NCBI RefSeq assembly: GCF_009834785.1
Contig: NZ_WUYX01000070.1
Location: 145,622 to 209,621 of the forward strand
Origin: Natronorubrum halalkaliphilum
GTDB lineage: Archaea; Halobacteriota; Halobacteria; Halobacteriales; Natrialbaceae
DNA: 64,000 nucleotides
Direction: 5' to 3'
In this document: positions 1 through 64,000 of the stretch, piece after piece
Layout: the number at the start of each line of letters is the position of its first letter
How positions within the stretch are numbered: the stretch's first letter is position 1
Translations under genes and position numbers: made by a program
The notes under the pieces: generated by a model
What the model saw: the letters and a program-made list of their open reading frames with translations, nothing else
Database searches by the model: none
What the model was told of the DNA's origin: nothing

Positions 1-1095
1 CGGGACGACGGCCGACCCCTTCTCCAGCAGGACGGGATCCCGTCCGAGGTCGCTCGCGAGCAACTCCGCGGTCGCCACCCCGCAGGCCGGCACGTCGGGA
101 ATCGAGGCGGCGAGATGAACCGCCGCCGTCCGCGCCACGACCCCGTCGATCGTGGTCGTCACGATCGGCGTGATCTCGAGTTCCTGTACCCACGCTGCGG
201 CTTTGCGGGCGACGTCGACGCCGCCGAGCGCCATCGGTTTGAGCACGACCGCGTCGGCTGCCTGGGCTTCACAGATCGCGTCGACGCCGTGTTCGAGGAA
301 CCCTTCATCCAGGGCGATCTGGACCCCCTCGCCCCCTTCGTGTTCGCGGAGATCAGCGTGGCCCGCCAGCGACCCCGCCGGAAGCGGCTGCTCGAGGATC
401 GACACGTCGAGTTCGCCGAAGGCCTCGAGCGCTGTCACCGCCTCGTTGTAGGTCCAGGCCTCGTTCGCGTCGACTCGCAACTCGACCTCGGGACCGACGG
501 CCGATCGAGTCCGCCGGACCCGTTCGATATCGGCCTCGACGGACCGGCGGCCGACTTTCAGTTTGCAACAGTCGAACCCGCGTTCGACAGCGTCGCTGAC
601 GTCGTGGACCGTTTCGCTCGGCGACCCGTCGCCGATCGTCGCGTTAACCGGGACCCGCCCGACCATCGGCCCCTGTCCGACGTAGCGGTACAGCGGCGTC
701 GCCTCGCGGGTCGCCTGCAGATCTGCAAGCGCGAGCGCGATCGCGTGTCTGGCCGCAACCTGTCGGTCGGCGGCCTCGAGCGCCGCTGCCGGCGACGTTC
801 GGATCTCGTCGCTGGCACGCTCGAGGGCGGCCTCGCAGTCCTCGAGGGATTCCGTCCAGCCGGCCAGCGGCGTCGCCTCGCCGTAGCCGACCGCCGCTTC
901 GTCCCCGTCGGCAGCCGTATCGGTGATCCGGACGAGGAACCCGTCTCGTGAGTCGATCGTTCCGCCGGCCGTCTCGAGCGAGGTCGCGAGTTCGAGCGAG
1001 AACGGGCGGTACTCGAGTTCGAGCGTGGACTCGCGCTCGCCATCGTCATCGCCATCTCCCTCACCACCACCGCCTCGATCAGGGTTCTCGTTCAT
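1..1095 (-). CDS. menC: o-succinylbenzoate synthase (MenC), C-terminus cut by window edge
   Basis: This is an enolase-superfamily enzyme that dehydrates SHCHC to o-succinylbenzoate in menaquinone synthesis. All 365 visible codons are open and the stop lies beyond position 1. Translation shows the K-x-K catalytic pair (CCKLKVG, K178/K180), the metal-ligand stretch RVDANEAW (D209), ILEQP, ALDEG and the second lysine in VVLKPMALGG, in the expected order. The first 22 or so residues are an acidic, Gly-rich leader not expected in the family, so a later start is possible. The ATG overlaps the menA stop by 4 bases (ATGA), which suggests translational coupling. Family membership is clear. The o-succinylbenzoate specificity, as opposed to another muconate-cycloisomerase-type enzyme, rests on the men neighbours. 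Confidence 0.9.
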   Translation of the reverse strand, partial: MNENPDRGGGGEGDGDDDGERESTLELEYRPFSLELATSLETAGGTIDSRDGFLVRITDTAADGDEAAVGYGEATPLAGWTESLEDCEAALERASDEIRTSPAAALEAADRQVAARHAIALALADLQATREATPLYRYVGQGPMVGRVPVNATIGDGSPSETVHDVSDAVERGFDCCKLKVGRRSVEADIERVRRTRSAVGPEVELRVDANEAWTYNEAVTALEAFGELDVSILEQPLPAGSLAGHADLREHEGGEGVQIALDEGFLEHGVDAICEAQAADAVVLKPMALGGVDVARKAAAWVQELEITPIVTTTIDGVVARTAAVHLAASIPDVPACGVATAELLASDLGRDPVLLEKGSAVVP

Positions 1096-2036
1096 AGGAT
1101 CACCCCGACGGCGAACAGGGCCGCGTAGATCGCGAGCAGTTTTCCGGTGCCCTCGAGTGCGGGATTGAGGGCCTCGCCGTCGGATCGGGTACAGACCGTT
1201 TGTGCGATCGCGAGCGCATAGGGGAGCGAGACGAGCGGCAGCAGGACGCTGCGGCCGACGCCTTCGACGAGCCAGAACCACAGCGGCGTGACGTAGGCGA
1301 GTGCGAGCAGGGACACGTACTCGACGCGGCTCCAGCGATAGCCGAGTCGAACCGCGAGGGTTCGCTTGCCGGCTTCGGCGTCGGTCGCTAGATCACGGAT
1401 GTTGTTCACCACGATGATGGCCGTCGAAATGGCGGCCACCGGAAGGCTCGCGATGAACGCTTCTCGCGTGACCGTCCCCTCAGGAATCGTCGTGATCAGC
1501 GGCTCAGTCGGCATCGCCGCCGCGGCCTGGACGTAGTAGGTCCCCATCACGGCGACGATTCCGAAGAAGACGAACACGAAGAGATCGCCCAGACCGTGAT
1601 ACCCCAGCGGGTAGGGGCCGCCGGTGTAGGCCCAGCCGCAGAAGACGCTCACCAGCCCGATGACGAGGATCGGCACGCCGCCGACATAGACCAGATACGT
1701 CCCGGTGAGGATCGCCAGCGCGAACGTCAGGATCGTCGCCAGTTTGACCTGCTCCGGCGAGATGAGTCCCGACTGGGTGACCCGGGTGAACCCCTCCCGA
1801 TCCTCGGTGTCGGCACCCTTGACCGCGTCGTAGTAATCGTTCGCGAAGTTGGTTCCGATCTGAATCAGCGCCGCACCGACGAACGCCATCAGCGCCGGTA
1901 GCGGGGCGAACACGCCCTCGTGGATCGCGAGTCCCGTGGCGACGATCACCGGTGCCGCAGCCGCGGGCAAGGTCTGGGGACGTGCAGCCATCAGCCACGC
2001 CTTCGTGCGTGAGATATCGACCTCGGCCGTACTCAT
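1092..2036 (-). CDS. menA: 1,4-dihydroxy-2-naphthoate polyprenyltransferase (MenA, UbiA family)
   Basis: This integral membrane prenyltransferase attaches the isoprenoid tail to dihydroxynaphthoate, giving demethylmenaquinone. The Asp-rich prenyl-diphosphate motif NDYYDAVKGAD is at about residues 66-76, and the second motif NNIRDLATDAEAGKRTLA is at about 211-228. Eight or so hydrophobic segments and a length of 314 residues fit MenA. The N-terminal ARPQTLPAAAAPV stretch is typical of the family. I chose the ATG at 2036 (MSTAEV) over an upstream in-frame ATG five codons earlier, because the short form removes a non-conserved METRA leader. The gene is directly followed by menC with a 4-base overlap. 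Confidence 0.93.
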   Translation of the reverse strand: MSTAEVDISRTKAWLMAARPQTLPAAAAPVIVATGLAIHEGVFAPLPALMAFVGAALIQIGTNFANDYYDAVKGADTEDREGFTRVTQSGLISPEQVKLATILTFALAILTGTYLVYVGGVPILVIGLVSVFCGWAYTGGPYPLGYHGLGDLFVFVFFGIVAVMGTYYVQAAAAMPTEPLITTIPEGTVTREAFIASLPVAAISTAIIVVNNIRDLATDAEAGKRTLAVRLGYRWSRVEYVSLLALAYVTPLWFWLVEGVGRSVLLPLVSLPYALAIAQTVCTRSDGEALNPALEGTGKLLAIYAALFAVGVIL

Positions 2037-2197
2037 TGCTCGTGTCTCCACCTCGCGGGAGTGTCAACGTTGGCATTGCGGTCGATCAGCGCCTTCGAGG
2101 GCCAGGACCGCCGTCTTCACCCCGTGAAACCGACGTTATCCGCTCGATAGTTCATGGTCGGATTGTCGATGATCGACGATCGGCTGTTGGCTATCGA

Positions 2198-2983
2198 CTA
2201 CCGGCGGCTGAACAAAAAGAGGAGTGCAACGATCCCGCCCAGCGTCACTAACGGTGTGAATCCCGGCACCGGATCACCCCCATCGCCGCTCGAGTCCGCG
2301 TCCGTGTTCTCCGTCGTCTCGTTGGCCTCCGTCACCGCCTCATCGTCGCCGTCTTCGTCGTCCGCGAGCGTGATCCCGTCCGGATCATCGTCGGCACTCT
2401 CCTCGTCATCCGGCGCGCCGCCCTCGACGTGGACGGTTGTGTCCCGTTCGAACGACGCCTGCGGGTTGCCGTTGATGAGCCTCGCTTCCGCATCCGTAAT
2501 CTCGAGCGTCTCCGTCGTCGGCGAAAGGTCCTCGGCGACCGTAAGCGTCAGCGTCGCCGCGGTGTCGGTCGATTTCGCGCCGTCACCCGATGGCGTCCGC
2601 TCCTGGTCGACCGTCACCGCGCCGCCGTCCTCATCGATCGCGACCGAGCCATCGACTTCGGTATCATCGTCGCCCGCAGTCAGCATGGGCCCGTGTTCGA
2701 CGTCGGTCACGGCGAACGCGTCGGCATCGTACTCGATCGTGAACGACAGTTCGTCGATGCCGTTGCCGGCGAGGTCACCGTGGCTACTCGCGACCAGATC
2801 GATCGTCACCGTTTCGCCGGCGTCGGCCTCGATCTCGCTCGGCTCGAGGGAGAACACCGTCGCGTTGTCACCGGCGCCGACCGTCGCCGGGACGAGCAGG
2901 CCGACGACGAGACCGCACGCGACGATGGTTGCGGCCGCGATCGAGAGCGAGCGACGGGAGCGAGAATCCGTACCCATCATCAC
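2198..2983 (-). CDS. secreted cohesin-like domain protein with PGF-CTERM-type anchor
   Basis: The protein has an N-terminal signal segment (about residues 10-36) and then one beta-rich domain (about 40-185) resembling cohesin/carbohydrate-binding modules (features such as LSFTIEYDADAFAVTDVEHG). An acidic D/E/T-rich stalk follows (about 190-235). The C-terminus is PGF, a hydrophobic helix and SRR, the layout of PGF-CTERM substrates of archaeosortase, so it is probably lipid-anchored at the cell surface. The start overlaps the upstream gene's stop by 4 bases, making it the last gene of a three-gene exported operon (5617 to 2198). Its ligand is unknown. Tethering or protein-protein contact is suggested only by the domain type. 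Confidence 0.8.
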   Translation of the reverse strand: MMMGTDSRSRRSLSIAAATIVACGLVVGLLVPATVGAGDNATVFSLEPSEIEADAGETVTIDLVASSHGDLAGNGIDELSFTIEYDADAFAVTDVEHGPMLTAGDDDTEVDGSVAIDEDGGAVTVDQERTPSGDGAKSTDTAATLTLTVAEDLSPTTETLEITDAEARLINGNPQASFERDTTVHVEGGAPDDEESADDDPDGITLADDEDGDDEAVTEANETTENTDADSSGDGGDPVPGFTPLVTLGGIVALLFLFSRR

Positions 2984-4296
2984 CCCTCCGGCACCGTCAG
3001 TTCGATCGGCGGCATCTCGAGGAAGGCCGTCTCGTACCCCTGGTGGCGAGCGACCTGCGGCGGCGATTCGATCGTGATCGTGACGGCGTCGCCCGGTTGA
3101 ACGTCGCCGAGTGACGCCCCGTAGTGGAGATCGTACTCGCCGTCGATGGTCTGGACGAGTTCGGTGTCGGCGACCGTCTCGCCGTCGCGCTCGATCGTCG
3201 CGCTCAGAGCCATGTCCGCGAGGGGCACTCGATTGTACGGCGTTCGGGGCGAGACGAGCAGATAGCGGTCGTCCCCCTCCACGAGCCGGGAGCCGGAGTC
3301 GAAAAGCGTCGCGAGAAATGCCGCGTCGCCGCTTCGAGGGAGGTCGGTGTCGGGGTCGTCGATTGGCTCGAGGAGCGTTCCGGGATACGCGTCGGCCGCC
3401 GGGAGCGCGGAGTAAGGGATGTCGTCGTGGTTGTGGTGGTCGTCGCGCCCGTCGTCGTGGTCGCCATGGTCATGATCGTCGTGTCCGTCGTGGTCGTCGT
3501 GGCCATCATGGTCGTGGTCGTCGTCATCGTGTTCCTGCTGATCGCCGTGGTCACCGTGACCACCGTGGTCCATCGGCTCGAGTGCCCCGCGTTGGCCCCA
3601 GTACTCCTCGTCGAGATACTCGACCTCGCCGACGACGTGGTCCCAGAACGCCTCGTCGTAGTCGAACTCGAACGTCGCGGTCGCGCGCTCGGTGAACCGA
3701 CCCTCAAGTTGGCCCGTTGTCCGCGTCGAAAGCGGCGGTAGTTCGACTTCGACTGTGTAGGTGCCGTGGTCATCCAGCGGGACGTTGTCGCCGAAGTGAA
3801 AGCCCATGGCCTGTGAGATCATCGTCCAGGCCGATCGGGGCGAGCCGACCTGCTCCCCGTCCCGAAAGACTCGGATCGCGTTCCCGCTGTCGACCGGCAG
3901 AACGACGCCGGTGTCATCGTCCCAGAGGGTGAACATCATGTGCACGCCGTCCATCTGCTCGGGATCGTTGCGCTCGATTTCGCCCTCGCCACCGGCACCG
4001 CCGGTCAGGATCCAAAACGGATGCGGGTACGACAGCATCGGTGCGATGGTGTAGTCGCCGGCCTCGACCGGCTCGAGCATCCGCATCGACTCTCGGTGTG
4101 TCGGGACGTACACCGCGTCCGGCGGATCCTCGACTTCCGGAAACGCCGGCGCCTCCAGATCGTCGTCGGTTTCCTCCGTCGTGTCGTCGTTATCGTCGTC
4201 ATCGTCGGTTCCCAGACAGCCCGCCAGCGCGAGCAGCCCGGTCACTGCGCCTGTCCGCCTGACGAACGTCCGTCGATCGAAATCGTGGTCCTGCAT
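2980..4296 (-). CDS. Tat lipoprotein, iron-transport-associated (Tp34/P19-like) with His-rich insert
   Basis: The N-terminus carries a twin-arginine signal (FDRRTFVRRTG) and a lipobox ending at Cys27, so this is an exported lipoprotein of 438 residues. Residues 60-240 contain APMLSYPHPFWILTG and MDGVHMMFTLWDDDTG, which resemble the metal-binding P19/Tp34 iron-transport-associated family. This is followed by a striking His/Asp-rich stretch (residues 243-290, over 20 His) and a C-terminal beta domain (about 295-438). Metal binding (Fe or Cu) at the cell surface is the likely role. That is inferred from family resemblance and the His-rich run. It lies 34 bases downstream of the DyP-like gene and overlaps the next gene by 4 bases. 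P19-like proteins elsewhere accompany iron permeases, but no permease is visible here. Confidence 0.8.
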   Translation of the reverse strand: MQDHDFDRRTFVRRTGAVTGLLALAGCLGTDDDDDNDDTTEETDDDLEAPAFPEVEDPPDAVYVPTHRESMRMLEPVEAGDYTIAPMLSYPHPFWILTGGAGGEGEIERNDPEQMDGVHMMFTLWDDDTGVVLPVDSGNAIRVFRDGEQVGSPRSAWTMISQAMGFHFGDNVPLDDHGTYTVEVELPPLSTRTTGQLEGRFTERATATFEFDYDEAFWDHVVGEVEYLDEEYWGQRGALEPMDHGGHGDHGDQQEHDDDDHDHDGHDDHDGHDDHDHGDHDDGRDDHHNHDDIPYSALPAADAYPGTLLEPIDDPDTDLPRSGDAAFLATLFDSGSRLVEGDDRYLLVSPRTPYNRVPLADMALSATIERDGETVADTELVQTIDGEYDLHYGASLGDVQPGDAVTITIESPPQVARHQGYETAFLEMPPIELTVPEG

Positions 4297-4330
4297 GTGT
4301 CTTATTCCGTGATCGATTGTCTCTCGGTGG

Positions 4331-5617
4331 TTAGGTCTCCTCGCTCGAGTCGTCGCCCGTCGGGTTCGCCGGTGGCAACGCCCGCAGCGAACGCGGAGGA
4401 ATCAGGTAGTTGCCGCGTTGCGTGACGAAGATGTAGCTGCGGATGCCGTTGTTCGCGTTCGCGACGCCCAGATCGTCGCCGGTCATCGCCTCGCGAACGC
4501 GGACGAACGCTTCGATATCCTCCTGGAGAGAGAGGAAGTGCAGTCCTGGACTCTCGCCGTCGACCGTATTGAAGTCGCGTCGCAGCAGCGGCGGTTCGCC
4601 GTCCACTCTGGCTCGAGCGGCCTTCTGGGCGTGGCCGACGACCCCGCGGGTGCGAGCGTCGTCCTGGGTGGACTCGATCCGCTCGTCGGTCAACGCGTTC
4701 GTACTCGTCAGGGCCTCGCCGATGTCGCCGACCAGTTCTTCGTCGGCGTGTTCCGGGCTGAACATCTTCGTGACGCGCTGGTAGTGGTTGTCCTGCTCGA
4801 ACCAGATCCGGAGCTGAAGATCCATCGAGGAGATCTGTTGGGTCGTCCCCCCGCCGAACGGTCCGTCTTCGATCGTCACCCGATCTTCGGTGGCCTGACT
4901 CCGATCGAAGCCGGAGCGAAACCCCATGAAGAACGGGGCCTCATCGGGAATCGAGTCGGGGACGCCCGAGAGCTCCGTGTGCTCGGCGGGCAGCCCCTCG
5001 CCGACGAAGCCGGTCCGGCGCTGGTCTTCGACACGTTCGAAGACGCCCGTCAGACCGGTCTCGACATCGACGCCGTTGAGTTCATCAGCCTCGCCGAACA
5101 GCCCTGCTTCGGCCTCGAGAACGACCTGCGAGCGGTCGCTGGCGAGGTGGAGCACGGCGTCGAACTCGTCGAACGTCGGGTCCTCTCGATCCGTCAACGG
5201 TTCGGGCTCCGGCAGGTCGACCGTCTCGGGCAGCGAATCGTCGAACCGATCGAAATACGCCGGCGTGTACCCCAGTGTAAAGACCAGCCCCTCGTTGCTC
5301 CACTCGTAGGCGCGCTCGAGGATTTCCAGCGCGTCTTCGACCCGCTCCCGTCCGTCGTCGCTCGGCTCGTCGATCAGCGACAAAGCGACCAGCACGTGGT
5401 GTTCCGGCGGCTGGACGTTGCCGTGGTCGTCCCGCGAGAGGGCGTCGTTCCAGGCGTGCTGTCGAGCCGGAAGCGAATCCGGATCGTCCGTGCCGGTCGG
5501 AACGTCGACGTCGTCGCTTTCGGAGACGCAAGCGCTCAGTGCGGTCGCGCCGCCGACGGCGACCAGTGCTCGGAGGTAGTCCCGGCGGGAGAGCGAAGAC
5601 CGATCGGGAAGTGTCAC
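4331..5617 (-). CDS. DyP-type peroxidase-like Tat lipoprotein (EfeB-like) lacking the catalytic Asp
   Basis: This 428-residue protein starts at a GTG. It has a Tat motif (SRRDYLRAL, residues 10-18) and a lipobox ending at Cys30. The C-terminal half aligns by eye with dye-decolourising peroxidases: VGHAQKAARAR supplies the proximal heme-ligand His (H329), PLLRRDFN the conserved Arg (R346/R347), and GLHFLSLQEDIEAFVRV the terminal ferredoxin-like strand. In the distal motif GxxDG the Asp is replaced by Ser (GFRSG, 232-236). It may therefore bind heme without normal peroxidase chemistry, or use another acid. It is first in an operon with a His-rich iron-type lipoprotein, echoing the EfeO/EfeB pairing of iron uptake systems. 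Confidence 0.75.
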   Translation of the reverse strand: MTLPDRSSLSRRDYLRALVAVGGATALSACVSESDDVDVPTGTDDPDSLPARQHAWNDALSRDDHGNVQPPEHHVLVALSLIDEPSDDGRERVEDALEILERAYEWSNEGLVFTLGYTPAYFDRFDDSLPETVDLPEPEPLTDREDPTFDEFDAVLHLASDRSQVVLEAEAGLFGEADELNGVDVETGLTGVFERVEDQRRTGFVGEGLPAEHTELSGVPDSIPDEAPFFMGFRSGFDRSQATEDRVTIEDGPFGGGTTQQISSMDLQLRIWFEQDNHYQRVTKMFSPEHADEELVGDIGEALTSTNALTDERIESTQDDARTRGVVGHAQKAARARVDGEPPLLRRDFNTVDGESPGLHFLSLQEDIEAFVRVREAMTGDDLGVANANNGIRSYIFVTQRGNYLIPPRSLRALPPANPTGDDSSEET

Positions 5618-5820
5618 TGGCGATAACTTAGTACCGGAGCGTTCAAAGCGTTGTCCTTCGCACCGATTCTACCGCCATCGCCGATGGAGTCGTGACGCCG
5701 ACTCTCGCTTCGGACGGGCTGATACAACGTCGTTCCGTCACGTGTGAACGGTTCCGGATCGAACGGTGTATCGTAGATAGCAGCAACCATTGCCGCCGAT
5801 TGTAGAGTGCCGGAAACGAC

Positions 5821-6714
5821 TCAGTAGTGCCACGGGTAGTCGTCAAAGTCGGGGTCGCGGCCCTCGACGAACGCGTCTCGGCCCTCCTCGGCCTCGTCGG
5901 TCATGTACCCCAGTCGGGTCGCCTCGCCGGCGAACACCTGCTGGCCGACCATCCCGTCGTCGGTCATGTTGAACGCGTACTTGAGCATCCGCATCGCCGT
6001 CGGGCTCTTGGCGTTGATACGGTCGCCCCACTCGAGAGCCGTCTCCTCCAACTCCTCGTGTGGAACGACGTCGTTAACCATCCCCATCTCTGCTGCCTCC
6101 TCGGCGGAGTAGGTCTTACCGAGGAAGAATACCTCTCGAGCCTTCTTCTGGCCGATCTGTTTCGCGAGGTAAGCCGAACCGAAACCGGCGTCGTAGCTCG
6201 CCACGTCGGGATCGGTCTGGAGGAACTTCGCGTGTTCCTCGCTCGCGAGCGTGAGATCGCAGACGACGTGCAGCGAGTGCCCGCCGCCGACGGCCCACCC
6301 CGGGACGACGCAGACGACGACCTTCGGAATGTGGCGGATCAGCCGCTGGACCTCGAGGATATGCAGCCGTCCCTGTTCGGAGGATCGCTCCTCATCTCCC
6401 TCGTACTGATACCCATCGTCACCCCGAATAGTCTGATCCCCGCCGGAGCAGAACGCCCACCCGTCGTCTTTCGATGACGGCCCGTTCCCCGTCAGCAGAA
6501 TGCAGCCGACGTCCGTCTGCCGTTTGGCGTGATCCAGCGCGTCGTACAGTTCGTCGACCGTCCCCGGCCGGAACGCGTTGCGCACGTCGGGTCGATCGAA
6601 CGCGATCCGGACCGTTCCGGAATCGACCGCCCGGTGGTAGGTGATGTCCTCGAACTCGTCGTTCAAGTCGGCGACCGACTCCCACTGCTCCGCGTCGAAG
6701 AGTTCCGAAACCAT
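5821..6714 (-). CDS. menB: 1,4-dihydroxy-2-naphthoyl-CoA synthase (MenB)
   Basis: This crotonase-family enzyme closes the second ring of the naphthoquinone, from o-succinylbenzoyl-CoA. The protein has 297 residues. It contains CSGGDQTIRG (the MenB-specific oxyanion/active-site segment), VPGWAVGGGHSLHVVCDLT, DPDVASYDAGFGSAYLA (a MenB hallmark) and the C-terminal DPDFDDYPWHY tail. The start is ATG 6714 (MVSELFDAEQW). The longer upstream reading frame has no family similarity. The gene stands apart from the other men genes, divergent from an amphi-Trp gene, with the exported operon 2198-5617 beyond its 3' end. Confidence 0.96.
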   Translation of the reverse strand: MVSELFDAEQWESVADLNDEFEDITYHRAVDSGTVRIAFDRPDVRNAFRPGTVDELYDALDHAKRQTDVGCILLTGNGPSSKDDGWAFCSGGDQTIRGDDGYQYEGDEERSSEQGRLHILEVQRLIRHIPKVVVCVVPGWAVGGGHSLHVVCDLTLASEEHAKFLQTDPDVASYDAGFGSAYLAKQIGQKKAREVFFLGKTYSAEEAAEMGMVNDVVPHEELEETALEWGDRINAKSPTAMRMLKYAFNMTDDGMVGQQVFAGEATRLGYMTDEAEEGRDAFVEGRDPDFDDYPWHY

Positions 6715-6862
6715 TGCTCGTGTTTGGTGGGCAGCAGGTGAAATAGGTTCGCGTCGTGTCTCGAGGCGTGTCAACAGGACCAGCAAATGAACGAACCGGG
6801 GGCTGCGATTCGGATGGATCGACCGTGAACGACATAGCCGTCGGTATCCTGTACCACGGACG

Positions 6863-7156
6863 ATGACAGCCGACCAACCCGATACCGACGAGCGAACGAC
6901 CATCCGACCGGGCCGCAACTTCGAACGGGAGTACCGCCTCGACGCGAGCGATGCGGGCGAGTTCCTGATCGCACTCGGCAAACAGCTCCGCGACGGAGAC
7001 GAGCTCACGATCAGCGACGACGAGTGGACGCTTCCGTTCGCCTTCGGCGAGCCGATCGAACTGGAAATCGACTTCGACGGCGTCGACGAACCGGAACTCG
7101 AAATCGAACTCGAACTGCCCGGTCGAACCGACGACTCGGCCCCGCGGATCGAGTAA
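6863..7156 (+). CDS. amphi-Trp domain protein
   Basis: This is a 97-residue, very acidic cytosolic protein. The central segment (about residues 19-85: FEREYRLDASDAGEFL, then DDEWTLPFAFGEPIELEI) matches what I recall of the amphi-Trp domain, a small domain common in haloarchaea and of unknown function. The C-terminal strand alternates Glu and hydrophobic residues (LEIELELPG). The gene is divergent from menB with a 148-base shared upstream region. No catalytic or metal-binding residues are evident. Confidence 0.7.
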   Translation: MTADQPDTDERTTIRPGRNFEREYRLDASDAGEFLIALGKQLRDGDELTISDDEWTLPFAFGEPIELEIDFDGVDEPELEIELELPGRTDDSAPRIE

Positions 7157-7432
7157 CCGGGGGTCTCGAATTCGAGTTCTCGCGAGTCAGCGAACCGAGT
7201 CGGTTTCCACCTTCCGTTTGTTGCGACCGGACTCCAATCTGGCCGCATACAGCTTTGTACGGCCAAAATGCGGCGTATCCGTCGGTTTTCAGTATCGGGA
7301 GACACTCAGCATTTGATATAGCGAATAGCAGTTTATGTGTTGGCTCTGGCCCGCTACTGATCGCTCGCTGAACGGTCGTTTGAGAACAGCCGAAGTGATT
7401 TTCACCGCTGATTACATATCGCTACGCAGTCG

Positions 7433-8425
7433 ATGGGCGAGACGTACTACGAAGTCCTCGGGGTCGACACCGATGCCTCTCAGGACGAGATTCGGGCGGC
7501 CTATCGGGAACGCGTCCTCGAGACCCATCCCGACCACAACGACGCACCCGACGCCGCCGAACAGTTCCAGTGCGTCTCGACGGCGGAGTCGGTGCTCACC
7601 GACGGCGCCGAGCGGGCTCGATACGATCGACTCGGCCACGAAGCCTACTTGCGGCTCGCCCAGCAGACGACCGACTCGAGTAGCGCAACCGCTGACAACT
7701 CGAGCACCAGTCACGACGCCGAGGAGACGACAAGATCGAGTGCCGAGACCGCAAACTCGACCGCGTCGGGCCGAGATCGTTCGCGAACCGGTACCCACCG
7801 TTCCACTACTCGAACCAGTCATACGCGTACGGGGACGGGACGAACCCACTCGAGGACCTCGAGAACCGGCTCGGAGTCAGCCGACCAAACTACGAGTCAT
7901 CACGCGCGACAGCGGAACCGACGACAGCGACGGACGACCCAACAGCAGACTGAAAACGGCTGGCCGTTCGCGTCCGGCGGTGACGACACGACCGCGAGTA
8001 CCGCGACGAGTACGAAGAGCGGCCGGTCCGACGGCGAGTCGGCGTCGGGGTTTCGGTACGCCGTCCACGACTGGGACGGCGATATCGACCTCGAGTGGGA
8101 CGGTCAATCGATCGATCACGCGACAGCGGTGACGCTCGGCTGTCTCTGGGCGCTCTATCCGGTGTTGGTCGGCTCGATTCTGTTTCCGGCGTTTCCGCTG
8201 GTCGTCAACGCGATCGTCGCCGCGTGTACGCTCGTTCTCGTCGGGTATCTCCTCACGAGACCCCGTTTTGCGACGGCGCTGTTCGGGTTCTGGAGTCTAC
8301 TGTTCCCGCTCGGACTGCTCCTGACGGGGGTATCCCCGGTCTCGATCACCGGACTCGTAGCACTCGGATTCGTGTGGGTACCTTTCGGCTACGCCGTTGC
8401 CCTCTGGTGGGCGCTTCAGCCGTGA
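7433..8425 (+). CDS. DnaJ-domain membrane protein
   Basis: An N-terminal J domain covers residues 4-70 (YYEVLGVDTDASQDEIRAAY, with H32-P33-D34), so it should stimulate a DnaK-type ATPase. Residues 75-215 form a long low-complexity Ser/Thr/Arg linker. The C-terminus (about 230-330) has three or four hydrophobic segments that anchor it in the membrane. There is no Gly/Phe region or zinc-binding CxxCxGxG, so it is a type III J protein and not housekeeping DnaJ. The linker is unusually rich in Arg for a haloarchaeal protein. A membrane-localised co-chaperone role is inferred. Confidence 0.8.
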   Translation: MGETYYEVLGVDTDASQDEIRAAYRERVLETHPDHNDAPDAAEQFQCVSTAESVLTDGAERARYDRLGHEAYLRLAQQTTDSSSATADNSSTSHDAEETTRSSAETANSTASGRDRSRTGTHRSTTRTSHTRTGTGRTHSRTSRTGSESADQTTSHHARQRNRRQRRTTQQQTENGWPFASGGDDTTASTATSTKSGRSDGESASGFRYAVHDWDGDIDLEWDGQSIDHATAVTLGCLWALYPVLVGSILFPAFPLVVNAIVAACTLVLVGYLLTRPRFATALFGFWSLLFPLGLLLTGVSPVSITGLVALGFVWVPFGYAVALWWALQP

Positions 8426-8526
8426 GATCCCTCGAACGAGTGTAAGCTCGGTCCACTGTTCATCAGTTACAGACTCACGCAACGTACCACCCAGAACCGA
8501 AGTACAGGCCCCAAAACGCCGAAGAA

Positions 8527-10365
8527 TCAGTCCATCGACTCGCCCTCGAGCGCGCTCGACACAGCCTCGTTGACCTGTCGCTCGAGTTCCTCCCGCCTGC
8601 GGTGACTCGTTTCCGATTCGAACTGGACCGAGAGAACCTGCGTGCCCTCGCGCTCGAGGGATCGTCGATACGCCGCCGCGAAGTCGGCGGGATCGACGCG
8701 TTCGAACTCGAGGCCGTAGAGTTCCGCGAGCGAGTCGAACTCGAGGTCGTGGGGCGTCTTGAACTGATCCGTAAACGGCGGCTCGAAGTCTTCGATCGGA
8801 AGTTTGTGGAAGATTCCGCCGCCGTCGTTGTCCAACAGGACGATGGTCGCATCGACATCACAGCGATCGACGGCGAGCAGCCCGTTCGAATCGTGGTAGA
8901 ACGCCAGATCGCCGGTGACGAGCACGAGCGGGTCGTCGGTCGCGCTTCCGGCACCGAGAGCCGTACTCGCGATGCCGTCGATACCGCTTGCACCCCGGTT
9001 CGCGAGTATCGTCAGGTCGGCCGATCGCGGACGGCCGAATCGGTCCGCGTCCCGGATCGGCATGCTGTTCGAGACGAACACGGTCGCCGGATCGGGCGCG
9101 TGTTCGAAGACGGCCGCGAGCACGGCCCCCTCGAAGGGGTCCGACTCGAGCGCGTCGTCGCGAACGTCCCAGTGTCGCCGCTCCGCGTCGGCGTACCGGC
9201 TCAGCCAGTCGGTTCTCGTCACTCGAGGGTCAGCTCCGTCGGTCGGTCGGCGCTCCTCGAACGTCTTCGCGAGCGTCTCGAAGACGGGGCCGGGCGCCGC
9301 CGCAACCAGATCGGTCGCGGTGAACGTTGCCTCGCGCCACGCGCCCGCGGGGTCGAGCAGGAACTGGCGGGCATCCGAATCGCGCAACGCGTGTCGAAGC
9401 GGCTTCGACGTCGGCGACGCGCCGAAGCGGACGACGACGTCCGGCGACGGGAGCGAATCGATGTAGCCGTCGTAGCCGCCATACACGATCGGGACGGCAT
9501 CGTCCGACCCGGACCCATGCTCGACGCTGTCCGCAACGTGGCGACCGAATCGCAGATCCGAGAGCGGATCCGCGAGGATCGGCGCGCCGAGACGCTCGGC
9601 GACGGTAACGACGTGTTCCGGCTCGAGGCCCGTCAGATCGGCGGGGTCGGCCGGGCCCGCCACGATCATCGGTCGGTCGGCGTCCTCGAGCGAACGAACG
9701 AGCGGACGGTACTGACTATCAGCAAGCGTCTGCGTGCCGGAATCGGTTTCGACGAACGCCCCCTCGCGCCCTCGTCCGGCCAGCGTTTCCGCAAACGAAT
9801 CCGGCACCGCATCCGGCACCTCGAGGGGCTCGAGTGGCTTTTTGAACGGACAGTTCAGGTGGACGGGGCCGGGTTCGGGCCCGCCGGTCTCGGACAGCGC
9901 CCGTGCGGCAGTGGTCCGGAGGCTTCGAACCGTTCGCTCGTCGGCTTCGGGTTCCGGAAGTTCCGCGTACCACCGGACCGCGTCGCCGTAGAGTTTGACC
10001 TGATCGACCGTCTGATTCGCGCCGCTGTCCCGCAGTTCCGGCGGTCGATCCGCCGTGAGTACGAGCAGCGGTACCCGCGCTTGATCGGCTTCCATCACGG
10101 CGGGGTGGAAGTTGGCCGCCGCCGTTCCCGAGGTACAGACCAGCGCCGTCGGCTCGCCGGTTCGTCTCGCACGACCGAGCGCGAAGAAGGCCGCCGACCG
10201 CTCGTCGAGATGCGAGTACACGTCGATTTCGGAGTGTTCGGCGAACGCGACCGTCAGCGGCGTCGACCGACTGCCGGGCGCGATACAGACGCCCTCGAGC
10301 CCGCCCTTTGCGAGTTCGTCGGCGAGGACGCGACCCCACAGCGTCGCTCGGTTGGGTGCAGCCAT
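8527..10365 (-). CDS. menD: SEPHCHC synthase (MenD)
   Basis: This ThDP-dependent enzyme joins 2-oxoglutarate to isochorismate in menaquinone synthesis. It has 612 residues, slightly longer than bacterial MenD. The N-terminal Pyr domain shows CIAPGSRSTPLTVAF and HLDERSAAFFALG, with the likely catalytic Glu55, and CTSGTAAANFHPAVMEA. The C-terminal PP domain has the ThDP motif running from GDLAFYHDSNGLL (485) to NDGGGIF (513-519). Also present are NSMPIRD and NRGASGIDGI, typical of MenD. It starts 4 bases after the menF stop, so the two are almost certainly co-transcribed. Confidence 0.97.
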   Translation of the reverse strand: MAAPNRATLWGRVLADELAKGGLEGVCIAPGSRSTPLTVAFAEHSEIDVYSHLDERSAAFFALGRARRTGEPTALVCTSGTAAANFHPAVMEADQARVPLLVLTADRPPELRDSGANQTVDQVKLYGDAVRWYAELPEPEADERTVRSLRTTAARALSETGGPEPGPVHLNCPFKKPLEPLEVPDAVPDSFAETLAGRGREGAFVETDSGTQTLADSQYRPLVRSLEDADRPMIVAGPADPADLTGLEPEHVVTVAERLGAPILADPLSDLRFGRHVADSVEHGSGSDDAVPIVYGGYDGYIDSLPSPDVVVRFGASPTSKPLRHALRDSDARQFLLDPAGAWREATFTATDLVAAAPGPVFETLAKTFEERRPTDGADPRVTRTDWLSRYADAERRHWDVRDDALESDPFEGAVLAAVFEHAPDPATVFVSNSMPIRDADRFGRPRSADLTILANRGASGIDGIASTALGAGSATDDPLVLVTGDLAFYHDSNGLLAVDRCDVDATIVLLDNDGGGIFHKLPIEDFEPPFTDQFKTPHDLEFDSLAELYGLEFERVDPADFAAAYRRSLEREGTQVLSVQFESETSHRRREELERQVNEAVSSALEGESMD

Positions 10366-10369
10366 CGGA

Positions 10370-11719
10370 TCACCTAAGTTCGTCGAGGATCGGTCGGAAC
10401 TTCAGCTGTACTTCGTCCCACTCGTCGGCGGGATCGCTGTCGGCGACGATGCCGTTGCCCGCGAAGAGCGTGACCGTCTCGTCGGTCGCGACCCCCGAGC
10501 GGATGCCGACCGCGAACTCCCCGTCCCCGTCGGCGTCGAACCAACCAACTGGCGCGGCGTACCAGCCGCGGTCGAACGTCTCCGTGTCTCGAATCGTCTC
10601 CCAGGCCGCTGCCGGCGGGACGCCGCCGACGGCGGGCGTCGGGTGCAACGCCTCGACGAGTTCGAGAACGTGTCGATCCCCGTCGAGCGTCGCCGTGATC
10701 GGCGTCTGTAAGTGCTGAATCGTCGCTAACCGTCTGATCGTCTGCTCGTCGATCGAGAATTCCCGCGCGAGCGGCTCGAGTTGATCGCGGATCGACTCGA
10801 CGACGAGCCCGTGTTCGCGCTGCACCTTTTCGCTGTCTCGCATCCGATCGGCGTGTGCTTCGTCTTCCTCCGGCATATCGCCGCGGGGCACCGAACCCGC
10901 AAGCGCCTCCGTCTCGACGCGTTTGCCGCGTTTCGAGACGAGGCGTTCGGGCGGTGCACCGAAGAACGTCCCGCCGGTGTCGTGGCCGATCAAGAACCGA
11001 TAGCAGTTCGGATACTGCCGGCGCAGACGCTCCAGCGTGCCGGAGACGTCGACCGACTCCTCGAGCGCGACCGAAAGCGACTGGGCGAGGACGACTTTCG
11101 TCAGCTCGTCCCTGTCGATCCGCTCGAGGGCGGTTTCGACCTGTTCGGTCCAGGCTTCGGGAGAGGTCGTCCGCCGGGTCGAGACGACACCGGGACTGAT
11201 TCCGCTGGGTTGCATCGCCGGCAACTCGGCTACCCGCTCGCTCCAGCGCTCGAGACGCGCCGTCGCCTCCTCGGACTGGGTCGCGACGGCCGTCAGCCAC
11301 GTTTCCGCCTCGCTTCGGACGACGAGTACCTGTGGAACGACGAACGCGGCCGCGCCGAACCCGGTCCAGGGCGGCCCCGGCTCGTGTTCGTCGTGAAACG
11401 AAAACCCGCCGAATGCTCGCGGCCGGGCCACTTGCGGCCCGTCGTGTTCGAGCCCGTCGAACGTTCGATCGGCCCGCGTGCGGATTTGCTCGAATCGGTC
11501 CGGGCCGCTGGCGGTCACCCGAGCGGCGACGCCTCGGCCGACGACCTCGAGACCGTCGGGTGTCGCCCACTGCACTCGCGACTCGGCAGTGGTGTCGACG
11601 ATCGCGCCGAACGAAACGTCCTCGAGTTCTCGACTGCGGCTGACCAGTGTGGGTGCGGCGTCTGCTGGCTGTTGGCTCGATTCAGCTGCCAGCCGACGGT
11701 CACCCGACGATCGATCCAT
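10370..11719 (-). CDS. menF: isochorismate synthase (MenF type)
   Basis: This chorismate-utilising enzyme converts chorismate to isochorismate, the first committed menaquinone step. It has 449 residues. Family features in order are DELTKVVLAQS (about 216-226), FFGAPPERLVSKRG, ETEALAGSVPRG, LATIQHLQTPI, EALHPTPAVGGVPP and DRGWYAAPVGWFD, with a C-terminal GNGIVADSDPADEWDEVQLKF. The last is the conserved Mg-binding end of the family. Its stop lies 4 bases from the menD start. The upstream oxidoreductase ends only 52 bases away. Confidence 0.95.
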   Translation of the reverse strand: MDRSSGDRRLAAESSQQPADAAPTLVSRSRELEDVSFGAIVDTTAESRVQWATPDGLEVVGRGVAARVTASGPDRFEQIRTRADRTFDGLEHDGPQVARPRAFGGFSFHDEHEPGPPWTGFGAAAFVVPQVLVVRSEAETWLTAVATQSEEATARLERWSERVAELPAMQPSGISPGVVSTRRTTSPEAWTEQVETALERIDRDELTKVVLAQSLSVALEESVDVSGTLERLRRQYPNCYRFLIGHDTGGTFFGAPPERLVSKRGKRVETEALAGSVPRGDMPEEDEAHADRMRDSEKVQREHGLVVESIRDQLEPLAREFSIDEQTIRRLATIQHLQTPITATLDGDRHVLELVEALHPTPAVGGVPPAAAWETIRDTETFDRGWYAAPVGWFDADGDGEFAVGIRSGVATDETVTLFAGNGIVADSDPADEWDEVQLKFRPILDELR

Positions 11720-11771
11720 CGAACGCAGTTCAGGACCGCCGCGCCTTCAGCCTAACTATTCCAGAAAGAGC

Positions 11772-12365
11772 CTAGCTGTATCGCTCTTCGGCCCACGGGT
11801 TCGCCGTCTGGGAGTAGCCCCGCTTCTCCCAGTAGCCGCGCTCGGGTTCGGTGAGGAACTCGACGCCGTCGACCCATTTTGCGCCCTTGTACGCGTACTT
11901 GTGCGGCGTGACGACGCGCAGCGGTCCGCCGTGATCGGCGGGGAGTTCATCGCCGCCGTACGCCCACGTGAATAGCACTTCCTTGCGCATGCATGCCTCG
12001 AGCGAGAGATCGGTTGTGTAGTCGTCGAGCGCGGAAAACATGACGTGGACGGCGTCGTCGTCGACGCCGGCACGCTCGGCGAGCTCGGGGAACGGAACCC
12101 CCGTGAACTCGCAATCGAATTTGCTCCAGCCGGTGACGCAGTGAAAGTCCTGTCGCTGCGTTTCGGCGGGTAGATCACGGAACTCGTCCCACGAGAACGT
12201 GAGTTCGTTTTCGACGGCACCGGTGACGGTAAACTCCCACGTGTCGGGGTCCCAGTCCGGCGTTCCGCTCTTCGAAAGCACCGGAAACGCAGACGTTTCA
12301 CGCTGTCCCGGCGGCAGTCGCTGATCGTCGAACTCCCGATAGAGTTCCGTGACGTCCTTGGCCAT
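11772..12365 (-). CDS. sulfite-oxidase-fold molybdopterin oxidoreductase (YedY/MsrP-like catalytic domain), cytosolic
   Basis: The protein is 197 residues from ATG 12365, and consists essentially of the Moco-binding domain alone. DFHCVTGWSKFDCEF contains the molybdenum-ligand Cys (C76). VLFTWAYGGDELPADHGGPLR and VVTPHKYAYKGAKWVDGVEF match the conserved YedY/sulfite-oxidase core. There is no Tat or Sec signal, unlike periplasmic MsrP, so it should act in the cytoplasm. The substrate is not predictable. It lies 52 bases upstream of menF on the same strand. The longer upstream frame, to 12737, is not conserved-looking. Confidence 0.88.
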   Translation of the reverse strand: MAKDVTELYREFDDQRLPPGQRETSAFPVLSKSGTPDWDPDTWEFTVTGAVENELTFSWDEFRDLPAETQRQDFHCVTGWSKFDCEFTGVPFPELAERAGVDDDAVHVMFSALDDYTTDLSLEACMRKEVLFTWAYGGDELPADHGGPLRVVTPHKYAYKGAKWVDGVEFLTEPERGYWEKRGYSQTANPWAEERYS

Positions 12366-12652
12366 ACGTGGGCGTTCGTGCGGACGAACGTAGATGTGAC
12401 GTCTCGAGACGGAGGCAGTTCTCGAGGTGATACGAGCCGACACGATTCGACGGCACCGCCCGTTCCGTCTCCTCGCGCTCGTGTTCGGCGCTTCCGCCTC
12501 GAGAGAGATGATTTCCGACCGGTAACCACGTATTTCCGGGACGTGGACGCCGCCGAAACGGACTGTAATAGTCGGGTCACCGTCACAATTCAGGGCCTTC
12601 CTCGCGAAACCCTCGCCATCCCTTAGTACGGTCTCGGCTATTCTCTCCCTGT

Positions 12653-12952
12653 ATGGCGAGCAGACAACAAATGACGGAACGGGAAGTATCTGGACAGACA
12701 GCAGAAGAAGTCGGCGAAGAAGCCATGGGGCCCGCATTCATCGCGTCGGCCGCGTCGGTCGGGCTCTCGCTGTACTACTTCTTCATCCGTGGCGAGCGCG
12801 AGCTCGGCACGTTCATCGGCCTCTGGCCGCCGACCATCCTCGCGTTCGCGAGCTACTTCAACCAGCGAAAGATGCGAAACCAGCTCGATTCGATTACCCA
12901 GCCCGGGACGACGCTGAAGAACGCGTTCGACTCGATGATGGGGAACAAGTAA
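12653..12952 (+). CDS. small membrane protein, unknown function
   Basis: This is a 99-residue protein. A polar N-terminus (about 1-25) precedes two hydrophobic segments (about residues 26-43 and 50-68). These are joined by a short charged loop containing RGERELGTF, and the tail is Arg/Lys/Asp-rich (FNQRKMRNQLD). No catalytic motif is visible. Codon use matches the neighbours and the gene stands alone, divergent from the molybdopterin oxidoreductase. It looks like one of the many short conserved haloarchaeal membrane proteins. I do not recognise a function. Confidence 0.7.
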   Translation: MASRQQMTEREVSGQTAEEVGEEAMGPAFIASAASVGLSLYYFFIRGERELGTFIGLWPPTILAFASYFNQRKMRNQLDSITQPGTTLKNAFDSMMGNK

Positions 12953-13223
12953 CGACTGCAACGCGACCGATGACGACTCCGAAATCGGCGACTGCGGTCT
13001 CGAATCGATTCGGAGGCTGACGGTCGCCGGTTTTCGGCAGTGTCGAAATAACCGAGACGGCAACGGTACCGATCGCACCGCGTACGTGCGAATTACGTTC
13101 TTCCTCGTGAGCAGTCCCTCTCGTTCACCACCGAGTAACGACCGGAAAACGGCCGAAATCCGCCGCCATAAACGTAAGTACCACCGACTGAGTCGTCTCA
13201 GGCTGTATGGAGTCCCCGTCAAA

Positions 13224-13233
13224 CCTAAATACC
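13224..13233 (+). promoter_or_regulatory. TATA-like promoter of the RHH gene at 13256
   Basis: CCTAAATACC lies 23-32 bases upstream of ATG 13256, the spacing expected for a leaderless haloarchaeal transcript. It supports that start. The rest of the 303-base gap 12953-13255 shows no gene. A second A-rich stretch (ATAAACGTAAGTA, about 13169-13181) could be another promoter. Confidence 0.6.
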
Positions 13234-13255
13234 CCCTCGCCGAAAGCCGAATCAG

Positions 13256-13483
13256 ATGCCGAAAGTAGAGATCACCATACCGGAACACCTCGAGATGCAG
13301 ATCGCCCAGATGGTCGAACGCGGCGAGTTCGTCAACCGTGAGGAGGCAATCGAGGACCTCCTCTCGACGGGCATCAAGGCCTACAAGACCAGTGGACCGA
13401 TGGACGAAGAGGAAGGAACGAGTGGTGGCACCGGCCTCGAAGACGATGGCATGATGGGCCACGACGACGAGTACGTCTTCTAA
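13256..13483 (+). CDS. ribbon-helix-helix (CopG-like) small protein
   Basis: This is a 75-residue protein. Residues 1-45 begin with the strand PKVEITIPEHLEMQI and then two helices with the turn GEFVNREEAIEDLL, a ribbon-helix-helix DNA-binding layout. The C-terminal 30 residues are an acidic, Gly/Met-rich tail (GGTGLEDDGMMGHDDEYVF). It probably acts as a dimeric transcription factor whose target is unknown. No toxin partner is adjacent, so antitoxin function is not supported. Confidence 0.8.
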   Translation: MPKVEITIPEHLEMQIAQMVERGEFVNREEAIEDLLSTGIKAYKTSGPMDEEEGTSGGTGLEDDGMMGHDDEYVF

Positions 13484-13511
13484 CTCCCGGTTTCCGCTCC
13501 CGTTCGTTTTT

Positions 13512-13700
13512 CTAGAGTCCGACCGTGAGCAGCGGGATTCCGAACGCGATCACGGCGCCGACGACCATGATGATGAAGCCGATACCGGCCTCGCGAAGCG
13601 TGAACTCACTCATCGGGGCGGTCGTTCGCTCGGCCGCGAGGTCGTGGCCGACGTCGGCGGCCGAATCCTCATCCACTGCTGGGTCCGTGTCGTCTGCCAT
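13512..13700 (-). CDS. single-pass small membrane protein (DUF7550-like)
   Basis: The protein has 62 residues from ATG 13700. An acidic N-terminal half (residues 1-30) is followed by SEFTLREAGIGFIIMVVGA and one hydrophobic helix to the C-terminus. The length and the single terminal helix resemble a small haloarchaeal family I recall as DUF7550, not verified. It is convergent with the RHH gene and separated from it by a short T-rich stretch. Function is unknown. Confidence 0.65.
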   Translation of the reverse strand: MADDTDPAVDEDSAADVGHDLAAERTTAPMSEFTLREAGIGFIIMVVGAVIAFGIPLLTVGL

Positions 13701-13832
13701 ACCCGTCCGTTGTCGCCTCGAGTCCTTAAAAACACCTACACGGAGCGACCATCGGGTCGCCACGTCGCCGGTTGGTCCATTCCTCATCGCTTCAACAGGA
13801 AATATTTACTAATAGACCAACAACTGGGAGTG

Positions 13833-14516
13833 ATGCCCTCCAACGGAACGATCTCTCGCAGGCGGACCCTCGCCGCCACCAGCGGCGTTCTCGGTGCCGT
13901 ACTCGCCGGGTGTGCCGGCGAAAGCGAAAGCGAAAGCAGTTCGACGGCCGAATTCAACGAAAGCGACGGGGCCGCGTACGAATCGACCCACGAGTACGAG
14001 GTACTGTCCGTGCGCTCGACGGACGATGAACACTTCGTTCACCCGAGTAAAGATGAGGCGTCGGCTGAGGACGATGCCGATGACCGGCTTTCCCCACGGT
14101 ACAGGCGGACGCTGCAGTTCGTGCTCGACGAGGACGAAGCCGACGCGCTCTGGATCGAGGACGACCGCACTGACGGCGACGTGCGAGACCTTCGGGAGTT
14201 CGTCGATGCCACGGACTTCGACACCCAGACGATCGTCATCGATCAGCGAACCATCGACGACTGCTACGAACGCCGCGTTCGGGGCGTTCTGGCCGAGAGC
14301 GACAGTCTCCGGACGCGGTACTGTCAGCGCCTCAAGCCCCCCGAAACGCCCTGCGAAGCGGACAAGACGGTCATGGAAGCGGTCGTCTTTCGGATCGAAC
14401 GGTCCTACGAGGAGTCGCCCTCGAGTCGCGGCAGTTCCGAAGGGATGTCGTGTCGCGGGCCGGTCGTCGCCACCAGGTCCGATGCCCACGCCGACACCGT
14501 GGAGGGGAGCGACTAA
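13833..14516 (+). CDS. lipoprotein, unknown function (first of a pair)
   Basis: The protein has 227 residues from ATG 13833. Its signal has RRRTLAATSG and a lipobox LAGC at about residues 26-29, so it is a Tat-type lipoprotein. The lipobox is followed by a Glu/Ser repeat encoded by a 6-base DNA repeat (GCGAAA three times, about 13918-13937), a possible slippage site. The mature part contains three or four Cys (DDCYERR, RYCQRLK, PCEADK, GMSCRGP) that could form disulfides outside the cell. The stop TAA shares one base with the next gene's ATG, so the pair is translationally coupled. Confidence 0.75.
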   Translation: MPSNGTISRRRTLAATSGVLGAVLAGCAGESESESSSTAEFNESDGAAYESTHEYEVLSVRSTDDEHFVHPSKDEASAEDDADDRLSPRYRRTLQFVLDEDEADALWIEDDRTDGDVRDLREFVDATDFDTQTIVIDQRTIDDCYERRVRGVLAESDSLRTRYCQRLKPPETPCEADKTVMEAVVFRIERSYEESPSSRGSSEGMSCRGPVVATRSDAHADTVEGSD

Positions 14517-15997
14517 TGAGCGGATCTGGCAACCGAGGCCGACGAGAGCGAAGGAATCGGCCCGGACACAGCGGTAACGGTAAAGGCGTACGCGGAGGTG
14601 GAAACGGAAGTGGGAGCAACGGCAACGCCGAGGCCGAAGGCGGACACGAACGCAACCGCGTACGGCCCCACCGCCGTCAGTTCCTCGCTGGCGTCGGTGC
14701 AGCCACCGGCGTCGCCATCGCCGGCTGTGGCGACCTTCCCCTGATCGGCGACGAGACGGCCACGACGTTCCCCGCCGGCGAGGTCGATAGCGTCCTGCGC
14801 GACGAGGAGCCGCCGATCGAGTGGCCGGCTCCGGTCCAGCCCGATTCGAGCGCCCTCGAGGGCGAACTCGAGCGGGTCGGCGAACTGCTGGCCGAGGTCC
14901 CGGAATCGATCGGGCGCGAGGACGTTCCGAACGGTGTCGTCAGGGAGACGATCGAAGAACAACGAACCGAAGCGACCACGTCCCGCGACGAAGCTGCCGA
15001 TACGGTACGTAAAGAGCTGTACCACGGACTCCGGGATCTACGAGACGGCCGCGAGACAGCCCGCACAGCCGCAGTCACGTGGCTCGCGGTCGACGCGGAC
15101 GAGGAACAACTCGTCGACGAACTCCGGGACGAACGCGACGCGGTTCGGTCGACAGTCACCGGCCGACTCGAGGACGGTGAGTACCACGGCTCCGATACCG
15201 ACGACGGACGGCTCCGAGCGGCGCTGTATTTCTTTCGGCGCGAGACGGATCTCGGTCACGCCGAGCGGAGCCTCGAGCGAGCGAGTGTTACCCACCACCA
15301 CGCCGTCATCGATATCGGCGAGTCGGCGGGGACCCTCGAGTTCGGCGCGGCGACGGCCGGTATCTGGGAGCACTTCGACGAGCGGTACGACGCGGCGTTC
15401 GACGACGGAGTCGCGCTCGAATCCCCCTTCGAAACGGCCCTCGAACGATCGATCGACCGTGCCGAGACCGCCGACTTCCCGGCGCAGGACGGCGAGGAGT
15501 GGTACGAGGCTGTCGGCGTCGGGGTGGAGGACGATCAACTCGAGCTGACAGTCTGGCACGCCGGCAGGGACGTGTTGAATGCCCGAGACCGGATGCACGA
15601 CGCCCTCGACGCGGGGAACCTCGGAACGGGACTCTACGGTGCCCTCCGGTTCGAACAGCGGTTCCGGGCGTTCGAGCGACTTCGTGATCGGATCGCGGAC
15701 GGGGCGGTCGCCGCGCCGGAGACCGTCGGCGAAATCCGGGACGAACGGGAGCGAGCGCTCGAGGCTGCGGCCGCGGCACGCGAGCAGCTTTCGCGGCCGT
15801 CCCTCGGCGAGTACGCGCTCGCCGAAACGCTGCAGGAACTCGCGTGGGTCGACGACGGCGTTCGGCGCGCTGCTGACGCCGACCCCGAAACGTCGGTCTC
15901 GATCCGTGACGAGTACGGCGACTACGCTCGCCGCGAGGCGGAGCTTACTGTCCTCCCCGACGCGGTCGATGTGTTTCGGGCGCGGCTCACGGACTGA
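14516..15997 (+). CDS. Tat lipoprotein, helical, unknown function (second of a pair)
   Basis: The protein has about 493 residues. A basic, Gly/Asn/Arg-rich leader of about 50 residues precedes the Tat motif [11 protein letters not shown] and a lipobox ending in IAGC, so the signal lies unusually far from the start. A later start cannot be excluded, but ATG 14516 overlaps the upstream TAA by one base. The mature protein is rich in Glu/Asp/Arg and predicted mainly helical, for example [17 protein letters not shown] and [16 protein letters not shown]. No recognised domain was found. A cell-surface helical-bundle scaffold is the most that can be said. Confidence 0.72.
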
Positions 15998-16042
15998 CCT
16001 GTGATCTGGGCGGAACGGTCGGAATTGTTCGATCCAGACGGC

Positions 16043-16049
16043 TTTACTA
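16043..16049 (+). promoter_or_regulatory. TATA-like box of hisF
   Basis: TTTACTA lies 32-38 bases before ATG 16081. It is slightly further upstream than the usual leaderless spacing, so a leader of a few bases is likely. Confidence 0.45.
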
Positions 16050-16080
16050 CCCTCGGTGCGAACGGTCGGTTAACGACCAT

Positions 16081-16896
16081 ATGGTACTGACCAAGCGTAT
16101 CATCCCGTGTATCGACGTCGACCTGGACGAGGATGGGAACCCGGCGGTCTACACCGGCGTTCACTTCGAGGACCTGAAATACACCGGCGACCCGGTGGAG
16201 ATGGCCAAAGCGTACAACGAAGCGGGAGCCGACGAGTTCGTCTTCCTCGATATTACCGCTTCCGCGGAGGGCCGCGAGACCATGCTCGACGTCGTCGAGC
16301 GCGTCGCCGACGAGGTTTTCATCCCGCTGACCGTCGGCGGCGGCATCCGCACCACCGACGACATCAAGGAGACCCTGCGCGCCGGCGCGGACAAGGTCTC
16401 GATCACGACCGGCGCGCTCGAGCGCCCCGAACTGATCACCGACGGCGCGAGGGCCTTCGGCAGCCAGTGTATCGTCATCAGCGTCGACGCCAAGCGGCGC
16501 TACGACGAACAGGGCGAGCACTACGTCGAAATCGACGGCGAGTCCTGCTGGTTCGAGTGCACGAAAAAGGGCGGCCGCGAGGGAACCGGGATCGACGTCC
16601 TCGAGTGGGCCAAGGAGGCCGAGTCCCGCGGCGCAGGCGAACTGTTCGTCAACTCGATCGATCAGGACGGCACGAAAGAGGGGTACGACATCCCGCTGAC
16701 GGCGGCCGTCAGCGAGACCGTGGATACGCCGGTCATCGCCTCGTCGGGCTGTGGCGGTCCCGAGGATATGCACGAAGTGTTCACCGAGGCCGACGCTGAC
16801 GCCGGTCTCGCAGCGTCGATCTTCCACTTCGACGAACACTCCATCGAGGAGGTCAAGACGTATCTCGACGAGCGGGACGTTCCCGTTCGGTTGTAA
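16081..16896 (+). CDS. hisF: imidazole glycerol phosphate synthase cyclase subunit (HisF)
   Basis: This (beta/alpha)8-barrel enzyme uses ammonia from HisH to turn PRFAR into IGP and AICAR in histidine synthesis. It has 271 residues. The catalytic Asp residues are visible in [12 protein letters not shown] (near residue 11) and [10 protein letters not shown] (near residue 137). The phosphate-binding loops are [10 protein letters not shown] and [11 protein letters not shown]. The central insert [25 protein letters not shown] is somewhat long. No other his gene adjoins it, as is usual in haloarchaea. Confidence 0.98.
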
Positions 16897-16935
16897 CGTC
16901 CACGAAGCGGAACCCGTCGCCCCGTTCTGTCTCAG

Positions 16936-16943
16936 TATACTTT
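16936..16943 (+). promoter_or_regulatory. TATA-like box of the phosphodiesterase gene
   Basis: TATACTTT lies 26-33 bases before ATG 16969 in an otherwise GC-rich gap, consistent with a leaderless transcript. Confidence 0.6.
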
Positions 16944-16968
16944 TCAAGTATCTAATCGAATCCGTGGT

Positions 16969-17517
16969 ATGCGAATCGCTGTCATTTCCGACACGCACGT
17001 TCCGGAGCGAGCCGAGGCGATCCCCGAACCGTTCCGCGAGCGGATCGAGGCCGCCGATCACGTAATTCACGCGGGCGACTTCGAAACGCCGGCGTTCCTC
17101 GAGGACGTTCGCGATCTCGCATCCGAACTGACCGCCGTCCACGGCAACGCCGACCCGGCCGAAGCCGCGCTCCCCGCCGTTGCGGACGTCACCCTCGAGG
17201 GCGTCACTTTCGTCGTTACCCACGGGACGTTGAACCACGTCGAAGCGGCGGTCTACGGCCACGACGGGATGGTCATGAGCCAGGAGGACTGGCTGAACGC
17301 GATCGCGGACACGGCCAGGGCCCGGACACGTGCGTGGGACGGCGACACTCTCGTCGGAATCGGCGGCCACACGCATCGGGTCGAGGACGACGTTCACGAG
17401 GGGGTTCGCGTTCTCAATCCCGGCTCCGTGACGGGGGCGGACCCGGCCGAGACGGCGACGATGATGGAACTCGACGTCGAGGACGGAACCGTCGACGTCA
17501 GCCTCCTCGAGGACTAA
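16969..17517 (+). CDS. metallophosphoesterase (YfcE/MJ0936-like phosphodiesterase)
   Basis: The protein has 182 residues with all dimetal-site motifs of the YfcE/MJ0936 family in order: ISDTHVPE (D8, H10), HAGDFETP, VHGNAD, VTHGTLNHV and GGHTHRVE. Activity on cyclic or simple phosphodiesters is expected from the family, and the natural substrate is not known. The gene stands alone between hisF and the zinc-ribbon gene. Confidence 0.92.
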   Translation: MRIAVISDTHVPERAEAIPEPFRERIEAADHVIHAGDFETPAFLEDVRDLASELTAVHGNADPAEAALPAVADVTLEGVTFVVTHGTLNHVEAAVYGHDGMVMSQEDWLNAIADTARARTRAWDGDTLVGIGGHTHRVEDDVHEGVRVLNPGSVTGADPAETATMMELDVEDGTVDVSLLED

Positions 17518-17619
17518 CCCGGGACGTACTCGAGTTCCGATCGCCGTATCGGCTCGAGCGGATCGCCGGTCTGACTCGGAGACGGAACGAGGACGGATCC
17601 ACAGAGCCGTCCCAATACG

Positions 17620-17627
17620 CTTATTTC
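17620..17627 (+). promoter_or_regulatory. TATA-like box supporting the GTG start at 17651
   Basis: CTTATTTC lies 24-31 bases upstream of GTG 17651. Because haloarchaeal transcripts are commonly leaderless, this favours the GTG as the true start. Confidence 0.5.
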
Positions 17628-17650
17628 GTGGGCGTCCCGCTGTACTACCT

Positions 17651-18484
17651 GTGAAGTGGCGGTGTACGTGGTGTGGCAAACCACACGAGGAGAACGACCC
17701 TCCCTGCGACAACTGCGGCCATAACAAGTTCGAGAAGGCCATCGTCCGCGAGGGGGAAGGCGAACAAGAACCCGGGACCGGAGACGACACCGCAGCGGGG
17801 ACCGTCGACACCGGCACCCAGTACATGTGGGTCTGCGACGACTGCGGCCGCCAGCACATGCGAAACAACCCGCCGTGCTCGCGCTGTGGCAGTCACGACC
17901 TCGAGAAGATCGAACAGCGCTACGACGACATCGATCGAGAGCTCGAGACGCCGAGCTGGTTCGAGGTCGCGAAACCCTACACGCCGATTTTCGTCGTTAT
18001 CGGGCTGGTCGTCGCGCTCTTTGCGACCGGCATCATCCCGCTGTCGGTCCTCCCCGGACTCGGCGAGCCGTCGCCACCCGACGCACCCGGCGAGGGAACC
18101 GAAGCCGCGGGAATCGACCTCGAGGCTACGGAATCGGCGGTACACGATCGACTCGAGGCCGAGCGCGACGTGTCGCGAACGTACGACGACGGACTCGCGG
18201 CCTACGCCGAGTACCTCAATCGAGCCTTGATCGCGATCGAGTACGAGGACGCCGATCCCGAAGGGGTAGAGCCCGGTGACTTCGGCGTTGACTGCCAGGA
18301 CGAGTTGCTCCACGGACAGTTGCCGGTGACCCTGACGATTACCGACTACGACGACGAGGGAGCACTCGCCGACGACGTCGTCGACTCGCTCCGCGAGAGC
18401 ACCGGCGGCTCCGAGTTCGGCGGCGAAGGGCTGGACCTCCACGTCGTCGACGGCTCGGTTTACGTCTTCTACGCGGCGTGTTGA
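17651..18484 (+). CDS. double zinc-ribbon, single-pass membrane protein
   Basis: The protein has 277 residues from a GTG start. Two zinc ribbons sit at the N-terminus: CTWCGKPHEENDPPCDNCG (about residues 5-23) and CDDCGRQHMRNNPPCSRCG (about 61-79). Each has two CxxC pairs and the shared core NxPPCxxCG, so one ribbon duplicated from the other. One transmembrane helix (about 113-138) follows. The C-terminal ~120 residues, on the other side of the membrane, have two Cys (VDCQDEL and the final AAC). Unknown function. The ribbons suggest a cytosolic protein or nucleic-acid contact. Confidence 0.78.
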   Translation: MKWRCTWCGKPHEENDPPCDNCGHNKFEKAIVREGEGEQEPGTGDDTAAGTVDTGTQYMWVCDDCGRQHMRNNPPCSRCGSHDLEKIEQRYDDIDRELETPSWFEVAKPYTPIFVVIGLVVALFATGIIPLSVLPGLGEPSPPDAPGEGTEAAGIDLEATESAVHDRLEAERDVSRTYDDGLAAYAEYLNRALIAIEYEDADPEGVEPGDFGVDCQDELLHGQLPVTLTITDYDDEGALADDVVDSLRESTGGSEFGGEGLDLHVVDGSVYVFYAAC

Positions 18485-18491
18485 ACGGGCG

Positions 18492-18496
18492 TTTTT
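18492..18496 (+). terminator. possible T-run terminator
   Basis: Five T residues eight bases after the stop of the zinc-ribbon gene, following a GC-rich stretch. This fits the T-tract termination seen in archaea, but no hairpin supports it. Confidence 0.3.
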
Positions 18497-18549
18497 ATCG
18501 CCGGTATTCATCCGACGCCTTCGTCGAGCGTCGGTGGTGTCACTCGGAG

Positions 18550-18586
18550 CTCAGAACCCGGAACTGAGTACTCAGAACCCGGAACT
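18550..18586 (+). repeat. 16-base direct repeat in convergent intergenic region
   Basis: CTCAGAACCCGGAACT occurs at 18550-18565 and again at 18571-18586 (period 21), followed by CGAGACTC. It lies between the convergent zinc-ribbon gene and rpoL. No function is evident. Confidence 0.8.
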
Positions 18587-18655
18587 CGAGACTCCAACCC
18601 AGCCGACTGCGAAAACGAGAAAACCGACCGATCGAGAGTCGAGAACGCCCGTAGT

Positions 18656-18940
18656 TTACGCCGCGGCTTCGAACGCCTCGCGGAAGGCGACCGTCTTCTC
18701 GCGGACGTCGACCGCCGCTTCCTCGAGCGCTTCGAGGGGATCGACGCCACCTTCGGTCTTGATCGTGAGAATCGGTTCCGTCTGGCCGCCCGACTGTTCG
18801 GGGTTTACGTCGTAGGTGGCGGCGCTTACGTCGTCGTGCTCGAGCAGTGCACCCTTGAGGACGTTCATGAACGTGTGATCCTCGCCGGCGATTTCGATCG
18901 AGAGTTCGTCCTCGGTGCTCTCGGTGACCCGCAGTTCCAT
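18656..18940 (-). CDS. rpoL: DNA-directed RNA polymerase subunit L (Rpo11)
   Basis: The protein has 94 residues. [24 protein letters not shown] carries the conserved Rpo11/RPB11 (alpha-motif) helix, followed by the [11 protein letters not shown] strand and a long amphipathic C-terminal helix. It dimerises with subunit D to start RNA polymerase assembly. Length and composition are typical of haloarchaeal RpoL. It stands alone, divergent from the rhomboid-family gene. Confidence 0.95.
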
Positions 18941-19073
18941 GCTCCGTTCTCCGTTCGTCGGCTGCTTGTACCTTTCCTTTCCGCGGCGAGCGCGCGGACT
19001 CGCCGGGGGACCGGCGACGCGAAGCGGCCTCTCGAACGTAAATCCCTATACAGCCTCGCTCGAAGCACATGGT

Positions 19074-20909
19074 ATGCTTTCGATCGCGTCCCTCCTGACG
19101 CTCGCGCTCGCGATCGTCACGGTGGCGACGCTACTCGGTTCCATCGCGGTCGTCGGTCGACTCTACCCGGGACCGCAGATAGGCGAGATCGCTCGCTCGA
19201 GGCTCGTGATGGGGGTCCCCTGGGGAACGCTGCTCGTCATCGGTCTCGTCTGCTGTGTCTACCTGTTCGTCCAGGACGGGATCACGGCGTTCGACGATCC
19301 CGTGACGATCCCCTACCGGGCGTACTCTTACTTCTATCCGCTGGGGATGCTGACGGCGTCGTTCTCCCATGCGGGGCCGAACCACCTCATCGGAAATCTC
19401 GCCGGTGCGGTCGTCGCCGCGCCCATCGCGGAGTACGCCTGGGGCCACTATCCGGACGAACGGGACGACCACTCGTCCGCGTCGTGGCGAGCGAACCCGT
19501 GGGTACGGGCGCTGGTAATCTTTCCGCTCGCCGTCGTCGCGGTGACGATCGTCACGAGTCTGTTCGCGCTCGGCCCCGTGATCGGCTTCTCGAGCGTGGT
19601 CTTCGCCTTCGCCGCCTTCGCCCTCGTCCACTATCCGATCGTCACCATCGTCGGCGTGCTCGGCGTTCAGGGCGTCGTCCTGACCCTGTACCGGTCGTTT
19701 CTGGACCCGATCGCCGTCTACGTCGCCCAGCCGAGTCCGCCCTCAGCACCGTCGTGGGCCGGAATCGCAATCCAGGGACACGCGCTCGGCTTTTTTATCG
19801 GCCTCCTCCTCGGGATTGCAGTGCTCCGCCGGCGAGACCACCGCCCCGATCCGTTCAGGCTCTGGCTCGCCGTCCTGCTCTACGGCTTCGGACAGGGGCT
19901 CTGGCAGATCTACTGGTTCGGCGAGGAGAACACCTACTTCCTCTTCCGCGGTCCCGGCGTCCTGCTCGTCACCGCGCTCGCGCTTGTGGTTACGCTCGCG
20001 GTCGCGGGTCCCGAACGGTCCGTCGTCCCGGCGCGAGTCGATCGGCTGTTCGCTCGAGAGGATCGGGCGGACGTCGATTCACCCGTCGAACGGCCCCTGG
20101 AGATCGCCGCCGGGCAGTTCGAAGAGCGGACCGACGCTGCCGCCGCCCGACTCGAGCGGATCCGCGAGATCGCCGGTCGCACCCGATCGCGAGCACACGG
20201 ATCCACCCCGCTGTCGGAAGTCGGCCAGCGCCAGACGGCTTACGTCCTAGTCCTCGTCGTCTTTGCAGTCCTGGCCGGCGTCGCGATCCCCATCAACTTC
20301 ACCGTCCCCGCCGGCGACGCCGCCGGTTCCGAGACGGCCGTGCAGGTCGAGGATTACACGATCGAGTACGCCGAGGACGTCGAGAACGAACTCACCTCGC
20401 CGATCAGGATCGGCCCGCTCGAGGAAGCGGCCACGCTCGAGTACAGCGGCGTGATCGTCACGAGCGAGGAGCGCCACCTCTGGTCGGAGGTCATCCCGGC
20501 CCACCGGCTCGCGTTTTCGGGCGAGGAGTCGGTCTCCGTGGGCGGCCCCGGCTGGCGCGAGACCGTCCACGTCGAGCGGACCGGCTGGGAGCCGGTCAGC
20601 AACGACACCGTCTATCGGGTCGAAATCCGGGCGGACGGCGAGGAGTCCCAACTCGCGTACGAGTCCGACAGTTCGCGCGCGGACGTTCGCATCGACGGCC
20701 GAACCGTCACGATCGCGCCCGAGGACGGCGAGTTCGTTCTCGAGGTCGAATCGAGCGCGGGCGACGCCGTGGCGACGACGGCGGTGCCCGAGGACGGCGA
20801 GTCGACGACGGCGGGTGGGATCGGGTTCGAACGTGCGGACGGGACCGTCTACGCGGCTTCGAACGGAACGCAGGTCGCCGTCGCAAGCGAGGAGACGTAC
20901 GAGGACTAG
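19074..20909 (+). CDS. rhomboid-family intramembrane protease with long C-terminal domain
   Basis: The protein has 611 residues from ATG 19074. The rhomboid core shows SHAGPNHLIGNLAG (H99, H104, N108), the serine loop GFSSVVF (S173, with Ser instead of Gly at 174) and the catalytic-partner His in IQGHALGFFIGLL (H236). After about eight membrane segments there is a soluble stretch (about 330-385). One further helix (about 395-415) follows, then a 195-residue C-terminal beta-rich domain with acidic composition, probably extracellular. Extra C-terminal domains of this size are unusual in rhomboids. TATA-like sequences lie at about 19039-19053. Substrate unknown. Confidence 0.85.
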   Translation: MLSIASLLTLALAIVTVATLLGSIAVVGRLYPGPQIGEIARSRLVMGVPWGTLLVIGLVCCVYLFVQDGITAFDDPVTIPYRAYSYFYPLGMLTASFSHAGPNHLIGNLAGAVVAAPIAEYAWGHYPDERDDHSSASWRANPWVRALVIFPLAVVAVTIVTSLFALGPVIGFSSVVFAFAAFALVHYPIVTIVGVLGVQGVVLTLYRSFLDPIAVYVAQPSPPSAPSWAGIAIQGHALGFFIGLLLGIAVLRRRDHRPDPFRLWLAVLLYGFGQGLWQIYWFGEENTYFLFRGPGVLLVTALALVVTLAVAGPERSVVPARVDRLFAREDRADVDSPVERPLEIAAGQFEERTDAAAARLERIREIAGRTRSRAHGSTPLSEVGQRQTAYVLVLVVFAVLAGVAIPINFTVPAGDAAGSETAVQVEDYTIEYAEDVENELTSPIRIGPLEEAATLEYSGVIVTSEERHLWSEVIPAHRLAFSGEESVSVGGPGWRETVHVERTGWEPVSNDTVYRVEIRADGEESQLAYESDSSRADVRIDGRTVTIAPEDGEFVLEVESSAGDAVATTAVPEDGESTTAGGIGFERADGTVYAASNGTQVAVASEETYED

Positions 20910-21437
20910 CAATCGCTGGCCCGGTCGGCCACCCTGAGTTCTCGGTGTCCCCGCGACGGCCGTAGGGGCACACCGGAACAAACTACAGCAGTTTGAGTGA
21001 ATCGGTCGGGCACAGTACCGTATTTACGACGCTTCGATCGAGTGTAGTGTCATCGTAAGGTTGCCGTTTCGTGACCGTCCCGGAACTCGTCACCGCGTTG
21101 GACGAGTAGTACCGTCGCTCGTAGCGTCCCTTTCCTGAAGATCGAGCGACGGCCCGAACGACGGGTAAAACGGATCTCTCCGCAGAACGAACGCGACGGT
21201 GCTTCGAGTATCTGCAGGCGACTGTCTGTTGTACATGGAGGTTTCGAACGGTCCGACGTTGGATTCGTGGCGCGAAATTCATCGCCGTAGCTGACCGTCG
21301 GCTTCTCCTCACAGTGTCGCTTGGAAAACAGTTCATCGCCGATCAACGATCCGGTTAACGGCATCATGGCTGTGGGAAGCCGGAGAGAAACAATGTCCCG
21401 ATGCGCCGTTCGCTCGAGTGAGTTGAATTCTGGACAA
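20910..21437. other. 528-base intergenic region without a recognised gene
   Basis: Reading frames here are short and lack the acidic composition of the neighbours. No RNA gene, insertion-sequence end or strong repeat was seen. It must hold the promoter of the ABC transporter operon that starts at 21438. GGTTAACGG at about 21350-21358 is a weak candidate, but no box sits at the ideal distance. Confidence 0.5.
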
Positions 21438-22202
21438 ATGAACCACCGGACACCACAGCAGGCGACCGCTTCGGACGGCCGGGCGAACGACGGCGGCGGT
21501 CCCACGGCTGCCGTTCGACTCGAGGGGATCACCCACGAGTACGGAGCGAGTGGCGGTCGCGGCCGATCGAGCGGTGACCGGACGGTAACGGCGCTCCAGG
21601 ACGTTTCGTTCGACATACAGGCGGGCGACATCGTCGGACTCGAGGGACCGAGCGGGAGCGGCAAGTCGACGATTCTCCACGCGGTCACCGGGCTGTTAGT
21701 GCCGACGGCGGGCACCGTCGAACTGCTGGGAACCGACCTTACCGAACTCTCAGATCGGAAGCGAACGCGGATCCGACGCCGACATGTGGGTATCGTCTTT
21801 CAGCGGTTTCACCTCCTGCCGTCGCTGTCGGCGCGGGCGAACGTCGCGTTGCCCCTCGTCCAGGCGGGGATCCCCAGATCGACGCGACGGGAACGTGCCG
21901 AGACGCTGCTCGAGCAAGTCGGACTCGGCGACCGGAGCACCCACCTGCCGGGCGAACTCAGCGGCGGCGAGCGCCAGCGCGTCGCCATCGCGCGAGCGCT
22001 CGTTACCGATCCGGACATCATCGTCGCCGACGAGCCGACGGGTGAACTCGACACGGCGACCGGCGACGACGTGCTCGACCTTCTGACCGATATCGGCCGC
22101 GAACGGGCGGTACTGGTCGCTTCACACGACGACGCAACGCTCTCCGTCGCGGACCGAGTGGTCACGCTTCGCGATGGCCGGGTGGTATCGAATGCGGGAT
22201 GA
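21438..22202 (+). CDS. ABC transporter ATP-binding protein (LolD/MacB type)
   Basis: The protein has 254 residues from ATG 21438 (MNHRTPQ). Earlier in-frame ATGs add a poorly conserved leader. Walker A is GPSGSGKST, the Q-loop VFQRFHLLPSLSARAN, the signature LSGGERQRVAIARAL, Walker B IIVADEPTGELD, and the switch VASHDD. The LLPSLSARENV-like segment and the LSGGE signature are typical of ATPases that pair with FtsX-type permeases. Its 3' end overlaps the first permease gene, giving a three-gene operon for export of a lipoprotein, lipid or peptide. The substrate is not predictable. Confidence 0.93.
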   Translation: MNHRTPQQATASDGRANDGGGPTAAVRLEGITHEYGASGGRGRSSGDRTVTALQDVSFDIQAGDIVGLEGPSGSGKSTILHAVTGLLVPTAGTVELLGTDLTELSDRKRTRIRRRHVGIVFQRFHLLPSLSARANVALPLVQAGIPRSTRRERAETLLEQVGLGDRSTHLPGELSGGERQRVAIARALVTDPDIIVADEPTGELDTATGDDVLDLLTDIGRERAVLVASHDDATLSVADRVVTLRDGRVVSNAG

Positions 22203-23475
22203 CGACGAGTTCGATCCCGAGAACGACGGCACTCGTCGAACTCGCTGGAGCGGCCTCGTCGGCGTCTCCGTCGGCCGACTCTGGAAGCGAACGGTTCGAA
22301 CCAAGTCGGGCCGTATCGTGGCGACGACCGGTGCCGTCGCGCTGACGATCGCGCTCCTGATCGTCGTCACCGGGATCGCACTGGCACTCGCCGACGGCGG
22401 GACCGTCACCGACACCGACGCCGACGTCCAGATCGCGCCCGAAGAAAGCGGGACGCTGTCGGCCGTCGACGGCGTCGAAGGTCCGCGACTCGGCGAGACC
22501 AACGAACGCGCCGAGGCGATCGGCTCTCAGGACGGCGTCGACCATGCGTCGCCGATGCTGGTCGAACCGGTCAAACTCGAACCCACGGTCGAAGACGGTG
22601 ATCCACAGACCATCTTGCTCGTCGGCATCGTTCCGGACGACGAACCGCGAACTGTGGGCGGACTCCCGACTGCTGGCCTCGAGCCGGGAGACACACACTA
22701 CAACGACGGGAACTACGACGGGCCACAGCGGGGCGAGATCGTCCTCTCCGAAGCCGCCGCCGACCGACTCGAGGCAGGGCCCGACGACGAGATCGACGTC
22801 GCAGGCTCTCAGTTCTCGGAGGACGCGCTGACACCGTCGGTTACCGTACGGGCCGTCGAGACGGCCGGCGACGGTGACGACGAGACGCCGATCGCGCTCG
22901 TTCACGCGAGCGAATTGCAAACCGTCGCCGGGGCCGATAACGGCCAACTCGCGGATCAGGTCCTGGTCTGGGGCGACTCCGAGGCGGCGACGGCGGCCGC
23001 GGACGACGCGTATTCCGACGCGGCGATCGAATCGACCGGCGGAACCGACCCCTCGTCGCTGTTCGGCGACGGCCTGGCGTTCGCGACGAGTCTGCTTGCC
23101 CTGATCGTTGGCGTGGCGATCTGTGCGTCGTTCGTCGCGACGACTGCGGGGATGACCGTCAACGAGGACCGGCGGATGCTCGCCGTCCTCGAGTCGGTCG
23201 GCTTTCCTACCCACAGTCGGCTCCTGATCATCGCCGTCTCGACGCTGCTCACGACGCTGGGTGGTGCGCTCCTGGGAATCGTCCTCGGCGTCGGCGGGAT
23301 TTACGTCGTCAACGCGGTGGCGGGGGCGACGGTTGCGCCGGGGGCCGTCGCGCACGTCCATCCGGTATTCGTCCCGTACGCAGTCCTCGTCGCCCTGGTC
23401 TCCGGGCTGGTCGCCGTCCCCTATCCGCTCGCGGTTGCCGCTCGAACGTCCGTCCTCGAGGAGGTGGGTCGATGA
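22174..23475 (+). CDS. FtsX-like (MacB/LolC-type) ABC permease 1
   Basis: The protein has up to 433 residues. The start at 22174 overlaps the ATPase gene by 29 bases. The alternative ATG 22192 (MRDDDEF) is equally plausible. One transmembrane helix (about 46-70) is followed by a large extracellular MacB_PCD-like domain (about 75-285). Three C-terminal helices come next (about 293-320, 340-375 and 395-425), including the FtsX-type stretch VNEDRRMLAVLESVGF. The layout is standard for a half-permease working with the ATPase upstream and the second permease downstream. Confidence 0.88.
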   Translation: MAGWYRMRDDDEFDPENDGTRRTRWSGLVGVSVGRLWKRTVRTKSGRIVATTGAVALTIALLIVVTGIALALADGGTVTDTDADVQIAPEESGTLSAVDGVEGPRLGETNERAEAIGSQDGVDHASPMLVEPVKLEPTVEDGDPQTILLVGIVPDDEPRTVGGLPTAGLEPGDTHYNDGNYDGPQRGEIVLSEAAADRLEAGPDDEIDVAGSQFSEDALTPSVTVRAVETAGDGDDETPIALVHASELQTVAGADNGQLADQVLVWGDSEAATAAADDAYSDAAIESTGGTDPSSLFGDGLAFATSLLALIVGVAICASFVATTAGMTVNEDRRMLAVLESVGFPTHSRLLIIAVSTLLTTLGGALLGIVLGVGGIYVVNAVAGATVAPGAVAHVHPVFVPYAVLVALVSGLVAVPYPLAVAARTSVLEEVGR

Positions 23476-24704
23476 GTCTCCGCCGAGCGGCGGTTCGGCT
23501 GCGGGCCGTCGTCGGCCTCGCGTTCGCACAGCTTCGCCGCTCGCCCGGCCGGACCGCGCTCACCGTGTTCGCGGTGATGCTCGCGGTGCTGTCGGTGACG
23601 CTGCTCGCGAGCCTCGGCGTCGGCGTCGTCGAAACCGGCGAAGACGGACTCGATAACGCCGGTCGGGACATTTGGGTCTCGAGCGATCCCGTCGATCCCT
23701 CGGCCAGCGGGACGGAGAACCCGATCGTCGGTGCGCACGCGGTCTCGGCCGAGATGACCGAACGCGACGACGTCAGTTCGGCCTCGCCGATCGCCATGCA
23801 CGACGTCTACATCGGAACGGACGCGGACGACCTCGAGCGGACGCCGGCGATCGGCGTCCACGAGACCCACGACGAGTTCGACTACGAGGCGGGCGGCGGT
23901 TTCGAACTGGACGACAACGTCACCGAGGGCGAGCGACCCCCCGAACCGACGACGGAGGAACTGCTCCTCGATCCGGACACGGCCGAGTCGCTCGGTGTCG
24001 AGGTCGGTGATACGGTCTACATCGGGACCAGCCGGGAGACGGCTCAGAACCACGAGTTTACCGTCATCGGTATCACGGGGTACTACTCCCAGTATCTGGG
24101 ATCGGATGCGGCGACCGTGCCGCTGACCGATCTGCAGGCGGTCGCCGGGACGACCGGAACCGACCGAGCGACGTTCATCACCGCGAGTGTCGAAGACGAC
24201 GCGGACCGGGACACCGTTGCGGCCGATCTCGACGACGAGTACGCGGCGTACGACGTTCGGCCCAGCGACGAACAGATCGGTGCGATGGCCGAAGAACAGC
24301 CGCTCATCCTCGCCAGCGGGGCGACGCTCGTCGGCCTCGCCATCGTCGGCGGGATCGTCCTGACCGTCAACCTGTTCGCGCTCGTGGCCTACCAGCAACG
24401 GGACGAACTCGCCGCGCTCCGAGCGATCGGCCTCTCGCGGTGGGTGTTAGCCGGAACGATCGCCGTTCAGGGGCTCGTTATCGGGATTCTGGGCGGAGTC
24501 GTCGGCCTCGTCGCGACGCCCCTCCTCGCCGCGGCGCTCAATCGCCTCGCGACGTCGGTTATCGGCTTCGAGGCCCTCCTGCAGACGCCGATCGAGGTCT
24601 ACCTGATCGGACTCGCGCTCGCGATCGTCGTCGGGACGGTCGTCGCGCTGCTCACCGGCTGGCGAGCGGGCCGCTACGCGCGGATCGAACAACTCGAGGG
24701 CTGA
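23472..24704 (+). CDS. FtsX-like (MacB/LolC-type) ABC permease 2
   Basis: The protein has 410 residues. ATG 23472 overlaps the stop of permease 1 by 4 bases. It has the same architecture: helix 1 (about 30-55, RRSPGRTALTVFAVMLAV), an extracellular domain (about 60-275), then three helices. The FtsX core YQQRDELAALRAIGLSRW lies near residue 315. With permease 1 it should form a heterodimeric membrane part of the exporter. Confidence 0.9.
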   Translation: MSLRRAAVRLRAVVGLAFAQLRRSPGRTALTVFAVMLAVLSVTLLASLGVGVVETGEDGLDNAGRDIWVSSDPVDPSASGTENPIVGAHAVSAEMTERDDVSSASPIAMHDVYIGTDADDLERTPAIGVHETHDEFDYEAGGGFELDDNVTEGERPPEPTTEELLLDPDTAESLGVEVGDTVYIGTSRETAQNHEFTVIGITGYYSQYLGSDAATVPLTDLQAVAGTTGTDRATFITASVEDDADRDTVAADLDDEYAAYDVRPSDEQIGAMAEEQPLILASGATLVGLAIVGGIVLTVNLFALVAYQQRDELAALRAIGLSRWVLAGTIAVQGLVIGILGGVVGLVATPLLAAALNRLATSVIGFEALLQTPIEVYLIGLALAIVVGTVVALLTGWRAGRYARIEQLEG

Positions 24705-24809
24705 GACGAAGCTGAAAGTTGTGACGAACGCGACGAGCGCCGCGGACGCGGCGAACCGCGAAATCAGACGAAACAGACGAAACCGAAACCTCGACCGCCC
24801 CACACCCCG

Positions 24810-25439
24810 CTACTCCCACTCGATCCTGAACACTTCCGCCTCCAGCGTCTCCTCGGCCGCGGTGTGAAACTCGAACCGGTTCGCGATCGGAAACTCAGCC
24901 TGAAACGCGTGCGTGACCGCGCCGCCCTCGTCGTCCGCGAACGATTCGACGAACGCCTGGCTCCCCTCGTTGTGGATCGTATAGGAGACGTCCGCGATCG
25001 ACCGCGCAACCTCGAGAAACTCTCGATCGGCGTGGCGGTTGCCGCGCTGGGCACCGAACGGCGGGTTCGAGAGCACGGTCGCGTCGGTCAGCGAAAGCGG
25101 CGGTCGAGTAACGTCGCCACGGACCCACTCGAGCGTCCCGCGGCCCGCTTCGTCGATCCGCGCCGCGTTCGCTCGAGCCAGTTCGAGGGCCTCGGGATCG
25201 ACGTCGATCCCCGCGACTCGATCGGCACCCGCGAGCGCGGCCGCGATCGCGAGCATCCCCGTCCCGGTGCCGAGATCGACGACTCGATTCTCGAGGTCGC
25301 CCTGCAGTCGGGCCTGATGAACGATGTGCGCCGCGATATCCGGCGGCGTGAGATACTGTTCGAGTGCAGCGGACGGGTCAGAAAAGTCGTCGAGCGTTTC
25401 GAGCACTCGAGCGAGAGTTCGTCGCGACGGGCCGGACAT
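24810..25439 (-). CDS. METTL5-like SAM-dependent methyltransferase
   Basis: The protein has 209 residues. The SAM-binding motif VVDLGTGTGMLAIAAALAGA (about 53-72), GIDVDPEALELARANA and the catalytic N6-amino-methyltransferase tetrapeptide NPPF (N125-F128) are present. N-terminal LEQYLTPPDIAAHIV is a hallmark of the METTL5 group, which methylates adenine in small-subunit rRNA in eukaryotes. The archaeal target is inferred to be rRNA. It lies 9 bases downstream of the 25449 gene on the same strand, so the two are probably one operon. Confidence 0.88.
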   Translation of the reverse strand: MSGPSRRTLARVLETLDDFSDPSAALEQYLTPPDIAAHIVHQARLQGDLENRVVDLGTGTGMLAIAAALAGADRVAGIDVDPEALELARANAARIDEAGRGTLEWVRGDVTRPPLSLTDATVLSNPPFGAQRGNRHADREFLEVARSIADVSYTIHNEGSQAFVESFADDEGGAVTHAFQAEFPIANRFEFHTAAEETLEAEVFRIEWE

Positions 25440-25448
25440 GACCTCGCG

Positions 25449-25850
25449 TTAGGACTCGAGCGTGATAGCTCCCTCGAGTTCCAGCGCGAGCCCCTCTCGT
25501 TCGGCCCGTTCGGCACAGGCTGCCAGCGCGGGACGGACTTTCTCCGGATCGGCGACGTCGTCGACGCGGACCGTCACGGTCCCGACGCCGAGGAAGGACC
25601 CGGCACGCACGTAGCCTCGCACGCGATCGATCTCGTCCTGCGTCGCGAGCGAGCAGTCCTCGTCGAAACAGGTCTCGACGGTCAACTCGGCCGGGAACAG
25701 CCCCTGTTCGGTCAGTTCGCGCTTGAAATCCCGGAGGAGTCCGGGGGCCGTCGACTCGAGCGTCTCGGCCTCGAGGGTCACGGGAGTGACGTCGGCGGGT
25801 TGACAGCCGTCGATCGCTGGCTCGGCGTCGGTAGGCGATGTCGTACTCAT
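25449..25850 (-). CDS. conserved acidic protein, unknown function
   Basis: The protein has 133 residues from ATG 25848-25850. The alternation of strands and helices (FKRELTEQGLFPAELTVETCFDEDCSL, then FLGVGTVTVRVDDVADPEKVRPAL) suggests a small alpha/beta sandwich. A CFDEDC pair of Cys could bind metal. It lies 9 bases upstream of the METTL5-like gene, so a role in rRNA modification or ribosome biogenesis is possible but unproven. Upstream, TTTTTGTATG on the minus strand (about 25875-25884) may be its promoter. Confidence 0.68.
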   Translation of the reverse strand: MSTTSPTDAEPAIDGCQPADVTPVTLEAETLESTAPGLLRDFKRELTEQGLFPAELTVETCFDEDCSLATQDEIDRVRGYVRAGSFLGVGTVTVRVDDVADPEKVRPALAACAERAEREGLALELEGAITLES

Positions 25851-26022
25851 TACAATCACATACATAGGCCGCATACAAAAACATTTGCAAATGCCCAATA
25901 GTAATATTTCGCTGCAAAAGCGGTTTCGAGAACTCCGTCGTTTCGAGCTCAGACCGGACACCGACTCTCGGTTTCATGATACGTTCGAATAGAGTTAAGG
26001 AGAGTCCGTGTGAGAGACAGGT

Positions 26023-26190
26023 ATGGAGTGTCCACGGTGTCAGGGCTCGATCGAAGAACTCTCGCTGGGCGAGGTTTCGACGGTGATGTGTTCGAGCTGT
26101 GGGTTCGCGGACATCCCCGTCGAACACGTCCGTGAGGGCGAAGAGACCGAATCCTGGCGAGACGCGTTCAATCGGTTCTACGAAGAGTAA
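26023..26190 (+). CDS. small zinc-ribbon protein (55 residues)
   Basis: This ORF of 56 codons reads MECPRCQGSIEELSLGEV and continues to CSSCGFADIPVEHV. The two CxxC pairs (residues 3/6 and 23/26) form a zinc ribbon of the zf-TFIIB kind. The acidic tail (EETESWRDAFNRFYEE) and codon use match haloarchaeal genes. It could be a regulator or RNA-binding small zinc protein. No neighbour suggests a pathway. Confidence 0.75.
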   Translation: MECPRCQGSIEELSLGEVSTVMCSSCGFADIPVEHVREGEETESWRDAFNRFYEE

Positions 26191-26371
26191 CGCAGTTTCG
26201 GCCGGTGGGGACACCGGGACACCACGATAGCCGGCCGAGCGAGTAGTGTCGCTTCGGGACGCGATACTCGATACTCGAGACTAAAGACCTGAAACGTGAG
26301 ACAGGAGAGCAACGGCTGCAGGCGAACGGCTACTCGAGAGCGAACCGAAAGGAAAATCCGCTGATGCGGTG

Positions 26372-27391
26372 TTACTCGGCTGCCGCTTCGGCTTCTTCCT
26401 CGTCGTGATCGACGTCCTCGTCGGAGCGGGCCGCGACGAGTCCACCGCGTGCGACGCTGTAGAGCGGTTCGTTCGCGTGCGTGACGCCGCTGATCGAGAA
26501 CGGAATGTTCGCGTCCTCGAGGTGGTCACGGAACAGCGCCTCGAAGCCGCTCGGACTCGAGGTACCGCCGGTGACGACCACGGGGACGTCGAGGCCTTCC
26601 TCGACGTCTTCCTCGTCGACTTCCTGGACGATGTTCTCGATGACGTAGTCGAGCAGGTTCTCGTAGTAAATCGAGAGCGCGCCCTCGACGCCGCCGACGT
26701 CGGTCGTGAAGTCGAGTTCGAAGTCGTCTTCCTTGATCGAGGTAACCTTGTCGACCGGCGTCCCCGTCGCGCGGGCTGCCTGCTCGTCGACCCAGTCGCC
26801 ACCGCGGGCGACGGAGAACTTCATGACGGGCACCGCGTAGTAGGACAGACAGACGTTCGTCATCCCGGCACCGAAGGAGATGCCGAGTCCGGTGAAGTTG
26901 TTGTCCGCGAGTTCGCTGTAAATGACGGACATTCCTTCGTTGATCGGTTCGGAGTCGTATCCCATATCGTCGAGGAACGACTCGATCGTCTTCTGGTGGT
27001 ACAGCGTCGAGAGATCCGAGTCGATCGGATCCGCGGGCGAGGAGAAGTACAGTTTCTCGTCGGGATAGGCTGGTTCGCCGACGACCTGTTCGATGATGAG
27101 CTTCATCATCGGGATCGCGCTCTTCTCGTCGTTCGAGAGGATCCCGTGTTTCATCGGCCGTCGGGTCTCCTTGTTGAAGATGTTCGCAAAGTTGAGGGCG
27201 TCGTCGCCGACGACGTACACCTTGTCATCTTTCCGAATGTGGAGTACTTCGCTTCGCGAGAGCATCTGCTCGGCCATATCCGAGTACTCGATCTCGACGA
27301 ATGAGTTACGCTGTTGCACGAAAACCGTGTCGTTCCCATCCTGCTGTGCAGACAGGATGTTCATCGTTCCAACGTCTAGGCCTTTCGCCAT
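26372..27391 (-). CDS. salactin/volactin-type archaeal actin homolog
   Basis: The protein has 339 residues with an actin/Hsp70-type ATPase fold. The phosphate-1 loop is [12 protein letters not shown] (about 4-15), phosphate-2 [19 protein letters not shown] (about 167-185), and the adenosine motif [12 protein letters not shown] (about 274-285). It closely resembles what I know of haloarchaeal salactin (filaments that aid DNA inheritance in Halobacterium) and Haloferax volactin (cell shape). The C-terminus is an acidic tail rich in Glu/Asp/Ala. It has its own strong TATA box, so it is probably monocistronic, although the four-helix membrane protein gene lies just upstream on the same strand. 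Confidence 0.85.
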
Positions 27392-27413
27392 AGTTGGGCA
27401 AGGCGGCCGACGG

Positions 27414-27422
27414 ATTATAAAT
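27414..27422 (-). promoter_or_regulatory. strong TATA box of the salactin gene
   Basis: ATTTATAAT on the minus strand lies 23-31 bases upstream of ATG 27391, close to the archaeal consensus and at ideal leaderless spacing. It indicates separate and probably high expression of the actin gene. Confidence 0.75.
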
Positions 27423-27489
27423 CTATGTGAATTGGTTACAGCTCAAAATAGTCTCCAATAAGAATATTTTAACCGCAGGTAGCACGAGA

Positions 27490-28398
27490 TTACTCGCGGC
27501 GAACGAGTTCACGAAACCGGTCGACGACGCCTGAGAGGGGCGAGAGTACGCCGTCGTCGTCCGCCGTCGCCAGTTCCTCCGCGCGCTGTTGCTCGCGCAG
27601 TTCCTTCAGTTTCGCCGTCTGGTCGTCGACCGTCGATTGCGAGGTCGTCTTCTTCTTCTCGCCGCCTTTCAGTCCCTTGAGGCCGGCGACCTGCGCGTCG
27701 ACGCCGGTCGAACGAGTCGTCTTCGTTCCTGCGTCGGTGTCGACCGAAACCTCGTCGAAGTTGTCCTCCGAGAAACTGAGGCGTTTGTGTTCGGTTTTCT
27801 GGACGCCGCCCCACGAGAGTTCGACGTCCTCCATCGCGTCGTCGATATCCCTCCGCACGTCGGCGTCGGAAAACTCGTCTTCCTCGTCGGCCCCGTCGTC
27901 GCTCTCGATTGCGTCGACCCGCTGGGCCATATCGAGATAGTGGGCGATGAGCGCCGCGCCAGTCGACGCGGTGATCCCGGCGAGTCCGACCGCGTAAACC
28001 GCGACGATTTCCGCGGTGTAGTCGGCTCCATACCCGTTCCAGTCGTCGGGGTAGGCGTACAGGAATCCGGCGACCGCGACGACCGTGATGGCGACCCCCA
28101 CGAGCGACGTGTACAACACCCGACGCTCCGAGGGAAGCAAAACCACGATCCCGAGCATCAGGAGGGGGAGCGCAAGCATGACGATCGCGTACGCGGGTTC
28201 GGCCCACGTGACGTAGGCCGCGCTGCGAGCCTCGAACGTGCTACTCCAGAAGAAGAGCAACAGGGCGATGATCGCGAGGCCGATTCCGCCGAGGAACAGA
28301 CCGAAGCCGACGTAGACGTCGGTCCGATCCTCCGGTTCGCCGATGTATCGACGGTAGAGGTCGAAGAGATATCCGTCTGCAGGCTGTTCCGCTGGCAT
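27490..28398 (-). CDS. four-helix membrane protein with cytosolic tail (DUF7139-like)
   Basis: The protein has 302 residues. The N-terminal 35 residues (YLFDLYRRYIGEPEDRTDVYVGF) lead into about four transmembrane helices spanning roughly 30-165. A charged C-terminal tail of about 140 residues follows, with Lys/Glu-rich segments (GLKGGEKKKT, AKLKELREQQRAEELA) likely to be helical. I recall this family as DUF7139, not verified. It is upstream of the actin gene on the same strand, 98 bases apart, but the actin has its own promoter. A membrane partner of the cytoskeleton is a speculation worth testing. Confidence 0.7.
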   Translation of the reverse strand: MPAEQPADGYLFDLYRRYIGEPEDRTDVYVGFGLFLGGIGLAIIALLLFFWSSTFEARSAAYVTWAEPAYAIVMLALPLLMLGIVVLLPSERRVLYTSLVGVAITVVAVAGFLYAYPDDWNGYGADYTAEIVAVYAVGLAGITASTGAALIAHYLDMAQRVDAIESDDGADEEDEFSDADVRRDIDDAMEDVELSWGGVQKTEHKRLSFSEDNFDEVSVDTDAGTKTTRSTGVDAQVAGLKGLKGGEKKKTTSQSTVDDQTAKLKELREQQRAEELATADDDGVLSPLSGVVDRFRELVRRE

Positions 28399-28538
28399 TA
28401 GCCACCCGTTTACACTCCAGTACTATGACTGTTGGGTCGCCTTACCAGTTAGTCGGCGACCGGGAGTAATCGACGCCGGAACGGGGCGATTCCCGCGGGC
28501 GAACGGCAGTCAGTACGCAGAATCCCCAAAGCGCCGCC

Positions 28539-28547
28539 GTTATACGT
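28539..28547 (+). promoter_or_regulatory. TATA-like box of dph2
   Basis: GTTATACGT lies 22-30 bases before ATG 28569, consistent with a leaderless transcript. Confidence 0.6.
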
Positions 28548-28568
28548 CCGTGGCCGTTAGGGCGGTCA

Positions 28569-29618
28569 ATGAGTCAGGAGTCGGAGTACACCGAAGGGGA
28601 CCTCCGGAACACCGGAATGCGTCTCAAGCACGATCGCGAGTGGGACTACGAACTCGAGCAGATCGTCGACGCGATCGAGGAGCGGGACGCGAAGAAAGTC
28701 GGCCTGCAGTTTCCCGAGGGACTGAAACGACGGGGACCCTCCGTCGCCGACGACCTGCGGGAACTGGCGGACGACGACGTGACGTTCATGCTCTCGGGAC
28801 AACCCTGCTACGGTGCCTGCGATCTCGACACCTACCTGATGAAACGCACCGACGTCTTCGTCCACTTCGGCCACTCGCCGATGAAGGATACGGACAAGGT
28901 GATTTACGTCCCGCTGTTCTCGAACGTCGAAGTCACGCCGATTATTGAAGAAGCGCTGGACACCCTCGAGCCACCCGAAGAGACCGGAGACGTCGGTCTC
29001 GTCACCACCGCTCAGCACATGAATCGCTACGAGGAGATGACCGAGTTCCTCGAGGAGCGAGGCTACGACGTTCACAGCCGTCGTGGCGACGACCGGCTCA
29101 CACACGAAGGGCAGGTGCTCGGCTGCAACTACGCGAGCGCGGACGTGCCCGCGGATCAAGTGCTCTACGTCGGTGGCGGGAAGTTCCACCCGCTCGGACT
29201 GGCGATGGAACACCCCGATAAACACGTCGTCATCGCCGATCCCGTCAACAACGTCGTCACCGTCGCGGACACGGAGAAGTTCATGAAACAGCGCTACGGC
29301 GCGATCCACCGCGCGATGGACGCCGAGAAGTGGGGCGTCATCTTCTGTACCAAGATCGGACAGGGTCGCTGGGAGATGGCCCAGAAGATCATCGACGACA
29401 ACGACAACGCCTACCTCATCACGATGGACGAAGTGACGCCAGACCGCCTGCGGAACTTCGATATGGATGCGTTCGTCAACACCGGCTGTCCGCGGATCAC
29501 GACAGACGACGGCCCGCAGTTCCACAAGCCGATGCTCACCCCCGGCGAGTACCGGATCGCCGTCGGTGACGAACCCCTGGATAGCCTCTCGTTCGACACG
29601 TTCCACGGGACCTGGTAG
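28569..29618 (+). CDS. dph2: diphthamide synthesis enzyme Dph2
   Basis: This radical-type [4Fe-4S] enzyme transfers the 3-amino-3-carboxypropyl group of SAM to the target His of elongation factor 2. It has 349 residues. KVGLQFPEGLKRRG begins the first Rossmann-like repeat. The three cluster Cys sit one per repeat: SGQPCYGACDLDTYL (about residue 79), EGQVLGCNYAS (about 184) and NTGCPRI (about 305). The archaeal homodimeric form is expected. Its 3' end nearly meets the broken sod gene on the other strand. Confidence 0.95.
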   Translation: MSQESEYTEGDLRNTGMRLKHDREWDYELEQIVDAIEERDAKKVGLQFPEGLKRRGPSVADDLRELADDDVTFMLSGQPCYGACDLDTYLMKRTDVFVHFGHSPMKDTDKVIYVPLFSNVEVTPIIEEALDTLEPPEETGDVGLVTTAQHMNRYEEMTEFLEERGYDVHSRRGDDRLTHEGQVLGCNYASADVPADQVLYVGGGKFHPLGLAMEHPDKHVVIADPVNNVVTVADTEKFMKQRYGAIHRAMDAEKWGVIFCTKIGQGRWEMAQKIIDDNDNAYLITMDEVTPDRLRNFDMDAFVNTGCPRITTDDGPQFHKPMLTPGEYRIAVGDEPLDSLSFDTFHGTW

Positions 29619-29631
29619 GCAGTTCAGCAGT

Positions 29632-30502
29632 TCAGCGAGTCTCGAGTTCTTCGGTCTCCTCGTCATGATGATCGCCGTGTTGGTCATCACGTCCGCCGTG
29701 GTGCTTTCCGTCCTCCCGTAGCCCTCCGTGTTCAGTGAAGAATTCGTAGCGCCGGCCGACGTTCTCCCAATCGACGACGTTCCACCACTCTTGGACGCAC
29801 GCCTCTCAGTCGTTCTCGTACTGGAGATAGTACGCGTGCTCCCAGACGTCGAGCGTTAGAATCGGGACGGCGGCCTGATGGGCGAGTTCGTTCTGGTCTT
29901 CGACCTGTCCGACGACCAGCGTCTCCGCGAGCGGTTCGTAGAACAGCATCGCCCAGCCGTCACCCTCGACCTCGTTCGCGGCCGCGCTGAACTCGGCCCG
30001 GAAGTCCTCGAACGAGCCGAACGCCGCCTCGAGTGCTCCCCCGAGTTCGCCGTCGGGAACGCCGCCGTCGGGGACTCATGTTCTGCCAGAAGATAGTGTG
30101 ATTGACGTGTCCCGAAAAGGTAGACGAGAAGTCGCGTTTTGCGGCCCGAATATCCTCGAACTCGCCGGCTTCGCGCATCGACTCGAACTCATCGAGGGCC
30201 TCGTTTGCTCCATCGACGTGTGACTGGTGGTGCTCGCCGTGGTGCAGTTCCATAATGCGCTCGTCGATGTGCGACTCGAGCGCGTCGTACGCGTAGGAAA
30301 GTTCCGAAAGTTGATATCGTGGCTGCTGTGCGTTCTCACTGTCGGTCTCGGCTTCCGTCGTAGCCTCATCCTCGGGGTCGTGTTCCTCGGTGGTGGCCGC
30401 TGCGGTCGCGCCCGAACCGAGTAACGAGACACCGGCCGTGCCGCCGAGCGTCTGCAGAACACTGCGTCGTCGAAGCGCCGAATCGATCGACTCGTCTGAC
30501 AT
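29632..30502 (-). pseudogene. sod: Tat-exported superoxide dismutase (Fe/Mn type), broken by frameshift and stop
   Basis: From ATG 30502 the frame gives a Tat signal (LRRRSVLQTLGG) and an acidic linker, then the SOD N-domain with both His ligands (MELHHGEHHQSHV and GHVNHTIFWQNMSP). At a four-G run (30070-30073, C run on the coding strand) one extra base shifts the frame. Removing it restores SPDGGVPDGELGGALEAAFG through LTLDVWEHAYYLQYEND, with the Asp and His metal ligands. A TGA at 29806-29808 then replaces the codon before EACVQEWWNVVDWENVGRRY. The reading continues to a His-rich tail and TGA at 29632-29634. Only these two lesions are visible, so loss is recent, or one or both are sequencing errors. 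Confidence 0.85.
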
Positions 30503-30797
30503 GCGGTAGAAACCGGCACCGGAGAACGCGTTAACCTTGAACCGGCGAGAGAATGGGTTCGGATACGTCCGAATCGAGGACCAACAGCTGCCTACAGCTA
30601 TCGTAGGGACCGAACGGTATCCTCGCCAGAGAGACAGGAAAAGTTGAGTATCACGGATCGATACCGAAATCCGTTACTACTATCCGACGGAATTTAGTGT
30701 TCTATTGGAGATAGTCAACCTCGACTTGGTAATCACGGCCTAATTCCAAAGTGGTTTGGAGCTGTTCTTTTGCCCGATACTACCCGACCAGTAGTCG

Positions 30798-32033
30798 ATG
30801 AGTAATCCAGCCGTCAGCGAACGATCGACGCGTTCCCGGGACGAAATCTTCGATGTACTCGCGGACGACAAACGGCGCGAAATCCTCCGTATTGTCCGCG
30901 AACGATCGCCGACTGGAATCACGAAAACCGACCTTGCCTACGAACTCGCCGCGGTAACCGCGGATAAATCGCTCGTCGCGGTGACCGACGACGAACATCG
31001 ACGCGCACTCGTCGAGTGCCAACACCGATCGCTGCCCGCCCTGATCGACGCCAACTTCCTCGAGGAGACCGACGGAGATCGAGTCGCGACGACCGACCAT
31101 TGGTTGTTCGACGACGCCGAACTCACGGTCGCTATCAACGGCCAAACGAACGAGTTCGGAACCGATCTCGACGCTCTCTTCGAAGCGCTTTCCGACTCGC
31201 GGCGTCGAACGGTTCTCGCCGTACTCGCAAACCAGTACCACCCGATCTCGACCGAGACGCTCGCTCGAGATGTCGCGGCTCGCGAAGCGGGAACGACCGA
31301 GCGCGAAATCGGCCAGGATGACCTCGAGCGAGTGCTGGCCTCGCTCGTCCACGTTCACCTGCCCGTCCTGACCGACGCCGAACTCGTCGGCCACGACGCC
31401 GAGACGGACAACGTCTCCTACGAAGGTCACCCGGCGCTACGCGTTAGCTGGCTCGAGACCGAGAGTGAGGCTGAAAGCGAAACCGAAACCGAAACCGAAA
31501 GCGACGGAGATCAGTCGGCTACGGGCTCGTCGGCAGCCGACTCGACTTCTGAAGCCGTTCGAACGCTGCACGGCCGTGAGCAGATCGTCACGACCGGTCA
31601 GTCGCTGTGCGAGCGGGCGGAGAACGAACTGTTCATGATGTTCGCGACGACGGGGCTGCTCGAGGAGGGCTGTTTCCGGCGGATCGAGGACGCACTCGAC
31701 CGCGGCGTCGACGTCTACGTCGGCTCACGCGATCCGCGCGTACGCGAGATCGTTCGAGAACGAACACCCGAAGTCGTCGTCTGGGAGCCCGAGTTAGACT
31801 GGCACAACCTGCCGCCAAACGGTGCGTCGGTCGGCCGATTGGTGTTTGCAGACCGAAACGCAGTGCTGCTCGGGACGCTCGGGACGGCGGCCGACGACAG
31901 CGAGTACGCTGAAACGGCGATTCTCGGCGAGGGCATCGATACCGGTCTCGTCGGCCTCATGCGCCAGTTGATCGGGGCGCGACTCGACAATCTGGATCTC
32001 CAGAGTGAGACCGTCTCGGAGATTCCGCTGTAA
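30798..32033 (+). CDS. transcription regulator: two DUF7344-like winged-helix domains plus TrmB-like sensor domain
   Basis: The protein has 411 residues. Domain 1 (about 13-110: DEIFDVLADDKRREILRIV) and domain 2 (about 124-215: DALFEALSDSRRRTVLAVL) are two copies of the same winged-helix fold I recall as DUF7344. A Glu/Thr/Ser linker (about 224-245) is encoded by GAAACC DNA repeats (about 31473-31502). The C-terminal domain (about 255-405; GREQIVTTGQSLCERAENELFMMF, DRGVDVYVGSRDP, LVFADRNAVLLGTL) resembles the phospholipase-D-like sensor of TrmB regulators. It likely binds DNA in response to a small ligand. No operon partner. Confidence 0.75.
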   Translation: MSNPAVSERSTRSRDEIFDVLADDKRREILRIVRERSPTGITKTDLAYELAAVTADKSLVAVTDDEHRRALVECQHRSLPALIDANFLEETDGDRVATTDHWLFDDAELTVAINGQTNEFGTDLDALFEALSDSRRRTVLAVLANQYHPISTETLARDVAAREAGTTEREIGQDDLERVLASLVHVHLPVLTDAELVGHDAETDNVSYEGHPALRVSWLETESEAESETETETESDGDQSATGSSAADSTSEAVRTLHGREQIVTTGQSLCERAENELFMMFATTGLLEEGCFRRIEDALDRGVDVYVGSRDPRVREIVRERTPEVVVWEPELDWHNLPPNGASVGRLVFADRNAVLLGTLGTAADDSEYAETAILGEGIDTGLVGLMRQLIGARLDNLDLQSETVSEIPL

Positions 32034-32209
32034 CGGTATTGACGTCCCGAACCGATCGACGAGTCGAATCGTGCCAATTCCGCTGACACACTCGGATTAC
32101 TCCCGCTCGGTTTTCGCGGTCGAAATCCAGTATTTTCGATAGCTTCTGCCAGTCAGCGCCGCCCGCGGATACAACAACACTTACCCAGTCTGTCCTCGCA
32201 CGCTCACGT

Positions 32210-33043
32210 ATGATACAGAGCGACTGGGAAGACTGGCTCGTCCGCGACGTCGAAGACGCAGCGCCCGACAGCGTGGCGATCTGGTATCTCGGCTGTAACG
32301 GCGTTATCCTCAAAGGGTCGGCAGGGACGACGATGTATATCGATCCCTATCTCGGCCTCGGCGATCCGCCGCGAACCGTCCGGATGATTCCCGTCCCATT
32401 CGATCCCGAAGACATCAGCGAGACCGACGCCGTCCTCGCGACCCACGAGCACACCGACCACGTCCACGGCCCGAGTCAGGCCCCGATCCTCGAGAACACT
32501 GGGGCGACGTTCTACGCGCCCGACGACAGCCTCACCGTCGCCCGCAAAGACGAGAGATGGGCGGACGAGTGGGACCTCACGGACGACCAGTTCAGCGAGG
32601 TCGCGGAGGGAGAGACCTTCGAGGTCGGCGAGTTCACGGTCCACGTCGAGACGGCGAACGATCCGGACGCGTCCCACCCAGTGAGTTACGTGATCGAACA
32701 CGAGGCCGGCACGTTCTTCCACGGCGGTGATACGAAGCCGACCGACGAGTTCGAACGGATCGGCGACGAGTACGATATCGACCTCGGCGTCCTCGCGTTC
32801 GGTACCGTCGGACAGATTCCCGACAAGCAGACCCGCGAGCCGAAGCGGACCCGCTGGTACAACGACGAAAATCAGATCGTCGAAGCCGCGTCGGCGCTCG
32901 AACTCGAGGCGCTCATGCCAACGCACTGGGATATGTGGCGTGGTCTCACGTCGGATCCGACGGTGCTCCACCATCACGCGAGGAGTTTCACGCATCCACG
33001 ACGGTTAGAACTCGTCGAGATCGGTGACCGCGTCGACCTGTAG
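32210..33043 (+). CDS. metallo-beta-lactamase-fold hydrolase (UlaG-like)
   Basis: The protein has 277 residues. The metal-binding motif HEHTDH (in VLATHEHTDHVHG, about 81-93), FFHGGDTKPTDEF with the bridging Asp, and the C-terminal MPTHWDMW His are all present. N-terminal AIWYLGCNGVILKG and MYIDPYLG are typical of the UlaG group (L-ascorbate-6-phosphate lactonase). Phosphorylated-sugar lactonase activity is only a family-level guess. No sugar-transport genes are nearby, so the substrate is open. Confidence 0.85.
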   Translation: MIQSDWEDWLVRDVEDAAPDSVAIWYLGCNGVILKGSAGTTMYIDPYLGLGDPPRTVRMIPVPFDPEDISETDAVLATHEHTDHVHGPSQAPILENTGATFYAPDDSLTVARKDERWADEWDLTDDQFSEVAEGETFEVGEFTVHVETANDPDASHPVSYVIEHEAGTFFHGGDTKPTDEFERIGDEYDIDLGVLAFGTVGQIPDKQTREPKRTRWYNDENQIVEAASALELEALMPTHWDMWRGLTSDPTVLHHHARSFTHPRRLELVEIGDRVDL

Positions 33044-33075
33044 TATCGTGACTCAGATCTGATACTGTCCGTATC

Positions 33076-33085
33076 ATTTATAGTA
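33076..33085 (+). promoter_or_regulatory. TATA box of the acidic coiled-coil gene
   Basis: ATTTATAGTA lies 23-32 bases before ATG 33108, near the archaeal consensus and at leaderless spacing. Confidence 0.7.
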
Positions 33086-33107
33086 ATGCTCTGGTAACGT
33101 TGGCTTC

Positions 33108-34901
33108 ATGAGTAGCACCGCCGACACGGACGACGTGATCGAGGTCAGTGCTGATGGGTTATCCGTCCAGAAAACGTTCGCGGCGGACGAGTTCCCTGTC
33201 CCTGCGCTCCGCTTCGAGATCGAATCTGAACATGACGAACAAGTAGCATTTCGGCTCTCCGAAGATATCCCCGAATCCTTTCCGATGGATAAGGTCGGAT
33301 TTCATCCCGACTACCACAGCGACAACTGGACCGCGTTCCAGGACAATCACGTCGAGTTTACCGGGACGCTCGAGCCGGACGAACGGCTCGTCACGGTTTA
33401 CGGGATCCGCATCGATGACGAAAGCGCGGCCGAGGAGTTCCTGACGGAGCCGGACATCGTCGAGGTCAGTTCCGAAAGCGAGAGCGGCAGCGACGCCGAG
33501 GAGGTCGCCGACGACGTCATCGGAAACATCGTCTCCGAGGACCGCAATCAGGCAGTCAAGGACATGATCGCCGGCGAGTCCGAATCCGTTCCCGGGCTCG
33601 AGGACGAGACTGACGATCAAGACGCTGACGATACCGACGACACCGACGTCGACGATAGCGACACCGACGCCGAACAGACGGCACAAGACGCCCTCGAGGA
33701 GGAGTCCGGCGGCCTGGATCTCGACCTCGGCGACGTCGATACCGAACCCGCGCCGGTCGACGACGAACCGGCCGCGGAAGCCGAAGACGACACGCCGGAC
33801 ATCGATCTCGGATTCGGCGAGGACGAGATTCCGGACCCCGACGAGCCGGCTGCAGATGAGGCGAGCGCGGACGACGGCCTCGAGATCGACCTTGACGACG
33901 AAGGGATCGAGGACGAGGCAGATGCCGGCCTGGATGCCTCCGAAGAGAGTGAAGAAACGGACGAACCCGAGATCGAACTCGATCTCGAGTCGTCGGCAGC
34001 CGCCGTCGACGACGGCGACAGCGACTCGCTTGACCCCGTCGGCGAAAGCACCTCGGACGAGACCGACTCGCTCACAGACGATGGGGCGTCCGCCGTCGAC
34101 GATGGCGATCTCGATCTGGAACCCGACGCCGACGACGGAGACGACCTCGATCTGGAACCCGAGGAAACGGGCGATTCAACGGGCGATGTCGAGAGAGACG
34201 CATCGGTCGAATCCGATGTGGGGCCGGCGACCGACGACGCGGACACGGCAGCAACGACACCGGACGAGGACCGCAGCGACGCCGCCGATACCAGGTCCGA
34301 ACCGACGGTGGCGGCGTTCGATGGCTCGATCGCGACCCGACTCGCGACCGAGCTTCGAGAGGGCGAAATCAACGACGCAGACCTCGAAACCCTCCAATCC
34401 GAACTCGATCTCGAGCCGTCGGGTCCCGAACTGGCGAAGTTCGAACACCTCCAGTCTCGCGTCGAGGAAGTCGCCGCCTATATCGGCTCCCTCGAGCAGT
34501 TCCTTGAGGACAACGGCACCGGCAAACAGCTCATCGAGGAGATCCAGACCGACCTCGCGTCCATCGAAGCGGAAATGGATGGGATGGACGACCGCATCGG
34601 CGGAACCGAAGGCCGCCTCGACGAGGTCGAAACCGATCTCGAAGACGTACAGGCTGACGTCGTGACCGTCGAGGAAGCGGTCGACGACGTCGAGGCCGAC
34701 GTCGAAGTCGTTACGGACGACGTTACCGATCTCGAGGCCGACATCGAGGACGTCGAGGACGATCTCGAGGACGTTGCAGACGATGTCGACGCGGTTGAAG
34801 CGGATCTCGAAGCCGTCGAAGATGACCTCGAAGCCGTCCAGGCTGACGTTACCGACATGCAGGAGTGGCGCGATCAGCTCGGCTCGATGTTCTCGGACTG
34901 A
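33108..34901 (+). CDS. large acidic coiled-coil protein, unknown function
   Basis: The protein has 597 residues. The N-terminal domain (about 5-120) is beta-rich (FAADEFPVPALRFEIESEHDEQ, LEPDERLVTVYGIRIDD) and may be an immunoglobulin-like sandwich. Residues 120-400 are low-complexity Asp/Glu/Ser (for example DADDTDDTDVDDSDTDAEQ). A helical segment (about 410-480) leads to a long C-terminal coiled coil (about 480-595) built of repeats such as DDVEADVEVV and VEADLEAVEDDLEAV. There is no signal peptide or membrane helix, so it is probably cytosolic. Gene neighbourhood gives no pathway. It could be a scaffold or polar tether. Confidence 0.75.
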   Translation: MSSTADTDDVIEVSADGLSVQKTFAADEFPVPALRFEIESEHDEQVAFRLSEDIPESFPMDKVGFHPDYHSDNWTAFQDNHVEFTGTLEPDERLVTVYGIRIDDESAAEEFLTEPDIVEVSSESESGSDAEEVADDVIGNIVSEDRNQAVKDMIAGESESVPGLEDETDDQDADDTDDTDVDDSDTDAEQTAQDALEEESGGLDLDLGDVDTEPAPVDDEPAAEAEDDTPDIDLGFGEDEIPDPDEPAADEASADDGLEIDLDDEGIEDEADAGLDASEESEETDEPEIELDLESSAAAVDDGDSDSLDPVGESTSDETDSLTDDGASAVDDGDLDLEPDADDGDDLDLEPEETGDSTGDVERDASVESDVGPATDDADTAATTPDEDRSDAADTRSEPTVAAFDGSIATRLATELREGEINDADLETLQSELDLEPSGPELAKFEHLQSRVEEVAAYIGSLEQFLEDNGTGKQLIEEIQTDLASIEAEMDGMDDRIGGTEGRLDEVETDLEDVQADVVTVEEAVDDVEADVEVVTDDVTDLEADIEDVEDDLEDVADDVDAVEADLEAVEDDLEAVQADVTDMQEWRDQLGSMFSD

Positions 34902-34976
34902 TACGACCACGGCCACAGCCATACCATTCTGCTGGAAACGCAACTCGTTTATCCGTCGCCGGTCGAGAACCGGTCG

Positions 34977-35912
34977 ATGGGCGAGACGATTCCGATCGCA
35001 GTTCCACGAAAAGGACGACCGCTCGAGTCGGTACTCGATCGACTCGCGAGTCGACTCGACGTTCCCGACCTCGCGGACGATATCTCGTCGACGCTTCGTC
35101 ACGAGAAAGCCCTTACAAAGGGAACAGTCGATGCCGAACCCGACGCCGAGGAACACGTCTACCATCGTCTCGCAGCATACAGCACCGTCGACGATCCGAC
35201 CGAACCCGAGTACACGCTCGTCCGGGACGATCGCGCCGGCAAACCCCGGCGGATCGTCTTCGACAGCGTCACGATTCCGCTCGAGGATGTCGACGGGATC
35301 CCCGACGACACGGCGATCCAGCTCGTCGGTCGCGAGGAGCCCTTCCGAGCGCTGCGAACTCACGAGTTCGCGCTCGGCTTCGACAGCGCCGATCTCGTGT
35401 TAGAGGAGGTCGTCGAGCTTCGCCCAGACCCCCTCGACCGAATCGGCGACGTCAACGCCCGGATCGATCCCTCCGATACCGACGTCCGCGTGGTCACTGG
35501 GCTCGGCGACACCGTCTATCACACCTTGATGGCAGCGCCCGACGTTTCGCCGTCGTCGAAGCCCCTCGATCGAGACTTCCTCGAATCCTACGAGGGGCCC
35601 CTGTGTATCGAACCCCGCTACGAACGACTCGTCCAGGCGGTGCTCGGAACGCAGACCCTCGACGGCGTCCGCTTCGAGTACCCCGAGGAAGGCCGCGAAG
35701 AGGAGGCCGCGATCGCTGACACGGGGCTCGGGGTTTACCTGACGGTGACCGGTTCGACGGCTCGAGACCACGGGCTCTTGCTGGGCGAACAACTATTCCC
35801 GAGTGAGACCGTGCTCTTAGAGAGTACGCCGGAAGTGTCCGATACGATCGCGGGCGTCCGCTCGCTGTTGAACGGGGCGGACCTCGAGACGGAACTCGCG
35901 GTCGAACCGTAG
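34977..35912 (+). CDS. divergent HisG-like (ATP phosphoribosyltransferase fold) protein
   Basis: The protein has 311 residues. The N-terminus PIAVPRKGRPLESVLDRL resembles the start of HisG. QLVGREEPFRALRTHEFALGF continues into DSADLVLEEV, which parallels the HisG segment in which a domain-I loop precedes D-L-G-I-T-G. TVTGSTARDHGLL matches the PRPP-binding loop (usually T-G-T-T-L-R-x-N-G-L), with Ala for the usual Leu and no Asp before it. The insert at about 75-110 (EPEYTLVRDDRAGKPRRIVFD) is unusual. It is probably a paralog with a changed or lost activity, because no his genes adjoin it. Identification is by eye and moderately sure. Confidence 0.55.
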   Translation: MGETIPIAVPRKGRPLESVLDRLASRLDVPDLADDISSTLRHEKALTKGTVDAEPDAEEHVYHRLAAYSTVDDPTEPEYTLVRDDRAGKPRRIVFDSVTIPLEDVDGIPDDTAIQLVGREEPFRALRTHEFALGFDSADLVLEEVVELRPDPLDRIGDVNARIDPSDTDVRVVTGLGDTVYHTLMAAPDVSPSSKPLDRDFLESYEGPLCIEPRYERLVQAVLGTQTLDGVRFEYPEEGREEEAAIADTGLGVYLTVTGSTARDHGLLLGEQLFPSETVLLESTPEVSDTIAGVRSLLNGADLETELAVEP

Positions 35913-36133
35913 GTTCGGCTGGAGCGACTGGAAACTGAGTCCCGCGGTATCGTGAACGTCTCTCCCGCGACTAGCACCAGATTGGATATAGCGGTGTATG
36001 ATTTATGAGCGCGAGTTCAAACATATGAGAGAACTACCAACGTAGTAAATCTAGATAGAGTGCTGACTTTCTCTGGACAGTCGCAATCGATCGGTCGAGT
36101 ATTCTTCGGCGTGTCTCGACGGAGAAACCGCCG

Positions 36134-37183
36134 TCAGGGGCTCACGGAGTAGATACAGTCGAGATATGTCTGCCGAACGCGGTCGCCCCAGTTGTGGGTG
36201 TAGGTGTCGATCACGTCGCTGGCGACGTCACCGCGGAGGTACTGCACGATTCCACGGTCCCCGGTCCGATCGCGCAGGTGCGTCGTGAAGAAGTGTCGGA
36301 AGTAGTGGGGCGTCACGTTCTCGGTCGTGCCACCGCCCGTCCGATACCAGCCGTGTTCGCGAGCGTGTTTTTCGACGATGTAGCGGACGTCCGACGGGGT
36401 CAATCGCTCGCCCCACGAATCCCTGGTATCCAGAAAGAGCGGTTCGGCCGGTGACACAGAGTCCGGGCGAATCGCGAGCCACTCGAGGAGGAGCCGTCGA
36501 AGTTCGTCGTCGACGGGAATCACCGTATCGCGCTTTCGCTTGTTCGAGGCGGTTCGTTCCTCCCCGTTGACCGTCGCGCCGCGTGCGGGCTCTGCGGAGA
36601 CGAACATCGACGACGGACGTCGGTCGAGTTCGACGCGAGGCGTCCACTCGACCGCAAGATCCGGAGTGGCGAGACGAAGATCGCGACGATCGAGATTACA
36701 GAGTTCGCCGACTCGCATTCCGGTCTTTAACAGCGTGACGACGACGGCCCGCTCGAGTGGATGGGTGATCGAACCGACAAACGACCGGATCTCCAGGACG
36801 GAGATATCGCGACGGGTCGGATCGGTATCGATCGATTCGGACATCTCCTCCATCACGAGCGCCATGGGATTGTCGTCGAAGACGCCGACGCGGGTCATAT
36901 AGTCGTAAAACCGGTTGAGATACGACGCATACGTCGCGATCGTACTCGATTCGAACTCGCCGCGAAGGGAGTGAACCCAGGCCATACACTCCCGTCTTCC
37001 GGCGTCACGAAGGCTCTCGGCGCCGTCGAATCGACTCCGAACGAACGAATCGAACTCGTGGAGGACTCGATCGTAGGCCTCGAGCGTGCGCTCGCTTTTG
37101 CCGTGATAGCGCTGATCGTCGAGGAAGTAGGCGATCGGATCCGCGACTTCCTCCGGCGTCTCGGTTCCGGGTTCACTCGCCAT
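36134..37183 (-). CDS. tyrosine recombinase (XerA/integrase family)
   Basis: The protein has 349 residues from ATG 37183, which overlaps the upstream gene by 11 bases. There is an N-terminal SAM-like core-binding domain (about 15-110). The catalytic domain has R157 (KTGMRVGEL), a Lys-rich beta-turn (NKRKRDTVIPV, about 214-224), H293-x-x-R296 (TPHYFRHFF) and Y328 (IDTYTHNW). The second conserved His of LGH is replaced by RGD (YLRGD, 315-319). This looks functional. The DUF5805 partner upstream suggests a chromosomally fixed haloarchaeal recombination module and not a free integrase. The flanking gene-poor DNA is compatible with an old element. Confidence 0.88.
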   Translation of the reverse strand: MASEPGTETPEEVADPIAYFLDDQRYHGKSERTLEAYDRVLHEFDSFVRSRFDGAESLRDAGRRECMAWVHSLRGEFESSTIATYASYLNRFYDYMTRVGVFDDNPMALVMEEMSESIDTDPTRRDISVLEIRSFVGSITHPLERAVVVTLLKTGMRVGELCNLDRRDLRLATPDLAVEWTPRVELDRRPSSMFVSAEPARGATVNGEERTASNKRKRDTVIPVDDELRRLLLEWLAIRPDSVSPAEPLFLDTRDSWGERLTPSDVRYIVEKHAREHGWYRTGGGTTENVTPHYFRHFFTTHLRDRTGDRGIVQYLRGDVASDVIDTYTHNWGDRVRQTYLDCIYSVSP

Positions 37184-37571
37184 CCCCACCACCGTCACCG
37201 ACCGTCGTGTATCCGCCGTGGCGACCGCTGTATCGAATTCGGTTTCGAGATTGGAGTTCCTCGAGCGTGTCATCGAGTCGAGATTCGATGTCGTCGCTGA
37301 CCGCCTCGAGGAGTTCGTCCCACGAATACGTGTCAGAACTTAGTAAGTTGAGGACCTGTGTTTCGAGGGCGTTACCCCCAGGGTCTGACCCCCCAGAAGA
37401 GGGTTCCGTTGTAGCGGATTCGAACCCCTTCCGACCCGCCTGAACCATCGTCCGAACGAACTCGCTCTGGCTCATGCCGAGTTGCTCAGCATGTGATTGC
37501 CACTCGTCTTTCTGGTACGCAGGGACGTATGTTTTGACAGATTTCCTCTCGGTATCCGCCGACTCGCTCAT
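37173..37571 (-). CDS. DUF5805-type ribbon-helix-helix/winged-helix protein
   Basis: The protein has 132 residues from ATG 37571 (MSESADTERK). The N-terminal strand KSVKTYVPAYQKDEW followed by HAEQLGMSQSEFVRTMVQAG reads as a ribbon-helix-helix. The C-terminal half (about 75-120: TQVLNLLSSDTYSWDELLEAV, then IRYSGRHGGYTT) looks like a winged helix. This matches the haloarchaeal family I know as DUF5805, commonly next to XerA-like recombinases. It overlaps the recombinase start by 11 bases. It probably binds DNA as an accessory or regulator of the recombinase. Confidence 0.82.
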   Translation of the reverse strand: MSESADTERKSVKTYVPAYQKDEWQSHAEQLGMSQSEFVRTMVQAGRKGFESATTEPSSGGSDPGGNALETQVLNLLSSDTYSWDELLEAVSDDIESRLDDTLEELQSRNRIRYSGRHGGYTTVGDGGGDGE

Positions 37572-37620
37572 ACGCGACCAATCAAACGCGGTGATCTTCA
37601 ATCTACCTATTATTCGGGCT

Positions 37621-37639
37621 AAGTGAGTTTATCTCACTT
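37621..37639. promoter_or_regulatory. palindromic operator candidate upstream of the DUF5805-recombinase operon
   Basis: AAGTGAG and its exact inverse CTCACTT flank a 5-base AT-rich spacer, 50-68 bases upstream of ATG 37571. A TATA-like GAATAATA (minus strand, about 37607-37614) lies between it and the start. The size of the dyad suits a ribbon-helix-helix dimer, so autoregulation is plausible. Confidence 0.55.
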
Positions 37640-39001
37640 GGTAGGCCGTTTTTCACCGAGTGTGTAGAACCATAATTCCGCATTATCGATATTAGTGTCC
37701 TATGATTTCGTATTTAGTTTTGGTAGAGCATGGTTCCATAATTCAACATGGAAGAAGTAGCATGTCCAAGAGTTCGGAATCGAATGCGTGCTCTCAAGCG
37801 ATAGTCAGTGACGGACAGGTGAAACGTTCTCGAGAGCGGGCGTCTCGATCCAGTATCTGCGACCGGTAATTCTGGGTGACGACAGAGTATATGTTCACCT
37901 GGTATCGGTCGTAACGATGCTGTGCAGAATGGGCCACCGTGGACTCGGAGCTATCAGTTTTGTGTCTATTATTGGGAAGGCAGCGATCACAACGGGAAAC
38001 GGCTACTTCGGCTGGACGGTCGGCGATCCGATGCCGGTTGCTGGACGGCCGTGAGCGGGCTCATCAGTACCCGTTCCACCGAACACAGGAAAGCCTGCCT
38101 CACGGCCGAGTTCGAGAAACTGCTGGTCCCGAATTAATCACCTCGACACCGCAGCGGGCCGGACCGCTGTTACACCACGATTCCTGTGGCGACGGATCCA
38201 CGCAATCGAACGGTGGTGCGTTGGCGGTCAACTCGTCCGACGACAGTGTCGTCAGCTACAGCACCACCTCGCGCCCCGCAGTCCAGGACTCGAGCCAGGG
38301 ACGAGGGGCCTCCGGCTCAGTACCACAATAGCGAGAGCGTTCAAGGGCATCCCGAGTCTCGTGACCGAACGCTCGAGAACGGGTGCGGTGACTGGCGTGC
38401 TCTACCGGCTGCGGTGTGTTCCGTCGTCCGCTACGCCATAGATCACTGAGGTGGCGTGCGTACCCACCTATCGAAGCATCCGCAAGCTGGTCGGCGATTG
38501 CCGGAACTGACGTACACAATCCATGTCCATCAGAAACGCCGACTGCCTCATGACCTCGGGTCCACTGATACGGCGTCTGCTGGCTGGCTGTTCCACACGA
38601 TTGAGAAGAGTGTAGCTGACCGTTCAAGAGCGGTAGTTGGCTGCTGGAGCGGCCATGAATAGACGGTGCTGTAGAACACCAGGTGCAGATGGCAATTCGA
38701 AAAAGCCGGCTCAGCGAACGCTCAACCCGGTACGTTAAGACACCTCTAGAAACTCCTCTCGCGAGCACTCGAGTCAGTCCGTGAGCCGATACGCGCTGGG
38801 ATAATGCAGTGTATTGGTGATCAGAGACGAAGAAACAGCGATCACGTTAGACGTGTGTTTCCGAACGATCATCTGCTGTGCCGTCTTGCACTCCTCTCCG
38901 TACCGTTTCGATTTGGACCCTCGAATTCCAATCCCCTCGAGAATGTCGTTTTCGACCGATTTCCTGGGAACCAGTTCGAAATGGAACTGGGCCATCTCGG
39001 T
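37640..39001. other. gene-poor, AT-richer region beside the recombinase
   Basis: About 1.4 kb with no convincing gene except the weak ORF at 38774-39004. The open frames here lack the Asp/Glu-rich composition of true haloarchaeal proteins. CCATAATTC occurs twice (37670-37678 and 37736-37744). No intact insertion-sequence ends, transposase or tRNA were recognised. It may be decayed mobile DNA or a regulatory/recombination region for the adjacent recombinase. Confidence 0.5.
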
Positions 39002-39004
39002 CAT
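38774..39004 (-). CDS. short ORF of doubtful coding status
   Basis: This is a 76-codon frame starting MTEMAQFHFELVPRKSVEND and ending YPSAYRLTD. Unlike its neighbours the product is not acidic. TATA-like sequences (GATATAGAG and AGTATAGCG, about 39012-39028) precede it. No family is recognised. It could be a real small gene in a recently acquired stretch or chance open frame in the gene-poor region. Confidence 0.3.
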   Translation of the reverse strand: MTEMAQFHFELVPRKSVENDILEGIGIRGSKSKRYGEECKTAQQMIVRKHTSNVIAVSSSLITNTLHYPSAYRLTD

Positions 39005-39228
39005 ATAAACTCTATATCGCTATACTGAAGGAGCGTAGAGTTCTAGATCGAACCTGGACAAACCTGTACACCGTTTTCCACCGTGGGAACTCGTCAGTAC
39101 TATCTGATCGTCAACTCGACAGCCAGCTGCACATTGCTAAACGCAGTTCTAACCGGGTTCGAAAACTCGAGTTTGTGGTGAGAACGCCGCCTATAAATTT
39201 CCGTCCCAAACAATGCTGGCAGCGGTTC

Positions 39229-39702
39229 TCAGAGAACACCTCGAGACCGCAGAAACGACACCTGTCGGTACATCCGACAGCCGAGACAGAACCCGGTCGT
39301 AGCCGCGAGTCCCGCGAGGAGTCCAACGGCTGTAGCGATCGCGAACCCGCCGGTCGAGATACCGGCGATGAGAAACAGCGACGCCGCGACGGCACCGGTG
39401 GCGCCGAGTAGCTTCGCGAACCGATGTGGTGCGGCAGGCTCCGGTTCGTTCGGGCGACCGAGCACGGGAATCACGACGTATTCCCAGGAGAGCCGGTAGA
39501 GATCGAGTCGCCACCGCGATACCGTTGCCAGTCCGAGAATTACTGCGACAGTGTAGATGAGGACCGGTTCAGCGAGGACGACACCGACCAGTAACAGCGT
39601 CGCCGTGATCGATTGGCCGAATCGGGGTGCTCGTGGATCGATGACCGTGACATCCGACTCGGCAGTCGTCTGTGTAGCGTGGGACATCTGTTCCGTACTC
39701 AT
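39229..39702 (-). CDS. DUF4395 membrane protein
   Basis: The protein has 157 residues from ATG 39702 (MSTEQMSH). An upstream ATG at 39717 adds five residues. IDPRAPRFGQSITATLLLVGVV opens the domain. Two pairs of helices flank the loop SRWRLDLYRLSWEYVVIPVLGRP, and the protein ends with TGFCLGCRMYRQ. The ordered motifs and the terminal CxxC match DUF4395 (a four-helix membrane family sometimes found with thioredoxin-type genes). A redox role of the CxxC is possible. No redox partner is adjacent here. Confidence 0.85.
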   Translation of the reverse strand: MSTEQMSHATQTTAESDVTVIDPRAPRFGQSITATLLLVGVVLAEPVLIYTVAVILGLATVSRWRLDLYRLSWEYVVIPVLGRPNEPEPAAPHRFAKLLGATGAVAASLFLIAGISTGGFAIATAVGLLAGLAATTGFCLGCRMYRQVSFLRSRGVL

Positions 39703-39794
39703 GGGACACATACGCATCCGAAGGGCAAGAAGACGAGGTCGCTGTGGGTGAGCTATCGAAAATACGTGAAAATCGTTGCGAGCTGCCGTCAGCG

Positions 39795-40028
39795 TCAGTG
39801 GGTCGCTGTGCGAACGTCTTCGACACGATACAGATCCTCCTGGAGTCCGTCCCCCTCACAGTCGTCGCTCGGACATTCGTAGTGCCAGCCGTCGTGGGTT
39901 GCCTCGGCCTCCTGAAATCGGTCCCCACATACCTGGCAGAAAAGCTGTCCCTTTTTACACGTGTCTCGGTGAAGTTCGAGGGCGAGCTCGGTCTGGAAGG
40001 ACTGGTTGCAGTTGCGACAGGTGTGCAT
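39795..40028 (-). CDS. small C2H2/Cys-rich zinc-finger protein
   Basis: The protein has 77 residues from ATG 40028. A longer frame would need a TTG start at 40055. MHTCRNCNQSFQTELALELHRDTC is a C2H2-like finger (C4, C7, H20, C24). LFCQVCGDRFQEAEATHDGWHYECPSDDC supplies a second set of two CxxC-type pairs plus His. It likely binds two zinc ions and nucleic acid or a protein. AATAAAAG (minus strand, about 40069-40076) is a candidate promoter. Target unknown. Confidence 0.72.
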   Translation of the reverse strand: MHTCRNCNQSFQTELALELHRDTCKKGQLFCQVCGDRFQEAEATHDGWHYECPSDDCEGDGLQEDLYRVEDVRTATH

Positions 40029-40400
40029 ATTTTGTCTGACGCGAGCATCCCTCAAAACTGCTTGGGTTCTTTTATTCCATCGGGATTCTGTCCGATTCGC
40101 CTTCTCTCCCCCGATTTAGGCACGACGGTCCGGGAAGAAAGAACGGTTGTATTTCCTGTTTACTCGGCGCTGGGTATGCGTTTTTCTGTCATGTTCGACA
40201 ATAGTTATCGTGTGTTACAAGATCACATTCAGCTATGTCAGCATCATGGGAATTGCGTGTGAAACATTCGGTAACTTGCCTCGAGGTTTCACCGAAAACT
40301 GACGAGCCACCGAACTGAGACATGGTGAGGGACAGTACGTACGACCGGGATGATCCGTTCATCCGAAAAAAGACGAAACAACCGCGCGGAACCGATAGGG
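40029..40400. other. intergenic region between zinc-finger gene and fumC
   Basis: About 370 bases holding the upstream region of the zinc-finger gene at one end and the 3' end of fumC at the other. It is richer in A/T than the flanking genes, with short runs such as GAAAAAAG (about 40365). No gene or RNA was recognised. Confidence 0.45.
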
Positions 40401-41819
40401 TCAGTCGTCCTGTCCGAGGATCCCGCGTTCGGTCATCTTGCGGGGGTCAAGCACCTCGTCGGCCTCTTCTTCGTCGAGATAGCCCTTCTCGAGGACGACC
40501 TCGCGAACAGTTTTGTCCTCTTTGAGCGCGGTCTTGGCGACCTCGCTGGCCTTGTCGTAGCCGATGTGGACGTTGAGCGAGGTGGCCATCGCCATCGACT
40601 GTTCGACGCGCTCTTCGCAGTACTCTGCGTTGGCCTCGAGCGGCGAGACGAATCGCTCGGCGAAGATCTGACTCGAGTTCGAGATCAGTTCGGCGGACTC
40701 GAGGAAGTTGTGAGCCAGGACGGGTTTGTAGAGGTTGAGGTCGATCTGACCCTCGGCTGCGCCGGCGGAGACGGCGGCATCGTTGCCGACGACCTGCTTG
40801 TGAACCTGGTTGACGGCCTCGGCGACGACGGGGTTGATCTTGCCGGGCATGATCGAGGAACCGGGCTGGTTCTCGGGCTGTTCGATCTCGCCGAGCCCGT
40901 TGCGCGGGCCGGAAGCGAGCAGGCGCAGGTCGTTGGCGATCTTGTTCAGCGAGCCGGCGATGACGCGGAGCGCGCCGTGGGCCTCGGACATGGCGTCGTG
41001 GGCGGCCTGGGCCTCGAAGTGGTTGTCGGCCTCGCGGAACTGGACGCCGGTCTCTTTAGTGATGTACTCGGCAGCGCGACCGGGGAACTCCTCGTGAGTG
41101 TTCAGTCCCGTCCCCGTGGCGGTGCCGCCGAGGGCGAGTTCTGCGAGGTGGTCACGAACCTTGTCGACGCGACCGAGGCCCTTTTCGACCTGCGTGCGGT
41201 AGCCGCCGAACTCCTGGCCGAGCGTGACCGGCGTGGCGTCCTGCAGGTGCGTGCGGCCGGTTTTGACGACGTCGTCGAACTCCTCCTCTTTCTCCTCGAG
41301 TGCTTCTCGGAGGGTGTCGAGCGCGGGAAGAACGTCCTTTTCGACGGCCTCGAGCGAGGCGACGTGCATCGCGGTCGGGATGACGTCGTTGCTCGACTGG
41401 CCGTAGTTGACGTGGTCGTTCGGGTGGACGACGCGGTCGCCGATTTCGGCGCCCGTGATCTCGGCGGCCCGGTTGGCGATGACCTCGTTTGCGTTCATGT
41501 TGGAGGAGGTCCCCGAACCGGTCTGGAAGACGTCGACCGGGAACTGATCGTCGTGTTTGCCGGCGATGACTTCGTCGGCCGCCTCGATGATCGCCTCGGC
41601 CGTGTCGTCTTCGATCAGGTCGAGGTCGCGGTTTGCCTGTGCGGCGGCCTTTTTGACGACGCCGAGTGCGCGGATGAAGCGTCGACTGAACGAAATCCCC
41701 GAGATCGGGAAGTTCTGAATTGCACGTTGGGTCTGGGCCCCCCAGTAGGCGTCCGCGGGAACCTGCATCTCGCCGAGACTGTCCTCCTCGATACGGAATT
41801 CCGTGTCTTCGTCTCCCAT
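40401..41819 (-). CDS. fumC: class II fumarate hydratase (FumC)
   Basis: This TCA-cycle enzyme interconverts fumarate and malate. It has 472 residues. The signature GSSIMPGKINPV (about 319-330), the substrate segments TGSGTSSNMNANEV and HPNDHVNYGQSSNDVIPTAMH, and GRTHLQDATPVTLGQEFGGY are all intact. It has the C-terminal domain typical of FumC. It is oxygen-stable and needs no Fe-S cluster. The gene has its own promoter and is not in an operon with the downstream PH-domain genes, which lie upstream on the same strand. Confidence 0.97.
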   Translation of the reverse strand: MGDEDTEFRIEEDSLGEMQVPADAYWGAQTQRAIQNFPISGISFSRRFIRALGVVKKAAAQANRDLDLIEDDTAEAIIEAADEVIAGKHDDQFPVDVFQTGSGTSSNMNANEVIANRAAEITGAEIGDRVVHPNDHVNYGQSSNDVIPTAMHVASLEAVEKDVLPALDTLREALEEKEEEFDDVVKTGRTHLQDATPVTLGQEFGGYRTQVEKGLGRVDKVRDHLAELALGGTATGTGLNTHEEFPGRAAEYITKETGVQFREADNHFEAQAAHDAMSEAHGALRVIAGSLNKIANDLRLLASGPRNGLGEIEQPENQPGSSIMPGKINPVVAEAVNQVHKQVVGNDAAVSAGAAEGQIDLNLYKPVLAHNFLESAELISNSSQIFAERFVSPLEANAEYCEERVEQSMAMATSLNVHIGYDKASEVAKTALKEDKTVREVVLEKGYLDEEEADEVLDPRKMTERGILGQDD

Positions 41820-41842
41820 ACGAACAGGGTTGCGACGGGTCA

Positions 41843-41850
41843 GGTAAAAT
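41843..41850 (-). promoter_or_regulatory. TATA-like box of fumC
   Basis: ATTTTACC on the minus strand lies 24-31 bases upstream of ATG 41819, fitting a leaderless transcript in the 54-base gap after the PH-domain gene. Confidence 0.55.
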
Positions 41851-41873
41851 CCACCGAAAGCCCGACGATACCC

Positions 41874-43415
41874 TTAAGCCATTTCGGGCGACAGCCCAAC
41901 GTTCTCGTCTCGAGCACGGTCACGAAGCGTTCGCTGGAGTTGCTTCCGGCTGTTTTCGTGGGCAGTCCGAGCGTCCTCAAGCCCCATGTTCTCGATCGTC
42001 GGGACGGAGCCGGTGAACGTTCTCGAACTGGCCGTATCGACGACCAGGGAGGCGAGACCGAGCCGTCGCTGGAAGAGCGATCGACGAGTCGTGACGGTCT
42101 GAATGCGGAAGTAGGGTATCACGGTCGTCTCTCGGCGCCAGAAACCACGGCGGATGACGAGATGGTCGTCGCCGACGTAATAGCCCATGTGCGTCCACTT
42201 CAGGTGCGCTGCCGGCGGGACCGCTGCGAACGCGACCGCGGCGAAATACCACCGCTCGAGTCCGATCACCTGCGCCGTGAGGAACGCAGCCGCGACTACG
42301 AGAGTGGCCAGTATCGCGTAGCGGGCGAGATACCGCCGCCGAGCCATCGCGGGGTGTGAGGTGAACTGTGGCCGTTCGACGCCGGCGATTCCTTCGGCGA
42401 ATCGATACACGCGGGATTCGGCGGCGAACGGCACGGTCGACTGACTCCCACTGGAGTCGCCGGGACCGTAGCCGGCCGTCTCGACCGACAGGCTCGCGTA
42501 CCCGAACAGCCGCTGGAGGAGGGTATCCGAAATCGTCACCGACTGGACTTTCTCGACGGGGATCGACCCGCTGTAGCGCTCGATCAGCCCGCGCTCGTAG
42601 ACGAAGTCGTTGCCGTCCCGCTCCAGCCGGAAGTCGTAGTAGCCCGCGACCGTGTACGCCGCGCTGATGGCGGACGTGGCGAGTGCCCACGCGACGATGC
42701 CTATCGCGGACAGCGCGACGAGGGATAACTCGGTGATCGATTCCGGAACGAGACTCGTTGGATCGCCGGTGAGAACCAGCAACAAGAACAGCGGGAAGAT
42801 CGCCGCACCCGGCCGGATCGCGGTCCCGGCGTAGAGCAGCAGTTCGCGGAACTCGAGTTCGAACAGGAGTTCTCGAGCAGCGCGTGGTTCGGCGCTGTCG
42901 GTGCGATCGCCAGCAGACGTGTCCGCCTCCGTAGACGGTGCCGGGCGGGTGTCGTCACCGTCGTCCGCCTCGATTGCAGCCGTCAGTCTGCGGATCTCCG
43001 CCTGCACTCTGTTGGCCTCGTCCTCGGCAACGAAATTCAGCGTCGCCTCGGTGTCGCCGCCGCCCGCAGTTTCGATCGAGACGACGGCGACACCGAACAG
43101 CCGGTGTACCAGTTTCTGTCGAACGTCGACGTTCTGAACCCGGCCGTAGGGAATCTCGCGGGATTGCACCGAGAGAACACCCGAGGTAACGTCGAACGTC
43201 TCTGCCGTGAGTTCGTACGAGAAGCGGTAGTATCGCGCGATCCCGTAGCCGACTCCGATAGCGAGGCCGAGCGGTGCGACCACGAACACCCAGGACGAGT
43301 CGATACCCTCGACGCTCTCCCCGAGGATGGCGAACGCGGCAACCGGGAGCAAGAGCCCGGAGATCGCACCGCTGAGCGCCATCGACACTGCACTGAGGGT
43401 GTGTAAACGCCTCAT
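41874..43415 (-). CDS. YdbT-like membrane protein with bacterial-PH domains (copy B)
   Basis: The protein has 513 residues. Paired N-terminal helices (about 10-55) precede the first bPH2/DUF304 domain (about 60-145; EIPYGRVQNVDVRQKLVHRLFGV). A linker and more helices (about 190-260) are followed by a second domain (RYSGSIPVEKVQSVTISDTLLQRLFGYA). Another helix pair (about 370-405) leads to the third domain (RRETTVIPYFRIQTVTTRRSLFQRRLG). Each domain ends in a VDTA/VETA-type strand. Function of this family in envelope biology is poorly known. It is the second gene of a pair with 43422-43883, separated by 6 bases, and a diverged copy of 43964-45706. Confidence 0.85.
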   Translation of the reverse strand: MRRLHTLSAVSMALSGAISGLLLPVAAFAILGESVEGIDSSWVFVVAPLGLAIGVGYGIARYYRFSYELTAETFDVTSGVLSVQSREIPYGRVQNVDVRQKLVHRLFGVAVVSIETAGGGDTEATLNFVAEDEANRVQAEIRRLTAAIEADDGDDTRPAPSTEADTSAGDRTDSAEPRAARELLFELEFRELLLYAGTAIRPGAAIFPLFLLLVLTGDPTSLVPESITELSLVALSAIGIVAWALATSAISAAYTVAGYYDFRLERDGNDFVYERGLIERYSGSIPVEKVQSVTISDTLLQRLFGYASLSVETAGYGPGDSSGSQSTVPFAAESRVYRFAEGIAGVERPQFTSHPAMARRRYLARYAILATLVVAAAFLTAQVIGLERWYFAAVAFAAVPPAAHLKWTHMGYYVGDDHLVIRRGFWRRETTVIPYFRIQTVTTRRSLFQRRLGLASLVVDTASSRTFTGSVPTIENMGLEDARTAHENSRKQLQRTLRDRARDENVGLSPEMA

Positions 43416-43421
43416 GTGCGG

Positions 43422-43883
43422 TTAGACCCCATCGTCAGCTTCGCTCTCGACGGCTAACTCTCGAAGCGTATCCTGCAGATCACGGGCCCGGTCGGGCGTC
43501 AGCCCGGGGATTCGTACGTCCGCGTTTCGCGATCCCGCCGTGTAGACGACGACGCTCGAGAGGCCGAGCGCCCGCTCGATGGGGCCGAACTGCGTGTCGA
43601 CGTGCTGGACGCGAACGAACGGAACCGCGGTCTCGACGAACGTGATGACGCCACGCTCGAGGTAGAGCGCATCGGACTGGAGTTCGAACTGCCAGACCTG
43701 GTAGAGTCGGACGGCGTAGGCGATCCCCAGGACGAGGCCGAGAGCGACGATGCCGGCGATGACCGACGTCGGAACGTCGGTAGCCCACTGATCGACGGCG
43801 GCGAGAACGATGCCGAGGACGAGCGCAGCGATCGCTCCTTGCGCAATCCAGAGCAATCTGATGCGGGGATTGAGGATTTCCAT
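43422..43883 (-). CDS. YdbS-like PH-domain membrane protein (copy B)
   Basis: The protein has 153 residues. Two transmembrane helices (about 10-30 and 38-58) are followed by one bPH2 domain (LERGVITFVETAVPFVRVQHVD, about 80-110). It ends in an acidic helix. It precedes a YdbT-like gene, the standard YdbS-YdbT pairing. It is nearly identical to the protein at 45712-46173 (about 14 differences over 153 residues by eye, mostly in the first 50). Confidence 0.87.
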   Translation of the reverse strand: MEILNPRIRLLWIAQGAIAALVLGIVLAAVDQWATDVPTSVIAGIVALGLVLGIAYAVRLYQVWQFELQSDALYLERGVITFVETAVPFVRVQHVDTQFGPIERALGLSSVVVYTAGSRNADVRIPGLTPDRARDLQDTLRELAVESEADDGV

Positions 43884-43901
43884 ACGAGACGGGTGCCATC
43901 A

Positions 43902-43915
43902 CAGTTAAATAAAAT
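43902..43915 (-). promoter_or_regulatory. TATA box between the two PH-domain pairs
   Basis: ATTTTATTTAACTG on the minus strand lies 19-32 bases before ATG 43883. It gives the downstream pair (copy B) its own promoter, so the duplicated pairs can be expressed separately. Confidence 0.6.
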
Positions 43916-43963
43916 CAGGGGATTCCATCAGTCAAAGCACGGACGGTCAGTATCGATCGACGA

Positions 43964-45706
43964 TCAGGTGAAGTCTACGGTGAGTCCCAGATCGTCGTCA
44001 CGAGCGCGCTCGCGCAAGGCCGACTGGAGCCGTTTGCGACCGGCCGTGTGGGCCTCACGCGCGTCCTCGAGATCGACGTCGTAGATCGTCGGCGTGCCCC
44101 AGAAGAACGTCCGCGAACTCGCCGTGTCGATGACCAGCGAGGCCAGTCCGAGCCGGCGCTGGAAGATCGATCGCCGCGTCGAGACGGTCTGGATCCGGTA
44201 GTAGGGAATCACGGTCGTTCGTCGCTGCCAGAATCCTGATCGGACGACCAGGTGGTTCTCCCCGACGAAGTAGCCGATGTGGACGTACTTCAGGTGTGCT
44301 GCCGGCGGGACCGCGACGAAGACGACCGCGGCGAAGTACCAGCCCTCGAGTGCGGTCACCTGCGCGAGTCCGAAGACGGCTGCGACGATGACGGCAGCGA
44401 CCAGGGAGTACCGAACCAGGTACCGTCGACGGGCCATCGTCGGCGGACTGCGGAACGTCGGCGTCTCGACGTCGGTGAGGTTTTCGGTGAATCGGTGGAC
44501 GCGGGACTGTTCGGCGAGCGGAACCGCCGACTGGCTACCGCCGCTGCTCTCGGGTCCGTAACCCGCCGTTTCGACCCACAGTCCGGCGTAGCCGATCAGG
44601 CGCTGGAGCGGGTTGGCGGTCACCGTCACCGACTGGACCTTTTCGACGGGGATCGACCCGCTGTAGCGCTGGAGGAGCCCGCGCTCGTAGACGAAGTCCT
44701 CGCCGGTTCGCCCGAGTTCGAAGTCGTAGTAGGTGGCGAACGTGTAGGCGACGCTCAGCAGGTAGGTGATGACGATCCCGTTGATCATCGAGACCACGGT
44801 CAGGATTCCGTAGTTCGTGGCCGTTCCCTCCCCGATCTCTTGTGGCCCGCCGACCGGCTGTGCGGTGGCCACGAGGAGGTCGATGATCGGATCGGTCGCA
44901 AGGAAGAAGACGAACAGCACGGCCGCCACGGCGGCGGGACGGAACGACGTAAAGGAGTACAGCAGGAGCTCCCGGGCCTGGAGATCGAACAGGCGTTGTC
45001 GGCGTTGCCTGTCCGGTTCGGACGCGTACGCTCGGCGCTCCGCGTCCGGTTCCTCGCCGTCGACGGGCGTCGAGTCGGGGTCGGTTCGATCGGCTCGGTC
45101 CGGTGGAACCGCCGTCGGGTCGGACGGCGTATCGGTCTCGGCACCGGAGACGGCCCCCGTTCGGTCGGCATCGCTCGAGTCCGCGTCGGGTTCGGTCGGT
45201 CGCTGTGACCCCTGCTGCTCCCCCTCGTTCGCGGACCGTTGTTTGGTCCGTCGCTGTTCTTTCACGTAGGCGGTTCGCCGACGGATCTGGTCTTGCAGCC
45301 GATTGGCTTCGGACTCGCTGACGAAGTTCAGCGACGCTTCGGTGTTGCCGCCGCCGGCGGTCTCGATCGAAACGATTGCAAGGCCGAGCAGTCGCTGCAA
45401 AACGCCCTGTCGTACGTCGACGTTCTGAATCCGGCCGTAGGGAATTTCGCGGGAGCGTCGGGCGAACACGCCGGAAGCGACGTCGAACGTGTCCGGGGTG
45501 ATGCCGTACTCGAACCGGTAGTAGTAGGCGATTCCGTAGGCCGCTCCGGCGAGGAATCCGAGCGGTGCGGCGATGGGAGACCAGGCCGGACTGATCGGAT
45601 CGAAGATCCCGCCGAGGGCGAGGACGAGCACGATCGGCACCCAGAGCCAGAGGAAACCGTACTGGATGGCGTACGTGACCGCGCTGAGTGGATGAAGTCG
45701 ATTCAT
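43964..45706 (-). CDS. YdbT-like membrane protein with bacterial-PH domains (copy A)
   Basis: The protein has 580 residues, with the same three bPH2 domains and helix pairs as copy B. Motifs are EIPYGRIQNVDVRQGVLQRLLGL, RYSGSIPVEKVQSVTVTANPLQR and RRTTVIPYYRIQTVSTRRSIFQRRLG. It differs by a longer hydrophilic Asp/Glu/Arg/Gln-rich insert (about residues 150-235; EQRRTKQRSANEGEQQGSQ) between the first domain and the second helix pair. It starts 5 bases after its YdbS partner. The C-terminal domain is the best conserved part relative to copy B. Confidence 0.85.
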   Translation of the reverse strand: MNRLHPLSAVTYAIQYGFLWLWVPIVLVLALGGIFDPISPAWSPIAAPLGFLAGAAYGIAYYYRFEYGITPDTFDVASGVFARRSREIPYGRIQNVDVRQGVLQRLLGLAIVSIETAGGGNTEASLNFVSESEANRLQDQIRRRTAYVKEQRRTKQRSANEGEQQGSQRPTEPDADSSDADRTGAVSGAETDTPSDPTAVPPDRADRTDPDSTPVDGEEPDAERRAYASEPDRQRRQRLFDLQARELLLYSFTSFRPAAVAAVLFVFFLATDPIIDLLVATAQPVGGPQEIGEGTATNYGILTVVSMINGIVITYLLSVAYTFATYYDFELGRTGEDFVYERGLLQRYSGSIPVEKVQSVTVTANPLQRLIGYAGLWVETAGYGPESSGGSQSAVPLAEQSRVHRFTENLTDVETPTFRSPPTMARRRYLVRYSLVAAVIVAAVFGLAQVTALEGWYFAAVVFVAVPPAAHLKYVHIGYFVGENHLVVRSGFWQRRTTVIPYYRIQTVSTRRSIFQRRLGLASLVIDTASSRTFFWGTPTIYDVDLEDAREAHTAGRKRLQSALRERARDDDLGLTVDFT

Positions 45707-45711
45707 AGTGG

Positions 45712-46173
45712 TTAAACTGCGTCGTCGGCTTCGCTCTCGACCGCGAGTTCGCGAAGCGTATCCTGCAGATCACGAGCCCGGTCGGGCGTCAGTCCCGGGA
45801 TTCGAACGTCCGCGTTCCGCGAGCCGGCCGTGTAGACGACCACGCTCGAGAGGCCGAGCGCGCGTTCGATGGGGCCGAACTGCGTGTCGACGTGCTGGAC
45901 GCGAACGAACGGGACGGCCGTCTCGACGAACGTCACGACGCCGCGTTCCAGATAGAGCGCGTCGTTTTGCAGTTCGAACTGCCAGACCTGGTAGAGCCGG
46001 ACGGCGTAGGCGATTCCCAGGACGAGGCCGACGGCGACGACGCCGGCGATGACCGCCGTCGGAACGTCGGCGAGCCACTGATCGACGCCCGCGAGAACGA
46101 CGCCCAGAACGATCGCTGTGATCGCCCCCTGGGCGATCCAGAGCAGCCTGATTCGGGGGTGAAGCGATTCCAT
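45712..46173 (-). CDS. YdbS-like PH-domain membrane protein (copy A)
   Basis: The protein has 153 residues from ATG 46173 (MESLHPRIRLL), which matches the start of copy B and lies at leaderless distance from the TATA box. An ATG two codons earlier is also present. It has two N-terminal helices and one bPH2 domain (GVVTFVETAVPFVRVQHVD). It is the first gene of the four-gene cluster. Confidence 0.87.
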   Translation of the reverse strand: MESLHPRIRLLWIAQGAITAIVLGVVLAGVDQWLADVPTAVIAGVVAVGLVLGIAYAVRLYQVWQFELQNDALYLERGVVTFVETAVPFVRVQHVDTQFGPIERALGLSSVVVYTAGSRNADVRIPGLTPDRARDLQDTLRELAVESEADDAV

Positions 46174-46196
46174 ACGCATATCCTATCAGGAACGCA

Positions 46197-46203
46197 GGAT
46201 AAA
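46197..46203 (-). promoter_or_regulatory. TATA box of the PH-domain cluster
   Basis: TTTATCC on the minus strand lies 24-30 bases upstream of ATG 46173, deciding between the two in-frame ATGs in favour of 46173. Confidence 0.6.
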
Positions 46204-46302
46204 GCTGCGGTTCCGATGGCGGTGCTGGGGTTGACCGGACCGACGGTGAAACTGAACGGGACGCCACCAGTGCTCTACAGCGTTTGGTACCGTCTCAAAC
46301 CG

Positions 46303-46557
46303 TCACGACTCGTACTCCTCGTACTCGTCGGGCGTGTACGTCGACAGTTCGAGGGCGTGAATGTCCGTCGTCATGTGATCGCCGAGCGCGTCGTAGACCG
46401 CCTGGTGTTGCTGGACCAGCGGGAGCCCGTCGAACTCGGGCGAGATAACGGTCGCCGCGAGGTGGTCGTCATCGTGTTCGTCGCGTGCGTGTGTCACGGT
46501 CGCCTCCGCGTCTTCGAGGTCCGCTTCGATGAGCTCCTCGATATCGGCTAACTCCAT
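46303..46557 (-). CDS. BolA family protein
   Basis: The protein has 84 residues from ATG 46557 (MELADIEELIEADL). The class II KH-like BolA fold is suggested by DAEATVTHARDEHDDDHLAATVI and QQHQAVYDALGDHMTTDIHALEL, which contain the helix and invariant His of BolA. BolA proteins partner monothiol glutaredoxins in Fe-S and iron regulation. No glutaredoxin gene is adjacent. Confidence 0.85.
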   Translation of the reverse strand: MELADIEELIEADLEDAEATVTHARDEHDDDHLAATVISPEFDGLPLVQQHQAVYDALGDHMTTDIHALELSTYTPDEYEEYES

Positions 46558-46658
46558 ACTCGAGTGGTCGGGCGCTCGCGGCAAAAACGCCGCGGTCCCG
46601 GTCGGTAACGAACACCGACGGCAAACGTTTCCACACCCACACGGCCGCAGTCGTCGCG

Positions 46659-46664
46659 TTTATA
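46659..46664 (+). promoter_or_regulatory. TATA box of the 46689 gene
   Basis: TTTATA lies 25-30 bases before ATG 46689, ideal leaderless spacing. Confidence 0.7.
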
Positions 46665-46688
46665 CTGGTATAGCCCGCTGTCGAGAGT

Positions 46689-47195
46689 ATGTCACTGGCA
46701 GCTGAAACCCGTCGTGCCGCCGAGTCGCATCCGTTCCTCGTCGCGGCACTTCGAGCGGGCGTCGTCAACTACACCGCCGCTGCCCGGTTTCTCGAGGGCG
46801 AGGGCGACGTCCAAGGCGAGACCGACGCCATCGCGACGGCACTGCGCCGGTACGCCGAGGAGTTGCCGGACTACGAGCGCGAGTCGCGCGACGTTCGCGT
46901 CAGAATGGAGAGCGGCATCGGATCGGTCGAGTCCGGGGCGGCCGACGCGCTGCTCTCCGTCGGCGGGACTGCCTTCGGCCCGACGGACGGCGACCGAACG
47001 GCCATCGTCGCGACCGGCGCCGTCGATGCGACCGCGCTCGGGGACACGCTGCGGCGATTGTCACTCGCGGATATCTCGCCGCACGCAGCGGCGGTCGACG
47101 CCGAATCGATGATTGTCGTCGTCGACCGACTCGAGGGGGCGAATGCCGTCCGAGCGGTCGAGAGTGCGCTCGAGAACGTCCGGCAAAGGACGTAG
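46689..47195 (+). CDS. conserved cytosolic protein (DUF7523-like), possible ACT-like C-terminal domain
   Basis: The protein has 168 residues. The N-terminal half (ETRRAAESHPFLVAALRAGVVNYTAAARFL) is helical and resembles a wHTH. The C-terminal half (RTAIVATGAVDATALGDTLRRLSLADISPHAAAVDAESMIVVVDRL) has a beta-alpha-beta-beta order like an ACT domain. I recall this haloarchaeal family as DUF7523, not checked. A ligand-sensing regulatory role is possible. Confidence 0.65.
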   Translation: MSLAAETRRAAESHPFLVAALRAGVVNYTAAARFLEGEGDVQGETDAIATALRRYAEELPDYERESRDVRVRMESGIGSVESGAADALLSVGGTAFGPTDGDRTAIVATGAVDATALGDTLRRLSLADISPHAAAVDAESMIVVVDRLEGANAVRAVESALENVRQRT

Positions 47196-47285
47196 CCGTT
47201 CGCAGGCGAAACGGTTACTGATGGGGCGACCCGCCAGTCGCGCGCTGAAGATATTTACAGCGTCGCTGACATTGTTCCGATAGCA

Positions 47286-48149
47286 ATGTCATCGTCGACT
47301 TCCGATCTGGAGCCGCCGGAGCTGACCGCGGACGACCTGCTCGTGCTCGAGGACCCGAACTTCACCCCTGAAACCGTCGCCATCGTCACCGGTGCGGCCT
47401 CGGGCATCGGCGAGGCGCTGTCGGTCGCGCTCGCGGTGAACGGCCTGACCGTCGTCGGTGCCGATATCGACGAGGAGGGTCTCGAGGCCACGGCGTCGAC
47501 GGTCGAATCGTTCGATCCGTCAGGACGGTACGTCTCGGTGCCGACGGATCTGACCGACGACGGCGACGTCGAGGCGGTCGTGGAGGCTGCCGCCGAGGAG
47601 GGAACCCTCTCGGTCGTCGCCAACATCGCCGGGATCCAACACATCGATTCCATCGCGGAGTTCCCGGTGGAACAGTACGATCTGCTGCAGTCGGTGATGG
47701 TCAGAGCGCCGTTCCTGCTCGCGAAACACGCCATGCCCCACATCGAGAATAGCGGCGACGGCACGGGAGCCATCGCGAACATGTCCTCCGTCCACGGCCA
47801 CTACGCCACAAAGGACAAGGCACCGTACATCACGGCCAAACACGCGCTAAGCGGGTTGACGAAGTCGATCGCTGCCGAAGGTGGTGGTCACGTACGCGGG
47901 TTCAGCGTCAGCGTCGGGTACGTGCTGACGCCGCTGATGGTCGACCAGATCGCCGATACGGCGGCGAAACGCGGGATACCCGAGGCCGAGGTCGTCGAAA
48001 ACGTGATGCTCGGTCCCGCTCGTTCCAACGAGATGATGACGCCCGCGGAAGTCGCGAACCTTTTCGTCTTCGGCTTCTCCCGGCATGCAAACCACCTCAA
48101 CGGCGGTGATCTCCTCTTCGACGGAGGCTACACGACTACCTATGAGTGA
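47286..48149 (+). CDS. bdhA: SDR-family dehydrogenase, probably 3-hydroxybutyrate dehydrogenase
   Basis: The protein has 287 residues. The cofactor motif is TGAASGIG (35-42), followed by the acidic NAD-selective ADIDEEG, NIAGIQ, the catalytic Ser in ANMSSVHGHYA and YITAKHALSG (Y181, K185). These residues and the loop order resemble 3-hydroxybutyrate dehydrogenases (SVHG / PYITAKH). Its stop overlaps the patatin-like gene start by 8 bases. In Haloferax mediterranei a patatin-like PHA depolymerase gene neighbours bdhA, so the pair here is likely to mobilise polyhydroxyalkanoate. Product and pathway are inferred; the fold is certain. Confidence 0.8.
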   Translation: MSSSTSDLEPPELTADDLLVLEDPNFTPETVAIVTGAASGIGEALSVALAVNGLTVVGADIDEEGLEATASTVESFDPSGRYVSVPTDLTDDGDVEAVVEAAAEEGTLSVVANIAGIQHIDSIAEFPVEQYDLLQSVMVRAPFLLAKHAMPHIENSGDGTGAIANMSSVHGHYATKDKAPYITAKHALSGLTKSIAAEGGGHVRGFSVSVGYVLTPLMVDQIADTAAKRGIPEAEVVENVMLGPARSNEMMTPAEVANLFVFGFSRHANHLNGGDLLFDGGYTTTYE

Positions 48150-49227
48150 GACGAACGACGACGCGGAGCAACCTGAGTCGACGGAGAGACCGACCCCGAA
48201 CCCCTGCTCGGATGACGGGGAACCCGACTCCGATGGGGTGACGCAGGTCGCGATCGCGTGTCAGGGTGGCGGCAGTCACACCGCGTTCACCGCCGGCGCG
48301 CTCCGGGAACTCCTCTCGGCGGCCGACTGGGAAGAGGAGTTCGAACTGGTCGGCATCAGCGGCACCTCCGGAGGCGCGTTCAACGCCCTCGCGGTCTGGT
48401 ACGGCCTCGTTACCGGCGACGAGGCGAAGGCGATCGACCTGCTCGAGCGCATCTGGTCCGATATGGCCGCGAGTGACTACCCCGATATGGTCGTCAACCA
48501 GTGGGTCTCGCTGCTCTCGCGGTTCCAGAGCGAAGGGGTTGGAATCCCGAACGTCAGTCCGTACTACTCGCCGGGATCCGACTGGGGCCAGCAGCGGATC
48601 GTCGACATTCTCGAGCGCCACATCGAGTTCGAGAATATTCCGGCCCTCTGTGCGTACGAGGAACCGGAGCTCGTCGTCGGGACGGTCAACGTCAACGACG
48701 GGGCCTTCGAGACCTTCACCAACGAGGACGTCACCGCCGACGCGGTTCTCGCTTCGGCAGCGATTCCGACGCTCTTCGAGGCGGTCGAGATCGACGGCGA
48801 AAGCCACTGGGACGGGCTGTTCTCGCAGAACCCGCCGGTCAAAGACCTTATGTCGGTACCCGGCGACCGAACGCCCGACGAATTATGGGTGATTCAGATC
48901 AACCCACAAGAGCGGGAGGGGACGCCGACTCGACTGCCCGAGATCACCGACCGACGGAACGAACTCGCGGGCAACATCTCGCTGAATCAGGAACTGCGGA
49001 CCATCGAGCGGATCAACGAGTGGATCGAGGACGGTCACTTCGACCACCCCGAGTACACGCAGACGACGATCCGACGGCTCCAGCTACGGGGGTATCATCA
49101 CTCGACCAAACTCGACCGCGATCCCGACTTCCTCGAGGAGTTGATCGAGCACGGCGCACAGGAGGGCGCAGCGTTTCTCGAGGGATTGAACCTCGAGGAC
49201 GACGTGGAGTACCCTGCCCGGCAGTGA
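48142..49227 (+). CDS. patatin-like phospholipase/PHA depolymerase (PhaZ type)
   Basis: The protein has 361 residues from ATG 48142. The patatin core has the oxyanion segment CQGGGSHTAFTAGAL (about 40-54), the nucleophile GTSGG (S76), and the catalytic Asp in HWDGLFSQNPP (D224). The TADAVLASAAIPTLFEAV stretch is typical of patatin-like proteins. A 33-residue acidic N-terminus precedes the core. Adjacent to a 3-hydroxybutyrate dehydrogenase-like gene, it resembles PhaZh1-type native PHA-granule depolymerases. A simple phospholipase role is also possible. Confidence 0.82.
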   Translation: MSETNDDAEQPESTERPTPNPCSDDGEPDSDGVTQVAIACQGGGSHTAFTAGALRELLSAADWEEEFELVGISGTSGGAFNALAVWYGLVTGDEAKAIDLLERIWSDMAASDYPDMVVNQWVSLLSRFQSEGVGIPNVSPYYSPGSDWGQQRIVDILERHIEFENIPALCAYEEPELVVGTVNVNDGAFETFTNEDVTADAVLASAAIPTLFEAVEIDGESHWDGLFSQNPPVKDLMSVPGDRTPDELWVIQINPQEREGTPTRLPEITDRRNELAGNISLNQELRTIERINEWIEDGHFDHPEYTQTTIRRLQLRGYHHSTKLDRDPDFLEELIEHGAQEGAAFLEGLNLEDDVEYPARQ

Positions 49228-49246
49228 AGCGGGGAGCGCGGACGAA

Positions 49247-49537
49247 CTACGCGTTACCGCCGTGTTGGCGGTACCAAATCTGTTCGCCGACCGGCGACTC
49301 GTGGTCAGCGATGTCCAGTCTGCTGACGAAGAGGTCTCTGATAGCGACCGTGACGACGAGTTCGACGGTCTCACCACTCTCCGTTTCGACGGTGACCACG
49401 CAGTGTCCGTCTCGGTCATCGATTCCCCGGATCGTTCCGACCGACCAGCGTTCGATGTCGTGGGTCGGTTTACGAGCGTGGATGCGGTCGTGGGTCACAG
49501 TCGATCGACGGCCAGCAGAACCGTATAGCTCCCCCAT
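49247..49537 (-). CDS. small conserved protein, unknown function
   Basis: The protein has 96 residues from ATG 49537 (MGELYGSAGRRS). HARKPTHDIERWSVGTIRGIDDRDGHCVVTVE suggests a small OB-like or SH3-like beta barrel, followed by TESGETVELVVTVAIRDLF and a terminal GEQIWYRQHGG. It is convergent with the patatin gene (20 bases apart) and divergent from cysS. No function recognised. Confidence 0.6.
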   Translation of the reverse strand: MGELYGSAGRRSTVTHDRIHARKPTHDIERWSVGTIRGIDDRDGHCVVTVETESGETVELVVTVAIRDLFVSRLDIADHESPVGEQIWYRQHGGNA

Positions 49538-49592
49538 GCTCGCTGTCTCACTGTTCCCGGATCGCCTCGGCCCCTTCGAACTATTGACAGCG

Positions 49593-49612
49593 TTTAACTG
49601 GAGGCCGGAGGT
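49593..49612 (+). promoter_or_regulatory. TATA-like box and purine-rich leader of cysS
   Basis: TTTAAC (49593-49598) lies 26-31 bases before ATG 49624. GGAGGCCGGAGGT (49600-49612) lies between, resembling a Shine-Dalgarno element but too far (12-24 bases) for certain use. Confidence 0.4.
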
Positions 49613-49623
49613 AGACGTACCCA

Positions 49624-51120
49624 ATGACCCTACACGTGACGAACACGTTGACGGGCGAGAAAGAGCCGTTCGAGCCACGGGACCCCGAGAACGTCTTGCT
49701 CTACTACTGTGGCCTGACGGTTTCGGATCCGCCCCACCTGGGCCACGCGCGGTCGTGGGTCCACGTCGACGTCATGCACCGCTGGCTCGAGTACCTCGGC
49801 TACGACGTGCGTCACGTCGAGAACTTCACCGATATCAATGAGAAGATCGTCGCCCGCGTGGGCGAAGACGACCTCGGTGAGGACGAGGCGGACGTCGCGG
49901 AGACGTACATCGAACGGACCCTTTCGGACATGCGCGCGCTCAACCTCCTGCGGGCCGAGGTCTATCCGCGCGTCTCCGAACACGTCCCCGAGATCGTCGA
50001 CCTCGTCGAGACGCTGATCGAGAAGGGCTACGCCTACGAGTCCAACGGCTCGGTCTACTTCGACGTTACCAGCTTCGACGAGTACGGCAAACTCTCGAAC
50101 CAGGAACTCGAGGAGATCGAATCCCAGGGCGATCCGGACGAGCGCTCGGAGAAGCGCAACCCGGCGGACTTCGCGCTCTGGAAGGCCGGCGGCGTCGACG
50201 AAGCGGCGATCGAAGAACACCGCCACGAGGGCGCTGCCGACGCCGAACACGCCTGCGAAACGGCCCAAACGTGGGAGTCGCCGTGGGGCGAGGGCCGTCC
50301 GGGCTGGCACATCGAATGCTCGGCGATGAGCATGACCCATCTCGACGAGACGCTGGATCTCCACGTCGGCGGGCGCGACCTCGTCTTTCCCCACCACGAA
50401 AACGAGATCGCCCAGTCCGAAGCCGCAACCGACCAGCGCTTTGCAAACTACTGGCTCCACTGCGAACTGTTCCAGATGGACGACGAGAAGATGTCCTCGA
50501 GTCTCGGCAACTTCGTCACCGTCGAAGCGGGCGTCGACCAGCTGGGAACGAACGTCCTGCGGACGTTCCTGACGGCCGGGTCGTACAACAGCAAACAGCT
50601 CTATTCGGACGAGACAATCGCCGAGGCCGAAGAGCGATGGGATCGACTCGAGCGCGCCTACGACGCGGCCGTCGAGGCGCTGGATTCGCCGGACGCCCGG
50701 ACGAAGGTCGAAGACGAGTCGCTGCGCGCCGACGTCGACGAGGCTCGCGAGTCGTTCGTCGCGGCGATGAACGACGATTTCAACACGCGCGAGGCGCAGT
50801 CGGCGCTGCTGTCGGTCGCGACGGCGATCAACGCCCACCTCGAGGACCGCGAGGAGTACGACTATCGCGGGCTCCGAACCGCCGTCGAGACGCTCGAGGA
50901 ACTCGGTGCCGTCCTCGGACTCTCCTTCGTCGGCGAGACGACGGGGACAGCCGACCTCGCTGGCGACGTCGTCGACCTCGTGCTCAACGTGCGCGAACAG
51001 GAGCGCGATGCGGGCAACTACGACCGGGCCGACCAGTTGCGCGACGAACTCGAGGCGCTGGGCATCGAGATTCAGGATACGGACGACGGCGCGAGCTATC
51101 GGCTCCCGTCCGGCGAGTAG
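49624..51120 (+). CDS. cysS: cysteinyl-tRNA synthetase (CysRS)
   Basis: The protein has 498 residues. The class I HIGH motif is HLGH (H38-H41), preceded by the zinc ligand C29 (LYYCGLTVSD). EKMSSSLGNF (around residue 289) is a KMSKS-type motif. WHIECSAMS and HVGGRDLVFPHHENEIAQSEA match CysRS precisely. The C-terminal anticodon-binding domain ends with LRDELEALGIEIQDTDDG. It contains an internal insert at about 140-220 (DERSEKRNPADFALWKAGG onward) that is usual in haloarchaeal CysRS. Confidence 0.98.
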   Translation: MTLHVTNTLTGEKEPFEPRDPENVLLYYCGLTVSDPPHLGHARSWVHVDVMHRWLEYLGYDVRHVENFTDINEKIVARVGEDDLGEDEADVAETYIERTLSDMRALNLLRAEVYPRVSEHVPEIVDLVETLIEKGYAYESNGSVYFDVTSFDEYGKLSNQELEEIESQGDPDERSEKRNPADFALWKAGGVDEAAIEEHRHEGAADAEHACETAQTWESPWGEGRPGWHIECSAMSMTHLDETLDLHVGGRDLVFPHHENEIAQSEAATDQRFANYWLHCELFQMDDEKMSSSLGNFVTVEAGVDQLGTNVLRTFLTAGSYNSKQLYSDETIAEAEERWDRLERAYDAAVEALDSPDARTKVEDESLRADVDEARESFVAAMNDDFNTREAQSALLSVATAINAHLEDREEYDYRGLRTAVETLEELGAVLGLSFVGETTGTADLAGDVVDLVLNVREQERDAGNYDRADQLRDELEALGIEIQDTDDGASYRLPSGE

Positions 51121-51204
51121 TCGAACGGCTTGGACTTTATTCCGTGTCGATCGATTTCGAGGCTGGCAATACAGTTCAAGTACCGTGAGTTCGTGGTTCG
51201 GGTA

Positions 51205-52374
51205 ATGGCCCCCACCAACTCGTTCGTCGGCGCTGGATTCGACGCACTGCCTGCACGCGTCGCGATCCTCGACGGCGACGGGGAAATCGTCTACACGAAT
51301 CAGTCGTGGGAGTCGTTCGGTACTGCGGCGGGGATCGCCCCCGATTCGGGCGGCGTCGGTACGAACTATCTCTCGGTCTGTGACGGCAGTACGGATCAGG
51401 ACGGCACCGAAGCCGCGGAGGGGATCCGAGCCGTCGCCGCCGGCGAACGGGAAGCGTTCTCCTTCGAGTACCCCTGTCACGGGCCGTCGGAAGAAGGGTG
51501 GTACATGATGGAAGCGACACCGTACACCCACGAGCAGGAGGAGTACGTCCTCGTGATGCACGTCGATATTACGGAGCGGCGACTCCTCGAGCGGCAGGCC
51601 CGCGACCAGGCCGAGCAGATGGAAGCGTTCGCGACGTTGCTCTCGCACGATCTCCGGAATCCCCTCGCGGTCGCGATGGCACAGTCACAGTCGCTCGAGG
51701 CGGCCGAGATCGACTGCGGATCGGCGATCGGTGACGGGACGGATTCGGTCGGATCGACGTTGTGCTCGTCGCTCGAGCGGATGGAAACCATCATCGACGA
51801 CGCACTGGTACTCGTCAAGACGGAAGCTGTCGACCGACCCAGCGCGGTCCAACTGACGACGGCAGTCGAGAACGCGTGGTCGCATGTCCGGACGGACGAC
51901 GCTACCCTGTCTGTCGTCTCGCCGATGACGGTTCACGCGGATCCGTCGCTACTCGGACATCTCCTCGAGAACCTCTTTCGCAACGCTGTGGAGCACGCTG
52001 GCGAGGGCTCGGCGATCGAGATCGGTCCGCTCGAGGCTCAGGCCGCAGCCGAAACGGGAACCGAGTGGGCCGGCGAATCGACGGGTCGTCCGGTCACCGA
52101 CGGAACGGGAGACCGATCCGGTATCGAGGGGTTTTACGTTCAAGACGATGGCGCGGGCATTCCGCCGTCGGATCGCGAGCGAATATTCGAGTCGGGCTAC
52201 ACGACCGACGCCGGCGGTTCCGGCTTCGGACTCGCAATCGTCAACCGTGTCGTCGACGCCCACGACTGGACGGTCAGCGTGACCGATGCCGAGGACGGTG
52301 GGGCGCGGTTCGAACTTCGCGACATGATCGCGTTCGATCAGTCTCGGACGGATCGACGTCCGCCACACGACTGA
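51205..52374 (+). CDS. PAS-domain histidine kinase
   Basis: The protein has 389 residues from ATG 51205. The N-terminal PAS/PAC domain (about 15-125) has ARVAILDGDGEIVYTNQSWESFG and TPYTHEQEEYVLVMHVDITERR. The phosphoacceptor H148 sits in FATLLSHDLRNPLAVA. The ATP-binding core has N255/N259 (LLENLFRNAVEHAG), DDGAGIPPSDRERIF and GGSGFGLAIVNRVV. There is no transmembrane helix or signal, so it senses a cytosolic signal. No response regulator is adjacent, which is common in haloarchaea. Input ligand unknown. Confidence 0.92.
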   Translation: MAPTNSFVGAGFDALPARVAILDGDGEIVYTNQSWESFGTAAGIAPDSGGVGTNYLSVCDGSTDQDGTEAAEGIRAVAAGEREAFSFEYPCHGPSEEGWYMMEATPYTHEQEEYVLVMHVDITERRLLERQARDQAEQMEAFATLLSHDLRNPLAVAMAQSQSLEAAEIDCGSAIGDGTDSVGSTLCSSLERMETIIDDALVLVKTEAVDRPSAVQLTTAVENAWSHVRTDDATLSVVSPMTVHADPSLLGHLLENLFRNAVEHAGEGSAIEIGPLEAQAAAETGTEWAGESTGRPVTDGTGDRSGIEGFYVQDDGAGIPPSDRERIFESGYTTDAGGSGFGLAIVNRVVDAHDWTVSVTDAEDGGARFELRDMIAFDQSRTDRRPPHD

Positions 52375-52495
52375 AGTGGGCTTGTAACCGTCGAACAGTT
52401 CGTGTCAGTGTGTGGCAATTATCGGCCGATACTCACTCGAGTGGCCGTGTTCAGGCCGTCTACAGCGTATTCCGTACCGTGACAATCATCACGAA

Positions 52496-52504
52496 CTTTA
52501 TTGG
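52496..52504 (+). promoter_or_regulatory. TATA box of the DUF6517 lipoprotein gene
   Basis: CTTTATTGG lies 26-34 bases before ATG 52530, consistent with a leaderless transcript. Confidence 0.55.
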
Positions 52505-52529
52505 TTAGAGTACGGTCGACCAGCATAGT

Positions 52530-53285
52530 ATGAATCGAAGACGGTTCGCCGCCGCGGTTACGGCCGGAGCGGTGAGCGCATCGGCAGGGTGTCTCAGCGA
52601 TCTCATCGACGACGTGACGACGTTCGAGGCCTCGCCAATTCGGGTTTCCGAGACCGCCGCCGATGAGGCCGGCTACGAGTACCAGGGAACCGAAGAACGG
52701 GTCGAAGAACGGGAAGTCGCCGGTGAGAGCATCGAGGCGACGAACTACATCAGTCGGTACACCCGGACGATCGATCTGCCGATCGATGCCCTCGGCGGAG
52801 AGACCGAGGCGGGCGTCTTCGGCGTCGTCTCCACGCCCCAGGTTCACGTCGCGGGCGAGGACTTCAACCCGGTCGGCGACATGAACGAGGCCGAACTGGC
52901 CGAACACGTCCAGGACCAGTACGACGAACTCGAGATCGATCGGAACGTCGGCGGCCGAGCTATCGAACCGGACGAACTCTCCTCGACGGTCTCGTTCGAG
53001 ACCTACGAGGGAACGGCGACCCTCGAGGGAGAGACTGGCGTCGACGTCTACGTCGATATCGCCCAGCCGGACCACGACGACGACCACCTCGTGGTGATCG
53101 GCGTCTACCCCGACGACGAGGCCGTTCCGCTCGAGGACGAACGGGAGCGAATCGATACGCTGGTCGCCGGCCTCGAGCACGGCGACGACGTGGATGTCGA
53201 TATCGTCGAGGGGAGTGCTGATGATGGAGATGGCGACGGTGACGATGACGACGACGGCGATGACACAAACGCAGACGACGAGTAG
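52530..53285 (+). CDS. Tat lipoprotein, DUF6517-like
   Basis: The protein has 251 residues. MNRRRFAAAVTAGAVSASAGC is a Tat signal with a lipobox Cys21. The mature domain (about 25-220) begins FEASPIRVSETAADEAGYEYQG and contains TFTR-like strands (ISRYTRTIDLPIDAL). I recall this family as DUF6517. The C-terminus (about 225-251) is a poly-Asp tail. Cell-surface, lipid-anchored, function unknown. Confidence 0.82.
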   Translation: MNRRRFAAAVTAGAVSASAGCLSDLIDDVTTFEASPIRVSETAADEAGYEYQGTEERVEEREVAGESIEATNYISRYTRTIDLPIDALGGETEAGVFGVVSTPQVHVAGEDFNPVGDMNEAELAEHVQDQYDELEIDRNVGGRAIEPDELSSTVSFETYEGTATLEGETGVDVYVDIAQPDHDDDHLVVIGVYPDDEAVPLEDERERIDTLVAGLEHGDDVDVDIVEGSADDGDGDGDDDDDGDDTNADDE

Positions 53286-53456
53286 GTTCCTGCGGGCGGC
53301 AAAACTGTGACAGTCTCCGCGTGCAACGATCGGTAATCGAACGACCCCGGTCGAGAGCCCTTCGACGGTGACAGAGCATGTAGCGGTCTCGGTGGTTTGT
53401 GTTTTCACCGGCTCTCAGTCACTCAACTCTGCTCGAGATCCGGGGCTCGAGTCCGC

Positions 53457-54599
53457 TCAGAATCCGAGTGCTGCGGTAAGCGACAGCCCGCTCGCGATCG
53501 CACCGAGCAGGTAGCCGCCGATCGCACCGCCGTTGAGCAGCGGAAGCCCCGCGTGAGCCCGTCCCTTGAGGACCATATGCATGAGCACGAGCAGGCCCGC
53601 GATCGTTCCGAGGAGCGCACCCAGTGCGGGGAGGTTCAACGCGATTCCCGGCACGTCGATCGTGCCGACGTCGAGGAAGTACGCCGCGCTCGCGACGAGG
53701 ATCGTGGGGATGACGGCGTCTCCCAGACCGATGAACAGCGCGTCGCGCTCGAGAGCGTCAGCGACCGATTCGTCGGCGTCGGGTTCCGACTCGACGTCGC
53801 CGGGACTCGAGTCGGCGTTGGAGCCGGCTTCGGCAGTTGTCTCTGTCGCGCCGGTCGCCGCTTCCGCTGGACCACCGTTGGCTACAGCGTCCGGTGTCGA
53901 TTCGGTGGTGTCCGAGCGAGGGGAAGCATCGGTCGAGCCGTCGCGTTCGTTTTCAGTGTTATTGGAATCGTCGAGAACGTCGTCAGTGCTGCCCGACTCG
54001 AGATAAGAGAACGAAAGCGACGTGGGGATGACGAGGATGACCGGAATCTTGAGATCCATCACGCCGTCGGCGAGGTCGAGCATGTGCTCGGTCTGGTAGA
54101 CGCTGATCGCGTCGTAGACGGCGAGGACGGTAAGTAGCAGAATTGCCGGCAGAAGTCCGAAACTAATGCCGAACAGGGCGGCGGCGCCCGCACCCATCAC
54201 CACGCCGGCGATGTCGATCACGTACCACTCCGGATAGAACAGGAGCGCGGCCCCGAACGCGACGGCACCGAGCGCGGCGATGACGTTGACCGAGCCCACG
54301 GTGATCGTCGGCGGGGCGAGTTCGGCGAAGACGAACCACGCCAACATCATGCTGACGCCGATGATCATGGCCTTGATGAGCCACTCGACGTCGTACTTGA
54401 ACGTCACGAGCATGAGCGCGGTCGCCGCGAGAATAATTGCGAAGTAAACGAGACTGTTCGCCGGATCGTCGGGGTCGTCGACGGCCTGATGGCCCGCTTC
54501 CTGGAAGGGATCGACCAGTGCCAGCGCGCCGAGCTGGACACCGAGGAAGAGCACCACCGTCACGCCGACGGCGAGGAGGGCTCGCGTCCGAGGGTTCAT
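53457..54599 (-). CDS. presenilin-like A22-family intramembrane aspartyl protease
   Basis: The protein has 380 residues from ATG 54599. It has the catalytic YD (Y162-D163, in VLAVYDAISVYQTEHMLDL) and GLGD (D294, FIGLGDAVIP) pair, plus PAL (324-326), the three hallmarks of presenilin/signal-peptide-peptidase families. About nine transmembrane segments fit. Between helix 6 and 7 is an acidic Ser/Thr/Asp/Glu-rich loop of about 80 residues (about 203-283) not needed for the fold. The enzyme should cleave membrane-spanning helices of substrates; none is known here. Confidence 0.92.
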   Translation of the reverse strand: MNPRTRALLAVGVTVVLFLGVQLGALALVDPFQEAGHQAVDDPDDPANSLVYFAIILAATALMLVTFKYDVEWLIKAMIIGVSMMLAWFVFAELAPPTITVGSVNVIAALGAVAFGAALLFYPEWYVIDIAGVVMGAGAAALFGISFGLLPAILLLTVLAVYDAISVYQTEHMLDLADGVMDLKIPVILVIPTSLSFSYLESGSTDDVLDDSNNTENERDGSTDASPRSDTTESTPDAVANGGPAEAATGATETTAEAGSNADSSPGDVESEPDADESVADALERDALFIGLGDAVIPTILVASAAYFLDVGTIDVPGIALNLPALGALLGTIAGLLVLMHMVLKGRAHAGLPLLNGGAIGGYLLGAIASGLSLTAALGF

Positions 54600-54727
54600 A
54601 GGCCGGCGTTTGCACCCCGCTCCTATGGGTGTTTTCGTCTCCGCTCGAGTCGGGTGTCCGTTTGTGCGGGGCGTGTCCGGTCCCACGCGACGAGAGCCGC
54701 CGCACCTATTTTCCGGGCGATCGCTGG

Positions 54728-54976
54728 TCAGCGAGTGTAGAGCGTCGATCCGACCAGCGACGGCAGATGGACGCCGTCGTCCGGCGTCACCGTGACGTAG
54801 GGGCGATCGACCGGCCCGAAGACATCGACGACGCGGCCGACCTCCTCGAGCGAATCGTCGAGGACCATCGTCCCGATCTCGTTGCGGTACGTTTCGCCGT
54901 CGTCCTCGTCGGTGTCGTCGGTCCGCAACACGGCAAGTCCCTGTGCGGTACGGACGACGGAGCCAACCCGGCGCAT
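54728..54976 (-). CDS. gar1: H/ACA ribonucleoprotein subunit Gar1
   Basis: The protein has 82 residues from ATG 54976. The small beta-barrel Gar1 fold is visible in RRVGSVVRTAQGLAVLRTDD, IGTMVLDDSLEEVGRVVDVFGPV and RPYVTVTP. It helps position guide-RNA-directed pseudouridine synthesis with Cbf5, Nop10 and L7Ae. It begins one base after the SRP19 stop, a gene pair known in haloarchaea, so the two are co-transcribed. Confidence 0.92.
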   Translation of the reverse strand: MRRVGSVVRTAQGLAVLRTDDTDEDDGETYRNEIGTMVLDDSLEEVGRVVDVFGPVDRPYVTVTPDDGVHLPSLVGSTLYTR

Positions 54977-54977
54977 C

Positions 54978-55259
54978 TTACTCGCGCATCGCGACGACGT
55001 ACGCCGCGACGGCTTGGACGAGATCGTTCTTCGACGAGTCGTCGGCCCCGCGGACGACGACCCGGCCGCGGTCGGCCCAGTGCTCGCGGGAGTAGGCCTT
55101 GTCCCGCTCGATCGTGGCATCGTACCCGATCTGCTGGACTGCCTTGGCGATTTCGTCGACCGACGGCTCTTCGACTGCGAGATCCTGTGACACGCGCCGC
55201 CCCTCGGCCCGTGAGAGGCCCGCATCGAGATAGGCGGGCCAGATAACGTTCTCGACCAT
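54978..55259 (-). CDS. srp19: signal recognition particle subunit SRP19
   Basis: The protein has 93 residues from ATG 55259 ([23 protein letters not shown]). [13 protein letters not shown] and the conserved [12 protein letters not shown] region match SRP19, which stabilises SRP RNA for SRP54 binding. A longer frame upstream adds nothing conserved. It is followed one base later by gar1. Confidence 0.95.
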
Positions 55260-55319
55260 GCGTTCATCTCGAGGGGCCGGTGAGTAAACCTTTTTCAAAA
55301 TAAGACGACAGTGAGACGG

Positions 55320-56462
55320 TTATCTGCGGCGTGCGAGGAAGGCAGTTCCGAGGAGTGCGGCGACGGCCACGGGGATACCGAAGCCGGGGATCGTTTCGGC
55401 CGCGTCATCGTCCTCGTCTGCGTCGGTATCGCTCGCATCGTCGCCGTTCTCGTCAGTCGCGCTGTCATCGCTCTCGGTGTCCTCGAGGCCCTCGACCGCC
55501 GCCTCGTAGGCGTCAGGGTGGACAGCCTCGACGATGTCGACGACCGCGTAGACGACCTGCGGAGCGGGCTGGTTGAGCTGGTTGGCGTCGACGGCGATGA
55601 CGTTACCGTCCTGGTAGGCCGACGTCGATTCGGCGATGTCGGGCATCAGAACCTCCGGCTCGGCATCGTCGGAGTGGATGATCCAGTCGGGATCTTCCTC
55701 GACGAGCGTCTCCTCGGAGAGCTGTTCGTAGCCGGATATTCCCGCGCGTTCGCCGATGTTCTCGACGCCGGCGGTCGTCAGCACTTCGTGGATGAACGTC
55801 TCGGTTCCGGCGGTCGTTCCGTCGTCGCCCATCGCGTAGTAGGCAAGCGGCCGATCGGCGTCTTCGAGGGCCGTCTCGACGGTCTCGAGGCGCTCGTCCA
55901 TCCAGTCGACGGTTTCTTCGGCACCGTCGCACTCGTCGGTGAGTTCGCCGGTCTGGAAGACGTTGTCGCGGACGTCGTCGACCGATTCGGCTTCGTCGAA
56001 GTGGTAGACGTCGAGGCCGGCCTGACGGAGCGTGTCGATATCGTCGTCGAACGTCGCGTTTGCGGCCAGAACGACGTCCGGCTCGAGGTCGATCACGCGC
56101 TCGTGGATGATCTCGTAGCCGTCGGTGATGGCCTCACGGTCGCCCATCTCGAGGTCGGCCGTCGCCGGGTTATCGGGCATGCCGGTGAGTCGGTCTTCGG
56201 CGCCGATTTCGAAGACCGTCTGGGCGTCGCTCGGCTGGAGCGCGACGACGGACTCCGGTGGTTCATCGAGCGTGATCGTTTCGCCGGTCGCATCTGTCAC
56301 CTCGAGTGGGTACTCACAGTCCATCTCGTCCGATTGGGCGGCGGCCGAAGCGTCGAGTCCGACGCCGGTTCCTGCCCCTGCTCCCGCCCCCGCGACGGCG
56401 GGCGCGAACAGCGAGAGGGTGAGTAACGCGGTGATGAGTACAACGAATTTTTGTCGCATCAT
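55320..56462 (-). CDS. btuF: vitamin B12/Fe-siderophore-type substrate-binding protein with PGF-CTERM anchor (BtuF)
   Basis: The protein has 380 residues. After a signal (about 1-26) comes a periplasmic-binding lobe pair of the BtuF/FepB type: CEYPLEVTDATGETITLDEPPESVVALQPSDAQTV, IDLEPDVVLAANATFDDD, and IIHSDDAEPEVLMPDI. The acidic stalk (about 320-355) ends in PGFGIPVAVAALLG and a C-terminal RRR, a classic PGF-CTERM signal. The divergent btuC-btuD operon 57 bases away identifies a B12-type importer, although cobalamin and siderophore-binding cannot be told apart by sequence alone. Confidence 0.88.
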   Translation of the reverse strand: MMRQKFVVLITALLTLSLFAPAVAGAGAGAGTGVGLDASAAAQSDEMDCEYPLEVTDATGETITLDEPPESVVALQPSDAQTVFEIGAEDRLTGMPDNPATADLEMGDREAITDGYEIIHERVIDLEPDVVLAANATFDDDIDTLRQAGLDVYHFDEAESVDDVRDNVFQTGELTDECDGAEETVDWMDERLETVETALEDADRPLAYYAMGDDGTTAGTETFIHEVLTTAGVENIGERAGISGYEQLSEETLVEEDPDWIIHSDDAEPEVLMPDIAESTSAYQDGNVIAVDANQLNQPAPQVVYAVVDIVEAVHPDAYEAAVEGLEDTESDDSATDENGDDASDTDADEDDDAAETIPGFGIPVAVAALLGTAFLARRR

Positions 56463-56483
56463 CCGATAGATCGTGGTTCTTCA

Positions 56484-56495
56484 ACAAATATTTGT
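56484..56495. promoter_or_regulatory. 12-base palindrome between btuF and btuC; likely shared promoter/operator
   Basis: ACAAATATTTGT is a perfect palindrome centred 27 bases from btuF ATG (56462) and 30 bases from btuC ATG (56520). Its AT core could be the TATA box for both strands, or the target of a dimeric repressor. Confidence 0.6.
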
Positions 56496-56519
56496 CTAAC
56501 CCAACCGAGGTTGTAGTGT

Positions 56520-57650
56520 ATGGAACACGCGGTCCGGACCGTTTCGTGGTCGGCGGGGCTGGTGGTGGTGCTTGTCGCCGTAGTCGTCGCTAGCGCTGCA
56601 CTCGGGGCGGTCAGGATCGATCCGCTGATCGTCGGAATGGCGATCCTCAACAGTGTCGCCGTCCCGTCGGGTTTCACACTCGGCAGTTCGACGATCCCCG
56701 CTATCGGTGTCGGTATCCCGTTCCCGAGCGTCGAGTACACCTCGGTCTTCTCGTTCGACGTGCCGGATTCCCACCAGACCATCGTCACCGACATCCGGCT
56801 TCCGCGGATCGCCCTCGCAGCGACGGTCGGCTTCTCGCTCGCGGCCGCGGGAACGGTCATGCAGGGGTTCTTCCGCAACCCGCTCGCCGATCCGTCGATC
56901 ATCGGCGTCTCCTCGGGTGCCGCCGCGGGGGCTGTCGCGGCCATCGCGTTTCCGGCGCTGATTCCGTTCGGCGGCCTCCACCTCGCGGCGTTCGTCGGCG
57001 CACTGGGGACGGCGTTTCTCGTCTACGCGATCGCGACCGAGGGCGGACGAACGCCGGTCGCCACGCTGTTGTTGGCGGGCGTCGCGATACAGGCCTTTCT
57101 CGGGGCGCTGATCTCGTACATGCTCGTCTACAGCGGCGACGACCTCAGACAGGCCGTCATCTGGATGATGGGGCACCTCAGCAACAGCAACTGGAACGAC
57201 GTCGCGTTCGCGTTACCGGTGACCGTCGTCGGCGTGGCGATCCTGCTCACCTACACCCGCGAGATGAACGTCCTTCTGCTGGGCGAGGAGGACGCCCACC
57301 ACCTCGGCGTCAACGTCGAGCGGACCAAGCTCCTCTTGCTCGCGCTCGCGAGCATCGTCACCGCGGCCGGCGTTGCCGTCGCAGGCGTCATCGGGTTCGT
57401 CGGCCTCGTCGTTCCCCACATCATGCGGCTGCTCGTCGGCCCCGATCACCGGATCCTGTTGCCGACCAGCGCGCTCGCCGGAGCCTCGTTTCTGATCGCG
57501 ACGGATACGATCGCTCGCCTCGGAACCCTCTCGCTGCCCTTCGGCGTCGCCGTCGACACGCCCGTCGTTCCCGTGGGCATCATCACGGCCGCGCTGGGGG
57601 CCCCGTTCTTCCTCTTCTTGCTCACCCGTCGGGAGGTGCACTCGGTATGA
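56520..57650 (+). CDS. btuC: vitamin B12-type ABC importer permease (BtuC)
   Basis: The protein has 376 residues with about ten transmembrane segments of the FecCD/BtuC family. Motifs include RLPRIALAATVGFSLAAAGTVMQG, GVSSGAAAGAV, ADPSIIGVSSG, LLLAGVAIQAFLGAL and LVVPHIMRLLVGPDHR. The extra loop at about 45-80 is longer than in bacterial BtuC. Its stop overlaps the btuD ATG by 4 bases, so the two are co-translated. It imports the ligand delivered by the divergent BtuF. Confidence 0.93.
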   Translation: MEHAVRTVSWSAGLVVVLVAVVVASAALGAVRIDPLIVGMAILNSVAVPSGFTLGSSTIPAIGVGIPFPSVEYTSVFSFDVPDSHQTIVTDIRLPRIALAATVGFSLAAAGTVMQGFFRNPLADPSIIGVSSGAAAGAVAAIAFPALIPFGGLHLAAFVGALGTAFLVYAIATEGGRTPVATLLLAGVAIQAFLGALISYMLVYSGDDLRQAVIWMMGHLSNSNWNDVAFALPVTVVGVAILLTYTREMNVLLLGEEDAHHLGVNVERTKLLLLALASIVTAAGVAVAGVIGFVGLVVPHIMRLLVGPDHRILLPTSALAGASFLIATDTIARLGTLSLPFGVAVDTPVVPVGIITAALGAPFFLFLLTRREVHSV

Positions 57651-59203
57651 ATCCGTTCTCGAGTTCCTCGAGTGCCTCGAGTGGAAATTCGAACGACGAT
57701 ACCGAAGGCGGTGAGGACGCGGGTGGAGTTGACGGAAGCGGTGATGGGAGCACGCGCGATGCGGATCGGCGGGCAATACAAACGGGGTCAGAACACGCAT
57801 CGGAACCGGAAACGCTCGAGCCCGCGACGATCAGCGTCGAGAACCTGTCGCTGTCCTTCGGAGACCTCTCGGTGCTCGAAAACGTTTCGCTGACCGTCGA
57901 CCCCGGCGAGTTCGTGGGCTTCGTCGGTCCCAACGGGGCCGGCAAGACGACGCTCCTCCGGGCGATCAGCGGCGCGCTCGAGCCCGATAGCGGAACGGTG
58001 ACGATCGACGACACCGACGTTCACGACGTCTCCTCGAAGGCCTCGAGTCGACTCGTTTCGGTCGTCCCCCAGGATACCGCGCTGTCGTTTTCGTTCCCCA
58101 TCCGCGACGTCGTCGAAATGGGACGGCACCCACACCGGTCGCGGTTCTCGTCCCCGACGCGCGAGGACAGCCAAGCGGTCGAGCATGCCCTCGAGCGGAC
58201 GCGAACGGCCGACCTCGCCGACCGACCGATCGACGAAGTGAGCGGGGGACAGCGCCAGCGAGTCGTCCTCGCGCGGGCGATTGCCCAGGGAACGCCGGCG
58301 ATGTTGCTCGACGAGCCGACCGGAAGCCTCGACATCAACCACCAGCTCGAAACCCTCGAGTTGGTCCGAGAACTGGTCGACGACGGTCGAACCGTCTGTG
58401 CGGCGATCCACGACCTCGATCTGGCCGCGCGGTACTGCGACCGACTCGTGATGCTCGCCGACGGCGGCGTCTATCGGAGCGGGCCCCCGGCGGAGGTCCT
58501 GACCGGCGAGGCGCTCGCCGACGTCTTCGACGCGTCCGCGACGGTCACGGAGAACCCGATCACGGGGACGGAAACGGTGACGGCGCTTCCGGATCGGATT
58601 CGATCCGGCCAGATCCCGAGAGACGACGACAGCGACACGCAGGTTCGCGTCCACGTCCTCGGCACCGGTTCGATCGCGGCGCGCGCCCTCACCCGACTGG
58701 ACGCCACAGGTGCGGGCCTCGAGGTCTCCGTCGGCCCCGTCACGAGCGGCGATGTCGCGGCCCAAACGGCTCGGTCGCTCGCGGTCGACCGGCTCGAGAT
58801 CCCGCCGTTCGAATCGCTCTCGCCGGCGGATCTGGTGACGTTCGAGAACCGCGTCGAGGAAGCCGACGCGGTCGTCATCGCCGAGAGCGTGTTCGAGTCG
58901 AGCGGTCCGGGGACGCGACAACTCCTCGAGTCCGCGGATGCAACGGCCGACTCGATTGTGATCGTCGCGGACGACTCGTCTCGAGCGGACACCGCCGGCT
59001 CTCGGGACCGAACTCGGGGTACCGAGGCGACGCCGGAAACGCTCCTCGAGGCAGTCTCGAACGCGGTCGAGAACGGTCCCGATTCGTCGGCCCCGGTTTC
59101 CGATCGGGCCTCGTCGGGAGCCGGGTCCGGATCCGGATCCGGGTCGACGTCTTCGGACCGGGACTCGAGTTCGGGGCTGTCGGCCGAGTCCTCCGGGGAC
59201 TGA
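57647..59203 (+). CDS. btuD: BtuD ATPase with an extra C-terminal domain
   Basis: The protein has 518 residues, about twice the usual BtuD length. A Ser/Asp-rich leader (1-60) is followed by the ATPase: Walker A GPNGAGKT, Q-loop PQDTALSF, signature VSGGQRQR, Walker B AMLLDEPTGSLD, and H-loop IHDLD. After about 310 a Rossmann-like domain begins (RVHVLGTGSIAARALTRL, DAVVIAESVFESSGPGTRQLL) and runs to about 470. A Gly/Ser tail follows. The C-terminal domain could bind a nucleotide or regulate transport. Some haloarchaeal BtuD are known to be long. Confidence 0.9.
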   Translation: MNPFSSSSSASSGNSNDDTEGGEDAGGVDGSGDGSTRDADRRAIQTGSEHASEPETLEPATISVENLSLSFGDLSVLENVSLTVDPGEFVGFVGPNGAGKTTLLRAISGALEPDSGTVTIDDTDVHDVSSKASSRLVSVVPQDTALSFSFPIRDVVEMGRHPHRSRFSSPTREDSQAVEHALERTRTADLADRPIDEVSGGQRQRVVLARAIAQGTPAMLLDEPTGSLDINHQLETLELVRELVDDGRTVCAAIHDLDLAARYCDRLVMLADGGVYRSGPPAEVLTGEALADVFDASATVTENPITGTETVTALPDRIRSGQIPRDDDSDTQVRVHVLGTGSIAARALTRLDATGAGLEVSVGPVTSGDVAAQTARSLAVDRLEIPPFESLSPADLVTFENRVEEADAVVIAESVFESSGPGTRQLLESADATADSIVIVADDSSRADTAGSRDRTRGTEATPETLLEAVSNAVENGPDSSAPVSDRASSGAGSGSGSGSTSSDRDSSSGLSAESSGD

Positions 59204-59300
59204 TACGAACTGCCGTAACGAGGTACCGCTGCAACCACATGCTGCAACTACGGGCCGTCGATGGTCCCACCGGTACTGACTTGCAGGGGGCCGTGCGTGA

Positions 59301-59447
59301 CTAGTGCCCGAGCAGACGGAGGATGACTCCGAGGACGAGACCCGAAATCCCGACGACGATCCCGACGCCGGGGATGACGGGGATCGGAATGAGACCGATC
59401 CCGAGAACGATCGCGAGGACGATGACGATCGTGGAGAGTCGGACCAT
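59301..59447 (-). CDS. 48-residue hydrophobic membrane protein
   Basis: The protein starts at ATG 59447 (MVRLSTIVIVLAIVLGIGLIP) and is almost entirely hydrophobic, with two helices joined by IPVIPGVGIVVG and ending in RLLGH. The Pro/Gly periodicity (IPIPVIPGVG) suggests a hairpin. Codon use is haloarchaeal. Function unknown. Confidence 0.55.
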   Translation of the reverse strand: MVRLSTIVIVLAIVLGIGLIPIPVIPGVGIVVGISGLVLGVILRLLGH

Positions 59448-59548
59448 ACTCGAGATAACCGGGAAAGGCGTGTAGCCGTTATGCTTGCTCTCGCGGCCGA
59501 CAACACCGGTCGTATTCACCGCCGCGATCTGACCGTAACAATCGAAAA

Positions 59549-60643
59549 TCACGCGAGTGCAGCTAACAGGTCCTCGTACAACCGTTCCTCACGATCCGCG
59601 AGATCGTGGATCGTCTCGGCGGTGTCGGTCAACGCCGGCCGCAACCGGTCGGGATCGGACCGCTCGCTCGCCTCTTCGAGCGATCGACCGACCGCCGTCC
59701 AGTCGGTCGCGATGGCGTTCATGCGCGAGACCGCGTCGTCGGGGAGTTCGGGCACCGTATCGTCGACCGTCTCGAGGAAATCGGCGTACAGTTGGCGGAA
59801 GGCACCCCCGCCGGTTCCGCGGCGCTCGACGTTCTGGTAGGCGAACCTGACGCTCCACTGCGGGTCCTCGAAGTCGACCCAGGTTGGCAACTCGTCGGCG
59901 AAGCGTCTGATGCCCGCGATTCCCTGGGTTCCGAACTCGCTCTTACGGTCGCTCGTACCCACACACTCACTCTCACCCGCGCTCTCGCTACTGCTAGCCG
60001 TCCCGCTATCTCGTCCGATCGGTCCGTCGGAACCGCTGGAGGCGAGCATGCCGCGAGCCATTTCGGCGATAGCCTCCGGCGCGGCCGCCTCGAGCGATCG
60101 ATCCGGCCCGGGGTCGGCGACGACGAGGTGGCGGTTCCGGAGGGGCAACACGGAGTTCGATGACATCGCGTCGTGGAGCCGATCGAACGGCACCCGCTGG
60201 AGCGCGTCGAATTCGCTGTCCGAGAGGACGACGGTCTCCTCGTCGTCTTCGACCCCCACACAGAGAACCGAGTGAGGCGCGAAGTGGGTGTCCGTCTGGA
60301 AGTAGTCGAGGTGGTAAATGTCGGTGAAAACCAGCACCGGGTCACCGCCAGCGACGCGAGCACGGATTCGGTCGCGAACCGTCCGCCAGTCGTCTCCTTC
60401 GCGACTGTCGACGGCGATGCCGAGCGTCTCAAAGAACGTTTCCTCGAGTCGCGGCGGTCGGCCGAAGAAGCCGCGGTGAGGGCTCTCTGGGAGCTCGAAA
60501 TAGGTGAATCCGAGCCCGGCGGCCAGACCGAAACAGGTCTCCTCGTCGTACCCCCAGTCGTAGTACAGCGCGAGGTTTCGAAGGGCGGTCGAGCCGCAGT
60601 GACGACCGGTCCGGTGACGGTAGTCGTTCATCGTCGCTTCCAT
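59549..60643 (-). CDS. BtrH N-terminal-domain-like protein (papain-like fold)
   Basis: The protein has 364 residues from ATG 60643, with an alternative ATG four codons later. RTGRHCGSTALRNLALYYDWGYDEETCFGLAAGLGFTYF puts Cys16 at the start of a papain/C39-like fold, as in the BtrH family, whose founder transfers an acyl chain in butirosin biosynthesis. HFAPHSVLCVGVEDDE supplies a candidate catalytic His. A low-complexity Ser/Glu stretch (about 200-225) separates it from a helical C-terminal domain (about 240-364). It is divergent from gatE. Acyltransferase or peptidase activity is a family-level guess. Confidence 0.72.
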   Translation of the reverse strand: MEATMNDYRHRTGRHCGSTALRNLALYYDWGYDEETCFGLAAGLGFTYFELPESPHRGFFGRPPRLEETFFETLGIAVDSREGDDWRTVRDRIRARVAGGDPVLVFTDIYHLDYFQTDTHFAPHSVLCVGVEDDEETVVLSDSEFDALQRVPFDRLHDAMSSNSVLPLRNRHLVVADPGPDRSLEAAAPEAIAEMARGMLASSGSDGPIGRDSGTASSSESAGESECVGTSDRKSEFGTQGIAGIRRFADELPTWVDFEDPQWSVRFAYQNVERRGTGGGAFRQLYADFLETVDDTVPELPDDAVSRMNAIATDWTAVGRSLEEASERSDPDRLRPALTDTAETIHDLADREERLYEDLLAALA

Positions 60644-60749
60644 GCGTGCTACTGCCAACGAGAGTCCAATAACGATTCGGATCGGCGTGTCACCGGCGAA
60701 TACACCGAGCGAGCAGTGGGCGAGTGCCAGTCCGGCCGCAACTGGACGG

Positions 60750-60758
60750 TTTTTTACC
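60750..60758 (+). promoter_or_regulatory. TATA-like T-run promoter of gatE
   Basis: TTTTTTACC lies 24-32 bases before ATG 60782, fitting a leaderless transcript. Confidence 0.6.
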
Positions 60759-60781
60759 CTTCCGTCTCCGAGTGGCCGCCA

Positions 60782-62650
60782 ATGAGCGAACACGACTACG
60801 ACGAGCTCGGACTCGTCGCCGGGCTGGAGATCCACCAGCAACTCGAGACGGCGACGAAGCTGTTCTGTCAGTGTCCGACCGAGCTTCGCGAGCCCGAGGA
60901 GTCGACGCGCCGGTTTACGCGCTATCTCCACCCAACCCGAAGCGAACTCGGCGAGATCGATCAGGCCGCACTCGAGGAGAGCAAGGTCGACCGCGAGTTC
61001 GAGTACCTCGCGTACGACACGACCTGTCTCGTCGAGGAGGACGAGGAGCCGCCACATGAACTCGACGAGGAGGCCCTCGAGACGGTCCTCGAGATCGCCC
61101 AGCTGATGGACATGAACGCGGTCGATCAGGCCCACGTCATGCGCAAACTCGTCGTCGACGGCTCGAACACGTCGGGCTTCCAGCGCTCGACGCTGATCGC
61201 CACCGGCGGACAGATCGAGACCAGCGACGGAGCCGTCGGGATCGAGGACCTCCTGCTCGAGGAGGAAAGCGCCCAGCGCGTCGCGGAGACCGACGACGGC
61301 GTCCGCTACAGTCTCGATCGGCTCGGGATTCCGCTGGTCGAAATCGGAACGAGCCCGGACATTTCCTCGCCCGAACAGGCCCTCGAAGCGGCCGAGCGGA
61401 TCGGGATGCTCCTGCGCTCGACCGGAAAAGTCAAACGCGGCCTGGGGACGATCCGCCAGGACGTGAACGTCTCCATCGCGGAGGGGGCCCGCGTCGAGAT
61501 CAAGGGCGTCCAGAGCTTAGACGACATCGACGACATCGTCCGCAACGAGGTCGCCCGGCAGGTCGAACTCGTCGCGATTCGCGACGAACTCGAGGAGCGA
61601 GAGGCGTCGGTCGGCGAGGCCCAAGACGCGACCGAGGTCTTCGACGGGACAGAAAGCGGCGTCATCGGCGGCGCGCTCGATTCGGGCGGCTCCGTGATGG
61701 CCGTCCCGCTGTACGGGTTCGACGGCCTCGTGGGCCGCGAAATTGCGCCGGACCGACGGCTGGGGACCGAGTTCTCCGACCACGCGAAACGCCACGGCGC
61801 GGGCGGCATCTTCCACACGGACGAGTTGCCTGCCTACGGCGTCACCGAAGCAGAGGTCGCGGACCTGCGGGAGGCCGTGGGTGCCGGCTCCGAGGACGCC
61901 GTGGCGATCGTCGCCGCGGACACCGGCGTCGCGGAGGCGTCGATCGATGCCGTCGCCGAACGCGCCGGAACCGCACTCGAGGGCGTTCCCGAGGAGACCC
62001 GCGGCGCGAACGACGACGGGACGACCCGTTACCTGCGGCCGCTTCCCGGCGCGGCGCGGATGTACCCCGAGACGGACGTGCCGCCGGTCGAACCGGATCC
62101 GAGCGACGTGCCGGAGCCCGAACTGCTGACGGCGAAGGTCGAGCGCTATCAGGACGAGTACGACCTCGGCGCGGGGCTGGCCGAGCAGGTCGCCTACGGC
62201 AAGCGGATGCCGCTGTTCGAGGACGTGGTGGCCGACGGTATCGATCCGACGCTCGCGGCGTCAACCCTCGAGTCGACGCTGACCGAACTGCGGCGCGACG
62301 ACGTGCCCGTCGAGAACCTCACCGACTCCCACATCGAGTCCGTGCTCCGTCTGGTCGAAGACGGCGAGCTACCGAACGAAGGGGTAACGGATCTTCTCGA
62401 AGCGTTAGCCGACGATCCAGACCAGACCGCAGAAGAGGCTGCCGAGGCGGCCGGGCTCGGCGGCGTCGGCGAGGACGAGGTCCGCGAGGCTGTGGTCGAC
62501 GTCGTCGAACGAAACGAAGCGCAGGTCGCTGACGAAGGCATGCAGGCGTTCTCGGGGCTCATGGGCGAGTGTATGGGCGCGCTGCGGGGCAAGGCTGACG
62601 GCGACCTCGTGAGTCAGGTGCTCCGCGAGGAGATTCAAAAGCGAACGTGA
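60782..62650 (+). CDS. gatE: Glu-tRNA(Gln) amidotransferase subunit E (GatE)
   Basis: The protein has 622 residues from ATG 60782. It is the tRNA-binding/kinase partner of GatD in the archaeal indirect route to Gln-tRNA. GLVAGLEIHQQLETATKLFCQCPTEL opens the GatB/GatE core. NTSGFQRSTLIATGG, GRLGIPLVEIGTSPDI-like and KRGLGTIRQDVNVSIAEGARVEIKGVQ are signature regions. An inserted AspRS-like domain (about 290-400) separates GatE from GatB. The C-terminal YqeY-like tail (about 470-622) ends MGECMGALRGKADGDLVSQVL. GatD is not in the window. Confidence 0.97.
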   Translation: MSEHDYDELGLVAGLEIHQQLETATKLFCQCPTELREPEESTRRFTRYLHPTRSELGEIDQAALEESKVDREFEYLAYDTTCLVEEDEEPPHELDEEALETVLEIAQLMDMNAVDQAHVMRKLVVDGSNTSGFQRSTLIATGGQIETSDGAVGIEDLLLEEESAQRVAETDDGVRYSLDRLGIPLVEIGTSPDISSPEQALEAAERIGMLLRSTGKVKRGLGTIRQDVNVSIAEGARVEIKGVQSLDDIDDIVRNEVARQVELVAIRDELEEREASVGEAQDATEVFDGTESGVIGGALDSGGSVMAVPLYGFDGLVGREIAPDRRLGTEFSDHAKRHGAGGIFHTDELPAYGVTEAEVADLREAVGAGSEDAVAIVAADTGVAEASIDAVAERAGTALEGVPEETRGANDDGTTRYLRPLPGAARMYPETDVPPVEPDPSDVPEPELLTAKVERYQDEYDLGAGLAEQVAYGKRMPLFEDVVADGIDPTLAASTLESTLTELRRDDVPVENLTDSHIESVLRLVEDGELPNEGVTDLLEALADDPDQTAEEAAEAAGLGGVGEDEVREAVVDVVERNEAQVADEGMQAFSGLMGECMGALRGKADGDLVSQVLREEIQKRT

Positions 62651-62758
62651 ACTGAGACGGACTGCGTGCTGTACGCTTGCTGATCCGGTGTTTCGCTCCA
62701 CTCACAGGGCAAGGGCGGCCCCGTCAGAGAGTACCGGTTTACCGGTTATCCTCGTTCG

Positions 62759-63241
62759 CTACTCGTCGACTAACTCCTCGAGTAACGTCTCGAGGCTGTA
62801 ACTCTGTAACGCGTCCCGTTCTTCGATCGCGGAGATCACGAACGTCGAGTCGGTTCGGTCGACGCCGTCGAGTTGTTCGAAGTCGGCGATGAGTCGCTCG
62901 ACGGTTTCGCTGCTGCTCAGTCGGGCGAGGACGATGAAATCGGTCTCGCCCATCGTGAAGTAGACGTTCGTAACCCCCTCGATGGTCAGCAGCCGATCCG
63001 AAAACTCCTCGTACGAGCCCCGGTAGTCCGCGTGGACCTCGACGAGAACGGTCACCCCGAGCCCGAGTTCCTCGAGGTCGACGTCGTAGCGGTCGTTCGT
63101 GATGACCCCCTCCTCTCGAAGGTTCGTAAGTCGATAGTGGATCGTCGAGACGGGAATGCCGGTCGCCTCGTGGAGCTGTTCGGGACTTCCGGTCTCGAGT
63201 TCGGCGATCGCTTTGAGCAGTCGGACGTCGCGTTCGTCCAT
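62759..63241 (-). CDS. Lrp/AsnC-family transcription regulator
   Basis: The protein has 160 residues from ATG 63241 (MDERDVRLLKAIAEL). The winged-helix DNA-binding part (about 2-60) has ETGSPEQLHEATGIPVSTIHYRLTNLREEGVI. The RAM ligand-binding domain (about 65-150) includes LGVTVLVEVHADYRG and GVTNVYFTMGETDFIVLARL. It should form octamer-type dimers of dimers that respond to an amino acid. It is divergent from an EamA-type transporter, with two dyads in between, making the transporter the prime target. Confidence 0.93.
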   Translation of the reverse strand: MDERDVRLLKAIAELETGSPEQLHEATGIPVSTIHYRLTNLREEGVITNDRYDVDLEELGLGVTVLVEVHADYRGSYEEFSDRLLTIEGVTNVYFTMGETDFIVLARLSSSETVERLIADFEQLDGVDRTDSTFVISAIEERDALQSYSLETLLEELVDE

Positions 63242-63289
63242 GCGAGAGAGTTCGGAGCGCCTGGAAAATATGTCCTTCGGTTGATGAAA

Positions 63290-63305
63290 TTGGAGATATA
63301 TCCAA
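63290..63305. promoter_or_regulatory. near-perfect 16-base dyad upstream of lrp
   Basis: TTGGAGATATATCCAA (7 of 8 positions symmetric) lies 49-64 bases upstream of ATG 63241. The TTGGA-N6-TCCAA form is typical of Lrp-family sites, so it is probably an autoregulatory operator. Confidence 0.55.
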
Positions 63306-63366
63306 CTTCTGTTCCTGGAGTGGATGGGGTTTCGGATTAGATCCATGTGTGTGGTTCTGAATTCGT

Positions 63367-63380
63367 CGATGTCGACATCG
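63367..63380. promoter_or_regulatory. perfect 14-base palindrome upstream of the EamA gene
   Basis: CGATGTCGACATCG lies 43-56 bases before ATG 63423, with a TATA-like CTAAGTATAG (about 63392-63401) between. It is a candidate operator for the divergent Lrp regulator. Confidence 0.5.
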
Positions 63381-63422
63381 TTGTAGAAGGACCTAAGTAT
63401 AGCAACTCATTTCGAACTCGGT

Positions 63423-64000
63423 ATGACTATGCTCGATTTTATTCCAAATGGGTGCCGTGAACTGGTGCTCTTTTCGATACTCGCGCTCTGTTGGGGCAGC
63501 TCGTTCGTCGCGATCGAGATCGGTCTCGAGTACGTTCCGCCGCTGCTGTTCGCCGGCCTCCGCTACGGACTGGCGGGACTGATCGTCCTCGGCTACGCGG
63601 CCGTCGTGACCGACCGAATTCGTCCCGTCGATCGTGGAGAGTGGATCGCAGTTTCGGTCGCCGGCGTCTTCGTGATCGCGCTCTATCACGGGCTGTTGTA
63701 CATAGGTGAACTGTACGTGTCGGGCGCAGTCGCGGCGACAGTCGTCAGTACGGCACCGATCCTCACCGTCGCATTCGCGGGGGTTATACTCCCGAGCGAA
63801 CGGCTCAATCTACTCGGCGTCGTCGGCTTCGTGCTCGGGCTGATCGGCGTGTTGCTCGTCGTCCAGCCATCGTCATCGGCCCTCGCCGGCGACACGATGC
63901 TCGGCGCTGCGCTCGTCTTCGCCTCCGCCATCGCGTTCGCGCTCGGCAGCGTGCTCTTACGACCGATCGAATCGGACCTGCCGATCGAGACCCTCGAGGC
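63423..64000 (+). CDS. EamA/DMT-family transporter, cut by right edge
   Basis: The visible 192 codons are open to the window end. The first EamA repeat shows FSILALCWGSSFVAIEIGLEYVPPLLFAGLRYGLAGLIVLGY, LYHGLLYIGELYVSGAVAATVVSTAPILTVAF, and GVVGFVLGLIGVLLVVQP, six hydrophobic helices. The second repeat has just begun (TMLGAALVFASAIAFALGSVL). DMT transporters export amino acids or metabolites. The divergent Lrp-type regulator suggests an amino-acid-type substrate. ATG 63429 is an alternative start. Confidence 0.9.
   Translation, partial: MTMLDFIPNGCRELVLFSILALCWGSSFVAIEIGLEYVPPLLFAGLRYGLAGLIVLGYAAVVTDRIRPVDRGEWIAVSVAGVFVIALYHGLLYIGELYVSGAVAATVVSTAPILTVAFAGVILPSERLNLLGVVGFVLGLIGVLLVVQPSSSALAGDTMLGAALVFASAIAFALGSVLLRPIESDLPIETLE

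Follow-up and report, generated by a model that had tools for sequence, protein, structure and literature searches.

Across Halobacteria, a DUF7405 protein of predicted DyP fold and a P19-like protein with a C-terminal DUF7350 domain, both carrying the signals of exported lipoproteins, form a conserved core unit. The pair is present in about 85% of the sampled genomes of this class; both folds are known from bacterial iron uptake, and the permease that defines the bacterial systems was detected in none of the genomes tested for it. We consider it somewhat better than an even chance (a probability of roughly 0.55) that the pair represents an FTR1-less haloarchaeal version of the EfeB/P19-type iron uptake of bacteria. 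Apart from ABC systems of the siderophore type, little about metal uptake in haloarchaea is well defined. The pair raises the questions of what replaces FTR1 and what the DyP heme site does when its Asp is missing.

In the window, i.e. the whole analysed stretch of 64,000 nucleotides from Natronorubrum halalkaliphilum, the pair is encoded on the minus strand together with a third gene. Gene 1 (positions 4331 to 5617, GTG start, 428 aa) encodes P0001, the DUF7405 (PF24152) Tat lipoprotein; gene 2 (2980 to 4296, 438 aa) encodes P0002, the P19/FtrA-type lipoprotein with the DUF7350 domain; and gene 3 (2198 to 2983, 261 aa) encodes P0003, a putative cohesin-type surface protein with a PGF-CTERM-like tail. 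As the preliminary description had stated, the three open reading frames are co-oriented; 34 bases separate genes 1 and 2, and genes 2 and 3 overlap by 4 bases. The same strand also carries the neighbouring genes menA (1092 to 2051, downstream) and menB (5821 to 6732, upstream, start not fixed). Given the Pfam E-values of the trio (1.5e-153 for DUF7405, 3.1e-54 for DUF7350, 1e-5 for Iron_transport and 8e-6 for cohesin) and the conservation of gene order and proteins across Halobacteria, the observation goes beyond chance. Both P0001 and P0002 possess a Tat-type twin arginine and a lipobox Cys, which are invariant in 71 of 71 relatives of the former (R11, R12 and C30) and kept in 54 of 55 relatives of the latter (R8, R9 and C27). 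P0003 combines a signal at the N-terminus with a C-terminus of PGF type, for which the PGF_CTERM model scored 18.5 bits against a cut-off of 24.5. No shared promoter palindrome was evident upstream of the Natrialbaceae operons, and a scan with bacterial-type promoter and terminator models, which are unsuited to archaea, returned nothing.

By its predicted structure, P0001 is clearly a DyP-fold protein. The AlphaFold2 model, built on 61 sequences, reached a pLDDT of 94.5; its top Foldseek matches in the PDB were DyPs (E-value 2.4e-17, TM-score up to 0.74 by target length), as were essentially all of the top 50. The link is weak when drawn from sequence only, deferrochelatase and DyP chains being the best profile matches with E-values around 0.1; a Dyp_perox_C domain was detected in one DUF7405 relative (E-value 5.8e-7). 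The residues reported for P0001 beforehand, namely GFRSG for GxxDG, H329 and R346/R347, were all found as described. GFRSG (residues 232-236; 4910 to 4924, minus strand) is the equivalent of the DyP GxxDG motif, with Asp replaced by Ser235. His329 (4631 to 4633, minus strand), the putative proximal heme ligand, aligns with the DyP proximal His in the profile matches. Arg346-Arg347 (4577 to 4582, minus strand) align with the twin Arg of deferrochelatase and DyP chains, and Arg346 would be the equivalent of the DyP distal Arg.

The unusual loss of the DyP Asp proved to be real. In 102 non-gapped DUF7405 sequences, the Asp position is occupied by Ser (61), Ala (39), Thr (1) or Val (1) and never by Asp, so that the search for a homologue with an intact GxxDG, which would have spoken against the loss, ended without one among these relatives. 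The proximal His329 and the distal Arg346, on the other hand, are each kept in 104 of 104 sequences, and R346 and R347 are both kept in 71 of 71 relatives. It follows that the loss of Asp is a trait of the whole family, fixed class-wide and not peculiar to the genome of the window. Divergent DUF7405 copies (L126, L128-L130) were considered as Asp-bearing intermediates and rejected, as the three that cover the motif carry Ser and L130 does not reach it. The genome of the window encodes no classical DyP elsewhere, as judged by PF20628. The role of the Asp is debated for bacterial DyPs, for which DUF7405 offers a natural, class-wide Asp-less set. In DyP of K. pneumoniae (KpDyP) it serves as the proton acceptor (PMC6153280), whereas for DyPB of R. 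jostii an essential role was reported for the distal Arg and not for the Asp (Singh 2012, cited in PMC8197335); published work thus disagrees, with the Asp essential in some DyPs and dispensable in DyPB (PMC8197335). Because of this split, the substitution alone is no guide to a loss of peroxidase activity, and the lack of Asp, taken on its own, is no argument against heme or peroxidase chemistry in P0001. Given the kept His and Arg, heme binding and some peroxide-driven oxidation by P0001 are plausible.

As for P0002, profile matches and the predicted structure identify its N-terminal domain as P19/FtrA-type. The P19-like domain (about residues 58-213; 3658 to 4125, minus strand) was delimited by Pfam, profile search and conservation, and its conserved residues comprise H67, E69, M71, H92, H119, M121, M159, M164 and H167. 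Iron_transport (PF10634) scored 26.2 bits against a cut-off of 21, the best profile match in the PDB was FtrA (3.2e-5), and the AlphaFold2 model (pLDDT 88.4) retrieved exclusively P19 family members at Foldseek ranks 1-27. The PM...HxGDN stretch retains its Met and His. At the position of the FtrA GRH motif, however, the profile alignment shows GRF, so that the metal site may differ. The C-terminal DUF7350 domain (PF24041; residues 303-434; 2995 to 3390, minus strand), delimited by Pfam and conservation, has conserved H391, R417 and H418. Between the two domains lies a His/Asp-rich tract (residues 243-290; 3427 to 3570, minus strand). This tract had been described as a run of over 20 His, a count that does not hold, for it contains 15 His interleaved with 20 Asp, and the whole protein has 24 His. 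It is of low confidence in the model, as expected of a disordered linker. The tract was discarded as a defining feature, being present in Natrialbaceae only.

The preliminary description had further presumed that the three genes form a unit, and this was borne out for genes 1 and 2 and failed for the trio. In 242 Halobacteria genomes, DUF7405 was detected in 213 and DUF7350 in 207; both were present in 206, one alone in 7 and 1, respectively, and neither in 28. Fisher's exact test gave p = 5e-29 for this co-occurrence when phylogeny is ignored, and the absences are spread over several families and genera. Of 40 loci fetched separately, 35 have a P19 gene no more than 3 kb from DUF7405 and invariably on its strand, and in 24 of the 40 the two same-strand genes are separated by a gap of less than 120. 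Three of the five loci with no P19 near DUF7405 are contigs shorter than 6 kb. On some plasmids, DyP copies adjoin Dps or DUF892 genes and have no adjacent P19. The third gene is confined to 14 related loci, nearly all of them from Natrialbaceae, which led us to reject the three-gene unit across Halobacteria; beyond the window, relatives of P0003 adjoin the pair in 12 loci of Natrialbaceae and in one of Salinarchaeum. The assignment of P0003 as a cohesin-type surface protein is itself weak (PF00963, 26.6 bits; PDB cohesin match with an E-value of 0.018). Dockerin (PF00404) had no match in the genome of the window, the control search being positive in two.

FTR1 is the partner permease of the bacterial EfeUOB and P19 systems. 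A surface, lipid-anchored assembly of iron or heme type lacking a permease had been proposed for this operon from the outset, with the question whether EfeU might be encoded elsewhere in the genome. The proposal is supported, and the absence can now be extended to the class as sampled: FTR1 (PF03239) was found neither in the genome of the window nor in any of 116 Halobacteria genomes (0/116), while the control search was positive in four bacteria. An EfeO partner is likewise absent from the operon, gene 2 being P19 plus DUF7350. An unclassified family of about 10 transmembrane segments recurs beside P19/DyP genes, with a member in 78 of the 116 genomes. Among its 30 best-scoring loci, 20 lie no farther than 1.5 kb from P19 or DUF7405, a fraction biased upward by the query alignment, which was built from neighbours of these very genes. 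Members often occur at a distance from P19 as well, and part of the genomes have none; searches of Pfam, NCBIfam and the PDB gave the family no match of weight. Its invariant residues include Y373, H377, H424 and H432 (L075 numbering). In the genome of the window, its gene is located on contig C69 beside a second P19, SCO1, a redoxin and a CcdA-like protein (so labelled by sequence appearance only, with no Pfam match).

We propose the following model. The computations establish the folds, the conserved residues, the co-occurrence and adjacency of the pair and the lack of a detectable FTR1; the functional steps, including heme binding, the identity of the metal, the direction of electron flow and the permease, are those we infer. 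P0002, exported by the Tat route and lipid-anchored, would capture iron at the outer face of the membrane, probably with copper, as in the P19 family. The adjacent anchored P0001, as a DyP-fold heme protein, would oxidize or reduce the metal (between Fe2+ and Fe3+, possibly between Cu+ and Cu2+) or free heme iron, and would then hand the metal over. Import would proceed via a non-FTR1 membrane protein, possibly the family of about 10 transmembrane segments. In the clade of the window, a His/Asp-rich tract, presumably a metal buffer, and the cohesin-type surface protein would have been added to the pair. The model is supported by metal and redox genes in the surroundings, namely those for a DtxR-type iron-dependent repressor, a multicopper oxidase, plastocyanin, a ZIP-like protein and a heavy-metal ATPase in plasmid islands of the Salarchaeum type, SCO1 and redoxin next to the second P19 in the genome of the window, and plastocyanin, an ABC ATPase and an FtsX permease in the Halobacterium locus. 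The bacterial counterparts are organized comparably, EfeB being part of an iron-uptake operon (PMC8197335) and the bacterial P19 operon also containing ABC permeases, an ATPase and thioredoxins (PMC6083913). In the main text of a study of the H. volcanii proteome under iron starvation (PMC11349517), the DUF7405 and P19 proteins are not named. A more far-reaching version, which we regard as possible and rather doubtful, is that of a distinct metal-acquisition machine of Halobacteria, in which the Asp-less DyP-fold heme lipoprotein and P19-DUF7350 feed an as yet unrecognised transporter or redox family of about 10 transmembrane segments replacing FTR1, and in which the DyP-fold protein is a metal or heme redox partner and not a classical peroxidase.

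The strongest rival concerns the metal itself, and it draws its strength from the SCO1, plastocyanin and DtpA parallels. The P19-like protein might carry copper at the cell surface, and the DyP-like protein might oxidize Cu+ or act as a copper-linked redox protein, helping to metallate copper enzymes such as heme-copper oxidases or halocyanins. Loci of other genera encode an HVO_0163-type HTH regulator, DUF7282 and DUF7471 proteins, as well as redoxin, DsbA-like and CcdA-like proteins, and several of the loci look more copper- than iron-like. The plastocyanin, multicopper oxidase and heavy-metal ATPase genes of other genomes also speak for copper. The SCO1, redoxin and CcdA-like genes beside the second P19 point the same way. 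Moreover, solved P19/FtrA/FetP structures are often copper-bound, and Streptomyces DtpA is linked to sco, with Cu+ oxidation proposed (PMC8197335). However, the same islands encode an iron-dependent (DtxR-type) repressor that contains a FeoA domain, several bacteria use P19 proteins for iron uptake (PMC6083913), and the operon of the window itself has no copper neighbour. On balance, we judge a copper function of this kind unlikely.

Class-wide conservation would also fit a general role in redox stress, where a mainly peroxide-consuming or heme-storing DyP-like protein defends the cell surface and the P19-like protein sequesters metal against Fenton chemistry. The plasmid copies next to Dps or DUF892 agree with such a defence; nevertheless, a peroxidase selected for peroxide turnover would not be expected to lack the distal Asp in all 102 sequences (PMC6153280), and the tight linkage of the DyP-like gene with P19 also argues against it, which makes it quite improbable. 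Heme as the substrate, with a deferrochelatase-like P0001 that strips iron from scavenged heme or carries it and P19 as the iron acceptor, appears more improbable still, given that the loci studied yielded no heme-uptake gene and that the deferrochelatase activity of EfeB itself is disputed (PMC8197335), even though deferrochelatase chains are the top, if weak, profile matches and demetallation would not obviously need the distal Asp.

Coming back to FTR1-less iron uptake as the favoured reading, GenBank already names members 'Dyp-type peroxidase (domain-containing)' and 'iron transporter', so these two labels are not new. We found no paper on DUF7405 and no relevant one on haloarchaeal DyPs; the literature found does not describe the class-wide loss of Asp, the pairing as quantified here, the lack of FTR1 or the candidate membrane partner.

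Compared with known systems, P0003 resembles cohesin-dockerin (cellulosome-type) surface proteins in its cohesin Pfam match and weak PDB match, but it is a single-domain, clade-specific protein in a metal operon of a genome with no detectable type I dockerin. With the copper-linked DtpA/GlxA of Streptomyces, the haloarchaeal genes share the tie of a DyP to SCO/copper genes and the proposed metal-ion oxidation; here, however, SCO1 is located at the paralogous P19 locus and not with the DyP, and the Asp is missing. EfeUOB (YwbLMN, FepABC), whose EfeB is a Tat-exported class I DyP, likewise combines an exported DyP-fold protein that retains the proximal His and the distal Arg with a partner that binds metal outside the cytoplasm. 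In contrast to it, the haloarchaeal pair has the GxxDG Asp replaced in all relatives, has a P19-like partner instead of EfeO, is lipobox-anchored, and lacks FTR1/EfeU both in the operon and in all Halobacteria genomes tested. Finally, P19/FtrA/FetP uptake (of the FetMP, FtrABCD and Campylobacter Cj1658-1665 type) shares the P19 fold with its PM...H-x-GDN stretch and, in some haloarchaeal loci, thioredoxin-like, FtsX-type and ABC neighbours, whereas P0002 is a lipoprotein fused to DUF7350 in which the His of FtrA GRH is not kept (profile alignment), and the haloarchaeal P19, in place of an association with FTR1, is paired with a DyP-fold protein.

The trio is enclosed by a menaquinone biosynthesis cluster (window 1-10365), in which menD, menB, the trio, menA and a probable menC follow one another on the minus strand, with a DnaJ-domain gene on the plus strand between menD and menB. 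About ten loci of Natrialbaceae show this trio-menA neighbourhood again, the cohesin-type gene and menA lying some 30-175 bases apart. From this, co-transcription is possible, as is a functional link with menaquinol.

As for the P19-DUF7350 lipoprotein, its DUF7350 domain (window 2995-3390) has His and Arg residues of its own that are nearly invariant (H391, R417 and H418 in the window protein), and judging from these it may hold a second metal or interaction site. In many Halobacteria, P19/DyP genes are adjoined by genes of an unclassified membrane family with about ten transmembrane segments and invariant YxxxH and GHxxAxxAxH motifs. Its members, among them those in haloarchaeal loci L075 (4853-6292), L084 (3994-5361), L081 (8997-10382) and L077 (9670-11181), are candidates for a permease or redox partner.

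In loci L133 and L134, megaplasmid copies of DUF7405, the DyP-fold gene, adjoin DUF892 or Dps genes and have no adjacent P19, which suggests that there is a second group of paralogues in a stress-related setting.

Finally, five loci from different haloarchaeal families (L077, L078, L079, L085 and L131) carry metal islands that are much alike, with varying subsets of genes for an iron-dependent repressor, multicopper oxidase, ZIP-like protein, plastocyanin, DyP, P19, the 10-TM protein and a P-type ATPase. Some are plasmid-borne (for example on pNG600), and these islands look horizontally transferred.

Follow-up and report, generated by a model that had tools for sequence, protein, structure and literature searches.

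The minus strand of the window (the whole stretch of 64,000 nucleotides from Natronorubrum halalkaliphilum that was analysed) carries, from position 30502 down to 29632, what is left of a gene that encoded a Tat-exported Fe/Mn superoxide dismutase (SOD). The explanation that best accounts for the complete evidence, given a probability of about 0.93, is that the locus is a genuine unitary pseudogene of fairly recent origin: a disabled orthologue lies at the ancestral locus, intact copies persist in relatives, and constraint on the gene has relaxed. Several same-family relatives retain an intact Tat-SOD to which the pseudogene is orthologous, and the case is biologically ordinary, a routine gene loss caught part-way.

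Results

The remnant falls into two parts that are read in different frames. The N part (30074-30502, minus strand) is open over 143 codons, comprises a Tat leader and the alpha-hairpin domain (Sod_Fe_N, E 7.1e-26), and ends in translation with ...FWQNMS. Within the leader, the twin-arginine motif RRRSVLQTLG (30443-30472, minus strand), whose RR columns are invariant in 10 aligned relatives, is followed by a hydrophobic stretch, features that mark a predicted Tat substrate. The frame changes at a run of four (30070-30073; CCCC on the minus strand, GGGG on the plus strand), and just downstream of it one Gly codon is missing by comparison with all 13 orthologues. The C part (29632-30069, minus strand), whose segment 29810-30069 matches Sod_Fe_C (E 6.5e-25), continues in another frame that is open as far as its stop at 29632-29634, except for one premature TGA at 29806-29808, where 13 of 13 orthologues have Arg at the equivalent position. 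In a profile search the two Pfam domains (PF00081 and PF02777) are collinear and each half lies above the gathering cut-off, and the E-values of the two matches place the assignment to SOD far beyond chance. Owing to the frame change and the TGA, the locus has no single open frame encoding the whole SOD, and it is therefore a pseudogene and not a working member of the superfamily; the two lesions are independent, the first lying ahead of the C-terminal domain and the second inside it, so that, judged from the sequence, ordinary reading cannot yield the whole enzyme.

Translation of both parts bears out the extent of the locus and the positions of the frame change and the TGA as originally predicted, and the Tat signal, the four metal ligands and a His-containing tail, which had been claimed with them, are likewise present. 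The three His and one Asp that serve Fe/Mn SODs as metal ligands are all intact on the minus strand: His 1 (the His26-equivalent, 30242-30244) and His 2 (30098-30100) were located by translation and by alignments that included the solved structure 1ar4, and the Asp (29848-29850) and His 3 (29836-29838) by translation and the orthologue alignment. Gln stands 15 residues before the Asp ligand, and the Gly/Gln second-shell pattern, which we take to be a mark of Mn-type SODs, is kept. The best solved-structure match of the N part is 1ar4 itself (E 1.7e-21), presumably the cambialistic SOD of Propionibacterium freudenreichii, which differs in having no Tat leader in the aligned part and a tyrosine where the pseudogene has His. 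The tail of the pseudogene (29632-29740, minus strand) contains several His, and a His-rich tail is absent from the orthologues, whose tails vary widely in length and are for the most part acidic, with Pro/Gly-rich repeats in some (G028, G052).

Of the 96 columns of the SOD domain that do not vary among the 13 intact orthologues, the pseudogene differs at 8. One of these is the missing Gly and another is Arg to stop; the remaining six are missense (Tyr to His, Tyr to Cys, Phe to Ser, Asn to Thr and, at two columns, Pro to Ser). Five of the eight fall in the N part. The same leave-one-out count applied to the 13 orthologues gives 0 to 5 changes each, of 96 to 101 columns (22 in total). The Tyr to His change (codon 30218-30220, minus strand; CAC here, TAC in 13 of 13 orthologues) lies eight residues after the first metal ligand and, on alignment to 1ar4, occupies what we take from the numbering to be the position of Tyr34 in human MnSOD, with His in place of the second-shell tyrosine of Fe/Mn SODs. 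Tyr34 is treated as an important second-shell residue in PMC8489226. The description of the gene as otherwise intact was accordingly too generous, as the missing Gly codon is accompanied by six missense changes at invariant positions, that at the Tyr34-equivalent among them. What speaks against a pseudogene is that the gene has preserved its ligands and the greater part of its fold.

A codon model over 191 columns, fitted on a FastTree tree with weak nodes and with large synonymous distances (about 0.9), gave an own-branch omega (dN/dS) of 0.146 versus 0.069 elsewhere, an excess that is only modestly significant (p = 0.035), and rejected an own-branch omega of 1 (p = 2.6e-5). When the tips were quickly refitted one at a time, the own branch came out highest in omega (0.141) of all those with a usable branch length, G010 being degenerate with a branch length of zero. 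Treating the own branch as a simple mixture, (0.146-0.069)/(1-0.069), would put its neutral share at about 8%, a figure with a large error. Purifying selection acted through most of the own branch and was then relaxed.

Counterparts of the N part with a leader occur in 17 of the 118 relatives searched (119 genomes including our own), namely in 15 of 72 same-family relatives and in two genomes that belong to two different further families of the order, and none of their listed frames contains a stop. The best DNA match is 83%. Detailed comparison was made with 13 same-family intact orthologues, G001 and G004 (a more distant exported SOD, located elsewhere) being excluded. These 13 (G028, G005 and G052, for example) have the leader, the domains, the ligands, the Mn-type Gly/Gln pattern and the chromosomal slot in common with the pseudogene, but they are intact, whereas the pseudogene has two frame lesions, the missing Gly codon and the invariant-site changes. 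In 12 of the 13 the gene adjoins dph2, with a DUF7344 or beta-lactamase-fold gene on its other side, as in the window, where the slot is marked by the convergent dph2 (28569-29618, plus strand; diphthamide synthesis; PF01866, E 5.4e-86) and the divergent DUF7344 gene (30798-32033, plus strand; PF24035, E 5.7e-26), with a beta-lactamase-fold hydrolase gene as next neighbour (32210-33043, plus strand; PF12706, E 3.7e-19). When the slot was surveyed (76 genomes searched, 30 dph2 loci fetched), SOD was present at 5 of the 30 loci, our own included, and absent at 25; tblastn at E 1e-3 found no SOD remnant at these 25 empty loci, and a DUF7344 or hydrolase gene follows nearby at 24 of them.

The only other Fe/Mn SOD detected in the own genome is leaderless and intact (contig C49, G000:C49:83002-83565; Sod_Fe_C, E 7.2e-30). 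As a canonical leaderless haloarchaeal SOD it belongs to the same Fe/Mn SOD superfamily as the pseudogene, but it lacks a leader, is about 40% identical to the N part and lies on a separate branch of the tree. A Cu/Zn SOD was also considered as a replacement and was rejected, a PF00080 profile search of the own genome giving no match. In a rough tree, the intact Tat-SOD relatives cluster tightly, separate from the canonical haloarchaeal SODs and near some leaderless haloarchaeal ones; the node joining all Tat-flagged proteins has a support of only 0.16. Since the automatic Tat flag looks upstream of the start, it is wrong for at least two proteins that have no leader (G000cyt, G110), and the tree was used for its grouping alone. 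In one genome of another family, a SOD that has a Tat leader and a SOD that lacks one lie side by side (L048, G118:C1:454755-458015), possibly a duplication with a change of location. Among viral sequences, 18 IMG/VR contigs (L143-L160) encode distant relatives of the Fe/Mn SODs, with 31-43% identity to the exported form of haloarchaea.

Discussion

It might be supposed that the gene is intact and that both interruptions are errors of sequencing or assembly, as the frame change falls within a short homopolymer run, the assembly is a 72-contig draft and the metal ligands are kept. However, two independent errors would then be needed in one gene, when a screen of 48,724 codons in 139 comparable conserved own genes from two own contigs revealed no genuine internal break, and neither the missing Gly codon nor the six missense changes at invariant sites, the Tyr34-equivalent among them, would be accommodated. 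The stricter screen initially flagged 4 of the 139 own genes and, when run in reverse, 2 of 144; on inspection, none of the four own flags stood as a real break, all being ORF-start or overlapping-frame artefacts (presumably, to judge from the protein letters, a gatC/gatA overlap, an SRP19 shadow frame and two upstream leaders). Looser screens flagged many genes (31 of 107, 17 of 122 and 9 of 123 own genes, with 30 of 119, 15 of 118 and 8 of 120 in the respective reverse directions) because they took in shadow ORFs on the antisense strand and N termini drawn too long. The SOD escaped the screen, as the C49 paralogue without a leader scored 187 versus 186 bits. The decay at invariant residues together with the lack of genuine breaks in the 139 genes means that sequencing error alone explains the locus badly, and we regard it as highly improbable. 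The original prediction offered a gene that died very recently or an assembly carrying errors; the former half holds, in that an exported SOD is broken and its loss is recent relative to its own branch, where omega is well below 1, but the latter half is unlikely.

Residual function of the locus has still less to commend it. The N fragment might still be made and, though lacking the C-terminal domain, have gained a new function as a short exported protein, consistent with its open frame, its retained Tat leader and an own-branch omega that is still below 1; however, such a protein would lack two of the four metal ligands, most of the invariant-site changes fall within this very part, and a low omega is expected from the time before the loss, all of which makes this a very remote prospect. 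Least credible of all is programmed recoding, in which a +1 slippage on the C run and readthrough of the TGA would together produce a full-length exported enzyme. A Pro codon within the C run is, on general grounds, a plausible +1 slippage site, but every aligned orthologue has a single frame free of stops and shows no conserved recoding site, the RNA fold around the frame change is not unusual (z 0.49), and the active-site and other invariant residues are decaying. TGA is moreover the normal stop here and the commonest terminator, closing 61 of the 117 conserved own genes counted for this contig.

For a genuine pseudogene, the following course of events may be proposed. The ancestor would have carried a Tat-exported, Mn-type Fe/Mn SOD between dph2 and the DUF7344 gene, probably inherited vertically within the family, as the shared position suggests. 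Purifying selection on it would have ended fairly recently in the own lineage, after which missense changes at invariant residues (the active-site tyrosine included), the loss of a codon beside the frame change and a stop codon would have accumulated, in whatever order, with superoxide defence presumably left to the leaderless SOD on another contig. The next stage would be an empty slot, as in most relatives. Whether the dph2-adjacent slot has been lost repeatedly, such that the family ancestor exported a SOD, many lineages shed it independently and the own genome is an intermediate, stands in our estimation at even odds; if this is true, extracellular superoxide defence may be dispensable, or replaced, in some niches. 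The locus shows an exported SOD being shed by one haloarchaeal lineage in which the leaderless SOD persists, and the series of intact, decaying and empty states at one syntenic site provides a natural comparison for when extracellular SOD pays in brine. It also serves as a warning, in that the locus should not be annotated as a functional SOD.

It had been proposed that extracytoplasmic SODs are uncommon in archaea, which fails locally in view of the 15 carriers among the 72 same-family relatives. Archaeal extracytoplasmic SODs were, in addition, already known in print, as PMC7465337 cites one that Sulfolobus solfataricus has outside the cell (Cannio et al., 2000). By its description that protein, too, is an extracytoplasmic archaeal SOD, but unlike the pseudogene it is a functional enzyme, from an unrelated archaeon. 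The matches listed for haloarchaeal or extracellular SOD included no paper on this Tat-exported haloarchaeal SOD.

Some further observations concern the slot and its surroundings. In G036 (L041, L171) the exported SOD lies away from dph2 and the dph2 slot is empty, which could reflect relocation or re-acquisition. Just beyond dph2, the window carries a volactin-family actin-like gene (26372-27391, minus strand; PF25216, E 1.8e-138), adjoined by a DUF7139 gene (27490-28398, minus strand). At 33108-34901 (plus strand) it encodes a very acidic protein of 597 residues with a coiled-coil-like C terminus, for which the Pfam coiled-coil matches are only sub-threshold.
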